DNA from: Halomonas aestuarii
GTDB taxonomy: Bacteria > Pseudomonadota > Gammaproteobacteria > Pseudomonadales > Halomonadaceae
Length of the DNA: 64,000 nt
Direction of reading: 5' to 3'
Assembly: GCF_001886615.1 (NCBI RefSeq)
Contig: NZ_CP018139.1
Coordinates: 2,170,001-2,234,000 of the forward strand
Both the position numbers and the translations under genes were made by a program. Numbering within the stretch: position 1 is the first letter of the stretch; each line of letters starts with the position of its first letter. The notes under the pieces are model-generated. The model was not told where the DNA came from and ran no database searches. It worked only from the letters and a program-made list of their open reading frames with translations. Shown in pieces: positions 1-64,000 of the stretch.

Positions 1-361
1 GGTGACCCAGCAGGGCCTCGGCGCGCTCGATCAGGACCTGGCTGTTGCGCGCATCGCGCAGGGCATTGGTGCCGACCACCCGCAGGTCGCGGTGGCCGAT
101 GCCCTTCAGGAAGGGGGCGAAGCGGGCCAGGCAGTCCAGCGCCCGGCGCATGGCGTCCTCGCCGAGCACGCCGTCCTCGTCGAGCCCGGCGGCCAGCTGA
201 ACCTTCTCGCCCAGCCGGGCGACCACCTGCAACCGGTCGTCCTGGTAGTTGGCGACCAGCAGGTGGAAGCTGTTGGAGCCGAGGTCGATGGCGGCGAGGC
301 GGCGGGGGGCGGTGGCGGTCTCCCCCGGGGTGGCGGCGGGCCGGTCCGTTGGCACTGTCAT
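1..361 (-). CDS. ppx: Exopolyphosphatase (Ppx/GppA family), N-terminal part
   Basis: This is the first 120 codons of a leftward gene cut by the window start. The N-terminus, after a short Pro/Thr/Ala-rich tail, reads AAIDLGSNSFHLLVA, the phosphate-1 ATPase motif of the Ppx/GppA actin-fold family. The following segment (VVGTNALRDARNS) also fits. Ppx releases phosphate from the ends of polyphosphate chains. The ATG at 359-361 leaves a short non-conserved tail before the motif. The gene diverges from rho, and ppk1, which makes the polymer, lies 7 kb away, as in Pseudomonas. GppA is the alternative; the neighbourhood favours Ppx. Confidence 0.85.
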   Translation of the reverse strand, partial: MTVPTDRPAATPGETATAPRRLAAIDLGSNSFHLLVANYQDDRLQVVARLGEKVQLAAGLDEDGVLGEDAMRRALDCLARFAPFLKGIGHRDLRVVGTNALRDARNSQVLIERAEALLGH

Positions 362-812
362 GGCGCGTCCTGATGGGCTATGGGAATGGAGGTTGCGGGT
401 GGCATCCGGTGTTGTCAATTGCCCCTCGACCGGCGCGGCGGCAGGGCTTGCGTTTGTCGGCGCCCTTGACTAGTATCGGGTCGTTCGCCTGTTCCGAATG
501 TTTCCCGACCGTTTCACGGCGATCCCGTCGCGGTCAGTTTCCAAGTCGTCAGACAGCCCACTGCATCAGCCTGCGATCCCGGCCCCGTGCCCGGAACCGC
601 TGATCAGGCGAAATGAACCTGCTTCCTCGCTTACGATATCGGCCCGGCAACCCCCAGATTGCGGTCGCCCGCCCATGGCCATTCGATGCATCACGACGAG
701 AGGTAGCCTGTCCGGGCTCTGAACGCATCCACAGGGCGTCATCGTCTCGCCTCCTGTCTTTCCTCACGGCGCACCGCCGCCCGGCTTCCACGAGCAAATT
801 CTGAACACACCG
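362..812 (+). other. 451-bp ppx-rho divergent region and rho leader
   Basis: No convincing gene lies here. A possible rho promoter is TTGCGT (448-453), 17 bp, TAGTAT (471-476), which would give a leader of more than 300 nt. Long leaders that allow Rho to terminate its own transcript are known for rho genes. A 63-codon frame at 613-804 has only a weak ribosome site and unremarkable composition, so it could be a leader peptide or chance. Pseudomonas has trxA between ppx and rho; none is present here. Confidence 0.4.
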
Positions 813-2072
813 ATGAATCTTACCGAACTCAAGCAAAAGCCAGTTCCGGAGCTTCTGGAGATCGCCCGCGAGATGGGCATCGACAACCTGGCGCGTTCCC
901 GCAAGCAGGACATCATCTTCGCCATCCTCAAGAAGCATGCCAAGAGCGGTGAGCCGATCTTCGGTGATGGCGTGCTGGAGATCCTGCAGGATGGATTCGG
1001 CTTTCTGCGCAGTGCCGACAGCTCCTACCTGGCCGGTCCCGATGACATCTATGTCTCGCCCTCGCAGATCCGTCGCTTCAACCTGCGCAAGGGCGACTCC
1101 ATCTCCGGCAAGATTCGCCCGCCGAAGGAAGGGGAGCGCTACTTCGCGCTGTTGAAGGTCAGCGAGATCAACTTCGACAAGCCGGAAAACGCCAAGCACA
1201 AGATCCTCTTCGAGAACCTCACGCCGCTGTTCCCCCAGGAGCGGCTGCGCATGGAGATCGGCAACGGCTCCACCGAGGACCTCACCGCCCGCATCATCGA
1301 TCTCACCGCGCCCATCGGCAAGGGCCAGCGCGGACTGCTGGTCTCCCCGCCCAAGGCGGGCAAGACCCTGATGCTGCAGAACATCGCCACCTCCATCACT
1401 CGCAACAACCCCGAGTGCCACCTGATCGTGCTGCTGATCGACGAGCGCCCCGAGGAGGTGACGGAGATGTCGCGCACCGTGCGCGGCGAGGTGGTGGCCT
1501 CGACCTTCGACGAGCCGCCGGCCCGTCACGTGCAGGTGGCCGAGATGGTCATCGAGAAGGCCAAGCGACTGGTCGAGCACAAGAAGGACGTGGTGATCCT
1601 GCTCGACTCCATCACGCGTCTGGCCCGTGCCTACAACACCGTGGTGCCGAGCTCCGGCAAGGTGCTCACCGGCGGTGTCGACGCCCATGCCCTGGAGAAG
1701 CCCAAGCGCTTCTTCGGCGCGGCGCGCAACATCGAGGAGGGCGGCAGTCTGACCATCATCGCCACGGCACTGGTCGACACCGGCTCCAAGATGGACGAGG
1801 TGATCTTCGAGGAGTTCAAGGGCACCGGCAACATGGAGGCCCACCTCGACCGCAAGCTGGCCGAGCGTCGCGTCTATCCGGCGATCAACATCCGCCGCAG
1901 CGGCACCCGCCGCGAGGACCTGATCGCCTCCGAGGACGAGATGCAGCGCATGTGGATCCTGCGCAAGCTGCTCAACCCCATGGAGGACACGGCGGCCACC
2001 GAGTTCCTGATCGACCGCCTGAAGGATACCAAGACCAACCTGGAGTTCTTCGAGGCCATGAAGCGGCGTTGA
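813..2072 (+). CDS. rho: Transcription termination factor Rho
   Basis: Rho is the hexameric RNA-dependent ATPase that terminates unprotected transcripts. The protein is 419 aa, the usual length. It has the N-terminal Rho_N helix bundle ([20 protein letters not shown]), then the cold-shock-like primary RNA-binding domain (DGFGFLRS). The Walker A loop PPKAGKT lies at about residues 179-185, followed by the DERPEEV segment, the Walker B stretch [16 protein letters not shown], and the Q/R loops ([18 protein letters not shown]). The start is fixed by conservation, since no good Shine-Dalgarno sequence precedes it. A hairpin terminator follows at 2110, so rho is probably transcribed alone. Confidence 0.98.
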
Positions 2073-2109
2073 GGGGCCCCTGGCCGAACGGGTCAGGCGG
2101 TGAAGGGAA

Positions 2110-2141
2110 GGGGCGGCATGCTATGCTGCCCCTTTCTCGTT
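2110..2141 (+). terminator. Rho-independent terminator after rho
   Basis: A nine-pair hairpin with one G-T wobble (arms 2110-2118 and 2124-2132, GGGGC against GCCCC at its base) is followed by TTTCTCGTT. It lies 37 bp after the rho stop and just before ubiD. Confidence 0.65.
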
Positions 2142-2160
2142 CCGGAACGGATACATCCGA

Positions 2161-3657
2161 ATGAAGTATCAGGACCTGCGCGAGTTCATCGCGGTGCTCG
2201 AGGACCAGGGCGAACTCGTCCGGGTCTCCGCCGAGGTGGACCCGTACCTCGAGATCACCGAGATCTGCGATCGCACCCTGCGGGCCGGCGGGCCCGCGCT
2301 GCTGTTCGAGAACGTCAAGGGTCACACCATGCCGCTGCTCGGCAACCTGTTCGGCACGCCGAAACGGGTGGCCATGGGCATGGGCCAGGACTCGGTGGCC
2401 GCCCTGCGCGAGGTGGGCGAGCTGCTGGCCTTCCTCAAGGAGCCGGAGCCCCCCAAGGGGTTCCGCGATGCCTGGAGCAAGCTGCCGATCTTCAAGCAGG
2501 TGATGAGCATGGGGCCGAAGACGGTGCGCTCGGCCCCGGTCCAGGCGCTTGTCTACGAGGGTGACGAGGTCGACCTCGACCGCCTGCCGATCCAGCACTG
2601 CTGGCCCGGGGATGCCGCGCCGCTGGTCACCTGGCCGCTGGTGATCACCCGCGGGCCCCACAAGGCCCGCCAGAATCTCGGCATCTACCGCCAGCAGAAG
2701 CTCGGCAGGAACCGCCTGATCATGCGCTGGCTATCCCATCGCGGCGGGGCCCTGGACTTCCAGGAGTTCCAGAAGACGAATCCCGGCGAGCCCTTCCCGG
2801 TGGCCGTGGCGCTGGGCGCCGACCCGGCCACCATCCTGGGGGCCGTGACGCCGGTGCCGGACAGCCTCTCCGAGTATGCCTTCGCCGGGCTCCTGCGCGG
2901 CTCGCGTACCGAGCTGGTCAAGTGCGGCCATGCCGACCTCCAGGTGCCGGCGTCCGCCGAGATCATCCTCGAGGGCTTCCTCTACCCGGACGACACGGCG
3001 CCCGAGGGCCCCTACGGCGACCACACCGGCTACTACAACGAGGTCGAGCAGTTCCCGGTGTTCACGGTGACGCGCATGACCATGCGCGAGAACGCCATCT
3101 ATCACTCCACCTACACCGGCCGGCCGCCCGACGAGCCGGCGATCCTGGGGCTGGCCCTCAACGAGGTGTTCGTGCCGATCCTGCGCCGCCAGTTCCCCGA
3201 GATCGTCGACTTCTACCTGCCCCCCGAGGGCTGCTCCTACCGCATGGCGGTGGTGACCATGAAGAAGCAGTACCCGGGCCATGCCAAGCGCGTGATGATG
3301 GGCGTATGGAGCTTCCTTCGCCAGTTCATGTACACCAAGTTCGTGGTGGTGCTCGACGACGACGTCGACGCCCGCGACTGGAAGGACGTGATCTGGGCCA
3401 TCACCACCCGCATGGATCCCGCCCGGGACACCGTGATGGTGGAGAACACCCCCATCGACTACCTGGACTTCGCCTCCCCAGTGGCCGGGCTGGGCTCCAA
3501 GATGGGCCTGGACGCCACCGGCAAGTGGCCCGGCGAGACCGACCGCGAGTGGGGCACGCCCATCGTCATGGACGAGGCCGTCAAGGCCCGCGTCAGCGAC
3601 CGCTGGAACGAGCTGGGCATCACGCTTTCCCCTGACAACGACACGAGGCATTCATGA
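2161..3657 (+). CDS. ubiD: 4-hydroxy-3-polyprenylbenzoate decarboxylase
   Basis: UbiD removes the ring carboxylate of 4-hydroxy-3-polyprenylbenzoate in ubiquinone synthesis, using prenylated FMN supplied by UbiX, which is not in this window. The 498-aa length matches the family. Family blocks include the N-terminal [14 protein letters not shown], the [15 protein letters not shown] segment that helps form the cofactor site, the TGRPPDEP block and the C-terminal [15 protein letters not shown]. The stop overlaps the next start by 4 bp (ATGA), so ubiD, the flavin reductase and folM probably form one transcript. The first of these partners is commonly found with ubiD. Confidence 0.96.
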
Positions 3658-4433
3658 CGCCAAGGACCCTGACCTGCCTGGTCACCGAAGTCGAGGACCT
3701 CAACCCGGACGTCTTTCGCGTCCAGCTGGAGGGCCGCGCCGAGGCCGTGGCCCATGATCCCGGCCAGTACCTGGAGCTCAGGCTCGCCGAGGACACCTGG
3801 GTGCCGTTCTCCATCGCCAACGCACATGCCGGCGATGGCACCATCGAACTGCACATCCAGCACTGGCCGGAGCGGGACAACTCCGCGCGACTGCGCGAGC
3901 TGATGCAGGTGGCCGAGCGGCTGACCGTGCGCCTGCCCGGCGGTGACTGCGTGCTGGACCCGGACAGCACGCGGCCGCTGCTGCTGGTCGCCGCGGGCAC
4001 CGGCTTCTCTCAGATGAAGGCGATCATCGAGGCGGCCCTGCATGCCGACCCCGCCCGCGAGATCGACCTCTGGTGGGCGGCCCGCGAGCGCCGCGACCTC
4101 TACCTGGAGCGCCTGCCCCGGGAGTGGGCCGCCGGCCACTCAGGCGTCCGTTTCCATGCCGTGACCGAGGTCGCCCCCGAGGAGCCCATCGAGGGAGAGC
4201 GCGTCCAGGGCCACCGGGGTCGCATCGACCAGGCGCTGGCGACCGGCCTCGAGGATGTCGCCGGCCATGATGTCTACGTCTCCGGCTCCCCGGGCATGGT
4301 CTATGCCTGTGTGGACGTGCTGGCGTCGCTGGGGCTCGAGGCCTCGCGGGTCTTCTCGGACGTCTTCGCCTACGCCCCCCGGGATCCCATCGTGCCCACG
4401 GCGGGCAGCCTGGTGAGGAAGGGCCGGTCATGA
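3654..4433 (+). CDS. NAD(P)H-flavin reductase-type oxidoreductase (Fre-like)
   Basis: This is a 259-aa ferredoxin-reductase-fold enzyme. The N-terminal beta-barrel flavin-binding half has PFSIANA in place of the classical RxYS motif. It is followed by the NAD(P)-binding motif [16 protein letters not shown] at about residues 104-119 and the C-terminal [13 protein letters not shown] block. There is no added 2Fe-2S ferredoxin domain, so it resembles Fre rather than the longer CDP-glucoseen reductases. It overlaps ubiD and folM by 4 bp on each side. A role in supplying reduced flavin to flavin-dependent neighbours such as the UbiX/UbiD system is an inference from position. The physiological substrate is not evident from sequence. 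Confidence 0.85.
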
Positions 4434-5143
4434 GCGCCTCGCCGATCCTGATCACCGGTGGCGCCCAGCGCCTGGGGCGTCACTGTGCCGAGCGCCTGCG
4501 CGACGACGGCCATCCGGTGATCATCAGCTATCGTCGCGAGCGCGAGGAGCTCGAGACCCTGCGGGCACGGGGGATCGTCACCCTGCCGGCGGACTTCTCG
4601 ACCGAGGCGGGCATCCTCGACTTCATCGAGCGGCTCCGGGCCGAGACGCCCTCGCTGCGTGCCATCGTGCACAACGCCAGCGACTGGGCGCCGGACAGCC
4701 GCGGCGACGACGCCGGCGCCAACTTCGAACGGCTGTTCCGGGTGCACATGCTGGCGCCCTACCTGATCAACCTGCACGCCCGCGAACTGCTCGAGGCCTG
4801 CAGCGAACCCCAGCGCGACATCGTCCACATGACCGACTACGTGGTACAGAAGGGCTCTCGCAAGCACGCCGCCTACGCCGCCACCAAGGCGGGACTGGAC
4901 AACCTGACGCTCTCCTTCGCGGCCATGTTCGCGCCCTCGATCCAGGTCAACGCCATCGCACCGGCGATGATCATGCTCAACGAGGGCGACGACGAGGCCT
5001 ACGCCGAGAAGGCCCGCGCCAAGTCGGCCATGGAGATGATCCCGGGGCCCGGCGTGATCTACCAGAGCCTGCGCTACCTGCTCGACAACCGCTTCGTGAC
5101 GGGCATCACGCTGCCGGTCGATGGCGGGCGACATCTCCGCTAG
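4430..5143 (+). CDS. folM: Dihydromonapterin reductase FolM (short-chain dehydrogenase)
   Basis: This 237-aa short-chain dehydrogenase most resembles E. coli FolM, which reduces dihydromonapterin (and weakly dihydrofolate) with NADPH. The nucleotide-binding loop is ITGGAQRLG at the N-terminus. The FolM-like segment IVHNASDW replaces the common NNAG motif. The catalytic YAATK (Tyr-x-x-x-Lys) follows the TDYVVQKGS block, and the C-terminus FVTGITLPVDGGRHLR is almost identical to FolM. Tetrahydromonapterin is the cofactor of phenylalanine hydroxylase in pseudomonads, but no such hydroxylase is seen here. It is the last member of the ubiD transcript, with a 4-bp overlap at its start. Confidence 0.9.
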   Translation: MSASPILITGGAQRLGRHCAERLRDDGHPVIISYRREREELETLRARGIVTLPADFSTEAGILDFIERLRAETPSLRAIVHNASDWAPDSRGDDAGANFERLFRVHMLAPYLINLHARELLEACSEPQRDIVHMTDYVVQKGSRKHAAYAATKAGLDNLTLSFAAMFAPSIQVNAIAPAMIMLNEGDDEAYAEKARAKSAMEMIPGPGVIYQSLRYLLDNRFVTGITLPVDGGRHLR

Positions 5144-5185
5144 ACTATCGTCCACCCTGATGACAACCCCGAAGAGGACCATGAC

Positions 5186-5314
5186 ATGGCGGGACACGAC
5201 GAGAACTTCAAGGACGACAGCGGCCTGCTGGCCGTCTTCCTGGGCCTGGCGGTGCTGTTGGGCATGAGCGCGCTGCCGGCGACCATCGGCTGGATCCAGC
5301 TCGCCACCGGCTGA
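5186..5314 (+). CDS. Small single-pass membrane protein, 42 aa, unrecognised
   Basis: The ATG at 5186 has an AGAGGA ribosome site 7 bp upstream. The product has a charged, acidic N-terminus (MAGHDENFKDDSG) and then one hydrophobic segment of about 25 residues rich in Leu, Val, Ala and Gly, ending IGWIQLATG. This is the layout of a real small inner-membrane protein, with the N-terminus probably cytoplasmic or periplasmic depending on orientation. I recognise no family. It lies 42 bp after folM and could be cotranscribed with it. Confidence 0.6.
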   Translation: MAGHDENFKDDSGLLAVFLGLAVLLGMSALPATIGWIQLATG

Positions 5315-5389
5315 TCGCCCCGGCGTTTGGCGCACCTTGCCGAGGCCGCCTCGATGCGGCACGATGGAGGCATTGCTCAGGAGATGACC

Positions 5390-5536
5390 ATGGCTCCAGC
5401 CACCGACCGAATCGTTCGCAACCCCAACGACGCCCTGCGTCGCGGTGTGGCGTGGGCGTTCGGGCCGCATGCCAAGGGTCTCGATGGCTGGTATGGCGAC
5501 TGGTTTAGCACCGGCGTGCCGGTGGCCATGTCCTGA
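5390..5536 (+). CDS. Candidate aromatic-rich leader peptide upstream of DAHP synthase
   Basis: This is a 48-codon frame with a CAGGAG ribosome site (5378-5383) placed 6 bp before the ATG at 5390; an ATG at 5384 is too close to it. The peptide carries the cluster GWYGDWF at codons 33-39, with a third Trp at codon 22. A hairpin (arms CACCGG 5509-5514 and CCGGTG 5519-5524) follows the last aromatic codons immediately. The mutually exclusive hairpins at 5573-5620 come after the stop. DAHP synthase, the first enzyme of aromatic synthesis, lies downstream. That arrangement suggests ribosome-mediated attenuation by tryptophan, tyrosine or phenylalanine supply. The peptide could instead be an independent small protein. 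Confidence 0.5.
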   Translation: MAPATDRIVRNPNDALRRGVAWAFGPHAKGLDGWYGDWFSTGVPVAMS

Positions 5537-5572
5537 GCAGCACAGAGGACAGCGCCACGAGGCACGCCCCCC

Positions 5573-5622
5573 GGGTTGCCTCCTCTCAGAACCCCCGGAC
5601 GGCAACCCCGCCCGGGGGTTTC
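5573..5622 (+). promoter_or_regulatory. Candidate transcription attenuator hairpins upstream of DAHP synthase
   Basis: AACCCCCGG (5590-5598) pairs with CCGGGGGTT (5612-5620) to form a terminator-like stem followed by TCACGTTT, a weak U tract. The loop carries GGCAACCC (5601-5608), which is exactly complementary to GGGTTGCC (5573-5580). The two pairings cannot coexist without a pseudoknot, so this looks like a terminator/antiterminator switch. It begins 36 nt after the stop of the aromatic-rich peptide. The weakness is the poor U run. Confidence 0.5.
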
Positions 5623-5661
5623 ACGTTTCGGGCACCCACATCGACCACAAGGAGACGCACC

Positions 5662-5829
5662 ATGACCGCACTCATCGCCTTCGCCCGCTTCATCCCCCTG
5701 CCCGTCTCGGGCTATTACGGGGAAGGCTGGCGATTTAGCGCGGCGCGGTCGGTCCAGTGCGCCACCTCCGACCGTGAGCTTGCCGGTGGCATGACGGCCC
5801 CACGATGTACCCCTTGCACACGGAGTTGA
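5662..5829 (+). CDS. Second candidate leader peptide, stop-start coupled to DAHP synthase
   Basis: This is a 55-codon frame with a strong AAGGAG ribosome site (5649-5654) 7 bp before its ATG. It encodes an N-terminal stretch with Phe residues, then SGYYGEGWRF at codons 16-25, echoing GWYGDWF in the frame upstream. Its TGA (5827-5829) overlaps an ATG (5829-5831) of DAHP synthase in a TGATG junction, so translation is likely coupled. A hairpin with CGGTCGG and CCGACCG arms lies within the frame after the aromatic codons. It may be a translational regulator of DAHP synthase. The C-terminal third has no obvious protein character, which fits a leader rather than an enzyme. Confidence 0.5.
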   Translation: MTALIAFARFIPLPVSGYYGEGWRFSAARSVQCATSDRELAGGMTAPRCTPCTRS

Positions 5830-6899
5830 TGTCCATGAATGCCCCCGTTTCCCTGGCCCCCGCCCCGCTGGAGGCCGACCCGGTGACCGCCTCGTCGCTG
5901 CCCACGCCCGGCGAGCTGCGCCGTGACCTGCCCCTCTCGCCGGCCCTCGGCGAGCGCATCGCGGCCCACCGCCAGGCGATCCGCGCCATCCTCGATGGCC
6001 AGGACGATCGCCTGCTCGTGGTGGTCGGGCCCTGTTCCGTCGACGACCCCGAGGCCGCCCTGGACTATGCCCGCCGCCTGGCCGAGCTGGCCCCGAGGGT
6101 CGCCGATCGCCTGTTGATCGTGATGCGGGTCTATGTCGAGAAGCCGCGGACCACCGTGGGCTGGAAGGGGCTCGCCTATGACCCCGACCTGGACGGCAGC
6201 GGGGATATGGCCCGAGGCCTTCACGCCTCCCGCACCCTGATGCGCGAGATCGCCGCGCTCGACCTGCCGGTGGCCACCGAGCTGCTCCAGCCGATGCTGG
6301 CGCCCTACCTGGACGACCTGCTGAGCTGGGTGGCCATCGGCGCCCGGACCACCGAGTCCCAGCTGCACCGTGAGCTCGCCAGCGGCCTGGAGGCCGTGGT
6401 CGGCTTCAAGAACGCCACCAGCGGCGATCTGCAGGTCGCGCTGGACGCCATGCAGTCCGCCGCGCACCCCCATCGTCACTTCGCGATGGCCGAGGATGGC
6501 CGGCCCATGGTCCGCGAGACCCCCGGCAATCCCCACACCCATCTGGTGCTGCGCGGCGGCCATGGCGAGCCGAACTACTCGGCCGCCCACGTGCTGGCGG
6601 CCCGGCGCGCCCTCCAGGAGGCCGGCCTCGCCCCGCGCATGATGGTGGACTGCAGCCACGCCAATGCCCGCAAGGATCATCGCCGACAGAGCGAGGTGCT
6701 GCTCGATGTCCTAGGTCAGCGTCAGGCCGGGGACGCCTCCCTGGTGGGCCTGATGCTCGAGAGCCACCTCCACGAGGGCAAGCAGCCCCTCGCCCCGGGG
6801 CGTCGGCGCTATGGCGTCTCGGTGACCGACGCCTGCATCGGCTGGGAGACCACCGAGCACCTGCTGACGACCGCCGCGGACCGCCTGCGGGCCACCTGA
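5829..6899 (+). CDS. 3-deoxy-7-phosphoheptulonate (DAHP) synthase, type I
   Basis: This enzyme condenses phosphoenolpyruvate and erythrose 4-phosphate in the first step of the shikimate pathway. Family motifs of the AroF/AroG/AroH class are VVVGPCSVDD, VYVEKPRTTVGWKGL, ATELLQPM, IGARTTESQ, GFKNATSGD, LRGG and MVDCSHANARKDHRRQ. The length is 356 aa from the ATG at 5829, which overlaps the stop of the upstream small frame (TGATG). An ATG two codons later (5835) is 9 bp from a CGGAG and is equally possible. Which aromatic amino acid inhibits it cannot be read from the sequence. The aromatic-rich leader frames suggest supply-sensed expression. Confidence 0.95.
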   Translation: MSMNAPVSLAPAPLEADPVTASSLPTPGELRRDLPLSPALGERIAAHRQAIRAILDGQDDRLLVVVGPCSVDDPEAALDYARRLAELAPRVADRLLIVMRVYVEKPRTTVGWKGLAYDPDLDGSGDMARGLHASRTLMREIAALDLPVATELLQPMLAPYLDDLLSWVAIGARTTESQLHRELASGLEAVVGFKNATSGDLQVALDAMQSAAHPHRHFAMAEDGRPMVRETPGNPHTHLVLRGGHGEPNYSAAHVLAARRALQEAGLAPRMMVDCSHANARKDHRRQSEVLLDVLGQRQAGDASLVGLMLESHLHEGKQPLAPGRRRYGVSVTDACIGWETTEHLLTTAADRLRAT

Positions 6900-6909
6900 A
6901 AGGCTGACC

Positions 6910-7422
6910 ATGACGTTTCATCTCGAACACCACGACCCCGCCACCTACCGCCGGCTCTCGCGCCTGGTGGGCCTGGCCATGGCCGGCCAGCTGATCGTCT
7001 TTGGCCTGCTGTTCTCGCAGCTGCTCATCGCGGCCTTCGGCGCCAGCTTCTGGCTCAACGCCCTGGGCGTGCTGGTGGGGCTGGCCGCCACCAGCCTGGT
7101 GTTCGCCGTGCTTCGGCAACGCCCCTGGATGTCCGGCATCCGCTATGTCTGGCGCCTCAAGCACCACCTGGCTCGGGTGAGCGCCCACCTGCCGGCCCTG
7201 CGCCGGGGCATGGGGGAGGGCGACGATTCCGCGCTGGCGGTGCTGGCCTTCTACCATCAGGGCATGGCCCAGCTGTCGGAGCTCGAGGGGCGCACCCTCG
7301 ACGACGATGCCGAGCTCCTGGCCGAGCGCGAGGTGGTCCGGCACGCCCGTCGGGAGAATGGGCTGCCGGAGCGCGTCGAGGGCCTCGACCCCGGGGACCT
7401 GGGCGCCTTTCGCAAGGGCTGA
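6910..7422 (+). CDS. DUF3087-like membrane protein
   Basis: This 170-aa protein has two hydrophobic helices near residues 19-40 and 45-67 (LVGLAMAGQLIVFGLLFSQL and LNALGVLVGLAATSLVFAVL) and then a charged, Leu-rich cytosolic half of about 100 residues. It resembles the DUF3087 family of Pseudomonas and Halomonas, whose function is unknown; I base the assignment on size, layout and recall of the family rather than on any catalytic motif. It starts 10 bp after DAHP synthase with an AAAGG site, so the two are probably cotranscribed. The strong terminator at 7491 ends the unit. Confidence 0.7.
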   Translation: MTFHLEHHDPATYRRLSRLVGLAMAGQLIVFGLLFSQLLIAAFGASFWLNALGVLVGLAATSLVFAVLRQRPWMSGIRYVWRLKHHLARVSAHLPALRRGMGEGDDSALAVLAFYHQGMAQLSELEGRTLDDDAELLAEREVVRHARRENGLPERVEGLDPGDLGAFRKG

Positions 7423-7490
7423 CAGCCGTCGGGCCGGGGCCTCGGAGTGGTCACCCGGTGGCCGGGTGTCGCCGTCTCTGCCCGCAATAA

Positions 7491-7517
7491 GGCCCCCGCC
7501 AGTGGCGGGGGCCTTTT
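7491..7517. terminator. Bidirectional terminator between the DUF3087 gene and ppk1
   Basis: GGCCCCCGCC (7491-7500) and GGCGGGGGCC (7504-7513) form a perfect 10-bp stem with a 3-nt loop followed by TTTT. In the leftward direction the stem is followed by TTATT, so it can serve both convergent genes. Confidence 0.85.
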
Positions 7518-7535
7518 CGGTGCGGCGACGCGGGG

Positions 7536-9740
7536 TCAGGCCCGGGTGGCATAGGCGAAGAGCAGGGTCTCCTGGGCGCTGATCGGCGCGGCCTTGCCGG
7601 GCTTCTGCTTGACGTAGAGGCCGTCGCTGCCCAGCAGCCAGCTCTGGCAGTTGTCCACCAGGTAGGTCTCGAGGTCCTTGCGGACCCGGGCGGCCAGCTT
7701 CCTGTCCAGCAGCGGAAAGCAGGTCTCCACCCGGTGGAACATGTTGCGGGCCATGAAGTCGGCGCTGGAGCCCCAGGTCTCGGGCTTGCCGTCGTTGTGG
7801 AAGTGGAAGACCCGGGTGTGCTCGAGGAAGCGCCCGATGACCGAGCGCACCCGGATATTCTCGGAGATCCCCGGCAGACCCGGCCGCAGGCAGCACATGC
7901 CGCGGATGATCAGGTCGCACTCCACCCCGGCCCGGGAGGCCCGGTAGAGGGCCTGGATCAGCCTGGGCTCGGTCAGGGCGTTGCACTTGATGATCAGGTG
8001 GGCGGGCCGGCCCTGCCGGGCATGCTCGGCCTCGCGGTCGATTCGGGCCACCATCTGCTCGTGCAGGGTGAAGGGCGCATGCAGCAGCTTCTCGATGTGC
8101 CGGGCGCGGCCCATGCCCGTGAGCTGCTGGAAGACCTTGTGCACGTCGGCACACAGCACCGGGTCGGCCGTGAGCAGGCTGTAGTCGGTGTAGCGCCGGG
8201 CGGTCCTCGAGTGGTAGTTGCCGGTGCCCAGGTGGGCGTAATGGCGCAGCTTGCCCCGCTCGCGACGAACGATATGCATCATCTTGGCATGGGTCTTGTA
8301 GGCCATCACCCCGTAGATGACGATGGCGCCGGCCTCCTGGAGGCGCGAGGCCAGCGCCAGGTTGTCGGCCTCGTCGAAGCGCGCCCGCAGCTCGATCACC
8401 ACCGTGACCTCCTTGCCGTTGCCGGCGGCCTCCACCAGGGCATTGACGATGGGGGAGTCGGCGCCGGTGCGGTAGAGGGTCTGCTTGATGGCCAGCACGT
8501 CCGGGTCCCGGGCGGCCTCCCCGAGCATCTGCTCCACCGGCGAGAAGGACTGGAAGGGGTGGTGGAGCAGAATGTCGCCCTCGGCAATGGCGGCCAGCAC
8601 GCTGTCGGCCTTGCGCAGCGACTTGGGCAGGCCGGGCGTGAAGGGCCGGTAGAGCAGCTCGGGACGCTCCACGTCATCGAGCACCGACATCATGCGGGTC
8701 AGGTTCACCGGACCGTCGACCCGGTAGAGGTCGGCCTGGTCGAGCTGGAACTGCCGCAGCAGGAAGTCGGCGAGCTCGTCGGGGCAGTTGTCGGCCACCT
8801 CCAGCCGGACTCCGCTCCCGTAGCGCCGCGACAGCAGCTCGCCGCGCAGGGCCGTGGCGAGGTCGGAGACGTCCTCCGGGTCCACGGACAGGTCGGCATT
8901 GCGGGTCAGGCGGAACTGGTAGCAGCCGAGCACCGTCATGCCGGGGAAGACCTCCTCGGCGTGGGCATGGATCATCGACGACAGGAAGACGTACTCGCCG
9001 ACCTCCGCCTCGCAGAGCTCGGGGGGCAGGGCGATCACCCTGGGCAGCGAACGCGGCGCCGGCAGGATGGCCAGGCCCCCCTCGCGGCCGAAGGCATCCT
9101 TGCCCTCCAGCTGGACGATGAAGTTGAGGCTCTTGTTGACCAGTCGCGGGAAGGGGTGGGACGGGTCCAGGCCGATGGGGCTGATCACCGGCATGATCTC
9201 GCTCTCGAAGTAGTCCTGCACCCAGGCACGCTGGGCGTCGGTCCAGTCCCCGCGGCGGCGAAAGCGCAGCCGCTGGGCCTCCAGGGCGGGGATCAGCACC
9301 TCGTTGAGGATGCGGTACTGCCGGGCCACCTGCTCATGGGCGACCCGGGAGATCTCGGCGAGCACCGAGCGGGGCGAGCGTCCGTCCGGGCCGGTGGACT
9401 CGTCGCCGAGCAGCACCTGGTGCTTCAGGCCGGCCACCCGGATCTCGAAGAACTCGTCCATGTTGGACGAGAAGATCAGCAGGAACATCAGCCGGTTGAG
9501 CAGCGGGTGGGCCTCGTCGAGGGCCTGCTCCAGCACCCGGAGGTTGAACTGCAGGTGCGAGAGCTCCCGGTTGAAGTAGAGGCCGGGGTCGGCGAGGTCG
9601 GCCTCCGGGTCCGGCAGGGCCTTGGGCTTGATGCCGGTGCGGGTCTGGTTCAGTCGCGGGGCGGGAGGCTCGGGAAGCTCGCCGCCCTGCGCCGGGGAGG
9701 CCGTGTCGTGCTGCGGGGAGGGATCGCGCGTCTCTTCCAT
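7536..9740 (-). CDS. ppk1: Polyphosphate kinase 1
   Basis: PPK1 polymerises the terminal phosphate of ATP into polyphosphate, and can run in reverse. The protein is 734 aa. After a non-conserved Pro/Gln-rich tail of about 45 residues come the N-terminal domain ([19 protein letters not shown]), the middle domain ([15 protein letters not shown]) and two phospholipase-D-like C-terminal domains. In these, [11 protein letters not shown] and [19 protein letters not shown] carry the histidines of the active site; the autophosphorylated one lies in the HAKMM block by family knowledge. The Pro-rich N-terminal extension is longer than in E. coli. The gene starts 45 bp after hemB, so the two are probably cotranscribed leftward, as in Pseudomonas. 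Confidence 0.96.
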
Positions 9741-9785
9741 GGGATGTCCCTGTCGTCGGGCGGAAGGGGGCGTCCCTCCCGGCGG

Positions 9786-10892
<1,107 letters not shown>

Positions 10893-10898
10893 TCAGTG

Positions 10899-10912
10899 TC
10901 GACACGTGTCGA
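10899..10912. promoter_or_regulatory. 14-bp perfect palindrome between hemB and elbB
   Basis: TCGACAC is followed directly by GTGTCGA, a perfect palindrome in the 226-bp divergent region, 115 bp from hemB and 99 bp from elbB. It could be an operator. I do not recognise the regulator. Confidence 0.3.
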
Positions 10913-11010
10913 AAGCCGTACCTTGTCGCACCCCAACCGACTCTCTAAAGTGAAGGCTCTGTGATTTCAGGGCCTGGCTTCGACAGGCGCCTACCTTCAA
11001 GGAGAAAGGC

Positions 11011-11673
11011 ATGAGCAAACAGGTGGCGGTCATCCTCTCGGGGTGCGGGGTGCAGGACGGGTCCGAGATCTACGAGACCACCCTGACCCTGCTGCGCCTC
11101 GACCAGCTTGGGCTGGGCTATCGGTGCTTCGCCCCCGACATCGCGCAGCACCATGTCGTCGATCATCGCCTGGGTGAGGTGGCCGAGGGGGAGACCCGCA
11201 ACGTGCTGACCGAGTCGGCACGTCTGGCCCGCGGCGAGATCTCGCCCCTGGACGAGCTCGACGCCGACGAGTTCGACGCGGTGATCCTCCCCGGCGGCTT
11301 TGGGGTCGCCAAGAACCTCTCGGACTTCGCCTCGGCGGGTGCCGGCATGCAGGTGATCGATGCCCTGACCGAGGCGCTGGCCGGCTTCCACGCGGCGCGC
11401 AAGCCGATCGGCCTGATGTGCATCAGCCCGGTGCTGGTGCCGCGCCTGCTCGGCCCGGGCATCGCCGTGACCGTGGGCAGCGACCCCGGCGTCTCCGGGG
11501 CGATCAGCGCCATGGGCGGCCTGCACCGCAGCTGCGGGGTGGAGGACATCGTTCTGGACTTCGAGAACCGGGTGGTGACCACCCCGGCCTACATGCTGGC
11601 GACCCGCATCAGCGAGGCCGCCACCGGCATCTTCAAGCTGGTCGATCGCATCGACGAGCTGATGGATCTGTAA
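11011..11673 (+). CDS. elbB: Glyoxalase III-like protein ElbB (DJ-1/PfpI superfamily)
   Basis: This 220-aa protein is close to E. coli ElbB (also called GlxA or YhbL) along its length: VAVILSGCGVQDGSEIYE at the N-terminus, LPGGFGVAKNLSDFAS in the middle, PIGLMCISP with the nucleophile-elbow cysteine, and VVTTPAYMLA near the C-terminus. E. coli ElbB has glyoxalase III activity in vitro and was once linked to isoprenoid synthesis; its physiological role is unsettled. An AAGGAGAAAGG ribosome site precedes the ATG. It is single, diverges from hemB and is closed by a strong terminator. Confidence 0.93.
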   Translation: MSKQVAVILSGCGVQDGSEIYETTLTLLRLDQLGLGYRCFAPDIAQHHVVDHRLGEVAEGETRNVLTESARLARGEISPLDELDADEFDAVILPGGFGVAKNLSDFASAGAGMQVIDALTEALAGFHAARKPIGLMCISPVLVPRLLGPGIAVTVGSDPGVSGAISAMGGLHRSCGVEDIVLDFENRVVTTPAYMLATRISEAATGIFKLVDRIDELMDL

Positions 11674-11697
11674 GCGCCGAGCTACAAGCGCCGAGAC

Positions 11698-11734
11698 AAA
11701 GCAGACCCGAGGTCATGACCTCGGGTCTGCTTTT
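11698..11734. terminator. Bidirectional terminator between elbB and tatC
   Basis: A 30-bp perfect palindrome at 11701-11730 (GCAGACCCGAGGTCA and its complement) is flanked by AAA on the left and TTTT on the right, so it works as a terminator in both directions for the convergent elbB and tatC. Confidence 0.9.
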
Positions 11735-11770
11735 GCGGAGGTGGATCTCATTCTGCTTGGCCGCTCGGCG

Positions 11771-12538
11771 CTATGCCTCCTCGTCCTCCTCGTCCTTCTC
11801 CCGCTTGCGGCGCACCAGGCGGCCGAACAGCAGGCCCACCTCGTAGAGCAGGTACATGGGCACCGCCAGCAGGCTCTGGGAGACCACGTCCGGCGGGGTG
11901 AGCAGCATGCCGATGACGAAGCAGCCCAGCACCACGTAGGGACGCTTCTTCGACAGGCTCTCCACCGTGGTGGCGCCCGAGAGGACCAGCAGGAAGGTGG
12001 CGATGGGGATCTCGAAGGCCACCCCGAAGGCGAAGAACAGCTTGAGGACGAAGTTCAGGTACTGGTTGATGTCGGTCATCACCGCCACGTTCTCCGGCCC
12101 GGTCTGGGTGAAGAACTGGAACAGCAGCGGGAAGACCACATAGTAGGCGAAGGCGGCGCCGCCGTAGAACAGCGCCACGCTGGAGGCCAGGATCGGCAGG
12201 GCCAATGCCTTCTCGTTGTCGTAGAGCCCCGGGGCCACGAAGGCCCAGGCCTGGTGCAGCACATAGGGGACGGCGGCGAAGACCGCCACCACCAGGGTCA
12301 GCTTGAAGGGCGCCAGGAAGGGTGAGGCCACCTCGGTGGCGATCATCTGCGAGCCTTCCGGCAGCAGCGCCATCAGCGGCTGGGCGACGAACGAGTAGAT
12401 GTCGTTGGCGAAGGCATAGAGCCCGAGGAAGATCACCAGGATCGCGATCACCGCTCGCATCAGCCGCGAACGCAGCTCGATGAGGTGCTCGATCAGCGGG
12501 GCCTGGTTGTGTTCCTGGGGGTCACCGGTGTTGCTCAT
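11771..12538 (-). CDS. tatC: Sec-independent (Tat) translocase subunit TatC
   Basis: TatC is the multi-spanning receptor for twin-arginine signal peptides in the inner membrane. The protein is 255 aa, with the conserved N-terminal LIEHLIELRSRLMRAV, six hydrophobic helices, the FxPGLY segment (AFVAPGLYDNEK) in the first periplasmic loop and the AFGVAFEIPIA block. Its ATG overlaps the tatB stop by 4 bp (ATGA), so translation is probably coupled. The C-terminus is acidic and charged (RKREKDEEDEEA). Confidence 0.97.
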   Translation of the reverse strand: MSNTGDPQEHNQAPLIEHLIELRSRLMRAVIAILVIFLGLYAFANDIYSFVAQPLMALLPEGSQMIATEVASPFLAPFKLTLVVAVFAAVPYVLHQAWAFVAPGLYDNEKALALPILASSVALFYGGAAFAYYVVFPLLFQFFTQTGPENVAVMTDINQYLNFVLKLFFAFGVAFEIPIATFLLVLSGATTVESLSKKRPYVVLGCFVIGMLLTPPDVVSQSLLAVPMYLLYEVGLLFGRLVRRKREKDEEDEEA

Positions 12539-12972
12539 CGGGAGGCGGGGTCCTTGTCGGCGGAAGAGTCTTCCGTGTGGGCCTGGCGGTCGGCGTCGTC
12601 GCTCCCCGTGCGAGCATTCGCGAGGGCGTCATCGAGGCGCTTCTCGGCGGGCGCAGGCGCCGGCTTGTCGGCACCGCCACCCCCCGAGGTGGACGAGGGC
12701 GTGCCGTCGTCCTTCTCGGCGATGCTCTCCACGCCGCGCTTGACCTGCTGGACACCGTCATCGAGCTTCTTCTGCTGCTCGTTGAGCTTCTGGCGCAGCT
12801 CCTCGGCCTCGAGCTGCGCACTGATCTCGCGCTGCATGCCCGAGACGGTGCGCTTGATCTTGCCGATCCACAGCCCCAGGGTGCGCGCCGCCTTGGGCAG
12901 GCGCTCGGGACCGAGCACCAGCAGGCCCACCACGCCGATGAGCATCAGTTCGAGAAAGCCCATATCGAACAT
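12535..12972 (-). CDS. tatB: Tat translocase subunit TatB
   Basis: This 145-aa protein has an N-terminal membrane helix with the TatB signature MFDMGFLELMLIGVVGLLVL followed by GPERLP, then an amphipathic helix and a long, low-complexity Pro/Ala/Ser/Asp-rich tail. TatB forms the receptor complex with TatC. The glutamate in FLELM and the GPERLP hinge distinguish it from TatA (FGTKKL). It lies 6 bp after tatA and overlaps tatC by 4 bp. Confidence 0.96.
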   Translation of the reverse strand: MFDMGFLELMLIGVVGLLVLGPERLPKAARTLGLWIGKIKRTVSGMQREISAQLEAEELRQKLNEQQKKLDDGVQQVKRGVESIAEKDDGTPSSTSGGGGADKPAPAPAEKRLDDALANARTGSDDADRQAHTEDSSADKDPASR

Positions 12973-12978
12973 GGCGGG

Positions 12979-13239
12979 TTACTTGCGCTCTTCCGGGTCC
13001 TTGGCGTTCTGCTCGGCCTTGACGTCGTAGGTGTTGACCTCGTCGTCATGGCTGACCCGAGCCTGGGGGTCGTCCGCCTTCTCGTCCTCGCCCTTGTCCT
13101 CGTCGTGCATGGCCTTCTTGAAGCCCTTGACGGCCCCGCCGAGGTCACCGCCGACATTGCGCAGCTTCTTGGTGCCGAAGATCAGGATGATGATGCCCAG
13201 AACGATCAGCAGCTGCCAGATACTGATACCGCCTAACAT
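12979..13239 (-). CDS. tatA: Tat translocase pore subunit TatA
   Basis: This 86-aa protein starts [20 protein letters not shown], followed by [20 protein letters not shown], the standard TatA transmembrane helix, hinge and amphipathic helix. The tail is rich in Lys, Asp and Glu. TatA oligomers form the conduit for folded proteins. It is the first of the tatABC genes and lies 51 bp after hisE, in the order hisE-tatABC seen in Pseudomonas. Confidence 0.96.
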
Positions 13240-13290
13240 AGTTGCTTCCTCAGGTTGGGGTTCCGGGAGGGGCCGGAACGACCGATTACG

Positions 13291-13635
13291 CTATTGCTGT
13301 TGTTGCTCCCTGGCGGCCTTCTCGTCGTGACCGGAGACGCCGAAGCGTCGGGCCAGCTCGTCGAGCACCATCCGGTGGTCGAGGCCGAGATGCGAGAGCA
13401 TCACCAGGCTATGAAACCACAGGTCGGCCGTTTCGGCGATCAACGCTTGCTGCGCCGCCTCATCGCCGTGCTCGGCGTCCTTGGCCGCCAGCAGGGTTTC
13501 GGTGGCTTCCTCGCCGACCTTCTCGAGTATCTTGTTCAGGCCCCGGTGATGCAAGGCGGCCACGTAGGAACTGTCGGGATCCGCCTCACGGCGCTGCTCG
13601 AGGACGGCGTGAAGACGGTCGAGGGTATCGCTCAT
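13291..13635 (-). CDS. hisE: Phosphoribosyl-ATP pyrophosphatase
   Basis: HisE hydrolyses phosphoribosyl-ATP to phosphoribosyl-AMP, the second step of histidine synthesis. The 114-aa protein has the MazG-fold signature: [20 protein letters not shown], then [11 protein letters not shown] and [16 protein letters not shown], which provide metal-binding acidic residues. It is a stand-alone HisE, not a HisIE fusion. In Pseudomonas hisI (phosphoribosyl-AMP cyclohydrolase) sits between ubiB and hisE. Here only 43 bp separate the two, so hisI must be elsewhere or its function covered by another protein. Confidence 0.94.
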
Positions 13636-13678
13636 GGATGAAGGTTCCGTTGCAGGGAGTGAAAGACCCGGCCGTGGA

Positions 13679-15301
13679 TCAATGCCAGGCCACCAGCAGC
13701 ACGCCGAGGCCGGCAGCGACCAGCACCGGCCAGGGCTGGCCCGCCGCCCACTGGGACAGCGGCTGCCAGGCCAGGGCGGCGACCACCATCAGCAGGCCCA
13801 GCCGGAGCCGCCGCTGGCGGCCCCCCTGGCGCGCCAGCTGGCGCGAGATGTCGCCCATGGCGTCGACCTGGCGTCGGCGCTGGCGGTGCTCCTGCTCGGC
13901 GCGCGTCAGGGCCTGGTGGGCGAGCACCGGCAGTTCCGGCAGGTGGCGAGTGAGCTCCGGCGCCTGGCGCTTGAGGGAGTCCAGCAGGCCACGGGCGCCG
14001 GCCCGTTCCTTCATCCAGCGCTCCAGGTAGGGCTTGGCCGTGCTCCAGAGGTCCAGGTCGGGGTAGAGCTGCCGGCCCAGCCCCTCGATGTTGAGCAGGG
14101 TCTTCTGCAGCAGCACCAGCTGGGGCTGCACCTCCATGTTGAAGCGTCGTGCGGTCTGGAAGAGGCCCAGCAGCACCTGGCCGAAGGAGATGTCCTTGAG
14201 CGGCTTCTCGAGGATCGGCTCGCACACCGTGCGGATCGCCGCGGCGAACTCGTTGGCCCGGGTCTCTTCCCCCACCCAGCCGGACTCGATGTGCAGGGCG
14301 GCCACCTCGTAGTAGTCCTGATGGAAGAAGGCCAGCAGGTTGCGCGCCAGGTAGTCCTGGTCCTCGCGGGTCAGGCTGCCGACGATGCCGCAGTCGATGG
14401 CGATGTACTGGGGATCGTGGGGGTGCTCGTAGGAGACGAAGATGTTGCCCGGATGCATGTCGGCATGGAAGAAGTTGTCACGGAACACCTGGGTGAAGAA
14501 GATCTCCACGCCCCGCTCGGCCAGCTTCTTGAGGTCGGTGCCCTGGGCGATGAGCGCCGCGGAATCGGCCACCGGGACCCCGTAGATCCGCTCCTGCACC
14601 ATCACCCGGCGGTGGGTCAGCTCCCAGTGGATGGCCGGCACGTAGAGCAGCGGCGAGCCCTTGAAGTTGCGCTTGAGCTGGGAGGTGTTGGCGGCCTCCT
14701 TGGTGAGGTCGAGCTCGTCGAAGAGGGTACCCTCGTAGTCGCGGACCACCTCCACGGGACGCAGCCGCCGCGCCTCGGGAATGCGGGCCAGCACGCTGGC
14801 GAGGCGGTACATCAGCGCCATGTCCTGGCGCATCACCCTTTCGATGCCCGGGCGGATGACCTTGACCACCACGGCCTCCCCGCTGTGCAGCCGCGCGGCA
14901 TGCACCTGGGCGACGGAGGCCGAGGCCAGGGGCTCCGGCTCGAAGCTGGCGAAGGCATCCTCCAGCGACATGGCGAGCGCCTCCTCGACCAGCGCCATGG
15001 CCTGGTGGCCGGGGAAGGGCGGCACCTGGTCCTGGAGGCGCTGGAGCTCGTCGGCGATGTCCTCGGGCAGCAGGTCGCGCCGGGTCGACAGCATCTGGCC
15101 GAACTTGACGAAGATCGGCCCCAGGGACTCCAGGGCAAGGCGCAGGCGTTCGCCCCGGGAGCGCTCGCCGATCGGTACCAGGCGCAGCGGCGAGACCGTG
15201 AACAGGGCGCGCAGCCACCAGGGCAGCCGGGCCAGGGGCAGCAGGGTGTCGAGCCGGAAGCGGGTGATCACCCAGACGATGCGCGCGAGCCGCAGGATCA
15301 T
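13679..15301 (-). CDS. ubiB: Ubiquinone biosynthesis atypical kinase/ATPase UbiB
   Basis: UbiB is a membrane-anchored ABC1/ADCK-type ATPase needed for ubiquinone synthesis. From the ATG at 15301 it is 540 aa, the family length. It has the KxGQ motif in [17 protein letters not shown], the Ala-rich loop [12 protein letters not shown], which replaces a Gly-rich kinase loop, the FHADMHPGN catalytic region and AIDCGIVG as the metal-binding motif. The extreme C-terminus is hydrophobic ([27 protein letters not shown]), consistent with a membrane anchor. It overlaps ubiJ by 4 bp, giving the conserved ubiE-ubiJ-ubiB unit. A longer in-frame upstream start would run into ubiJ and is not family-like. Confidence 0.96.
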
Positions 15302-15942
15302 GGGGCCGTCTCCGCCGCGGCCAGTCGGCGGCGCAGCCGTGCCAGTCGAGCCTCGACACGGTCGGTGGCGATCTCCACCTCGGTCATGTGATCGCGCAGC
15401 GCCTCGAGCTGGTGGCGACCCGGCAGCAGGCGAGCCTCCTCGAAGACGTACTCGCCGACGTCGGCGCACAGCTCCTGCCGGGTGCGCAGGCCCCAGCGGG
15501 AGAGGCTGCGCAGCCCCTCGGCCAGGCTGTGGGCCGGGATGTCGCCGAGCCAGCGGGCAAGCTCGCCTTCCCAGTCCAGGTCGAGGTCGAGCAGCAGGTC
15601 CCGGGTCGCTTCCAGCAGGTGGGTCCGCCCGCGCACGGCGAGCTTGCCCTGGAACATCAGGCGCTCGAGGGAGGCGCCCCCGAGCAGTTCACCGAGGGTC
15701 TCGGCATCCAGCTCGACGACCGCGTCGTATCCCTCCTCGGCGGTGTCCTCGGGGTGCAGCAGGTCGAGACCCGCCGGATGGAAGTGGATGGCCAGCGCCA
15801 GGGCGGGCCGCTCCAGACGCAGCAGGATACGGTGGCCGGCCAGCCGGGCCAGGCGCGACGGCGCCGCCGGATCCCGGGCGAGCAGGGCATTCAGGGTGCG
15901 TTCGAGGCCGGCCAGCAGCAGGGTGGGAGACAACGACATCAT
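15298..15942 (-). CDS. ubiJ: Ubiquinone biosynthesis accessory factor UbiJ (SCP2 domain)
   Basis: This 214-aa protein has an SCP2 sterol-carrier-like lipid-binding domain (about residues 15-110, including [21 protein letters not shown] split across the fold) and a C-terminal coiled segment of Arg/Leu/Glu heptads. In E. coli UbiJ organises the soluble Ubi complex and binds lipid intermediates. Position between ubiE (4 bp upstream) and ubiB (4-bp overlap) supports the call as strongly as the sequence does. Confidence 0.92.
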
Positions 15943-15946
15943 GCCC

Positions 15947-16702
15947 TCACAGCTTGATGCCGCGATGCAGGGCGACGATGCCCCCGGTGAGGTTGGTGTA
16001 CTCGACCCGCTCGAGCCCGGCGGCCTCCATCATCGCCTTGAGGGTCTCCTGGTCGGGGTGCATGCGGATCGACTCGGCCAGGTAGCGATAGCTGTCGCCG
16101 TCGCTGGCCACCAGCTCGCCGATCTTCGGCAGCAGCCGGAAGGAGTACTCGTCATAGGCCCTGGAGAACAGGGGGTTGCCCGGCTTGGAGAACTCGAGCA
16201 CCAGCAGCCGTCCGCCCGGCTTGAGGACCCGGGTCATGGAGCGCAGGGCGGCATCCTTGTCGGTGACGTTGCGCAGGCCGAAGGCAATGGTGATGCAGTC
16301 GAAGCTGTTGTCGGGGAAGGGCAGGCATTCCGCGTTGGCCTGCACGTACTCGACGTTGCCGCCGACCCCGCGGTCGAGCAGCTTGTCGCGTCCGACCCGC
16401 AGCATGGACTCGTTGATGTCGGCCAGGACCACCCGGCCGCGGGGGCCTACCATGCGCGAGAACTTGAGGGTCAGGTCGCCGGTGCCGCCGGCGATGTCGA
16501 GCACGCTGTGGCCGGGACGCACGCCGGAACGCTCGATGGTCAGGCGTTTCCACAGGCGATGGATTCCCATCGACATCAGGTCGTTCATGATGTCGTAGCG
16601 GGCCGCCACCGAATCGAAGACATGGGCCACGCGGGAGGCCTTCTCCTCGACCGGGACTTCCTGATAGCCGAAGTGGGTGGTGTGCTTGTCACTGGCGCTC
16701 AT
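15947..16702 (-). CDS. ubiE: Ubiquinone/menaquinone C-methyltransferase UbiE
   Basis: UbiE methylates a ring carbon of the demethoxyquinol intermediate using S-adenosylmethionine. The start at 16702 ([20 protein letters not shown]) gives 251 aa as in the family; the open frame continues upstream without similarity. Motifs are [21 protein letters not shown], shown here as the family block near residue 32, then SAM motif [16 protein letters not shown] and the [17 protein letters not shown] block. A promoter with a near-consensus -10 lies about 62 bp upstream. It heads the ubiE-ubiJ-ubiB-hisE-tatABC leftward series. Confidence 0.96.
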
Positions 16703-16763
16703 GCCGTGGGGCTCCCGAATCGCTGCGGTGGGGTGAGGCCTGGCGGCCTCGCCGATGGGCGCC

Positions 16764-16793
16764 ATTGTAGCCCTCCCCGATGGCGATTGTCTT
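16764..16793 (-). promoter_or_regulatory. Candidate sigma-70 promoter for ubiE
   Basis: Read leftward, AAGACA (16793-16788) is followed after 18 bp by TACAAT (16769-16764). The -10 matches consensus at five of six positions and the -35 at four of six. It lies 62-91 bp before the ubiE start. Confidence 0.5.
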
Positions 16794-16849
16794 GACGGAG
16801 GCGGCCCCTGATGGAGAGACAAGCGGCACCGGGGGCAGGTCGTAGCGGA

Positions 16850-16904
16850 GGTCATTCGCCATGGATGGCGAATGTAGCCCCCAAGGATGGGTTCACAGCG
16901 CCTC
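16850..16904 (+). repeat. 55-bp intergenic repeat, copy 1 (inverted partner at 17411)
   Basis: This 55-bp element contains two small hairpin-forming units (TTCGCCAT..ATGGCGAA and CCCAAGGATGGG) and ends GTTCACAGCGCCTC. Its reverse complement recurs at 17411-17465 with 5 mismatches, so the two copies flank the DUF971 gene head to head. A diverged third copy lies at 42908. I recall similar ATGGATGGC-type elements in intergenic DNA of marine gammaproteobacteria, but their role is unknown to me. Confidence 0.75.
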
Positions 16905-16968
16905 AGTGACGGTCCGGCGCTCCGGGGCCTGCCGCCGGATCAGCCCCGAGAGAAAGGTGGCCTTGGCC

Positions 16969-17352
16969 TCAAAGCTGCTTGATCTCGATGCCCAGCGGCT
17001 CCCGGGAGGCGCCTGCCTCCTCGAGCCGGCGCAGGTAGTCTGCCCAGTTGGCCTCGCGGCGCCGGATCAAGTCGTGGAGGTAGTCCCAACTGTAGAGGCC
17101 GCTGTCGTGGCCATCGTCGAAATGCAGCTTGAGGGCGTACCGGCCGGCCTGGGTGATGTTCTTCAGGCCCACGTCCTTCTTGCCGACCTGCAGGGTGGCG
17201 GAATCGGGACCATGGCCGCGAACCTCGGCGGAAGGGGAGAAGACGCGCAGGTACTCCACCGAGAGCCGGTAGGACTCCCCGTCGGCGTAGGTGAGCTCGA
17301 GCTCGCGCTCCTTGCGGTGGTAGTGCACCTTGGTGGGAATCGGGGTTGTCAT
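16969..17352 (-). CDS. DUF971 (gamma-butyrobetaine hydroxylase-like N-terminal domain) protein
   Basis: This 127-aa protein, VHYHRKERELELTYADGE at the start and IGRYALKLHFDDGHDSGLYSWDYLHD-type core in the middle, belongs to DUF971, the domain that forms the N-terminus of gamma-butyrobetaine hydroxylases but stands alone in many bacteria. The family has been implicated in Fe-S biology; its role here is unknown. It lies downstream of hslU as in Pseudomonas, where the pha polyhydroxyalkanoate genes follow; here ubiE follows directly. The gene is bracketed by an inverted pair of 55-bp repeats. Confidence 0.9.
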   Translation of the reverse strand: MTTPIPTKVHYHRKERELELTYADGESYRLSVEYLRVFSPSAEVRGHGPDSATLQVGKKDVGLKNITQAGRYALKLHFDDGHDSGLYSWDYLHDLIRRREANWADYLRRLEEAGASREPLGIEIKQL

Positions 17353-17410
17353 GATGAGGCTCCACAGCAGCGTTGGCGGTGAGCGGCTGTCCCGGGAACC
17401 GCTCGTGGCG

Positions 17411-17465
17411 GAGGCGCTGTGAACCCATCCCTGGGTGCTACATTTGCCATCCTTGGCAAATGACC
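17411..17465 (-). repeat. 55-bp intergenic repeat, copy 2 (inverted)
   Basis: This is the reverse complement of the element at 16850-16904, with 50 of 55 positions identical. The changes in the first hairpin unit are partly compensatory (TTTGCCA..TGGCAAA in place of TTCGCCA..TGGCGAA), so the potential to fold is kept. It sits 59 bp upstream of the DUF971 start and 59 bp past the hslU stop, and could act as a terminator-like structure for hslU. Confidence 0.75.
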
Positions 17466-17524
17466 TCCTCGACGAGCGGTTCCCGGCGCCGCGCTACCCG
17501 TTGGCCCTCAGCTCAGGGTCGGGC

Positions 17525-18847
17525 TTACAGGATATACCGCGACAGGTCCTCGTCCATCGCCAGCTCGCCGAGCTGGGAATCCACATAGGCCGCGTCGATC
17601 GACAGCGGGCTGCCGAAGTCACCGCCCAGGTAGGAGGCCTCCTCGAGCAGGCGCTCCATCACCGTGTGCAGGCGGCGGGCGCCGATGTTCTCGGTCCCCT
17701 CGTTGACCTTCCAGGCGATCTCGGCGATCCGCGCGATGCCGTCCTCGGTGAAGGCGACCTCGAGCCCCTCGGTAGCCAGCAGCGCCTGGTACTGCTTGGT
17801 CAGGGCGGCGGAGGGCTCGGTGAGGATGCGCTGGAAGTCGTCCGGTGTCAGAGCGTTGAGCTCGACGCGGATCGGCAGGCGGCCCTGCAGCTCGGGGATC
17901 AGGTCCGAGGGACGCGACAGGTGGAAGGCCCCGGAGGCGATGAACAGGATGTGGTCGGTCTTCACCATGCCGTACTTGGTGGAGACTGTGGAGCCCTCGA
18001 TCAGCGGCAGCAGGTCGCGCTGCACGCCTTCCCGGGACACCTCGCCGCCGCTGGACTGGCCGCTGCCCTTGGAGACCTTGTCGATCTCGTCGAGGAAGAC
18101 GATGCCGTTCTGCTCCACCGCCTCGATGGCCCGGCTCTTGATGTCGTCCTCGTTGACCAGCTTGCCGGCCTCCTCGTCGCGCAGCAGGCCGAAGGCGTCC
18201 TTCACCGTGACCCGGCGGGTCTCGCTCTTCTGCTTGCCCATGCCGGCGAACAGGTTCTGCAGCTGGCTGGTCATCTCCTCCATGCCCGGCGGGGTGGTGA
18301 TGTCCACGCCCGGGCCCTGGGGGGTGACCTCGATGTCGATCTCCTTGTCGTCGAGCTGCCCCTCGCGCAGCTTCTTGCGGAACAGCTGGCGGGTCGAGCT
18401 GTCCTGGCGCGGCTCGTTCTCCTGGCCGCGGGGCGGCGGCAGCAGGGCATCGAGGATGCGCTCCTCGGCGGCGTCCTCGGCGCGATGGCCGACCTCCGCC
18501 TTGGCCTGCTCGCGCACCAGCTTGATGGCCGCCTCGGTCAGGTCGCGGATGATCGACTCGACATCGCGGCCCACGTAGCCCACCTCGGTGAACTTGGTGG
18601 CCTCCACCTTGATGAAGGGGGCGCCGGCCAGCTTGGCCAGGCGGCGGGCGATCTCGGTCTTGCCCACGCCGGTGGGGCCGATCATCAGGATGTTCTTGGG
18701 CGTCACCTCGTGGCGCAGCTCGCCGTCGAGCTGCATGCGGCGCCAGCGGTTGCGCAGAGCCACGGCCACGGCGCGCTTGGCGTCCTGCTGGCCGACGATG
18801 TACTGGTCCAGGGCGTGGACGATCTCGCGGGGGGTCATCCGGGTCAT
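17525..18847 (-). CDS. hslU: ATP-dependent protease ATPase subunit HslU
   Basis: HslU is the AAA+ unfoldase of the HslUV protease. The protein is 440 aa. It begins [20 protein letters not shown], with Walker [20 protein letters not shown] near residue 60, the Walker B region [12 protein letters not shown], the [14 protein letters not shown] pore-loop segment, an inserted I-domain of charged residues, and the C-terminal LSRYIL tail that docks into HslV. Two bases separate it from hslV, so the two are cotranscribed. Confidence 0.98.
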
Positions 18848-18849
18848 GG

Positions 18850-19368
18850 TCAGAGCTCTTCCAGGGTGACGTTGTGGTTGGTGAACACGCAGATGTCGCC
18901 GGCGATGGCCAGGGACTTCTCGGTGATATCGCGGGCGGAGAGGTCGGTGTTATCCAGCAGGGCGCGGGCGGCGGAGAGGGCGTAGTTGCCGCCGGAGCCG
19001 ATGGCGATGATGCCGCGCTCGGGCTCCACCACGTCGCCGTTGCCGGTGATGATCAGCGAGGCGTCCTTGTTGGCCACGGCGAGCAGGGCCTCGAGGCGAC
19101 GCAGGGCCCGGTCGGTGCGCCAGTCCTTGGCCAGCTCCACGGCGGCCTTGACCAGGTTGCCCTGATACTTCTCGAGCTGCGCCTCGAAGCGCTCGAAGAG
19201 GGTGAAGGCGTCGGCGGTACCGCCGGCGAAGCCGGCCAGCACCTGGCCGTGGTAGAGACGACGCACCTTGCTGGCGTTGCCCTTCATCACGGTGTTGCCG
19301 AGCGAGACCTGGCCGTCACCGGCCAGCGCCACATGGTCACCGCGGCGCACGGAAACGATCGTGGTCAT
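18850..19368 (-). CDS. hslV: ATP-dependent protease peptidase subunit HslV
   Basis: HslV is the proteasome-like peptidase of the HslUV complex. The protein is 172 aa. It starts [20 protein letters not shown], so removal of Met exposes the catalytic N-terminal Thr. [15 protein letters not shown] and [14 protein letters not shown] are family blocks. An AAGGAG site lies 8 bp upstream of the ATG. A heat-shock sigma-32 promoter would be expected in the 145-bp gap upstream; I see only a poor match. Confidence 0.97.
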
Positions 19369-19513
19369 GGAGGGGACTCCTTGGGGGAGGGAAAAGCTCC
19401 CGATGACTGGCGGCGCCCCGGGCAGGCCGGGACGCCGGGATGAACTCAGGAAGAGAAGTGCGGGCGGGGAGCGCGGAATTCAACCTGGCTCGTGCCCCCT
19501 CGGGTGGGGCGGG

Positions 19514-20230
19514 TCAGTTCTGCAGCTGGATCAGCAGCGGCTCGATGCCCTGGGTGGTCATCAGGTCCTGGGCGCGGTTGAGCTCGCGCCGGTCGCTGTA
19601 GGGCCCGACCTGGACGCGATGCCAGGTATCGCCGCCGCCGGCCTTGACCTCGCTGATCTTGGCGATCAGGCCGAAGTCCCGCAGTCGGCCGGCGAGCCGG
19701 TTGGCATCGCTGGCCTCGCGGAAGGAGGCGGCCTGCAGCATGAAACGGGTGTCGGCGTCCGACGAGGCCTGTTGGGGCGTTTCCTGCGTCCCCTTCTCGG
19801 CCTCCAGGTTGGCCGCGATCACCCGGGCGATGGGGTCGTCGCCGCCGGTCGGCTCGGCCGGTGCGGGGCGCTCCGGCGGAGTTGCCGTGGAGGCCGGCAC
19901 CTTGCCGCCCGGGGCGATCACCTCGGACTCCGGCAGCAGGGTGTAGAACTCGAAGGTCGGCATCGGCGGCGCCTCGGGCTCGTCGGACGGCTGGCCTTCC
20001 GCGGATGGCTGGCTGCGCTCCGGCTTGGTCAGCACCTTGGCCAGCGGCGAGTCGCTCCCCTCCTGCCAGGGAGCGACGCCCTGCTGGTGCTGGGCCAGCA
20101 GGAAGCCCGCCACCAGGCCGACCAGTCCCCACAGCCACCCCGGGATACCGCGGCGCGGCGGCGGTGCGGAACGACGGCGCGGGCTGCTGGTGGCGCCGCG
20201 CTTCTTCGCTGGTGGCTTCCGGGTGGCCAT
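19514..20230 (-). CDS. SPOR-domain membrane protein (FtsN-like)
   Basis: This 238-aa protein has a basic, Lys/Arg/Pro-rich cytoplasmic N-terminus (about 28 residues), one transmembrane helix (GWLWGLVGLVAGFLLAQ), a low-complexity Pro/Ser/Glu linker with a conserved TFEFYTLLPESEV patch, and a C-terminal SPOR domain (RFMLQAASFREASDANRLAG to LLIQLQN) of the kind that binds denuded septal peptidoglycan. The architecture and position between argS and hslVU match the Pseudomonas gene often annotated as FtsN. A cell-division role is likely but is not proven by sequence. Confidence 0.85.
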   Translation of the reverse strand: MATRKPPAKKRGATSSPRRRSAPPPRRGIPGWLWGLVGLVAGFLLAQHQQGVAPWQEGSDSPLAKVLTKPERSQPSAEGQPSDEPEAPPMPTFEFYTLLPESEVIAPGGKVPASTATPPERPAPAEPTGGDDPIARVIAANLEAEKGTQETPQQASSDADTRFMLQAASFREASDANRLAGRLRDFGLIAKISEVKAGGGDTWHRVQVGPYSDRRELNRAQDLMTTQGIEPLLIQLQN

Positions 20231-20233
20231 GGC

Positions 20234-21919
20234 TTACATCTCCTCGGGCGCGCCGACACCCATCAGGTCGAGGCCGTTGCGCAGCACCTGGCGGGTGGCC
20301 AGGCCCAGCGCCAAGCGGGCGTTGCGCTGGGCGTCGTCGTCGACCATCACCTTCACCGCGTTGTAGCAGGTATGGAAGTCGGCGGCGAGGTCGAGCAGGT
20401 ACTGGGCGATCTGCTGCGGCTCGTGAGCCTCGGCGGCATGCTGGACCACTTCCGGGTAGCGGGCCAGGCGGTTGAGCACCGCCTTCTCCTGGTCGCTGTC
20501 GAGCAGGGCGAGCTGCGACATGGCCAGGGCATGGTCGAAGGCCCGGTCCTCGGCCTCGGCCTTGCGCAGCATGCTGCAGACCCGGGCGTGGGCGTACTGC
20601 ACGTAGTAGACCGGATTGTCGTTGGACTGGGAGCGGGCCAGGTCGATGTCGAAGGTGAGCTGGGAGTCGGCGCGCCGGGCGGCCAGGAAGAAGCGGGTGG
20701 CGTCGCGACCCACCTCGTCGATCAGGTCGCGCACCGTGACGTAGCTGCCGGCACGCTTGGAGAGCTTCACCTCGACCCCGGAGCGGGTGACCATCACCAT
20801 CTGATGCAGCACGTAGTCGGGCCAGCCTGCCGGGATGCCGGCCTCCAGGGCCTGGAGCCCGGCGCGCACCCGGGTCACGGTGGAGTGGTGGTCGGCGCCC
20901 TGCTCGTTGATTACCGTCGCGAAGCCGCGCTCCCACTTGTCGAGGTGGTAGGCGACATCGGGCAGGAAGTAGGTGTACTGGCCGTCGCTCTTGCGCATCA
21001 CCCGGTCCTTGTCGTCGCCGAAGTCGGTGGTGCGCAGCCACAGGGCGCCGTCCTGCTCGTAGGTATGGCCCTTCTCGATCAGCCGCTTGACCGTGGCCTC
21101 GACCTTGCCCTGCTCGTAGAGCGAGGACTCAAGGAAATAGACGTCGAACTCGACGCCGAAGGCCTTGAGGTCAAGGTCCTGTTCGCGGCGCAGGTAGGCC
21201 ACGGCGAAGTCGCGGATGGCCTCGAGGTCGTCCGGGTCGCCCGCGGCCGTGACGTGGCGGTCGTCGGCGTGGACGGTCTCGCCGGCCAGGTAGGCGTTGG
21301 CCACGTCGATGATGTAGCCGCCGCGGTAGCCGTCCTCGGGCCAGCCCTCGTCGCCGGGGTCGATGCCCTGGACCCGGGCCTGGACCGACCGCGCCAGGTT
21401 GGTGATCTGGGCGCCGGCGTCGTTGTAGTAGAACTCGCGGGTCACGTCATGGCCGGTGGCCTCCAGCAGCCGGCAGATGCTGTCCCCGATCGCCGCCCCG
21501 CGGCCATGGCCGACGTGCAGCGGCCCGGTGGGGTTGGCGGAGACGAACTCCACCTGCACCTGCCGGCCCTGGCCGGTCAGGTTTCGGCCGAAGGCATCGC
21601 CGGCGTCGAGCACCTGGCGGACCACCTGGGCGGCGGCGTCGGTGGCGGCGAAGAAGTTGACGAAGCCGGGGCCCGCGATCTCCACCTTCTGCACGGCGTC
21701 ACTCTCCGGCAGTGCCGCGACCAGCGTCTCTGCCAGCTCGCGGGGCTTCCTTCCGGCCGGCTTCGCCAGCATCAGCGCGAGGTTGGTGGCGTAGTCGCCG
21801 TGAGCCTTGTCCCGGGTCGGCTCGACCTTGATGGCGGGGGCGAGGTCGGCGGGCAGGACGCCCTGCTGCCGGAGGTGGTCCAGGGCGCCCTCGAGCAGCG
21901 CGATGATGGTCTCTTTCAT
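20234..21919 (-). CDS. argS: Arginyl-tRNA synthetase
   Basis: ArgS is a class I synthetase charging tRNA-Arg. The protein is 561 aa. It has the ArgS N-terminal additional domain, then [19 protein letters not shown], containing the HVGH form of the HIGH signature near residue 130. The [15 protein letters not shown] block stands in for KMSKS, and the C-terminal DALR anticodon-binding domain is present. The SPOR gene begins 3 bp after its stop. Two tRNA-Arg(ACG) genes lie at 60 kb. Confidence 0.97.
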
Positions 21920-22019
21920 GGATGTTCCGGTGTCCTGTTGCGTGGGCGGTGCGGGCGACCGCCGGGCGAGTCTGGGGCGCCATTATCGGCAATCGGCGCC
22001 GGGCTTTAAAGGTGTGGCA

Positions 22020-24263
22020 TCAGGCCAGGGTCTGCGGGTCGATGTCCAGCGACCATCTCACCCGTCGGGCCTCGGGGCGGCCCTCCAGCCAGGCGATCAG
22101 CCAGGCCCCGGCCTCGTGGAGTCGGCTGCGGCGGTCGGCGGCCAGCATCAGCTGCAGGTGGTAGCGGTTCTGGCGCCGCTCCATGGGGGCCGGGACCGGC
22201 CCGAGACAGTCCACCTCCAGGTCCCGCTCGCCGAGCCAGTCTCGCAGGGCCTGGGATGCCAGGCGGCCCAGTTCGGCCACCGCCTCCTCGCGGGGCGCCT
22301 CCAACCGCAGCAGGGCCAGGAAGCGGAAGGGCGGCAGGCGGGCCGCGCGGCGCTCCTCCAGCAGCTGCTCGGCCAGGGCATCGTAGCCGCTGTCGGCCAG
22401 CAGGCGCAGGTGCGGGTCATCGGTGTGCAGCGTCTGCACCAGCACCCGGCCGGGATGGGCGGCGCGGCCGGCTCGCCCGGCCACCTGCTCGAGCAGCTGG
22501 GCACTGTGCTCCATGGCACGGAAGTCACTGGCATAGAGGCCGGCGTCGGCGTTGATCACCACCACCAGGGTGACGTGGGGCAGGTGGTGGCCCTTGGCCA
22601 GCATCTGGGTGCCCACCAGCAGGCAGGGGTCGCCACGGCGGACCTCGGCCAGCACCTGCTCCAGGGCGTCGCGGCGCCGTGTGCTGTCGCGGTCGATGCG
22701 ATGGACGGGCGTCTCGGGGAAGAGGCTCGCCAGGGTCTCCTCGGTGCGCTCGGTGCCGCTGCCCAGCGGGCGCAGGTCGATGCTGCCGCACTCCGGGCAG
22801 GCATCGGGCAGGGCGCGGCGGCGGTCGCAGTGGTGGCAGGCCAGCAGCGGCGGCTGGCGGTGCAGGGTCATGCGGGCGTCGCAGTGGTCGCACTCGGCCA
22901 GCCAGCCGCAGGCGTGGCAGGCCAGGGTGGGGGCGAAGCCGCGTCGGTTGATGAAGACCAGCACCTGGTGGCCGGCGGCCAGCGTCTCGCGGATCGTCTC
23001 GATCACCGGCGGAATCAGGCCGCCCTGGCGGTGGCGGCCGCGCAGGTCGACGAGCTCGAGGCGTGCCGGGGCATGGCGACTGGCGCGGCGGGTCAGGTGC
23101 AGGTGGCGGTAGTCGCCCTTCAGGGCGCGCTGGAGGCTCTCCAGCGACGGAGTGGCGCTGCCCAGCAGCAGCGGGATGCGGTGGCGGTGGGCGCGGGCCA
23201 CGGCGAGGTCGCGGGCGTGGTAGCGCAGCCCGTCCTGCTGCTTGAAGGAGCCGTCATGCTCCTCGTCGACGATGATCACCCCGGGACGGGCCAGGGGGGT
23301 GAAGATCGCCGAGCGGGTCCCGATGACGATGGGGGCCCGGCCGCTGGCGGCCGCCTCCCAGGCGTCGAGACGCTCGTGGTCGGTGAGCCCGGAGTGCAAC
23401 GCCACCACCGGCACCCGGAAGCGGCTGCGGAAGCGGGCCAGGGTCTGGGGGGTCAGGCCGATCTCGGGGACCAGCACCAGGGCCTGGCGGTGGCGGGCGA
23501 TGACCGCCTCGATGAGCTGCAGGTAGACCTCGGTCTTGCCGCTGCCGGTGACCCCGTGGAGCAGACAGGGATGGAAGTCTTCGAGCCGTTCGTGCAGCGT
23601 GCCGAGCACCGCGGCCTGCTCGCGGTTGAGGGGCAGGGCGGGCTCTGCCAGCAAGGAATCGCCCTCGTCCGTGGACGTGGCGGCGAGCGGTTCCTCGTGG
23701 CGCTCGACCAGGCCCTTGTCGACCAGCGCGCGCAGCTGCTCGCGGGTGAACGACTGGGCGAGGACCGCCTGGCTGACCAGGCCGTGGGGGTGCTGGCGCA
23801 GCATGGCCAGCAGCTCGGCCTGGCGGGGCGCCCGGCTGAGGCCCGGCGGGGCATCCTGCCGGCCGGCCTCGGTCACGCACCAGCGCTCCCGGGTGCGGGC
23901 CTCCAGGGCGCGCCCCTGGCGCAGCAGCACGGGCATGGCCTGGTGCAGGGTGTCGCCGAGGGCGTGCTGGTAGTAGCGCGCCGTGAAGCGGCACAGCCAG
24001 AGCCAGTCCGCCGGCAGCGGCGCCTCGTCGAGGCAGGCGTCCACCGGCTTGAGGCCCGAGAGCGGCAGCTCGCTGGCGTCGCGGCACTCCGCCACCACGC
24101 CGACGACCTGGCGGCGGCCGAAGGGCACCTGCACCCGCAGCCCCGGCTGCCAGCCGCCGGGGGGCGTCTCGCGGCAGGGGCGATAGTCGAAAAGGCGCCG
24201 CAGCGGCGACGGCACGGCGACGCCCAGCACGCGGGGCACGGGCGGGTGGGGGGAATCGGGCAA
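22020..24263 (-). CDS. priA: Primosomal replication helicase PriA
   Basis: PriA reloads the replisome at collapsed forks. The protein has the N-terminal DNA-binding domain ([16 protein letters not shown]), Walker [15 protein letters not shown], the DEEH box [15 protein letters not shown], a zinc-binding insertion with four CxxC pairs (ACHACG, CDHCD, CHHCD, CPECG) and a C-terminal helicase domain with QMLAKGH and GRAGRA. I chose the TTG at 24263 (747 aa), which follows CGGAGG by 4 bp; a GTG at 24239 is the alternative. The ATG-initiated frame to 24314 would overlap the rpmE promoter. It diverges from rpmE. Confidence 0.94.
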
Positions 24264-24292
24264 TTGGCCTCCGGCGTCGGCTCTGCTAGAAT
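24264..24292 (+). promoter_or_regulatory. Sigma-70 promoter for rpmE
   Basis: TTGGCC (24264-24269), 17 bp, TAGAAT (24287-24292) gives a transcript starting near 24299 and a leader of about 113 nt before rpmE. In E. coli the rpmE leader is the site where L31 represses its own synthesis, so a structured leader here is plausible. The -35 abuts the proposed priA start codon on the other strand. Confidence 0.6.
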
Positions 24293-24411
24293 GCTCCGCC
24301 GCTGCGGACACCACTGGGTGCCTGGCGGCAACCGGTTCGCATGTACAGACAACCCGTATGCGGTGCCTGGCAGAAGATCAGGTGGCGGCATACAGCTTCG
24401 TGAGGCTCAAG

Positions 24412-24624
24412 ATGAAACAAGGTATCCACCCGGATTACAAGACGGTCAGCGTGACCTGCTCCTGCGGCGCCACCTTCGAGGTCGGCTCCACCTCGGGCCA
24501 TGACTTCTCCCTGGACGTCTGCTCGCAGTGCCATCCCTTCTATACCGGCAAGCAGAAGCAGGCGACCACCGGCGGTCGCGTCGAGCGCTTCAACAAGCGC
24601 TTCGGTGCTGCCATCAAGCGCTGA
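24412..24624 (+). CDS. rpmE: 50S ribosomal protein L31 (zinc-binding type)
   Basis: This 70-aa protein, [20 protein letters not shown] at the start, is L31 with four cysteines (Cys16, Cys18 in TCSCGA and Cys37, Cys40 in CSQC), the zinc-containing C+ form, as opposed to the zinc-free paralogue made in zinc limitation. The ATG at 24412 is preceded by GTGAGG at a good distance; an earlier in-frame ATG adds 18 unrelated residues. It is a single-gene unit with its own promoter and terminator. Confidence 0.98.
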
Positions 24625-24648
24625 GCCGACCGGCACACCGCATCGTCG

Positions 24649-24678
24649 AGAAACCCGCCCACCGAGGCGGGTTTCTTT
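24649..24678 (+). terminator. Terminator after rpmE
   Basis: AGAAACCCGCC (24649-24659) pairs with GGCGGGTTTCT (24666-24676), a perfect 11-bp stem that runs into TTTAT. It lies 24 bp after the rpmE stop. Confidence 0.85.
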
Positions 24679-24733
24679 ATGCTCGGCCGCCGGAGCTCCT
24701 GTTGAACCGACGGCCACGAGGATAAGCAAAGCG

Positions 24734-24758
24734 TTATGGCTGACGGGATCAGCCATAA
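24734..24758. promoter_or_regulatory. 25-bp palindrome upstream of maeB
   Basis: TTATGGCTGA (24734-24743) and TCAGCCATAA (24749-24758) are perfect inverted arms with a 5-bp centre, lying 126 bp before maeB in the otherwise gene-free 260-bp rpmE-maeB gap. It could be an operator for the malic enzyme gene or an RNA hairpin; it has no following T run. Confidence 0.4.
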
Positions 24759-24884
24759 GTGACGGCAAATGAGCGGCAACGTCTTCAAACGAGCGTACAA
24801 CAGGGGAGATGTCTGGCGAGTTGAGCGCGACGGGGTTTTTGTATACGCTGGCTGACCTCCCACAGTTCACCGGATTCCCTCAGC

Positions 24885-26156
24885 ATGATTGACGCGAAGA
24901 AGCAGGCGGCGCTGGACTACCACGCGAAACCTTTCCCCGGAAAGCTCTCGGTGGAGCTCACCAAGCCCACCGCCAGCGCCCGGGACCTGTCCCTGGCCTA
25001 CAGCCCCGGCGTGGCGGAGCCGGTTCGCGAGATTGCCAATGACCCGGAAAACGCCTACCTCTACACCGGCAAGGGCAACCTGGTGGCGGTGATCTCCGAC
25101 GGCAGTGCCATCCTGGGCCTCGGCAACCTCGGGCCCCTGGCGAGCAAGCCCGTGATGGAGGGCAAGGGCGTGCTGTTCAAGCGCTTCGCCGGCATCAACT
25201 CGGTGGACATCGAGGTCAATGCCGAGAGCCCGCAGGCCTTCATCGATACCGTGGCGCGCATCGCCGACACCTGGGGGGGCATCAACCTCGAGGACATCAA
25301 GGCGCCCGAGTGCTTCGAGATCGAGCAGGCACTGGTCGAGCAGTGCAGTATCCCGGTCTTCCATGACGACCAGCACGGCACCGCCATCGTCACGGCCGCG
25401 GGCATGCTCAATGCCCTGGACATCGCCGGCAAGTCGCTGGACAGCGCCCGCATCGTTTGCCTCGGCGCCGGTGCGGCGGCCATAGCCTGCATGAAGTTGC
25501 TGGTCTCCTGTGGCGCCCATCCCGAGAACATCGTGATGCTCGACCGCAAGGGGGTGATCCACAGCGGTCGCGAGGACCTGAACCAGTACAAGGCGATGTT
25601 CGCCGTGGAGACCGACAAGCGGACCCTGGCGGATGCCATCGAGGGCGCCGACGTCTTCGTGGGGCTCTCCGGTCCGGGGCTGATGAGTGCCGACCATATC
25701 CGCAGCATGGCCCCCAATCCCGTGGTCTTCGCCTGCACCAATCCGGATCCGGAGATCCACCCGGACCTGGCCCGTGAGACCCGTCCGGACGTGATCATGG
25801 CCACCGGCCGCTCCGACTATCCCAACCAGGTCAATAACGTGCTGGGCTTCCCCTTCATCTTCCGCGGCGCCCTCGATGTGCGCGCCACCCGCATCAACGA
25901 GGAGATGAAGGTGGCCGCCGTCCATGCGCTGAAGGACCTGGCCCGTGAGCCGGTGCCCCGCGAGGTGCTGGAGGCCTACGAGATGGACGAGATGACCTTC
26001 GGGCCGAACTACATCATCCCCACGCCGGTGGACATCCGCCTGCTGGAGCGGGTCCCGGCGGCCGTGGCCCAGGCGGCGGTGGACTCCGGGGTGGCGCGCA
26101 AGCCCTATCCCTCCCACTATCCGCTGATGTCCGTGGAGGACGTCTACGGGGGCTGA
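24885..26156 (+). CDS. maeB: Malic enzyme (oxaloacetate-decarboxylating malate dehydrogenase)
   Basis: This enzyme decarboxylates malate to pyruvate, probably with NADP. At 423 aa it has the malic-enzyme catalytic half (LAYSPGVAEPVREI, GVLFKRFAGINSVDIEV) and the Rossmann half (FHDDQHGTAIVTAAG, VCLGAGAAAIACMKLL, CTNPDPEIHPD). The phosphotransacetylase-like C-terminal domain of E. coli MaeB is absent, so it is the short form, as in the Pseudomonas PA5046-type gene at the same place. NADP preference is inferred from family, not from a residue I can verify. A -10-like TATACG lies at about 24841, but I cannot pair it with a good -35. Confidence 0.93.
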   Translation: MIDAKKQAALDYHAKPFPGKLSVELTKPTASARDLSLAYSPGVAEPVREIANDPENAYLYTGKGNLVAVISDGSAILGLGNLGPLASKPVMEGKGVLFKRFAGINSVDIEVNAESPQAFIDTVARIADTWGGINLEDIKAPECFEIEQALVEQCSIPVFHDDQHGTAIVTAAGMLNALDIAGKSLDSARIVCLGAGAAAIACMKLLVSCGAHPENIVMLDRKGVIHSGREDLNQYKAMFAVETDKRTLADAIEGADVFVGLSGPGLMSADHIRSMAPNPVVFACTNPDPEIHPDLARETRPDVIMATGRSDYPNQVNNVLGFPFIFRGALDVRATRINEEMKVAAVHALKDLAREPVPREVLEAYEMDEMTFGPNYIIPTPVDIRLLERVPAAVAQAAVDSGVARKPYPSHYPLMSVEDVYGG

Positions 26157-26182
26157 CCCCCGGAGACCCTGCACGCTGCATG

Positions 26183-26215
26183 ACGACGCCGGCCCTCGGG
26201 CCGGCGTCGTTGTCT
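26183..26215. terminator. Hairpin terminator between maeB and the DUF481 gene
   Basis: ACGACGCCGGCC (26183-26194) pairs with GGCCGGCGTCGT (26199-26210) over a 4-nt loop. It is followed by TGTCTG on the right. The U tract is weak, but the position between convergent genes fits. Confidence 0.6.
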
Positions 26216-26239
26216 GTGCCCACTAGGGGCGTGGTGGGG

Positions 26240-27004
26240 CTACCAGTTGTAGAGCAGGGAGGCCGACGTGGTGTGGTCGGTGCGGGCCTCGGCTTCCTCC
26301 GGCGGACGCGAGGTGTCCTTGATCTCGTGGGAAAGCTTCAGGGCCAGGTGCGCGTTGAGCCGGGCGGTGAGCGATGTCAGCGAGCGCGAGGTGGTGTTGT
26401 CGTCGGTGGCTTCCACCGAGAGCTCCTGCTCCAGGCTGGCGGTCTCCGAGAAGGTCCATTCGTAGGCCAGTGCCCCGTAGGCGACGCCCAGGGAGGCGTC
26501 CTCCTTGCCCTCGATGCGGTCGAAACGGTAGCCCGGCCCCGCCTCCAGGGAGAGGCGGTGATGCTCATTGTCGAGCAGGTCGCGGCCATAGCCGCCGATG
26601 GTGGTGAACTGCTGGTCGTAGCCGCTGAAGCGATCCCGGTCCCAGCGGGCGAAGCCGAACACGTAGTGGGGGCCCTCGAGATCATAGCGCTCACGGCCGG
26701 CCACCAGGTACTGCTCGGCGCTGGTGTCCCCGTCGCGCGAGACGTTGCGCACCTCGCCGCGCAGGGTGTGGGTCCAGTCACCCGTCAGCCAGGTGAGCCG
26801 GCCCTTGGCGATCAGAGTCTGGCTGTCGGTGTTGCCGGACAGGTTGGTGTAACCCAACTCGGCGCTGCCGCTTAGGCCCTCGCGGTGCTCCTCGGGGGGC
26901 GGCGGCGCGTAGAAGGGGCTGGCCTGAGCGCTCCCGGCGATCGTCAGCAGGCCCATGAGGGCCGTCCATCGCGGCATGGCCAGTCGTGTCGATGCATGCG
27001 GCAT
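26240..27004 (-). CDS. DUF481 family (YdiY-like) outer membrane beta-barrel protein
   Basis: This 254-aa protein has a signal peptide (MPRWTALMGLLTIAGSAQA, cleaved before SPFYA) and a long run of alternating-residue beta strands such as SGSAELGYTNLSGNTDSQTL and LTWLTGDWTHTLRGEV, ending in the barrel-type C-terminal aromatic SASLLYNW. The family, often called salt-induced outer membrane protein, is common in halophilic and marine gammaproteobacteria; its transport role is unknown. The ATG at 27004 has a modest GGGAAG site; the ATG nine codons later gives a more compact signal peptide and is possible. Confidence 0.85.
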   Translation of the reverse strand: MPHASTRLAMPRWTALMGLLTIAGSAQASPFYAPPPPEEHREGLSGSAELGYTNLSGNTDSQTLIAKGRLTWLTGDWTHTLRGEVRNVSRDGDTSAEQYLVAGRERYDLEGPHYVFGFARWDRDRFSGYDQQFTTIGGYGRDLLDNEHHRLSLEAGPGYRFDRIEGKEDASLGVAYGALAYEWTFSETASLEQELSVEATDDNTTSRSLTSLTARLNAHLALKLSHEIKDTSRPPEEAEARTDHTTSASLLYNW

Positions 27005-27110
27005 GGTGGGTCTTCCCGGTGTGCCGTCGTTCGGAATCTGCCCGAGCGGCGCTCGAGAGGGTGAAGGGGGGGCGGCTTCCCTGCTGCCCGGCGCGCGTGT
27101 CGGCGTCTGC

Positions 27111-29639
27111 CTAGAAGATGGCCTCGTAGGCCCCGGTGCCCTGGGAGCCGCTCTCGCGCTCGACCTCCTGATCGACCCGGCGGGGCTGGAAGCCGGGCAG
27201 GTGATCGGCCATGAACAGCTCCTCGATACCGCCCTGCTGGTCGTCGCGCAGCCGGCGACCGGTGTCGGGGTCGACCCGTTCGGTGACCACGCCCTCCGGC
27301 CGGTCGGGCCACTGCTCGGGCTGCCCGGCCAGGGCCTGGCCCATGAAGTCCATCCAGATCGGCAAGGCGGCCTGGGAGCCATACTCCGCGGTGCTCTCGT
27401 TGTTGTCCTTGCCCACCCAGGTGGTGGTCACCAGGTCGGTGTTGAAGCCGGCGAACCAGGCATCCCGCTGGTCGTTGGTGGTGCCGGTCTTGCCGACGAT
27501 GTCGCTGCGCTCGAGGGCCAGGGCCCGGCGCGCGGTGCCGTGCTCGACGACGTCGCGCAGCATGTCGCGAAGGATGTAGACGGCCGCGGGGTCGGCCACC
27601 CGGGGGGCCACCTCGTAGGTCTCGCCATCGATCTCGACCATCCTCTGGTCCTCCGGGCAGTCGCGGCAGGCGACGCGTGGAGAGGCCTCGTCGATCACCG
27701 AGGTGTCGTTGCCGCGGGTCACCCGGTCGATGAACCAGGGGGACACCTTGAAGCCGCCGTTGGCCAGCACCGCGTAGGCGTTGGTCATCTCCAGGGGCGT
27801 CAGGCTGGCGCTGCCCAGCGCCAGGGAGAGGCCACGCGGCAGCTGGTCGGGATCGAAGCCGAACCCCTCGAGGAAGTCGATGGTCCGCTCCAGCCCCAGC
27901 GACTGCAGCACGCGAATGGTGATGAGGTTGCGCGACCTCGCCAGGCCTACCCTGATCCGCGTCGGGCCGAGGAAGTCGCCGCTGGAGTTGGCCGGGCGCC
28001 ACAGCTCGTTGCTGCCGTCCTGCATCACCACCGGGGCATCGTTGACCACGCTCGCCGGGTTCATCTCGCCGCTGTTGATCGCCGCCAGGTAGATGAAGGG
28101 CTTGAAGATCGAGCCGGCCTGCCGGCGCGCCTGGGTGGCGCGATTGAACTTGCTGGCATCGAAGTCGAAGCCGCCCTGCAGGGCCAGGATGGCCCCGGTG
28201 TCGGGCGCCATTACCACCAGCGACCCCTCGGCGTCGGGGCGCTGGGAGAGGCGCCAGCTGCCGTCCTCTCGCTGCAGGATGCGCACCAGGTCGCCGCGGC
28301 TGGCAATCTCGCCTGCCGAGCCGGGAGCGGCCCCCCGGCTCTGCGCGCTGCGATAAGGGCGGGCCCACTCCAGGCCTGGCCAGTCGATGGTGTGCAGCTC
28401 GCCACCGCGGGCCAGGATACGCATCTCACGCCCCTCGCTCTCCACCACGATGCCCGGCTGCAGCGGGCCATAGGCGGGGGTGCGCTCCAGCACCTGCAGC
28501 CAGTTGCTGACGTCGCCTTCGATGCCCTCGATCTCGGTCTGGCTGCGTTCGGCGGCGCGCCGTGCGGTCTGCATGATTTCCGGCGACTCGGCGAGCTCCT
28601 CTTCCAGCCCCGCCCGGTCGGTGCGCTCCTGGGCCTCCGCCAGGCTGCGCGGGATGTCGGTCTGCTCCGGGCCGCGCCAGCCATGGCGGGTGTCGTACTC
28701 GATCAACCCACCGGCCAGGGCCCTGCCGGCCAGCGGCTGCAGTTCGCTATCCAGGGTGGTGTGGATGCGATAGCCGCCGGTGTAGGCCTCGTCGCCGTAG
28801 CGGTCGAGAGCGAACTGGCGCGCCATCTCGGCCACATAGTCGGCCTCAACCTCGACCTGTGCCAGGTGGCGGCGGGCGGTGACCGGCGCCTGTACGGCCT
28901 CCTCGTAGGCGGCCTCGTCGATGTAGCCCAGTTCCCGCATGCGGAACAGGATCCAGTTGCGGCGGATCAGGGCTCGTTCGGCGTTGGCCAGCGGGTTGAA
29001 CGCCGAGGGCGCCTTGGGCAGGCCGGCGATCATCGCCTTCTCGGCCAGGGTCAGCTCGTCCAGCGGTCGGTCGTAGTAGACCTCCGAGGCCGCCGCGATG
29101 CCGTAGGCGCGGTTGCCCAGGTAGATCTTGTTGACGTAGAGCTCGAGGATCTCCTCCTTGGAGAGGATCTGCTCCATCTGCAGGGCCAGCAGGATCTCGC
29201 GGATCTTGCGGGTGAAGGTCTGGTCGAGGGTGAGCAGGTAGTTGCGGGCCACCTGCATGGTGATGGTCGAGCCCCCGGACTGGATGTCGCCGCCGCTCGC
29301 CACCAGCTCCACCGCGGCGCGCGCGAGACCCTTGGGGTCGACGCCGGCATGATCGAAGTAGGTGGCATCCTCCGCCGCCAGCAGGGCATCGATGAGTCCC
29401 TCGGGGATATCGTCATACTCCACCGGGGTGCGGCGCTCCTCGCCGAACTCGCCGATCAACTTGCCGTCGCGAGTAAAGATGCGCAGCGGGGTCTGCAGCT
29501 CGAAGCCCTGTAACTGGCGCACATCCGGCAGGCCGGGGGCGAAATAGAGCGCGGCACCCACCACGCCCAGTACCCCGGCGGCGGACAGCGAAACCAGCAG
29601 CCAGAGGACAGAAACAACCAGAGTTCTAAGTAACTTCAT
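27111..29639 (-). CDS. mrcA: Penicillin-binding protein 1A (bifunctional peptidoglycan synthase)
   Basis: PBP1A builds peptidoglycan glycan strands and cross-links them at the inner membrane. From the ATG at 29639 it is 842 aa: an N-terminal membrane anchor (LVVSVLWLLVSLSAAGVLGV), a family 51 transglycosylase domain (AAEDATYFDHAGVDPKG, with catalytic Glu, and GGSTITMQVARN), then a transpeptidase domain with SIFK (AGSIFKPFIYL), SRN (LARSRNLITIRVLQ) and KTGTTN. An inserted outer-membrane-PBP1A-type domain lies between the two. It is divergent from pilM, as in Pseudomonas. Confidence 0.96.
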   Translation of the reverse strand: MKLLRTLVVSVLWLLVSLSAAGVLGVVGAALYFAPGLPDVRQLQGFELQTPLRIFTRDGKLIGEFGEERRTPVEYDDIPEGLIDALLAAEDATYFDHAGVDPKGLARAAVELVASGGDIQSGGSTITMQVARNYLLTLDQTFTRKIREILLALQMEQILSKEEILELYVNKIYLGNRAYGIAAASEVYYDRPLDELTLAEKAMIAGLPKAPSAFNPLANAERALIRRNWILFRMRELGYIDEAAYEEAVQAPVTARRHLAQVEVEADYVAEMARQFALDRYGDEAYTGGYRIHTTLDSELQPLAGRALAGGLIEYDTRHGWRGPEQTDIPRSLAEAQERTDRAGLEEELAESPEIMQTARRAAERSQTEIEGIEGDVSNWLQVLERTPAYGPLQPGIVVESEGREMRILARGGELHTIDWPGLEWARPYRSAQSRGAAPGSAGEIASRGDLVRILQREDGSWRLSQRPDAEGSLVVMAPDTGAILALQGGFDFDASKFNRATQARRQAGSIFKPFIYLAAINSGEMNPASVVNDAPVVMQDGSNELWRPANSSGDFLGPTRIRVGLARSRNLITIRVLQSLGLERTIDFLEGFGFDPDQLPRGLSLALGSASLTPLEMTNAYAVLANGGFKVSPWFIDRVTRGNDTSVIDEASPRVACRDCPEDQRMVEIDGETYEVAPRVADPAAVYILRDMLRDVVEHGTARRALALERSDIVGKTGTTNDQRDAWFAGFNTDLVTTTWVGKDNNESTAEYGSQAALPIWMDFMGQALAGQPEQWPDRPEGVVTERVDPDTGRRLRDDQQGGIEELFMADHLPGFQPRRVDQEVERESGSQGTGAYEAIF

Positions 29640-29711
29640 GAAAACGCGGTATCCATGCCTGGGAACGGGAGCGGAGTCGAGACGATGAAAGGGCCTCCCC
29701 TTGGGGCGGCC

Positions 29712-29740
29712 ATTATAGGAAGCCGGCGGGGTGGTCACCA
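29712..29740 (-). promoter_or_regulatory. Sigma-70 promoter for mrcA
   Basis: Read leftward, TGGTGA (29740-29735), 17 bp, then a perfect TATAAT (29717-29712), 73-102 bp before the mrcA start. It lies within the 266-bp divergent mrcA-pilM region, which holds no gene. Confidence 0.55.
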
Positions 29741-29905
29741 GCGTTGACTTGTGGAGACACAGCTATTCGTGTGAGATTAGGAAATATCATGTAACCTTCG
29801 ATTGCGGACCCGGGTATGGTGATCGTCATGCGTTTATCCCCGGTTCGAAACGGATAATCATAATGCGCGGCACGCCGCATGGATCAGGCAGGGGCATGAC
29901 TCAAG

Positions 29906-30967
29906 ATGCGACTGAGAGCATCCGGCAAGGGACTGGTTGGTGTCGACATCACGTCGGCTACCGTCAAGGTCATCGAACTCAAGCGCGCTGGTAATCACTA
30001 CCAGGTTGAAAGCTACGCGGTGAGGCCGCTCCGCGAGGGCGCCGTCATCGAACGGCGGATCCGCGACATGCCGGCCGTGGTTGATGCCCTGAAGCGTGCC
30101 GTGGATCATGCGCGGCCGGGGTCGCGCAATGCGGCCGTGGCCGTCCCGGCCAGCGCTGCCATCACCAAGACCCTCACCCTGCCTGCCACGCTCGACGATA
30201 CCGAGATCGAGACGCGTATCCAAATCGAGTCCGACAGGCACATCCCGTTTCCGTTCAACGAGGTCGCCTTCGACTTCCAGCGCCTCGGCCTCAACTCGCG
30301 CTACGGCGATCAGCAGGACGTGCTGCTGGTGGCCTGCCGCCAGCAGGATGTTAGCCAGCTGACCGAGGCCGTGCTGCAGGCGGGCCTTACCCCGGCGGCG
30401 GTGGATGTCGAGACCTTTGCCATGGAGCGTGCCTTCCAGGAGGTACGGCACCAGCTGCCGTCCGAGGGTGGCGAGCAGGACTGCGTGGCCCTGGTCGATA
30501 TCGGCGCCACCATGAATGCCTTCCATGTGCTGCGCGAGGGGCGCGTCACCTACAGTCGCGATACCGTGTTCGGCGGCCGGCAGCTGACCGATGAGATCCG
30601 TAACCGCTACGGGCTGACCCTCGAGGAAGCGGGGCTTGCGAAGAAGCGGGGTGGCCTGCCCGATGACTACCAGCGCAGCGTGCTTGATCCCTTTCTCGAC
30701 ACCCTGGTCCAGCAGGTGGGGCGTTCGCTCCAGCTCTACTACACCGCCGGGCGCAAGCAGGAAGTGCGCCGCATGATCCTGGCGGGCGGGACCAGCGTGC
30801 TGCCGGGCCTGGCCGAGCGCCTGGCCGAGGAGAGCGGGATGGAGGTGGTCATCGCCAACCCCTTCCGGCGCATGAAGGTGAACTCCCGCATCGACGTCCC
30901 GACCCTGGCCGGTGATGCCCCGGCCATGCTCACGGCGTGCGGTCTGGCGATGAGGGTAGGCAAATGA
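29906..30967 (+). CDS. pilM: Type IV pilus inner-membrane platform protein PilM
   Basis: This 353-aa cytoplasmic actin-like (FtsA-fold) protein has GLVGVDITSATVKVIELKR, a phosphate-1-type ATP motif, LVDIGATMNAFHVL in phosphate-2 position, and LAGGTSVLPGLAERL as the adenosine motif. PilM binds the N-terminus of PilN and links the alignment subcomplex to the pilus motor. The next gene overlaps it by 4 bp, starting the pilMNOPQ unit. Its upstream region is AT-rich for this genome, which may mark the promoter. Confidence 0.95.
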   Translation: MRLRASGKGLVGVDITSATVKVIELKRAGNHYQVESYAVRPLREGAVIERRIRDMPAVVDALKRAVDHARPGSRNAAVAVPASAAITKTLTLPATLDDTEIETRIQIESDRHIPFPFNEVAFDFQRLGLNSRYGDQQDVLLVACRQQDVSQLTEAVLQAGLTPAAVDVETFAMERAFQEVRHQLPSEGGEQDCVALVDIGATMNAFHVLREGRVTYSRDTVFGGRQLTDEIRNRYGLTLEEAGLAKKRGGLPDDYQRSVLDPFLDTLVQQVGRSLQLYYTAGRKQEVRRMILAGGTSVLPGLAERLAEESGMEVVIANPFRRMKVNSRIDVPTLAGDAPAMLTACGLAMRVGK

Positions 30968-31545
30968 CGACCATCGAGATCAACCTGCTCCCCTGGCGGG
31001 AGGAGGCGCGCTCCCGTCGCAGCAAGCGGTTTGCCATGGCCATCGGCCTGAGCGCGCTCATCGGCCTGGGCGCCGGCTACGGCACGACCTGGTACCTCGA
31101 TCAGCGCCTGGCCGATCAGCAGCAGCGTCAACAGCTGATCAAGGCCAGGACCGCCGAGCTGGACCGCGACATCCGCGCGGTGAGCCAGTTCGAGAAACAG
31201 CTCGCCTCCCTCAAGCGCCAGATCGAGGTGTTCGAGCAGCTCCAGGTGGGACGCCCGCAGACGGTGCATGTCTTCAATGCCCTGGTAGACAGCCTGGAGG
31301 ACGGGGTCTACTACTCCTCGCTGAATCGACAGGGCGACCAGCTGAGGCTGACCGGCCTGGCCGAGGATAACGGTCGGGTCTCGGACCAGCTGCGCCAGCT
31401 GGAGGCCTCGCCGGTGTTCGACGTGCCGGTGCTCTCCGAGGTGGAGTCCGCCGACAACGAGCTGCGCCGCTTCAACCTCAGCGTCAACCAGCACATGCCC
31501 GACGGAGAAGGTGCCGAGGGTACGCAAGGCACGGAGGCGCCATGA
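30964..31545 (+). CDS. pilN: Type IV pilus assembly protein PilN
   Basis: This 193-aa protein begins MTTIEINLLPWREE, whose INLLPWR is the conserved PilM-binding motif, and is followed by one transmembrane helix (about residues 22-45) and a periplasmic coiled-coil/ferredoxin-like domain. The ATG overlaps the pilM stop (ATGA); an upstream in-frame ATG at 30937 would add nine residues and bury the motif. It pairs with PilO. It overlaps pilO by 4 bp. Confidence 0.95.
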   Translation: MTTIEINLLPWREEARSRRSKRFAMAIGLSALIGLGAGYGTTWYLDQRLADQQQRQQLIKARTAELDRDIRAVSQFEKQLASLKRQIEVFEQLQVGRPQTVHVFNALVDSLEDGVYYSSLNRQGDQLRLTGLAEDNGRVSDQLRQLEASPVFDVPVLSEVESADNELRRFNLSVNQHMPDGEGAEGTQGTEAP

Positions 31546-32174
31546 ATCTCTCCACGGAATTTCGTCGACTGCGCGACATGGACTGGGGCGAGCTGGACGT
31601 CAAGGAGTCCGGCAGCTGGCCCTTCCTGCTGCAGCTGATCTGCTGCGTGCTGGTGATCGGCCTGACCGTCGCCGGCATGTACTGGTACCTGGCGGCACCC
31701 AAGGTCGAGGAGTTGAAGCAGGCCCAGCAGGAGGAGCAGCGACTCCTTAGGGACTTCCGCAGCAAGTCGGCCCAGGCGGCCAACCTGCCGGCGCTGCGCG
31801 CCCAGGTCGAGGAACTCGACGAGCGCCTCGCCGGCCTGGTGGCCATGCTCCCGGGCGGCCCCGAGATCCCGTCGCTGATCGATGACATCAGCGAGGCGGC
31901 GATCGACAACCAGCTCTCCATCGACTTCATCCGCCTGCGCAGCCCGGCAACACAGGAGTTCTACGTCGAGCGACCCTTCGATATCCGGGTGCGGGGCGAC
32001 TATCACCGCATCGGCTCCTTCATCGCCAGTGTCGCCGACCTGCCTCGCATCGTGACCCAGCACGACTTCAGCCTGTCGCCCACGGACGGACGCAACTGGC
32101 TGCAGCTGTCGATGCTGGCCAAGACCTACAGCTATCGGCCGCCGCAGGAGACTGCCGAGGGGGGAGCGCCATGA
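31542..32174 (+). CDS. pilO: Type IV pilus assembly protein PilO
   Basis: This 210-aa bitopic protein has a cytoplasmic N-terminus, a transmembrane helix (WPFLLQLICCVLVIGLTVAG), a coiled coil (about residues 50-95, rich in Gln, Glu and Arg) and a periplasmic ferredoxin-like fold (FYVERPFDIRVRGDYHRIGSF-type block). It forms heterodimers with PilN. It overlaps both neighbours by 4 bp. Confidence 0.95.
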   Translation: MNLSTEFRRLRDMDWGELDVKESGSWPFLLQLICCVLVIGLTVAGMYWYLAAPKVEELKQAQQEEQRLLRDFRSKSAQAANLPALRAQVEELDERLAGLVAMLPGGPEIPSLIDDISEAAIDNQLSIDFIRLRSPATQEFYVERPFDIRVRGDYHRIGSFIASVADLPRIVTQHDFSLSPTDGRNWLQLSMLAKTYSYRPPQETAEGGAP

Positions 32175-32704
32175 ATCACTGGTTGACCAGAGGTGCTCTC
32201 CTGGCCCTTCTGCTCGCGCTGGGCGCCTGCCGCGAAGCGAACCTGGCCGGGCTCGAGCGCGAACTGGAGTCGATGCGGGTGAATCCCGGCGACGTGGTCC
32301 TGGAGCCGGTGCCGCCAGTGCCCTCCTATGTCTCGGTGGACTACTACTTCGCCGACGAGCGCAGCCCGTTCCAGGCGCGCCTGCCGGAACCCGAGTCGCA
32401 GCCCGATGACGAGGGAGGGAGCAGCGACCTGGCGCCGGACGAGTCTCGTCCCCGTGAGCCGCTCGAGGCCTATGATCTCGGTCAGCTCGAGCTGGTGGGT
32501 ACCCTCACGGTGGGCGGGCAGCCCTCGGCCCTGATCAAGGCGCCGGACGGCAAGGTGCATCGCCTGCGCACGGGCAACCACATGGGGTCCGACTACGGGC
32601 GCATCATCGGCATCACCAATGCCTCGGTGCAGCTGGTGGAGATCGTGCCCACGGGGCGGGGCGGCTGGATCGAGCGCAGCACCCAGATCGCGCTCGACGA
32701 CTAG
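32171..32704 (+). CDS. pilP: Type IV pilus lipoprotein PilP
   Basis: This 177-aa lipoprotein has a signal peptide ending in the lipobox LGAC (Cys at about residue 17). A disordered acidic stretch (about residues 50-90) precedes the C-terminal beta domain (LGQLELVGTLTVGGQPSALI, HRLRTGNHMGSDYGRI). PilP joins PilNO to the secretin PilQ. It overlaps pilO by 4 bp, and 60 bp separate it from pilQ. Confidence 0.94.
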   Translation: MNHWLTRGALLALLLALGACREANLAGLERELESMRVNPGDVVLEPVPPVPSYVSVDYYFADERSPFQARLPEPESQPDDEGGSSDLAPDESRPREPLEAYDLGQLELVGTLTVGGQPSALIKAPDGKVHRLRTGNHMGSDYGRIIGITNASVQLVEIVPTGRGGWIERSTQIALDD

Positions 32705-32764
32705 ATAACATGATGCCATGCCGCCGGGCAGGAGGCGGCAGAGGCCAGCAGGGGGAAGGGAACA

Positions 32765-34825
32765 ATGCAACCGATGATTCGTGGTCTCGCCATCGTGGCG
32801 CTGCTGGTGGTCTCCTCGACCGCTATGGCGGCCTCCACCCTCACCGACCTGGCATTCCGGCAGGGAGCCGACGGGGCGCTGGAGGTGGAGCTCGACTTCA
32901 GTGGGCCGGTGCCTGAGGTTCGCGGCTATCGCCTCGACGAACCGGCACGACTGACCATCGACCTGATGGACACCTCCAGTGCCCTCGAGCGTCGCCGCGA
33001 GGAGCTGGGCATGGCGGGGGTCGAGCGGGTCACGGCCCTGGAGGCCGGATCACGTACGCGACTGGTCTTCGAGCTGGAGGGGCCCTTGCCCTACAACACC
33101 CGCCAGCAGGGGGATCGCCTGATGCTCTCCATCGGGGGCGGGGGTGGCCAGCCGGCGATGGCGAGTGGCTCGTCGACGGTGGCCTCTAATAGCGCCACCG
33201 CCTCCCGCACGGCCCCGGTATCGACGCAGGCCTCGAGCCAGCCGAGCATCCAGGACATCGACTTCCGTCGCGGCAGCGGCGGGGCCGGGCGGCTGGTCGT
33301 CACCTTCGATCGCTCCGGCGTGGATACCCGGGTGCGCGAGAGCGGCCAGCGTATCGTCGCCGAGCTGCGTGGCGTCGAACTGCCGGCCTCCCTGGACCAG
33401 GTCTACGACGTCAGCGACTTCGGCACGCCGCTCAAACGCGTCACCCCGCGGGTCGGGCGTGACGGCGTGACCCTGGAGATCCAGGGCGAGGGCCGCTACG
33501 CCATGCTCTCCACCCAGAGTGGCCGCCAGCTGGTCATCGAGGCCGAGCCGGTCACCCAGGCGGAGCAGGAGGAGCGCGTCCGCGAGCAGTTCCCCTACAC
33601 CGGCGAGCGCATCACCCTGAACTTCCAGGACATCGAGGTGCGCTCGGTGCTGGCGATCATCGCCGACTTCACCGGCCTCAACCTGGTGGCCAGCGACAGC
33701 GTCACCGGCCGCGTCACCCTCAATTTGCAGGACGTGCCCTGGGACCAGGCCCTGGACCTGGTGCTCAAGAGCCACGGCCTGGCCAGTCGCCAGCAGGGCA
33801 ACGTCATCGTGGTGGCCCCTGCCGCCGAGCTGGCCAACCTGGAGCGCCAGGAGCTGGAGTCCCGCGAGCAGCTCGAGACTCTGGCCCCGCTGGAGACCGA
33901 GTACATCCAGGTGAAGTACGCCAAGGCCAGTGACCTGGCCGGTCTGCTGCGCGGCGGGAGCGGCTTCGGCCTGCTCACCGACCGCGGCCGGGTCGCCGTC
34001 GATCCGCGCACCAATACCCTGCTGGTGCAGGACACCGCCGAGCAGATCGATGCCATCATGGACACCCTGGAGCGCCTGGACATCGCCGTGCGCCAGGTGC
34101 AGATTGAGGCGCGCATCGTCATCGCCAGCGACAGCGCCACCCGGGAGCTGGGGGTCAACTGGGGGCTGTCGTCTCCCGATCGCATCGTCGATGGGCGGTT
34201 CGATGTCGGCGGGGCGGCCGCCGGCAGTGTGGCCAACGGCGGCCTTGCCGTGGACATGGGAGGCACCGCCACGTCCTCCACCGCCTTCAGCTTCGGCTAC
34301 CTCTCCGGCGATATCCTCCTCGATCTGGAGCTGCGCGCCCTGGAGAGCGAGGGCAAGACCCAAACCATCTCCCAGCCCAGGGTGATCACCGCCAACCAGA
34401 GCACCGCGATCATCAAGCAGGGCACCGAGATTCCCTATCAGGAGTCGACCTCCAGCGGGGCCACCGACACGGAGTTCAAGGAAGCGGTGCTGTCGCTCGA
34501 GGTGACCCCGCAGATCACTCCGGACAATCGCATCATCATGGACCTGGCGATCAACAACGACACCGTGGGCCAGCTGTTCAACGGGGTGCCGTCCATCGAC
34601 ACCAACCAGATCGAGACCCAGGTGCTGGTGGATAACGGCGAGACCGTGGTGCTGGGCGGCATCCTCACCACCGAGGAGGCCCTCAGCCTGCTCAAGACGC
34701 CGTTCCTGGGTGACCTGCCGGTGCTGGGGAACCTCTTCCGCTATACCGAGAACACCAACGATAAGGTAGAGTTGCTGGTATTCATCACGCCCCGAATACT
34801 GGACGACAACCTGGCCATTCGCTGA
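32765..34825 (+). CDS. pilQ: Type IV pilus secretin PilQ
   Basis: This 686-aa outer-membrane secretin has an N-terminal signal peptide (cleaved after TAMA), two AMIN domains that bind peptidoglycan (about residues 25-110 and 160-260), a Ser/Thr/Ala-rich linker, an N0/STN-type domain ([20 protein letters not shown]), an N1/secretin-like domain and the C-terminal secretin domain with [19 protein letters not shown] and [17 protein letters not shown]. Its stop overlaps the aroK start by 1 bp (TGATG), coupling the pilus and shikimate genes. Confidence 0.96.
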
Positions 34826-35367
34826 TGCAGGAACTACCCAACCTGATACTGATCGGCCCCATGGGGGCAGGAAAGAGCACCATCGGCCGCCTTCTGGCGG
34901 CCGAACTGTCACGTGAGTTCTACGACAGCGACCACGAGATCCAGGCGCGCTGCGGCGCCGACATTCCGTGGATCTTCGACGTCGAGGGCGAGGCGGGCTT
35001 CCGCGACCGCGAGGCCCAGATGATCCGTGAGCTGACCCGCCACGAGAACGTGGTCATCGCCACCGGAGGCGGGGCCGTGCTGCGTGAGGAGAACCGCCGG
35101 GTGCTTCGAGAGAGCGGCACCGTCATCTACCTGCTCACCACCGTGGAGCAGCAGCTGCGGCGAACCGCCAAGGACCGCAATCGCCCCCTGCTGCAGCGGC
35201 CGGACCGGGAGGACGTGCTGCGTGAGATGTTCGCACAGCGCGACCCGCTCTACCGCGCCACCGCCGACGTGGTGGTGCGCACCGACCGTCGCGGCCCGCG
35301 TGCCGTGGTCAACGAGATCGTGCGGCGCGTGACGCGCCTGGTCGACCCCCTGCAATGCAAGGCCTGA
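34825..35367 (+). CDS. aroK: Shikimate kinase
   Basis: AroK phosphorylates shikimate at the 3-hydroxyl. The protein is 180 aa with Walker [13 protein letters not shown] at residues 11-22, the substrate-binding [18 protein letters not shown] block, [18 protein letters not shown] and the adenine-side DRNRPLL lid. It sits directly after pilQ (1-bp overlap) and 4 bp before aroB, the conserved pilQ-aroK-aroB order. Confidence 0.97.
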
Positions 35368-35371
35368 GCCC

Positions 35372-36478
35372 ATGACCGATTCCCGGAATGCCCCGACCAC
35401 CCTGGAGGTGTCGCTGGGCGATCGCAGTTATCCCATTCATATCGGCCCCGGCCTGCTGGGAGATCCCCAATGGCTGTCGCCGTACCTGGCCGGGCGCCAG
35501 GTCATGGTGGTCACCAACGAGATGGTGGCTCCGCTCTACCTGGATCGCCTGACCCGGGGGCTCGCCGGTGATCTCGAGGTGCGCACCCTGGTGCTGCCCG
35601 ATGGTGAGGCCACGAAGACGCTGGCCAGCGTGGAGCGGATCTGGGATGCCCTGCTGGCGGCCGGGTTCAACCGCCGCTGCACCCTGGTCGCCCTCGGGGG
35701 CGGCGTGATCGGGGACATGGTCGGCTTCGCCGCCGCCTGCTACCAGCGCGGAGTGGCCTTCGTGCAGGTGCCGACCACGCTGCTCGCCCAGGTCGACTCC
35801 TCGGTGGGCGGCAAGACCGGCGTGAACCACCCGCGGGGCAAGAACATGATCGGCGCCTTCTGGCAGCCCCGGGCCGTGCTGGTCGACACCGACACCCTGG
35901 CAACGCTGCCGCCGCGGGAGCTTTCCGCGGGGCTCGCCGAGGTGGTCAAGTACGGCCTCATCCGCGACGCCGAATTCCTAGCCTGGCTCGAGGCCGAGAT
36001 GTTGGCACTGCGGGGGCTCGACGCCGCCGCCCTGACCCGGGCCATCGAACGCAGCTGCTGGCTCAAGGCAGAGATCGTGGCCGAGGACGAGACCGAGCAG
36101 GGGGTGCGGGCGCTGCTCAACCTGGGGCACACCTTCGGGCATGCCATCGAGGCCCATCAAGGCTACGGAGCCTGGCTGCACGGCGAGGCCGTGGGCGCGG
36201 GAATGCTGATGGCCGCCGAGCTCTCGTGCCGGCTGGGCTGGCTCACCCAGGCCGAGGTGGCCCGCACGCGCGCGATCATCGAGGCCGCCGGCCTGCCCCT
36301 GGCGGCGCCGGCCGAGATGGGCGTGGACGACTTCCTCGCCATCATGCGACTGGACAAGAAGAATCTCGACTCGCGCCTGCGCCTGATCCTGCTGCGCGAG
36401 CTGGGGGAGGCCTGCATCCATGACGAGACGCCGCCGGAGACACTGGCCGCGCTGATCGAGGCGTTCCCCCGGCGCTGA
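35372..36478 (+). CDS. aroB: 3-dehydroquinate synthase
   Basis: AroB cyclises DAHP, the product of the synthase at 5.8-6.9 kb, to 3-dehydroquinate, using NAD and a divalent metal. The protein is 368 aa with [13 protein letters not shown] [29 protein letters not shown] shown in part, [20 protein letters not shown] as the phosphate-binding block, and [19 protein letters not shown] with metal-binding His. In Pseudomonas damX and then gltBD follow. Here damX is missing, and a 440-bp regulatory gap leads to gltB. Confidence 0.97.
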
Positions 36479-36502
36479 CCCTCGTGGAAACCCCTCTACG
36501 TT

Positions 36503-36532
36503 ACGACGCCCGCCTTGCGCGGGCGTCGTCGT
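36503..36532 (+). terminator. Hairpin terminator after aroB
   Basis: ACGACGCCCGC (36503-36513) pairs with GCGGGCGTCGT (36519-36529), an 11-bp stem with a 5-nt loop, 24 bp past the aroB stop. The U tract is weak (CGTGTGTGG). Confidence 0.6.
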
Positions 36533-36772
36533 GTGTGGCGGGGCATAGGCTGGCGTGCCGGAGGCCACGGTCCGTAGGGATCTGCATGCCTCATGCCGGA
36601 TCGGCATGGGTCGACAGGGGGTTCATGGACCAAAGTCTAATGACCCGTCACGACAGTTGACCGATGTCCAGGCCGCTTTGCAAGCTATTGAGTTTGTGGG
36701 TTTTTTTGGGAGGTCGTCGGTGCAAGTGCTGGATTTGGCGGTGATTTTCCGTCCCGGTTCCGGGACGGAATA
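36533..36772 (+). other. aroB-gltB intergenic region
   Basis: This stretch, together with the gltB promoter and leader after it, is unusually AT-rich for this genome and holds no credible gene. It contains a T7 run at about 36702, the 24-bp palindrome at 36747-36770 and TTGACC at 36657 without a matching -10. It looks like a large regulatory region for gltB. Confidence 0.4.
36747..36770. promoter_or_regulatory. 24-bp perfect palindrome upstream of the gltB promoter
   Basis: TTCCGTCCCGG (36747-36757) and CCGGGACGGAA (36760-36770) are perfect arms around TT. The site ends 2 bp before the -35 of the best gltB promoter, so its centre falls near -50, where an activator would bind. I do not recognise the regulator. 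Confidence 0.5.
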
Positions 36773-36801
36773 TTGCGCGGGGGGGTGCCGCTGGCTATGC
36801 T
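36773..36801 (+). promoter_or_regulatory. Candidate sigma-70 promoter for gltB
   Basis: TTGCGC (36773-36778), 17 bp, TATGCT (36796-36801), with TGG at the extended -10 position just upstream. It gives a leader of about 110 nt, containing a GCCCCG..CGGGGC hairpin and AT-rich DNA before the gltB start. Confidence 0.5.
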
Positions 36802-36918
36802 GGTCGGCCTTTTGTCGCGCAGTTCCGTGCCCCGCGTCGGGGCGGCATGAAAAAAGAAAAACCCGATAAAATATCATGTAGTCACTGCGAATAAAACCTT
36901 TCAACCCGAGGCACGCCC

Positions 36919-39900
36919 ATGAACAGAGGTCTTCACCAGCCCGGCGAGTTCCGTGACAACTGCGGGTTCGGCCTGATCGCCCACATGGAGGGCCAGGCCA
37001 GTCACGATCTGCTCAAGACCGCCATCGAGTCCCTGACCTGCATGACCCACCGTGGCGGCATCGCCGCCGACGGCAAGACCGGCGATGGCTGTGGACTGCT
37101 GTTGCAGATGCCGGATGCCTTCATGCGCGAGGTGGCGCAAGAGGCGCTGGGCGTGGCCCTCGGCGAGCACTACGCCGTGGGGGTGGTCTTCCTCCCCGAC
37201 GACGATGCCCGCGAGGCCCGCGGGCGCGATACCCTCGTCGCCGAGCTCGAGGCCCGCGGCCTTCAGGTGGCGGGCTGGCGTGACGTGCCGGTGGATGCAA
37301 GCGTCTGCGGCCCCATGGCCCTGGACTGCCTGCCACGGATCCGCCAGCTGTTCGTGGAGCCCGCCGCCGACGGGACCGACCGCTTCGACGTCGACCTCTA
37401 CATGGCCCGCCGGCGTGCCGAAGAGAAGCTGCGCGACGAGGAGGAGTTCTACGTCTGCTCGCTCTCCGCCGAGGTCGTTTCCTACAAGGGGCTGGTGATG
37501 CCGGTGGACCTGCCGGCCTTCTACCGGGACCTGGGCGATGAGCGCCTGGAGACCGCGATCTGCGTCTTCCACCAGCGCTTCTCCACCAATACCGCACCGC
37601 GCTGGCCGCTGGCCCAGCCGTTCCGCCTGCTGGCCCACAACGGCGAGATCAATACCGTCGAGGCCAACCGGGGCTGGGCGAACTCCCGCAAGGAGAACTT
37701 CCTGAGCGACCGGCTGCCCGAGGTCGCCGACCTCGACGAGATCGTCAACACCACCGGCTCCGACTCCTCCAGCATGGATAACATGCTCGAGGTGTTGCTG
37801 ACCGGCGGCATGGAGCTGCACCGCGCGGTGCGCATGATGGTCCCGCCGGCCTGGCAGAACGTCGAGCTGATGGATGCCGACCTGCGCGCCTTCTACGAAT
37901 ACAACTCCATGCACATGGAGCCCTGGGACGGTCCCGCCGGCGTGGTGATGACCGATGGCCGGCAGGCCATCTGCATGCTGGACCGCAACGGCCTGCGCCC
38001 GGCCCGCTGGGTGATCACACGTAACGGCTACATCACGCTGGCCTCCGAGATCGGCACCTATGGCTACCGGCCGGAGGACGTGGTGGCCAAGGGGCGGGTC
38101 GGCCCTGGCCAGATCCTGGCCGTGGACACCGAGACCGGCGAGGTGCTGCACACCACCGACATCGACGAGCGCCTGAAGTCCGCCTACCCCTACAAGCGCT
38201 GGTTGAAGCAGGAGGCCCAGTACCTCGAGTCGGCGCTGACCGAGCTGGCGAGCTTCCATGCCATGGACGCCGGCGCCCTGCTCGCCCAGCAGAAGATGTT
38301 CCAGGTCAGCTTCGAGGAGCGTGACCAGGTGCTGCGCCCGCTGGCCGAGAGCGGTCAGGAGGCCGTGGGCTCCATGGGCGACGACACGCCCATGGCGGTG
38401 CTGTCCGGCAAGCAGCGCCTGCTCACCGACTATTTCCGCCAGAAGTTCGCCCAGGTCACCAATCCCGCCATCGATCCGCTGCGCGAGGCGATCGTGATGT
38501 CGCTGGAGACCTGCATCGGCGCCGAACGCAACGTCTTCAAGGCGACCCCGGAGCATGCCCACCGCATCATCCTGACCACGCCGGTCCTCTCGCCGCGGAA
38601 GTTCGCCGCCCTGATGAACCAGGATGACCCGGCCTTCTCGAGCCATGTCCTTCCGCTCGGCTACGACCCCGAGGAGATCGGCCTCAAGGGGGCGATCCAT
38701 GAGCTCTGCCGCCAGGCCGAGCAGGCCGTCAACGACGGCAAGGTGATCCTGGTGCTCTCGGACGCCGAGCTGGGCAAGGGGCAGGTGCCCATCCATGCGG
38801 CGCTGGCCGTGGGGGCCGTTCACCACCACCTGGGTCGCCTGGCGCTGCGCCCGCGGGCCAACCTCGTGGTCGAGACCGGCTATGCCCGGGATGCCCACCA
38901 GATGGCGGTGCTGTTCGGCGTGGGGGCCACCGCGGTCTTCCCGTGGCTGGCCTACCAGGTCATGGCCGACATGCACCAGACCGGCGAGCTGGTCGGCAAT
39001 CCGGCCGATGCGCGCGAGAACTACCGCAAGGGGATGCAGAAGGGGCTCTACAAGATCCTCTCCAAGATGGGGATCTCGACGCTGGCTTCCTATCGCGGCT
39101 CCCAGCTGTTCGAGGCGGTGGGCCTCTCCTCCGAGGTGGTCGACCTCTGCTTCACCGGCATGGCGTCGCGCATCGAGGGCACCGGCTTCAGCGAGCTGCA
39201 GCTCCAGCAGGAGCTGCTGGGCCGGGAGGCCTGGACGCCGCGCAAGGGGATCTCCCAGGGCGGCCTGATGAAGTACGTCCATGGCCACGAATACCACGCC
39301 TACAATCCCGACGTGGTCACGTCCCTCCAGGAGGCGGTCCAGGAGGGCGACTACGCCAAGTGGAAGAAGTTTGCCCGACTGGTCAACGAGCGTTCGCCCG
39401 CGACCCTGCGCGACCTGCTGGCGCTCAAGCCGGCTGCCGAGCCGCTTCCCCTGGAGGAGGTCGAGGCGGTCGAGGACCTGCTGCCGCGCTTCGACAGCGC
39501 CGGCATGAGCCTCGGCGCCCTCTCCCCGGAGGCCCATGAGGCGCTGGCCCAGGCCATGAACGAGGCCGGCGGGCGCTCCAACTCCGGCGAGGGGGGCGAG
39601 GACCCGGCCCGCTACGGCACCATCAGAAGCTCCAAGATCAAGCAGATCGCCTCCGGGCGCTTCGGCGTGACGCCGGCCTACCTGGTCAATGCCGACGTGC
39701 TGCAGATCAAGGTGGCCCAGGGCGCCAAGCCCGGCGAGGGCGGCCAGCTGCCCGGCGGCAAGGTCAACGAGCTGATCGCCCGGCTGCGGTACTCCGTGCC
39801 CGGCGTGACCCTGATCTCGCCGCCGCCGCACCACGACATCTACTCCATCGAGGACCTGGCGCAGCTGATCTTCGACCTCAAGCAGGTCAACCCGGACGCC

Positions 39901-41367
39901 CAGGTCTCGGTGAAGCTGGTCTCCGAGCCCGGCATCGGCACCATCGCCACCGGCGTGGCCAAGGCCTATGCCGACCTGATCACCGTCTCCGGCTATGACG
40001 GCGGCACCGCGGCGAGCCCGCTGACCTCCATCAAGCATGCCGGCAGTCCCTGGGAGCTCGGCCTGCCCGAGGTACACCAGGCGCTGCGCATCAACGGCCT
40101 GCGCGACAAGATCCGCCTGCAGACCGACGGCGGCCTGAAGACCGGCCTCGACGTGGTGAAGGCGGCGATTCTCGGCGCCGAGAGCTTCGGTTTCGGCACC
40201 GCCCCCATGGTGGCGCTGGGCTGCAAGTACCTGCGCATCTGTCACCTCAACAACTGCGCCACCGGCGTCGCCACCCAGATGCAGTACCTGCGCGACGAGC
40301 ACTTCCGCGGCACCGTCGACATGGTCAAGCACTACTTCCGCTTCATTGCCGAGGAGGTGCGCGAGCTGATGGCCCTGCTCGGGGTGCGCCAGCTGACCGA
40401 CCTGATCGGCCGTACCGACCTGCTCGAGGTACTCGAGGGCGTCACCGCCTCCCAGCGCAAGCTCGACCTCTCGGGCCTGCTGGGCAACGACTTCGTGCCC
40501 GAGGAGGCGCCGCAGTTCTGCCGTGTCAGCCGCAACGTGCCCCACGATCCGGGCGCCAAGAACCAGGAGGTCCTCGAGGCGCTGAAGGAGGCCATCGAGG
40601 CCAAATCCGGCGGCGAGTTTGACTTCGCCATCACCAACTGTGACCGCTCCGTGGGGGCGCTGATCTCCGGCGCCATCGCCAAGCGCTACGGCGAATCCGG
40701 GCTCGAGGATGCCCCGGTCACGGCCCGCTTCACGGGCGTGGCCGGCCAGAGCTTCGGGGTGTGGAACGCCCGTGGCCTGCACCTCTACCTGGAGGGCGAC
40801 GCCAACGACTACGTGGGCAAGGGCATGAACGGCGGCAAGGTCGTGATCGTGCCGCCGGCCGGCAGCTCCTTCGAGAGCCACAGGACGGCGATCATCGGCA
40901 ACACCTGCCTGTACGGCGCCACCGGGGGCAAGCTGTTTGCCGCCGGCACGGCCGGCGAGCGCTTCGCCGTGCGCAACTCCGGCGCCCATGCGGTGATCGA
41001 GGGGGCCGGCGACCACTGCGGCGAATACATGACCGGCGGCATGGTCTGCGTGCTGGGCGAGGTGGGCGTCAACTTCGGTGCGGGCATGACCGGCGGCTTC
41101 GCCTACGTGCTCGACGAGGACCGGACCTTCGTCGACAAGTACAACCACGAACTGGTGGAGATCCATCGGGTGAACACCGAGGCCATGGAGGCCTACCGGC
41201 GGCACCTGCGGGAGGTCATCGAGGAATTCGTCGCCGAGACCGGCTCCGAGCGCGGCCAGGCGATCCTCGAGGACTTCAGCGACTTCATCCGCCATTTCTG
41301 GCTGGTGAAGCCCAAGGCGGCGAGCCTCAATGGCCTGTTGGCCCAGTCCCGGCGTCAGCCGGAATGA
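36919..41367 (+). CDS. gltB: Glutamate synthase (NADPH) large subunit
   Basis: GltB transfers the amide of glutamine to 2-oxoglutarate, making two glutamates. The protein is 1482 aa. It starts with a 14-residue leader that is cleaved to expose the catalytic Cys15 of the class II amidotransferase ([12 protein letters not shown]). This is followed by the central domain, the FMN-binding synthase domain ([26 protein letters not shown], the 3Fe-4S cysteines [12 protein letters not shown] at about residues 1102-1113) and the C-terminal GXGXG beta-helix ([19 protein letters not shown]). It lies 46 bp before gltD. A long open frame on the opposite strand is a by-product of GC-rich codons. Confidence 0.98.
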
Positions 41368-41401
41368 ATCAGCCGTCGGTGTCCCGATCAGGTTCGTATA
41401 G

Positions 41402-42832
<1,431 letters not shown>

Positions 42833-42907
42833 CACCTCGACGCCGAGGCTTCCGCGACCGGAGGCCTCGATGTCGCGGCCTGCTTGGCCACAGGTCGCAG
42901 AGGGGGG

Positions 42908-42957
42908 GCTATGCCAGGGATGGCATCGGTAGCGTCCAGGGAAGGGTTTACCGCGCC
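42908..42957 (+). repeat. Intergenic repeat, third diverged copy
   Basis: This segment (TGCCAGGGATGGCA, then GTAGC, then CCAGGGAAGGGTTTACCGCGCC) aligns base for base with the two 55-bp elements at 16850 and 17411 at roughly four positions in five, keeping the first hairpin (ATGCCA..TGGCAT) and the ACnGCGCC end. It lies in the 275-bp gltD-pyrG gap. Confidence 0.6.
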
Positions 42958-42966
42958 CCCGCATAG

Positions 42967-46963
<3,997 letters not shown>

Positions 46964-47006
46964 GCGAAGGGAGTAAGCGAACAGTGTTGCCTTTTGCGCG
47001 ACCTCG

Positions 47007-47024
47007 TGTAAGAGATCGCCTACA
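47007..47024 (+). promoter_or_regulatory. Candidate GacA upstream activating sequence
   Basis: TGTAAG (47007-47012), 6 bp, CCTACA (47019-47024) matches the published GacA box TGTAAG-N6-CTTACA at 11 of 12 specified positions. It lies about 185-200 bp before the probable start of the GGA-rich RNA, the spacing seen for rsmZ in Pseudomonas, where the box is near -180. Confidence 0.55.
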
Positions 47025-47061
47025 CGGCGGCGACGACTTTCGCTACCCGTGCCGTTGTCAG

Positions 47062-47090
47062 GGCCGACCCCTTTAGGGGTCGGTCCTTTT
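47062..47090 (+). terminator. Terminator after eno
   Basis: GGCCGACCCC (47062-47071) and GGGGTCGGTCC (47076-47086), with one wobble pair, form a stem over TTTA, followed by TTTTCATTT. It ends the pyrG-kdsA-eno transcript before the RNA gene. Confidence 0.85.
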
Positions 47091-47205
47091 CATTTGGCTG
47101 ATTTCTAAGCCTTTTTTCGTTCGGCTTCTGCGGGTCGTCCGGGGCGAGGGCCGCCCGAACACCGTCCGGAAAGGCTTGTACGGCCATGCTGCCATGCCAC
47201 AATGA

Positions 47206-47381
47206 ATACGGGATCAGGAAGAGCGGGGACGTTCTTTCGGCAGGATGCAACGGGATGCTTGAGGTGATGTGTTCGGTGCGGCAGGAAGCCGCTCCCGGAC
47301 AGGGAAGGCATCACGGGAGTCGGGCGGAGGGAGCCGCTCAAGGATCGGCTTGGAGCGGGCGGCCTGCGGGCCGCCTTTTTT
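47206..47381 (+). ncRNA. RsmZ/CsrB-type regulatory RNA (candidate CsrA-binding RNA)
   Basis: A stretch of about 175 nt holds thirteen GGA triplets (among them AGGAAG, AGGATG, GGGATG, GGGAGT, AGGGAAGG and AAGGATC), many in loops or between short stems. It ends in a perfect intrinsic terminator (GGCGGCC, GGCCGCC, T6). A promoter fits as TTGTAC (47176-47181), 16 bp, CACAAT (47198-47203). A GacA-like box lies upstream. The adjoining gene is fdxA, the neighbour of rsmZ in Pseudomonas, although rpoS is not here. Such RNAs bind several CsrA (RsmA) dimers and relieve their repression of target mRNAs; csrA is in this window at 59541. No protein frame fits the region. The start is uncertain by about 10 nt. 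Confidence 0.72.
47358..47381 (+). terminator. Intrinsic terminator of the GGA-rich RNA
   Basis: GGCGGCC (47358-47364), 4-nt loop, GGCCGCC (47369-47375), then six T. The nearest rightward gene end is eno, which already has its own terminator about 270 bp earlier, so this one belongs to a separate transcript. Confidence 0.85.
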
Positions 47382-47413
47382 GACCGAGCGACTCCCGCTT
47401 CGCTCAGGGCAGA

Positions 47414-47453
47414 ACGACGACGCCGGAGGTCGAGAGACCTCCGGCGTTGTCGT
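47414..47453 (-). terminator. Terminator after fdxA (leftward)
   Basis: An 18-bp hairpin (47414-47431 and 47436-47453, loop GAGA, with one T-G wobble) lies 15 bp beyond the fdxA stop in its direction of transcription. The following T run is weak (GTTCTG). Confidence 0.65.
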
Positions 47454-47468
47454 GTCCGGCGGGTGCGC

Positions 47469-47792
47469 TCAGCGCTCGAGCAGTTCCAGCTTGCCCGGCT
47501 TGCCGTCCCACGCCTCGGCATCCTCCGGCGGCTCCTGCTTCTCGCTGATGTTGGGCCACACCTCGGCCAGCTCGGCATTGATCTCGATGAACGCCTCCTG
47601 ACCCTCCGGCAGCTCGTCCTCCGAGAAGATCGCCTCGGCGGGACACTCTGGCTCGCACAGCGCGCAGTCGATGCATTCGTCGGGGTGGATCACCAGGAAG
47701 TTGGGGCCCTCGTAGAAGCAGTCCACCGGGCAGACCTCGACGCAGTCGGTGTACTTGCACTTGATGCAGTTCTCGGTGACGACGAATGTCAT
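47469..47792 (-). CDS. fdxA: 7Fe ferredoxin FdxA
   Basis: This 107-aa ferredoxin has the two cluster motifs of the 3Fe-4S/4Fe-4S Azotobacter FdI type: [20 protein letters not shown] near residue 9 and [17 protein letters not shown] near residue 40. An acidic C-terminal extension follows (residues 58-107). The start MTFVVTENC is fixed by similarity. The gene reads leftward with mutS upstream of it. A 24-bp AT-rich palindrome lies 62-85 bp before the start and may be a regulator site. Function is electron transfer; the partner is not known. Confidence 0.96.
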
Positions 47793-47853
47793 GCCAGTCT
47801 CCCATTCTCTGGCCGGGGCAGGGCACGGCCGATAGTCGTGGTTTCTATATAGG

Positions 47854-47877
47854 TTATAAGAAGATGATTTCTTATAA
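47854..47877. promoter_or_regulatory. AT-rich palindrome upstream of fdxA
   Basis: TTATAAGAA (47854-47862) and TTCTTATAA (47869-47877) are perfect inverted arms with 6 bp between. In a genome of about two thirds G+C a 24-bp AT-rich palindrome is conspicuous. It overlaps the likely fdxA promoter region, with TATA-like stretches nearby, and so may be a repressor site. Confidence 0.5.
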
Positions 47878-47955
47878 TCACAAAGTTTTTGATCGAGCCA
47901 TTCTAGTCGGGGCAAGGGGCGCCCGCAAGCGAGGCAGGGCGCCATTATCGGCCAT

Positions 47956-50544
47956 TCACAGCGCCTCCTTCCAGCGATAGAGCAGCTCGAGGGCCTGGCG
48001 GGGCGACAGCTCGTCGGGGTCCAGGCCGCCGAGCTGCTCGACCAGCGGATGGGGCGTGCTGGCGAAGAGGTCGGCCTGCCGGGGAGCGCTCGCCCGTGCC
48101 TCATCGCCGGTCGAGGTCGCCGGCAGGCGAGTGCCCTGGTCGATCTCCTGCTGTTCCAGCGTGGCCAGCTTCTCGCGGGCGCGGGCGATCACCGCCTGGG
48201 GTACGCCGGCGAGCTGGGCCACCTGCAGGCCGTAGCTCTGGCTGGCCGGGCCATCCTCCACCCGGTGCATGAAGACGATCCCGTCGCGGTGTTCCGCCGC
48301 GGTCAGGTGCACGTTGGCCACGCCCTCGGCCTGCTCGGCCAGGGCTGTCATCTCGAAGTAGTGCGTGGCGAAGAGGGTGAAGGCCCGCGAGCGGGTCAGG
48401 TGCTCGGCGCTGGCCCAGGCCAGCGACAGGCCATCGAAGGTGCTGGTGCCGCGGCCGATCTCGTCCATCAGCACCAGGCTGTGGTCGGTGGCGTTGTGCA
48501 GGATGCTGGCGGTCTCGGTCATCTCCACCATGAAGGTGGAGCGGCCGCCGGCAAGATCGTCCGAGGAGCCGATGCGGGTGAAGATGCGGTCCACCGGGCC
48601 GATGGCGGCCGCATCCGCCGGCACGAAGCTGCCGGTGTGGGCCAGCAGGGTGATCAGCGCCGCCTGGCGCATGTAGGTGGATTTGCCGCCCATGTTGGGG
48701 CCGGTGATGACCAGCATCCTGCGCGCGTCATCCATGACCAGGTCGTTGGGCACGAAGGGCGCCTCGCTGACCTGCTCGACGACCGGGTGGCGGCCGCCGC
48801 GAATGTCGATGCCCGGCGACTCGGGCAGGGCCGGGCGCACGAACTCCAGCGCCCGGGCGCGCTCGGCGAAGGCGCACAGCACGTCCAGTCCCGCCAGCGC
48901 CCGGCCGGTGCCCTGCAGCGCGGCGAGTTCGGCGTTCAGGGTGTCGAGCAGGCTGTCGTAGAGCAGCTTCTCTCGGGCCAGCGCCCGGGACTTGGCCGAG
49001 AGCGCCTTGTCCTCGAACTCCTTGAGCTCGGGGATGATGAAGCGTTCGGCGTTCTTCAGGGTCTGGCGGCGCACGTAGTCCACGGGGGCATCCCGGGCCT
49101 GGGCGCGGGGGATCTCGATGTAGTAGCCGTGGACGCGGTTGTAGCCGACCTTGAGGCCGGGCAGCCCGGTGCGCTCGCGCTCCCGGGTCTCCAACTGCAC
49201 CAGGTAGTCGCCGGCATGTTCCGCGAGCCCGCGGTGCTCGTCGAGCTCGGCATCGAAGCCCTCGGCGATCACCCCGCCATCGCGGATCACCACCGGCGGG
49301 TTCTCCACCAGGGCGCGGGTCAGGGTGTCGGCGAGCGTCGGGTAGGGGTGGATATGACGCCTGAGCTCGTCCAGCGTGGTGCCCTCGCCGTAGCCCTCGA
49401 GATCGGCCTGGAGGTGGGGCAGGGCGATCAGGGCATCGCGCAGGCGGGCCAGGTCGCGCGGCCGCGCACTGTAGAGGGCCACCCGCGCCAGGATGCGCTC
49501 GACGTCGCCGATCGCCTTGAGCGAGTCGCGCAGGGGCGCGAAGCCCTCATCGTCGAGCAGCAGCGCCACCGCCGCCTGGCGGGCGCCGACCTGGTCGCGG
49601 TCGCGCAGCGGGCGGTTGAGCCAACGCTTGAGCAGCCGCGACCCCATGGCCGTGGCCGTGGTGTCGAGCACGCTGGCCAGGGTGTTGTCGGCGTTGCCGC
49701 CGAGGTTCACGTCGATCTCCAGGTTGCGTCGGCTGGCCGCATCGATCACCACGGCGTCGTCGCGGTTCTCCACGCCGATGGCGGTGACGTGGGGTAGGGC
49801 GGTGCGCTGGGTATCGCGGGCATAGTCGATCAGCACCCCGGCGGCGGTGATGGCGGCCTCGAGGTGGGCGCAGCCGAAGCCGCGCAGGTCCTGGACCTGG
49901 AACTGGTCGCACAGGGTGCGCGTCGCGCTCTCCAGGTCGAATAGCCAGTCGCTCTGGCGTCGCAGGCCGCGGCGGCCCTCCAGGGCCGGCGGCAGCGACA
50001 GGCTCTCGGCGATGAGCAGCTCGGCGGGGTCCAGGCGTTGCAGCTCGGCGAGCATCTCGCCCTCGCCTTCCACCTCCAGGAGGTTGAAGCGGCCGCTGGA
50101 GAGTTCCAGCCAGGCCAGCCCCCACTGTTCCTTGAGCGGCGCCACGGCCACCAGCAGGTTGTCGCGACGGGCATCCAGCAGGGCCTCGTCGTACAGGGTG
50201 CCGGGGGTGACGATGCGCACCACGCGACGCTCCACCGGACCCTTGGCCGCGGCCGGGTCGCCGATCTGCTCGCAGATCGCCACCGACTCGCCGGCGGCCA
50301 CCAGGCGGGCCAGGTACCCTTCGGCGCTGTGGTAGGGCACCCCGGCCATGGGGATCGGCTGGCCGGCGGACTGGCCGCGCTGGGTGAGGGTGATGTCGAG
50401 CAGGGCGGCGGCCCGTCGTGCATCATCGAAGAACAGCTCGTAGAAGTCGCCCATGCGATAGAAGAGCAGCACGTCGGGGTGCTCGCGCTTGATCTTCAGG
50501 TACTGGCTCATCATGGGGGTATGCTGGGCGCTGGCCTGTGACAT
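47956..50544 (-). CDS. mutS: DNA mismatch repair protein MutS
   Basis: MutS recognises mismatches and small loops and recruits MutL. The protein is 862 aa. It starts [20 protein letters not shown], with the mismatch-contact Phe-x-Glu motif in [15 protein letters not shown]. Connector, lever and clamp domains follow, then the ATPase domain with Walker [14 protein letters not shown] near residue 620, [18 protein letters not shown] and the C-terminal beta-clamp-proximal region. It reads leftward toward fdxA, as in Pseudomonas. Confidence 0.98.
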
Positions 50545-50682
50545 GGGCTTCCTGTTCTGGCGAGTGGCGGATGGCTGGCGTCGGGCACGCCATGCATGCC
50601 GCGGATCAAGGGCAGTATTCTACGCTCAAGGGCCGTCCGGCGTCAGGGGCGCCGCGTGGATCACCACGTCAGGAGGGATGTC

Positions 50683-50777
50683 ATGACCCCGAGCGCCTCG
50701 CCCCCTGCAGCTCGCCGAGCATGACGCGCTCAGCCTCAAGATCGTCGCGCCCATGGTAGCCGGCGCCTGGCGCCTGT
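50683..50777 (+). pseudogene. Possible aldo/keto reductase N-terminal remnant
   Basis: After an AGGAGG ribosome site an ATG at 50683 opens a frame that stops after 13 codons. A one-base shift reads LQLAEHDALSLKIVAPMVAGAWRL from about 50705, taken as two pieces: LQLAEHDALSLKIVAP and MVAGAWRL. This resembles the start of some aldo/keto reductases, where AGxWRL follows a strand of similar sequence. The similarity ends at the 3' end of the LysR gene. I take it as a short decayed remnant, with low confidence. Confidence 0.25.
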
Positions 50778-51731
50778 CTAGGGGAGAGAGCCGGGCGCGC
50801 TATTACCGCGGGCCTCCCGGCGGATGGCCGCGTCCATGGTCTGTCGCAGGTCGCGCAGTGTCTCTTCCAGCCAGTCGCGAAAGGCGACGACCCTGGGGGC
50901 GTCGGCCACCTCCGGCAGGCAGACCAGGTAGTGGCTGAACTCCGTGCGCCGCCAGGGGCGTAACGGGACGACCTCGCCGCGGCCAATCATCTCCTGGGCC
51001 ACCGACAGGCGAGCGAGGCACAGTCCCAGGCCCTGGCGGCAGGCGGCGAGAGCGAGTCCGCCATCCGAGACCGTGAGTCGTCGCAGCGCTTCCGGAGCAT
51101 GCAGGCCGGCCTCGCGCCACCAGGGACCCCAGTGGCTCCAGGGCTCGGTAGGCAGCGCGCTGCCGTCCTCGATGAAGCAGGCCTGCCGCCAGTCGCTCGA
51201 TGTCGCATTGCCGTGGGCGGGGGCCAGTACGGTGATGGCATCGTCCAGCAGAGGCGCGACACTCAGGCCGGGATAGTCGCCGCTACCGAAACGGATGGCG
51301 AGGTCGACCTCGCCGTCGCGAAGGTTGGCGAGTCGGTTGTCGCCCCCCAGTGCCAGGTCCAGTCCCGGGTGGCGACGCAGCAGTTCGCCCACCCGGGGCA
51401 GCAAGGCGTGTTGCAGGAAGCCCCGGGGTACCGATACCCGCAGTGGACCGTCGAGACTCGGCTGACTCAGCTCGCGGGTCGCCTGCTCGATAAGGGTGAA
51501 CGCCTCGGCGATGCGCTCGCGGTAGCGCGCTCCAGCCTCGGTGAGGACGACCCCCCGCACCTTCCGCTCGAACAGGGGGAGGCCGAGGCTCGCCTCCAGC
51601 GCCTTGATGCGGTGGCTGATGGCGGCGGCAGTGACATGCAACTCATCGGCGGCCGCGCTGAAGCTGCTTAGTCGCGCCGCCGCCTCGAAGGCGCGGAGGG
51701 TGGCCAGGGGCAGGCGAGTGGCAGGGAGCAT
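50778..51731 (-). CDS. LysR-family transcriptional regulator (GcvA-like)
   Basis: This 317-aa regulator has the LysR N-terminal helix-turn-helix (ATLRAFEAAARLSSFSAAAD, then VTAAAISHRIKALEASLGLP) and a periplasmic-binding-like effector domain. The length and the RAFEAAARLSSFSAAADELHVT type of start are close to GcvA and related regulators, but the effector is unknown. It diverges from a PhzF-family gene, so it probably regulates that gene and itself. Two LysR-type sites lie in the intergenic region. Confidence 0.92.
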   Translation of the reverse strand: MLPATRLPLATLRAFEAAARLSSFSAAADELHVTAAAISHRIKALEASLGLPLFERKVRGVVLTEAGARYRERIAEAFTLIEQATRELSQPSLDGPLRVSVPRGFLQHALLPRVGELLRRHPGLDLALGGDNRLANLRDGEVDLAIRFGSGDYPGLSVAPLLDDAITVLAPAHGNATSSDWRQACFIEDGSALPTEPWSHWGPWWREAGLHAPEALRRLTVSDGGLALAACRQGLGLCLARLSVAQEMIGRGEVVPLRPWRRTEFSHYLVCLPEVADAPRVVAFRDWLEETLRDLRQTMDAAIRREARGNSAPGSLP

Positions 51732-51733
51732 GG

Positions 51734-51748
51734 CTTACTCCAGCTAAG
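51734..51748. promoter_or_regulatory. LysR-type site 1 (CTTA-N7-TAAG)
   Basis: CTTACTCCAGCTAAG is an inverted repeat that contains T-N11-A, the LysR motif, next to the LysR start codon. A near-identical second site (TTTACACCTGCTAAG, 12 of 15 bases the same) lies 42 bp away. Confidence 0.5.
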
Positions 51749-51775
51749 TCTATGGGCGAGAATCGATACGTTGTG

Positions 51776-51790
51776 TTTACACCTGCTAAG
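51776..51790. promoter_or_regulatory. LysR-type site 2 (TTTA-N7-TAAG)
   Basis: TTTACACCTGCTAAG also contains T-N11-A. It is in direct orientation to site 1, with a start-to-start distance of 42 bp, about four helical turns. It lies 46 bp before the phzF-like start, so the pair could be an RBS/ABS arrangement for a tetramer. Confidence 0.5.
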
Positions 51791-51835
51791 CCCACAATGC
51801 CAGGCATACCCCCTCCCTTGATCAGGAGCTCTCCC

Positions 51836-52693
51836 ATGACCGGCACCCTCTATCGTTTAACCGCTTTCTCCCGTGACCCCCAAGGTGGCAACCCGGCCGG
51901 CGTCTGGCTGGGCGATACCCTACCCGAGGCGGCGACCATGCGCCGCATCGCCGCCGAGGTGGGCTATTCCGAGACCGCCTTCCTCGCGCCCTTGCATGGC
52001 GACGTGCGTACCGTGCGTTACTACAGCCCCGAGGCCGAGGTCAGCTTCTGTGGCCATGCCACCGTGGCCGCCGGTGTGGTGCTGGGCCTCCTCGAGGGGG
52101 CGGGCACCTATCGGTTGGCCACGGCGGTCGGCGAGGTGCCGGTCGCGGTGGAACAGGTCGGCGGCGACTGGCAAGCCTCGCTGGTCTCGGTGGCGCCCGA
52201 ATATCGTGCCGCTACGCCCGCCCTGGTCGAGGCGGCGCTGGCGAGCCTCGGCTGGCAGGGCGCTGAGCTGGACCCGGACCTGCCGCCGGCTGTGGCCTAT
52301 GCCGGGGCCTGGCACCTGGTTCTGGCCGTGGTATCGAAGGCGCGGCTCGATGCACTGGCCTACGACTTCGCGTCGCTCAAGGCCCTGATGCAACGCGAGA
52401 ACCTCACCACGCTGCAACTCGTGTGGCGGGAGTCGGCGACGCGCTTTCATGTCCGCGACCCCTTTCCGGTGGGCGGCGTGATAGAGGATCCGGCCACCGG
52501 GGCCGCCGCGGCGGCATTGGGGGGCTATCTGCGCGAGGCGGGACTGGTCACCGTGCCTGCCAGGATGACGATTCTCCAGGGCGAAGCCATGGGGCGGCCG
52601 AGTCGGCTCGAGGTCGACGTGCCGGCCTCGGGGGGCATCGTGGTGTCAGGCACGGCGGTAGCGCTCCAGGAACCTGTGGCACTTCCTGCCTGA
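51836..52693 (+). CDS. PhzF-family isomerase-like protein
   Basis: This 285-aa protein of the PhzF/diaminopimelate-epimerase fold has two halves, with AFSRDPQGGNPAGVWLGDTLP at the N-terminus, shown in part, the catalytic-glutamate segment GYSETAFL, SFCGHATVAA and PVGGVIEDPATGAAAAALGGYL near the C-terminus. PhzF homologues outside phenazine clusters have unknown substrates. The ATG at 51836 follows CAGGAG by 8 bp. The neighbouring LysR gene is the likely regulator. No phenazine genes are present, so phenazine synthesis is not implied. Confidence 0.9.
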   Translation: MTGTLYRLTAFSRDPQGGNPAGVWLGDTLPEAATMRRIAAEVGYSETAFLAPLHGDVRTVRYYSPEAEVSFCGHATVAAGVVLGLLEGAGTYRLATAVGEVPVAVEQVGGDWQASLVSVAPEYRAATPALVEAALASLGWQGAELDPDLPPAVAYAGAWHLVLAVVSKARLDALAYDFASLKALMQRENLTTLQLVWRESATRFHVRDPFPVGGVIEDPATGAAAAALGGYLREAGLVTVPARMTILQGEAMGRPSRLEVDVPASGGIVVSGTAVALQEPVALPA

Positions 52694-52998
52694 CCCCGGG
52701 CGCTCCGGGTTTCAGTGAGGTGGTAGCTCGGGAATGTTCCTGGGGACGCTCTGTACGAGCGGGGCCTGCGGGGGCTCGCGCTTGCGCTTCAGATGCTGTA
52801 CGGCATCTGCGTGTGCGGGGCGCCGACCCGTAAGGTTGGCTTCCCTGGGCGTCCTGCCCGATGATGCCGACGGGGGCGAGAGACTGACATCGAGCACGCC
52901 ATGCATGTCGCTGACAAAGCCGTTATTGTACGAAAAAGTCACCGCTCACGCGCGGCCGGCATCCGGCTCGGCCGACCCGAACGCCCAGGAGTTCCACC
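52694..52998 (+). other. 305-bp phzF-pncC intergenic region
   Basis: I find no convincing gene here. It holds a hairpin right after phzF (CCCGG, GCGCT, CCGGG, TTT; possibly a terminator) and a perfect 7-bp hairpin at 52790-52809 (CAGATGC and GCATCTG). The last 70 bp before pncC are AT-richer and probably hold its promoter. A 76-codon leftward frame at 52712-52942 has no ribosome site and unconvincing composition. Confidence 0.3.
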
Positions 52999-53511
52999 AT
53001 GTCGACCCGTGCCACCCACCTGGCCAGCCTCGACCTGTTCGCCCTCGCCGAGCGGCTGGGGCGAGCCTGTCGCGAGCGCGGCATCACGGTCACCGCGGCG
53101 GAGTCCTGCACCGGCGGCGGCGTGGCCAGCGCCATCACCGCCGTGGCCGGCAGCTCCGAGTGGTTCGAGACCGGCTACGTGACCTATGCCAACGGCGCCA
53201 AGACCCGACTGCTCGGGGTGCCCGAGGCACTGCTGGTCGAGCACGGCGCGGTGAGTCGCGAGGTCGTCGAGGCAATGGTGGCTGGTGCCTGCCGCGACAG
53301 CGGGGCAGGGCTCGGCGTCGCCATCAGCGGGGTCGCCGGGCCCGGCGGTGGCAGCGATGACAAGCCCGTGGGCACCGTCTGGCTGGCCTGGGGCAGCGCC
53401 GACGGGGTCGAGTCGGCGTGCCACCACTATGCGGGCGACCGCACCGCGGTGCGCGATCAGGCCGTGCGCGAGGCGTTGATCGGCCTGGTGCGACGGCTCG
53501 AGCATCCCTGA
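52999..53511 (+). CDS. pncC: Nicotinamide-nucleotide amidase PncC (CinA C-terminal domain)
   Basis: PncC converts nicotinamide mononucleotide to nicotinic acid mononucleotide, salvaging pyridine nucleotides. The protein is 170 aa, the stand-alone CinA C-terminal domain, with [20 protein letters not shown] shown in part as the substrate block, Ser-Lys-like catalytic residues in the [15 protein letters not shown] segment, and [18 protein letters not shown]. The N-terminal molybdenum-cofactor-like domain of full CinA is absent, as in E. coli. It precedes recA, a common order. Confidence 0.92.
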
Positions 53512-53574
53512 CCCCCGGCCGGCCTGCGGCATCGTGTCGGCGGTGCTGGTCGCGGCGTGAATTTTTCGCCATAC

Positions 53575-53594
53575 TACTGTGCAGTCATACAGTG
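53575..53594. promoter_or_regulatory. LexA (SOS) box upstream of recA
   Basis: TACTGTGCAGTCATACAGTG matches the SOS box TACTGT-N8-ACAGTA except for the last base. It lies 49 bp before the recA start and covers the probable promoter -10, so recA (and recX after it) should be LexA-repressed and DNA-damage inducible. Confidence 0.85.
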
Positions 53595-53642
53595 GTTACC
53601 GGCCATCGTCATCTTCATTCGCTACCTCTCAGGAGTTCCTTC

Positions 53643-54710
<1,068 letters not shown>

Positions 54711-54713
54711 GCC

Positions 54714-55196
54714 ATGCTGGGGCAGCCCTCTGGCGGCGAGTCGTCGCCCCGGGACGATGCCATCCGCCTGCTGGCTCGTCGCGAGTACTCGCGCCACGAG
54801 CTGGTCGAACGGCTGGTGGCGAAGGGGCACGAGGACGAGGCCATCACGGACTGCATCGATGCCCTGGCCGAGCAGGGGCTGCAGTCCGACACCCGCTTTG
54901 CCGAGAGCTTCCTGCGCTCGCGGATCCTGCGCGGCCAGGGGCCGTTGAAGATCCGCCTCGACCTGGAGCGTCGCGGCCTCGACCGGGAACTGATCCGCCA
55001 CGCCTTCGACGAGGCCGCGCAGCGCGGCGAGGGCGACTGGTTCGCGCTGGCCCGTGACGCCCTGGCGCGCCGCTTTTCCGGCCCGGGTGACACCCCTCGC
55101 GAACGCGCCCGCCGCGAACGCTTCCTGGCAGGCCGCGGCTTCGACTTCGACCAGGTGCGCCATGCCCTGGAGACGGCCTGGACCAGCGACGCCTGA
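54714..55196 (+). CDS. recX: Regulatory protein RecX
   Basis: RecX inhibits RecA filament growth and ATPase. The protein is 160 aa: RDDAIRLLARREYSRHELVE at the N-terminus, then helical repeats with ITDCIDALAEQGLQSDTRFAE, and RQFLAGRGFDFDQVRHAL-type C-terminus. It shares the LexA-controlled recA transcript. In E. coli recX is made by read-through from recA, past a terminator; the 3-bp spacing here implies direct cotranscription. Confidence 0.93.
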   Translation: MLGQPSGGESSPRDDAIRLLARREYSRHELVERLVAKGHEDEAITDCIDALAEQGLQSDTRFAESFLRSRILRGQGPLKIRLDLERRGLDRELIRHAFDEAAQRGEGDWFALARDALARRFSGPGDTPRERARRERFLAGRGFDFDQVRHALETAWTSDA

Positions 55197-55374
55197 CGTG
55201 GCTCGGGCCCTGTCCCCTTCAGTCGATTGACAACTGCGCTATAATGGCTCCCTTTGCGAATGCCCCGGGTGGCACTCCTGTGGCGCAGTGGCGAGCCGAT
55301 TCCGGCGTCGACACGCCGCTTGCCGACCCACTGCCTGCCCACCGGGTCACCATGCTCATCGCCACGGATACCCC

Positions 55375-57984
<2,610 letters not shown>

Positions 57985-57991
57985 GGAACGG

Positions 57992-58022
57992 CAGGGCCGG
58001 AGGCGGCGTTGCCCCGGCCCTG
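57992..58022 (+). other. Hairpin between alaS and lysC
   Basis: CAGGGCCGG (57992-58000) and CCGGCCCTG (58014-58022) are perfect arms with a 13-nt loop and no U tract, 8 bp after the alaS stop. It could be a weak terminator or an mRNA-stabilising structure. The whole alaS-lysC gap is 105 bp, too short for a lysine riboswitch. Confidence 0.35.
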
Positions 58023-58089
58023 GTCATGTTCACCCACCTTTCACTTATCCGAGCGCTACCCGCACTCGACATATGAGGGAAATCGGCAT

Positions 58090-59340
58090 ATGGCACTATA
58101 CGTACAGAAATTCGGCGGCACCTCGGTGGGCTCCGTGGAGCGCATCAAGGCCGTGGCCGAGAAGGTCAAGGGCTTTCGCGACAACGGCCACCAGGTCGTG
58201 GTCGTGGTCTCCGCCATGAGCGGCGAGACCAACCGCCTGATCGGCATGGCCAACGAGATCAACGACGAGCCGACCCCGCGCGAGATGGACATGCTGGTGT
58301 CCACCGGCGAGCAGGTGACCATCTCGCTGCTGGCCATGGCCCTTCACAAGCTGGGCGTGCCGGCGACCTCCTATACCGGCTCCCAGGTGGGCATCCAGAC
58401 CGACAGTGCCCACACCAAGGCGCGCATCCAGCGCATCGAGACCGACGAACTGCAGGCCGACCTGGACGACGGCCAGGTGGTCGTGGTCGCCGGCTTCCAG
58501 GGCGTCGACGAGGAGGGCAACATCACCACCCTCGGTCGCGGCGGGTCCGACACCACCGGCGTGGCCCTGGCCGCGGCGCTCAAGGCCGACGAGTGCCAGA
58601 TCTACACCGACGTCGACGGCGTCTACACCACCGATCCGCGCGTCTGCTCCAGGGCCCAGCGTCTCGATACCATCACCGTCGAGGAGATGCTGGAACTGGC
58701 GAGCCTGGGCTCCAAGGTCCTGCAGATCCGCGCCGTCGAATTCGCCGGCAAGTACAATGTCGCGCTGCGCGTGCTGTCCAGCTTCGAGGATGGCCCCGGC
58801 ACCCTGATCGTTGCTGACTCCGACCAAGACGAGGATTCCATGGAAGAACCGCTGATTTCCGGCATCGCCTTCACCGCCAACGAAGCCAAGCTGACCCTGC
58901 TCAACACCCCCGACGTCCCGGGCGTGGCCTCGCGCATCCTGGGGCCGATCGCCGATGCCAACATCGAGGTCGACATGATCGTCCAGAACGTGGCGCCGGC
59001 CGGTGACTACACCGATTTCACCTTCACCGTGGCCAAGGGCGACTTCAAGCAGACCATGAAGATCCTCCAGGATCAGGTGCTGCCCGACCTGGGCGGCGGC
59101 GAGCTGCGCGGTGACGACAACATCGCCAAGGTTTCGCTGGTGGGCGTGGGCATGCGCTCCCATGCCGGCGTGGCCTCGAAGTTCTTCCGCGTGCTGGCCG
59201 AGGAGAACATCAACATCCGAATGGTCTCCACCTCCGAGATCAAGATCTCCGTGGTGATCGACGAGAAGCACATGGAGCTCGCGGTCAAGGCGCTGCACAA
59301 GGCCTTCGGCCTCGACAAGCGCGATATCGAGCAGGAATAA
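58090..59340 (+). CDS. lysC: Aspartate kinase
   Basis: LysC phosphorylates aspartate, the first step toward lysine, threonine, methionine and, in halophiles, ectoine. The protein is 416 aa. The N-terminal catalytic domain begins [20 protein letters not shown], with [15 protein letters not shown] and [20 protein letters not shown] shown in part. The C-terminus has two ACT domains for feedback inhibition. An internal ATG at 58840 (codon 251) has a CGAGGA site about 8 bp upstream and opens [11 protein letters not shown], the place where alpha-beta aspartokinases start their regulatory subunit. The order alaS-lysC-csrA matches Pseudomonas. Confidence 0.97.
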
Positions 59341-59448
59341 GACTCCCTCGAGTCGTCGACAGCTTCTACGCTTCTAGGGAAGGTCGCCGACACGCGTGCC
59401 ACAGGGCTATCTTTCAACGTGGCATTAAAGTGTCATGAGTTGGCAGCA

Positions 59449-59478
59449 TTGGTCAGGGGCGACGAGTTGGCGCACAAT
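59449..59478 (+). promoter_or_regulatory. Candidate promoter for csrA
   Basis: TTGGTC (59449-59454), 18 bp, CACAAT (59473-59478), 63 bp before csrA, in a 200-bp gap after lysC with no gene. Confidence 0.35.
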
Positions 59479-59540
59479 GCGACAACGTCGTCCCTGCCGG
59501 CGAGCATCCCGTAGCCAGAAGTCTGAGAAGGAGATCAGTC

Positions 59541-59735
59541 ATGCTCATCCTGACCCGCCGCGTCGGCGAAACCCTGATGATCGGTGACGATGTCACCGTC
59601 ACGGTCCTTGGTGTCAAGGGCAACCAGGTTCGCATCGGCGTCAACGCTCCCAAGGATGTCGCCGTGCATCGGGAGGAGATCTACCAGCGTATCCAGCGGG
59701 AGAAGTCCGAGCCCGACCTCGAGAGCGACGTATAG
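59541..59735 (+). CDS. csrA: Carbon storage regulator CsrA (RsmA)
   Basis: CsrA is a small homodimeric RNA-binding protein that represses or stabilises mRNAs by binding GGA motifs near ribosome sites. The 64-aa protein starts [17 protein letters not shown], has the strand [20 protein letters not shown] and ends with the helix [12 protein letters not shown]; Arg44-equivalent residues for RNA contact lie in VAVHREE. Its AGAAGGAGA ribosome site itself contains GGA, so autoregulation is plausible. The candidate antagonist RNA lies at 47206-47381. tRNA genes follow. Confidence 0.97.
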
Positions 59736-59800
59736 AGGGAGCAGGCCCGGGCAATGTCAGGCGTTGCCGTGGACCCGCGTCGAAAAATCGCCGGGGTCGC

Positions 59801-59829
59801 TGGACAATGGCCTTCTAAAACGGTAGGAT
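59801..59829 (+). promoter_or_regulatory. Promoter of the tRNA cluster
   Basis: TGGACA (59801-59806), 17 bp, TAGGAT (59824-59829), about 19 bp before the tRNA-Ser gene. The GC-rich region following the -10 (CGCACCGTG) is typical of growth-rate-controlled stable-RNA promoters. Confidence 0.65.
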
Positions 59830-59847
59830 ACGCACCGTGTCGATGAG

Positions 59848-59942
<95 letters not shown>

Positions 59943-59961
59943 GTCGATACGCGAAGATCAA

Positions 59962-60038
59962 GCGCCCGTAGCTCAGCTGGATAGAGTACCTGACTACGAA
60001 TCAGGTGGTCGGAGGTTCGAATCCTCCCGGGCGCGCCA
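59962..60038 (+). tRNA. tRNA-Arg (anticodon ACG), copy 1
   Basis: This 77-nt gene has the acceptor GCGCCCG/CGGGCGC, the D loop AGCTGGATA, the anticodon ACG at 59996-59998 (A34 becomes inosine), the T loop TTCGAAT and an encoded CCA. It starts 21 bp after tRNA-Ser, so it is probably cotranscribed. Confidence 0.97.
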
Positions 60039-60110
60039 TCTTCACTCCGGATGTGAACGGCTATCATGTTGCCGCGCCCATCTCCGCAATGAGCCCGCTC
60101 GTTGCCTCAC

Positions 60111-60187
60111 GCGCCCGTAGCTCAGCTGGATAGAGTACCTGACTACGAATCAGGTGGTCGGAGGTTCGAATCCTCCCGGGCGCGCCA
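60111..60187 (+). tRNA. tRNA-Arg (anticodon ACG), copy 2
   Basis: This 77-nt sequence is identical to the first copy, 72 bp downstream of it, with anticodon ACG at 60145-60147. It probably shares the transcript. In Pseudomonas several tandem tRNA-Arg copies occupy this place; two are present here. Confidence 0.97.
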
Positions 60188-60193
60188 GATTCC

Positions 60194-60229
60194 GACCCGT
60201 CCTCCTCGTGAGGGCGGGTCTTCTGTTTT
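60194..60229 (+). terminator. Terminator after the tRNA cluster
   Basis: GACCCG (60194-60199) and CGGGTC (60215-60220), extended inward by CCT/AGG pairing around one mismatch, form a stem over a short loop, then TTCTGTTTT. It lies 6 bp after the last tRNA. Confidence 0.8.
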
Positions 60230-60295
60230 GTATCGATGATTTCTCGCTAGCAGGGCCGGTCATGCCCAGGGAGGGGGCCGGTTCCGCGATCGTTT
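60230..60295 (+). other. Short gap between two terminators
   Basis: The stretch between the tRNA terminator and the one at 60296 has no frame with a ribosome site. It includes GGCCGGT repeats and a CAGGGAGG segment. If separately transcribed, the RNA ending at 60332 would be about 100 nt long; I can find no convincing promoter. Confidence 0.25.
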
Positions 60296-60332
60296 GGGGC
60301 GCCGTCGCTTTGCGACGAGCGCCCCTTTTTTT
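60296..60332 (+). terminator. Strong intrinsic terminator, possibly of a small RNA
   Basis: GGGGCGC (60296-60302), then GTCGC..GCGAC, then GCGCCCC (60319-60325) form a long stem with a small bulge, followed by seven T. It points right, while dusC beyond it reads left, so it is a back-up for the tRNA transcript or belongs to an unrecognised RNA. Confidence 0.8.
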
Positions 60333-60421
60333 CGTCTGGCCCATGGCTATGCCGTGCGCGTCGGCCGGCGTCGAGGCCTGGTCGCACGCTCGGGTCAGGG
60401 GCGAAAGGTCAGGCGGCGGGA

Positions 60422-61459
60422 CTAGACGGTCAGGGCGGGTGAGGCGGTCATGCCGGCCGCGGGCTCGGCCGGCGTGGTGGCCAGGCCCTCGAGCAGGGTG
60501 TCCAGGTCGGTGATGCGCTTGAGCGCCTGGAAGCGTCGGGCGGCCTCGTCGTCGCGTTGGCGCATGTGGCTGAGCCACTGCTTGAGCAGGGACGTGACGA
60601 CGCGGTCGGGAAGTGTGCTACGCTGCAATGCAGCAAAGTCGGCGAGGATGGCCGCCCTGACACCCCATGGCGTCTCGGGCAGTCGCTCGCCGGTGGCCTG
60701 CCAGTGGCGGATGCGGGCGGCCAGCCGGGGGTCGGCCAGGGCGCCGCGACCCAGCATCACGTCGCGGCAGCCGGAGAGGGTGCGAGCCTTCCAGTAGTCC
60801 TCCAGGGTCCAGATGTCGCCATTGGCCACCACCGGGATGGACAGGCGCTGGCGGATCCGGCCGATCCACTCCCAGTGGGCGGGAGGGCGATAGCCCTCGT
60901 CGCGCGTGCGGCCATGGACGACCAGCCGCCTGGCGCCGGCGTCCTCGGTGGCCAGGGCGCAGGCCAACGCCAGGCGGCGGTCGGCAAAACCGAGGCGAAT
61001 CTTGGCGGTCACCGGGATCTCGTCGCCCACGGCCGCATGCACCGCCGCCACCGCGGCATGCACGCGGCGCGGGTCGCGCAGCAGCGAGGCGCCGCCATCA
61101 TGGCGATTGACCATCTTGGCCGGACAGCCGAAATTGAGATCCAGGCCGGTGGCGCCGAGCCGCAGGGCCTGTCGCGCGTTGGCCGCGAGCGCCTCGGGGT
61201 CGGATCCCAGCAGCTGCAGTGCCACGGGGACGCCGCTAGGTGTGACGGGTGCCCCCTCGGCCTGAAGCTCCGGGCAGTGCTTGTGGAAGACGCGGGGTGG
61301 CAGCCGGGCATCGACGACGCGCACGAATTCCGTCACCACCCAGTCGAAGCCGGGGGAGCGAGTCAGCAGGTCGCGGGTCACCGAATCGATGACCCCTTCC
61401 ATGGGCGCTAGTCCGATTCGCCCACTATGTAGTAAATTAACAACGCTGACTTCCACCAT
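60422..61459 (-). CDS. dusC: tRNA-dihydrouridine(16) synthase DusC
   Basis: DusC reduces U16 of tRNA to dihydrouridine with FMN and NADPH. The protein is 345 aa. It has LAPMEGVIDSVTRDLL at the N-terminus, TEFVRVVDARLP, LDLNFGCPAKMVNRHDGG with the catalytic Cys, VTAKIRLGF and RRLVVHGRTRDEGY, then VVANGDIWTLED and VMLGRGALADP. These match DusC rather than DusA or DusB. The C-terminal helical domain (QWLSHMRQRDDEAARRFQ) is present. The ATG at 61459 lies 17 codons before the conserved core and has no good ribosome site. It diverges from oadG. Confidence 0.9.
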   Translation of the reverse strand: MVEVSVVNLLHSGRIGLAPMEGVIDSVTRDLLTRSPGFDWVVTEFVRVVDARLPPRVFHKHCPELQAEGAPVTPSGVPVALQLLGSDPEALAANARQALRLGATGLDLNFGCPAKMVNRHDGGASLLRDPRRVHAAVAAVHAAVGDEIPVTAKIRLGFADRRLALACALATEDAGARRLVVHGRTRDEGYRPPAHWEWIGRIRQRLSIPVVANGDIWTLEDYWKARTLSGCRDVMLGRGALADPRLAARIRHWQATGERLPETPWGVRAAILADFAALQRSTLPDRVVTSLLKQWLSHMRQRDDEAARRFQALKRITDLDTLLEGLATTPAEPAAGMTASPALTV

Positions 61460-61573
61460 GACACCATTGCAATCTGTCGGGGATCTGGCAGGTTATATGA
61501 TCCTAAAAAATGCGCAAGTCGGGTTTTCTTGCCAAATCGGGCCCGAGTTGGCGCAATAATCAGGAGAATTCGC

Positions 61574-61825
61574 ATGCAGGACACGCAGCTGATTCATGAG
61601 GGCCTCGCCCTGATGGGCCTCGGCATGGGGTTCGTCTTTGTTTTTCTTACCGTATTGGTGGGCGTCACCACGCTGATGTCCAAGACCATCGGACGCTTCT
61701 TTCCCGAGCCGGCTGCCCCGATTCCCGCCGTCGGCTCCCGTGCCCCGGCCTCTCGCCAGGACGATGACCTCACCGTGGTCATCAGTGCTGCGGTGCATCG
61801 CTACCGTCGCCGCCATCGACGCTGA
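61574..61825 (+). CDS. oadG: Oxaloacetate decarboxylase gamma subunit
   Basis: This 83-aa protein has one N-terminal transmembrane helix ([22 protein letters not shown]), a Pro/Ala-rich linker and a C-terminus of basic and His residues ([11 protein letters not shown]) of the kind that binds zinc and joins the alpha and beta subunits. A CAGGAG site precedes the ATG at 61574. It heads oadG-oadA-oadB, in that order as in other gammaproteobacteria. Confidence 0.92.
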
Positions 61826-61875
61826 GGCGATCGTGCCTCGTTTCCCCTTTCATTCATAACGACAAGGTCACCATC

Positions 61876-63690
61876 ATGAACGACACGACACGCCCGCTCG
61901 GTATCACCGATGTCGTCCTTCGCGATGCCCATCAGTCGCTGTTTGCCACCCGCATGCGCCTGGACGACATGCTGCCGATCGCCGAGAAGCTCGATCGCGT
62001 CGGCTTCTGGTCGCTGGAATCCTGGGGCGGCGCCACCTTTGACGCCTGTATCCGCTACCTCGGCGAGGATCCGTGGGAGCGGATACGGGCGTTGAAGGAG
62101 GCGATGCCCAACACCCCCCAGCAGATGCTGCTGCGCGGCCAGAACCTGCTCGGCTACCGCCACTACGGCGACGACCTCGTGGACAGGTTCGTCGAGCGGG
62201 CGAAGACCAACGGGGTGGATGTCTTCCGTGTCTTCGATGCCATGAACGACCCGCGCAACCTCGAGCGGGCCATCCAGGCCGTCCGCAACGTGGAAGGCCA
62301 TGCCCAGGGCACGCTCTCCTACACGGTGAGCCCGGTGCATACCCTGGACGGCTGGGTCGAGCTCGGCAAGTCCATCGCCGCCATGGGGGCCGACTCCCTG
62401 GCGATCAAGGACATGGCCGGTCTGCTCAAGCCCTATGATGCCTACGAACTGGTCTCCAAGCTCAAGAAGGCGGTGGATATCCCGATCCACATGCAGTGCC
62501 ACGCGACGACCGGTCTCTCCACCGCCACGGCCCTCAAGGCCGCCGAGGCGGGCATCGACAACGTCGACACGGCGATCTCCTCCATGTCGATGACCTACGG
62601 CCACAGCCCGACCGAGTCCATGGTCGCCATCCTCCAGGGCACCGAGCGCGATACCGGCCTGGACCTGGCGCTGCTCGAGGAGATCGCCGCCTACTTCCGC
62701 GAGGTGCGCAAGAAGTACGCCGCCTTCGAGGGCTCGCTCAGGGGGATCGACTCCAGGATCCTGGTCGCCCAGGTGCCCGGCGGCATGCTCACCAACATGG
62801 AAGGCCAGCTCAAGGAGCAGGGGGCCGCCGACAGGCTCGACGACGTGCTCGCCGAGATTCCGCGGGTCCGCGAGGACCTGGGCTTCATCCCGCTGGTCAC
62901 GCCGACCTCGCAGATCGTCGGCACCCAGGCGGTGATGAACGTGATGATGGGGGAGCGGTACAAGTCCATCTCCAAGGAGGTCCAGGCGATCCTCAAGGGC
63001 GAGTATGGCGCCGCACCTGCCCCGTTCAACCAGGAGCTGCAGGCACGCGTGCTGGACGGGGGCGAGCCGATCACCTGCCGCCCGGCCGACCGGCTCGAGC
63101 CCGAGATGGACAAGATGACCGCCGAGCTCAAGGAGAAGGCCAAGGCCAAGGGCATCCGCCTGGCCGAGGGGGAGCGAGAGATCGACGATGTCCTCACCTA
63201 TGCGCTCTTCCCGCAGATCGGCCTCAAGTTCCTCCAGAACCGCGACAATCCCGACGCCTTCGAGCCGGCGCCCCAGGCCCCCGACCAGCAGGCGACCCCC
63301 GCGGCGGCCGCTCCGGGTAAGGGCGTGACCGAGTCCCGGACGCCGGCGGGGCCCGAGACCTACACCGTCACCGTCAACGGCAAGCAGTACGTGGTCGAGG
63401 TCGCCGAAGGCGGCGAGATCGGCCAGGTGACCGAGCAGGCCGGCAGCCAGTCGGCCGCGGCTGCGCCGGCGGCCCCCACCGGAGAGGCCATCACCGCGCC
63501 GCTGGCCGGCAACATCTTCAAGGTCAACGTCCGTCCCGGTGACGCGGTCGAGGACGGGGACGTGGTGATCATCCTCGAGGCCATGAAGATGGAGACCGAG
63601 GTGCGGGCCAGCAGCGCCGGCACCGTGTCCGCCGTCAAGGTCAGCGAGGGCGACAGCGTCGCCGTCGGCGACGTGCTGATCGAGCTCTGA
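61876..63690 (+). CDS. oadA: Oxaloacetate decarboxylase alpha subunit (biotin carboxyltransferase)
   Basis: OadA removes CO2 from oxaloacetate and transfers it to its biotin. The 604-aa protein has the carboxyltransferase TIM barrel ([34 protein letters not shown]), a conserved carboxylase domain, a Pro/Ala-rich linker (about residues 465-510) and a C-terminal biotinyl domain with EAMKMETEV, where Lys571 should carry biotin. The order with oadG and oadB points to the sodium-pumping decarboxylase rather than pyruvate carboxylase subunit B, which has the same fold. Confidence 0.96.
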
Positions 63691-63701
63691 GGACGGTTTC
63701 C

Positions 63702-64000
63702 ATGACGGACAAGTTATTGACCCTCTGGACCGGCTCGGGGCTCTATAACCTGAGCCTCGGCCAGGCCGTGATGGTGCTGGTGGGGCTGCTGCTGCTCTAC
63801 CTGGCCATCCACAAGAAGTTCGAGCCGCTGCTGCTGGTGCCGATCGGCTTCGGCGGCATCCTCGCCAACATCCCCGAGGCGGGGCTGGCGCTGTCGGCCG
63901 CCGAGCAGGCGGTCCACCTGGCGCGGCCCGCCGTGCTCGAGCAGATCGCCTCGGCCCTGCAGCTCAGCCTGGACCCGGCCGCCGGCCTCGAGGCCTGGCG
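63702..64000 (+). CDS. oadB: Oxaloacetate decarboxylase beta subunit (sodium pump), N-terminal part
   Basis: The visible first 99 codons begin MTDKLLTLWTGSGLYNLSLG, followed by the first membrane helix (AVMVLVGLLLLYLAI), HKKFEPLLLVPIGFGGILAN and IPEAGLALSAAEQ, all typical of OadB, the multi-spanning subunit that couples carboxybiotin decarboxylation to sodium export. The long soluble insertion after IPEAG is normal in this subfamily. It starts 11 bp after oadA and is cut by the window end. Confidence 0.94.
   Translation, partial: MTDKLLTLWTGSGLYNLSLGQAVMVLVGLLLLYLAIHKKFEPLLLVPIGFGGILANIPEAGLALSAAEQAVHLARPAVLEQIASALQLSLDPAAGLEAW

Follow-up and report, generated by a model that had tools for sequence, protein, structure and literature searches.

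Our analysis indicates that an unannotated, GGA-rich small RNA (sRNA) encoded between eno and fdxA in Halomonas aestuarii is very probably the Halomonadaceae positional counterpart of RsmZ, a GacA-activated sponge for CsrA. The RNA was found in a 64,000-nucleotide (nt) stretch of the genome (the window); between eno and fdxA a palindrome is followed by the eno terminator, a promoter, the GGA-rich stretch and a terminator with six T (Table 1). The original prediction of an RNA of the RsmZ/CsrB class is supported, because the conserved GGA motifs are unpaired, the stems covary and the RNA has an intrinsic terminator; because a GacA-type box lies at the distance known for rsmZ and fdxA is in the same tail-to-tail position; and because csrA and a UvrY/GacA-type gene occur in the same genome. 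We regard the sRNA as a further RNA of the known Rsm/Csr type, though it fails the RsmZ model of Rfam. It has the features of that class (GGA triplets mostly unpaired or in loops, an upstream palindrome, its own promoter and terminator, and csrA and gacA in the genome), and convergence with fdxA and an upstream box, expected of a positional orthologue, are found in H. aestuarii and in its relatives.

Both flanking genes named originally were verified with NCBIfam models (fdxA, NF045490; eno, TIGR01060), as was mutS in the window. The csrA gene lies about 12 kb from the sRNA, as had been claimed; it is single copy in this genome and occurs in every one of the 38 genomes examined. The sRNA begins approximately 245 nt past the eno stop codon, and rpoS is absent from the roughly 500-nt gap between eno and fdxA.

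Table 1. Features of the sRNA locus (window coordinates) and RNA copies in three relatives (coordinates of the locus or contig named)
Feature	Position	Strand	Evidence or remarks
eno, upstream neighbour	45671..46963	+	TIGR01060, 665.8 bits (NCBIfam)
GacA/UvrY-type palindromic box TGTAAGAGATCGCCTACA	47007..47024	+	1 mismatch to TGTAAGN6CTTACA
eno intrinsic terminator	47060..47090	+	12-pair stem
Candidate promoter	47176..47203	+	-35 TTGTAC, 16-nt spacer, extended -10 TGC-CACAAT
GGA-rich sRNA, ~174 nt	47208..47381	+	Predicted 5′ end; 13 GGA, covariation, R1 185.8 bits
Hairpin GCGGC-AGGAA-GCCGC, AGGA in loop, inner part of helix 4	47278..47292	+	Alignment columns 82-86/92-96
Hairpin with AGGGAG loop, helix 5	47322..47339	+	100% of cells paired
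Intrinsic sRNA terminator with six T	47357..47381	+	Helix 7, 99.5% of cells paired
fdxA, convergent neighbour	47469..47792	-	NF045490, 176.8 bits (NCBIfam)
csrA, presumed binding partner	59541..59735	+	PF02599, 93.1 bits; single copy in genome
RNA copies in L122 (G291)	1992-2164, 2360-2537, 2558-2716		R1; minus strand; between eno and fdxA
RNA copies in G304:C18	57951-58119 and 58318-58495		Minus strand; g116, gacA-less; at least 2 tandem
RNA matches in L127 (G269, g115)	1924-2108 (57.3 bits), 2456-2624 (11.6 bits), both minus strand		R1

The thirteen GGA triplets said to lie in about 175 nt were all counted on the forward strand of the sRNA. Among 127,654 sliding windows over both strands of the 64 kb, 31 reach this number and all 31 overlap the sRNA locus; dinucleotide shuffles contain 7.2 GGA on average and reach 13 in 0.08% of 5,000 cases. 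In an alignment (A1) of the H. aestuarii sequence with those of 23 relatives, seven triplets are invariant across all 24 sequences and ten are retained in at least 20 (the other three occur in two or three rows), so the comparison proposed originally for related Halomonadaceae bears out the conservation of the GGA motifs, as it does that of the terminator helix. Nine of the 13 triplets are fully unpaired in the consensus fold, and the GGA in the loop of helix 4 is preserved in all 24 rows.

Folding of the single sequence gave a z score of -2.68, with 2 of 200 shuffles folding equally well. RNAalifold applied to the 24 rows of A1 predicted 41 pairs, 16 of them with compensatory changes, a number matched by none of 500 shuffles; double-sided changes affect 72 cells (21.1 in shuffles), and further pair types are no more frequent than in shuffles (34 versus 32.6; 157 of 500 shuffles). 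In the count made with controls, the consensus fold pairs 97.8% of cells and slid registers pair 33-46%, a comparison that favours the true register since the structure was derived from the same 24 rows; the compensatory changes are firmer evidence for the fold, though their counts are inflated by kinship of the rows. The clearest hairpins bear AGGA (helix 4) and AGGGAG (helix 5) as loop sequence. Pair 85-93 of helix 4 is A-U in 12 of 24 rows and G-C in 11, and four of the six pairs of helix 5 have changed on both sides. The hairpin CTCCCG..CGGGAG, given originally as an example of the fold, gives way to a rival helix formed with an upstream strand (102 versus 140 of 144 cells paired).

It is very unlikely that the RNA is instead a conserved Hfq-type base-pairing sRNA whose GGA-richness is incidental to high GC; the GC content, the strong terminator and a chance-level match to the Rsm clan of Rfam would suit such an RNA, but seven GGA are fixed throughout the alignment while the surrounding stems change in compensation, the GGA count exceeds that of shuffles with the same dinucleotides, and the GacA box and rsmZ-like position would be left unexplained.

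The -35/-10 pair TTGTAC...CACAAT is preserved among relatives: TTG and TGCCACAATG-like columns are conserved in the alignment of 24, and further relatives were compared by eye. A sigma-70 consensus scan of the window did not report the promoter, so that its original placement stands because of this conservation, with the scan adding nothing to it. The RNA had been drawn at 47206-47381; the end is confirmed by the terminator with six T, and the start is better placed at about 47208-47211, as predicted here. The distance of just 245 nt or so from the eno stop codon might suggest that the RNA derives from the eno 3′ UTR or from read-through, or that it is a cis-element of one of the two neighbours, eno and fdxA, and a passage of PMC4950607 presents RsmW of P. 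aeruginosa as a suggested 3′-UTR product; this reading is most improbable, in that the eno terminator intervenes (a stem is visible by eye at its position in the alignment of 24, uncounted), the conserved promoter directly precedes the RNA and fdxA is encoded on the other strand.

The region appears to be non-coding, as originally stated. No reading frame is conserved in the 24 aligned rows: the length differences between rows do not keep the frame, and whichever of the three frames is read from the beginning of the row, stops occur in 12-17 of the 24. The chance that a small protein is encoded by the 65-amino-acid frame at 47186-47383, which spans the sRNA region and is open in the window, is negligible, since its ATG lies upstream of the predicted RNA start, stops and out-of-frame length differences occur as above, and conservation tracks the RNA pairs.

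The GacA-type box, the strongest evidence and one absent from the original prediction, is centred at about -195 relative to the predicted RNA start; according to a section of PMC4950607, the GacA sites of P. aeruginosa are at -196 for rsmZ and -75 for rsmY. All 24 aligned rows have one to three mismatches to the strict consensus TGTAAGN6CTTACA. A family form, TGTARGN6CYTACA (the R/Y form), was used in the counts of co-occurrence and of named relatives. The box alone is weak evidence because, with up to one mismatch to the R/Y form, the H. aestuarii genome contains 13 sites versus 9 for the reversed control pattern; three sites are exact, one of them at the sRNA locus. The other 12 sites are followed by at most seven GGA in 120 nt (L139), versus ten at the sRNA, and a second Rsm RNA was not found in the genome via these GacA-like sites. 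The L139 site (G000:C1:3075569-3075586) is exact and lies shortly 5′ of an open frame of about 490 codons; it possibly marks another GacA target. Another of these 12 sites lies in the window (11669-11686); it has two mismatches to the strict consensus and at most five GGA per 120 nt within 500 nt on either side. The box at the sRNA comes after the stop codon of eno but before its terminator, and transcription of eno would thus cross the putative activator site of the sRNA.

Co-occurrence of the box with gacA is stronger evidence than the box by itself. H. aestuarii has a gacA-type gene (C1:112858-113487; NF007018, 282.8 bits, cut-off 280). We compared 51 RNA-bearing genomes, picked for coordinates and genus spread and not at random, calling a UvrY/GacA-type gene by NF007018 at E <= 1e-60 and a box by up to two mismatches to the R/Y form in the 700 nt upstream. 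The box was present in 36 of 37 genomes with a gacA-type gene (at most one mismatch in 31; none in G429) and absent from 12 of 14 without one. These genomes are related and the counts were made without a tree, so the 12, which fall into four groups (g15, g116, g118 and G001), may stem from fewer independent losses. The two gacA-less exceptions, G373 and G396, have an exact box and belong to genera otherwise keeping gacA in the sample; an assembly gap or recent loss of gacA is possible. Single boxes with two mismatches prove little, because some of 100 shuffled versions of the upstream regions also contain a site with 0-2 mismatches. The presence of the box is, on these counts, largely tied to that of gacA. 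Among the rows printed, the promoter motif TTGAG..TGCCACAATG is clear by eye in most gacA-bearing genomes (not in L127, L181 or L191) and gone from the gacA-less ones, except G396 and, in altered form, G373; G304 was left out of this inspection. The box lies about 300 nt upstream of the RNA in G395 and G361, and in G269 a weak first copy (11.6 bits) follows it at a distance of 188 nt and a strong copy (57.3 bits) at about 700 nt. Five more gacA-less genomes with an RNA match (G270, G277, G295, G329 and G359) fall outside this comparison.

A DNA search of 38 genomes (H. aestuarii, 24 of the same genus and 13 others of the order) found the sRNA region next to eno in 23 of 24 same-genus relatives; the 13 others gave no match or a short one near chance level. 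In the 24 sequences that include H. aestuarii, eno is always upstream and fdxA is convergent in 23, the remaining one being interrupted by a contig end. A covariance model (R1), built from an alignment of Halomonadaceae sRNA loci, later recovered the 24th same-genus relative (G001, 77.8 bits). It gives 185.8 bits at the sRNA of H. aestuarii and identified no second credible copy in that genome (next best L041, 18.3 bits, with no box in the locus). At E <= 0.001, R1 matches 166 of 201 family genomes, spread over 18 of 24 genera; by our count 14 of the matched genomes supplied training rows, so that 152 of 187 are new, and at least five matches are weak (E about 1e-5 to 1e-4: G267, G270, G296, G371 and G389) and were not relied on. 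Every match above 60 bits in 244 genomes of the order is within the family, and scores elsewhere are at most 27 bits. The 21 extra-family loci returned (L053-L073) are treated as chance matches: neither fdxA nor eno adjoins them in the sequence retrieved, they lack a box of one mismatch or fewer, and none of 20 scanned was named as an Rsm RNA by Rfam at E <= 0.01.

A 21-base pattern of the RNA (one base free) retrieved 42 stretches from a collection of named genomes, titled Halomonas, Billgrantia, Litchfieldella, Modicisalibacter, Franzmannia or Bisbaumannia; all score 97.7-187 bits with R1. An upstream eno, an fdxA in convergent orientation and a box of no more than two mismatches each occur in 40 of the 42, the misses being loci cut short on that side. 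Litchfieldella (Halomonas) anticariensis FP35 has the RNA (L205; R1, 162.9 bits) with a box that matches the R/Y form exactly, and H. elongata carries a counterpart (L231).

The sRNA is assigned to no Rfam family by score, and the covariance check put forward originally thus came out negative. At gathering scores Rfam reports tRNAs only in the window. The only Rsm-clan match there is RsmX (RF02144), the whole model aligning with the last two thirds of the sRNA (47269-47379) at 19.4 bits, below the cut-off of 56 (E 0.33); CsrB gave no match in the Rfam scans. The 44-bit cut-off of RsmZ (RF00166) was reached by none of 16 family loci scanned, nor was that of any other Rfam family, and two of four non-family loci in the same scan pass RF00166 (L101, 100.6 bits; L103, 86.1 bits). 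Matches to rsmX elsewhere in the H. aestuarii genome (at most 25.3 bits, none above the cut-off) are taken for chance, the same search giving hits in 11 of 14 control genomes, and matches to psbNH and Hrs13 in the window fall on the eno terminator.

An RsmZ scan of 145 genomes of the order identified four loci above the Rfam cut-off (L101-L104), all in family f21, taken for Pseudomonadaceae. In L101-L103 rsmZ is convergent with fdxA and has a GacA box of 0-1 mismatches upstream; L104 has a box with one mismatch, and fdxA was not found in the 3.1 kb fetched. Five of eight sub-threshold matches (L105, L106, L108, L110 and L112; families f27, f29 and f34) are convergent with fdxA and have GacA-like sites of 0-2 mismatches in the locus; fdxA was not found in the loci of the other three (L107, L109 and L111). 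R1 scores on these RsmZ loci are 28.8 bits for L110, 22.3 for L112, 19.1 for L108, 18.8 for L101, 15.5 for L105 and 13.6 for L102, those of L101 and L102 lying below unrelated order-wide matches (up to 27 bits), and R1 does not list L103, L104 or L106. L110 and L112 come from f29 genomes, with RsmZ scores of 30.6 and 30. An alignment (A2) of non-family RsmZ-like RNAs was too divergent (46% mean column identity), and no model was built from it. The sequence evidence for homology to RsmZ is therefore no more than suggestive, and the relationship is argued from position and regulation.

RsmZ of Pseudomonas (PrrB/RsmZ, RF00166) is tail to tail with fdxA in three of the four loci above the cut-off, as is the Halomonadaceae sRNA, and both are non-coding RNAs that contain GGA motifs, end in a terminator and have a GacA-type box some 170-196 nt upstream. 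They differ in length (about 174 nt versus 118-137 nt in those four loci), in upstream neighbour (eno for the sRNA, whereas rsmZ is known beside rpoS) and in the location of the box, which is 5′ of the neighbour's terminator in H. aestuarii and 3′ of one in L101 (by eye). A figure legend in PMC4353343 names both rsmZ and rpoS. The CsrB and CsrC RNAs of enterobacteria and Shewanella follow the same logic as the sRNA, with a UvrY/GacA box (TGTAAGN6CTTACA) upstream and many AGGA/ARGGA motifs, as described in part of PMC3171408, where Shewanella CsrB1 and CsrB2 are given as 420 and 421 bp. Counting against the RsmZ-class reading are the failure to reach any Rfam cut-off, the lack of fdxA at L104, the low R1 scores on RsmZ loci, a box barely commoner than its control, the retention of the RNA in several lineages without gacA, and the g17 exceptions described below.

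On the model of the established Gac/Rsm pathway, in which GacA switches on an RNA that titrates CsrA (passages of PMC7366521, PMC4950607 and PMC3171408), phosphorylated GacA would bind the palindrome at 47007-47024 and activate the promoter at 47176-47203. The RNA, of about 174 nt, would terminate at its own terminator, and its conserved GGA motifs, in hairpin loops and unpaired linkers, would bind several CsrA dimers; titration of CsrA would then release its mRNA targets. The sequences show that the RNA and its fold are conserved, that a box and promoter precede it, that it shares its position with rsmZ and that csrA and a gacA-type gene are present; that the RNA is transcribed, that GacA and CsrA bind as described and that targets are released we infer from the known pathway.

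In Halomonas (Litchfieldella) anticariensis, quorum sensing, exopolysaccharide and biofilm are reportedly under GacS/GacA control, and the sRNA of this system is listed as 'Unknown' in the relevant part of a 2020 review (PMC7366521). Regulation of quorum sensing by GacS/GacA in this species is described in PMC4187203, in the text of which the words sRNA and small RNA are absent. No description of an Rsm/Csr RNA in Halomonadaceae was found among the matches listed in the open-licence literature. Presence of the sRNA in the FP35 genome and in H. elongata makes the missing link in the GacS/GacA system directly testable.

The family provides a natural experiment on the fate of an Rsm RNA once its activator is lost. 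The RNA is retained in g15, in two g116 genomes, in one g118 genome and in G001, all of which have lost the gacA-type gene together with the GacA box and the usual promoter (promoter judged by eye, G304 excepted); all ten g15 genomes sampled have the RNA and lack the gene. On balance we lean towards the view that the sponge RNA outlived its activator in these lineages and is either rewired to a different signal or constitutive there. G291 (g116, gacA-less) has three tandem copies (L122; 73.5, 68.2 and 53.7 bits) and G304 has two or more, eno and fdxA having been verified as flanking genes of the tandem copies in G291 only; a third g116 genome, G270, has a weak R1 match only. No RNA match was obtained with R1 in the gacA-less genomes G275, G278 and G279. 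In g17 (L113-L116; G323, G287, G153 and G371) gacA, csrA and the eno-fdxA neighbourhood are all present, and no RNA match or box was found in the eno-fdxA gap of 98-295 nt.

The gacA-bearing genome G269 contains a strong copy, a weak copy and fragments in an eno-fdxA gap of 1.2 kb, and an exact GacA box precedes the weak first copy. In G268 (g114) the L131 locus, next to an fdxA of 74% identity, combines an exact GacA box with 13 GGA in 160 nt; R1 scores there are weak (15.2 and 19.5 bits), and the locus probably encodes a divergent RNA of the same kind.
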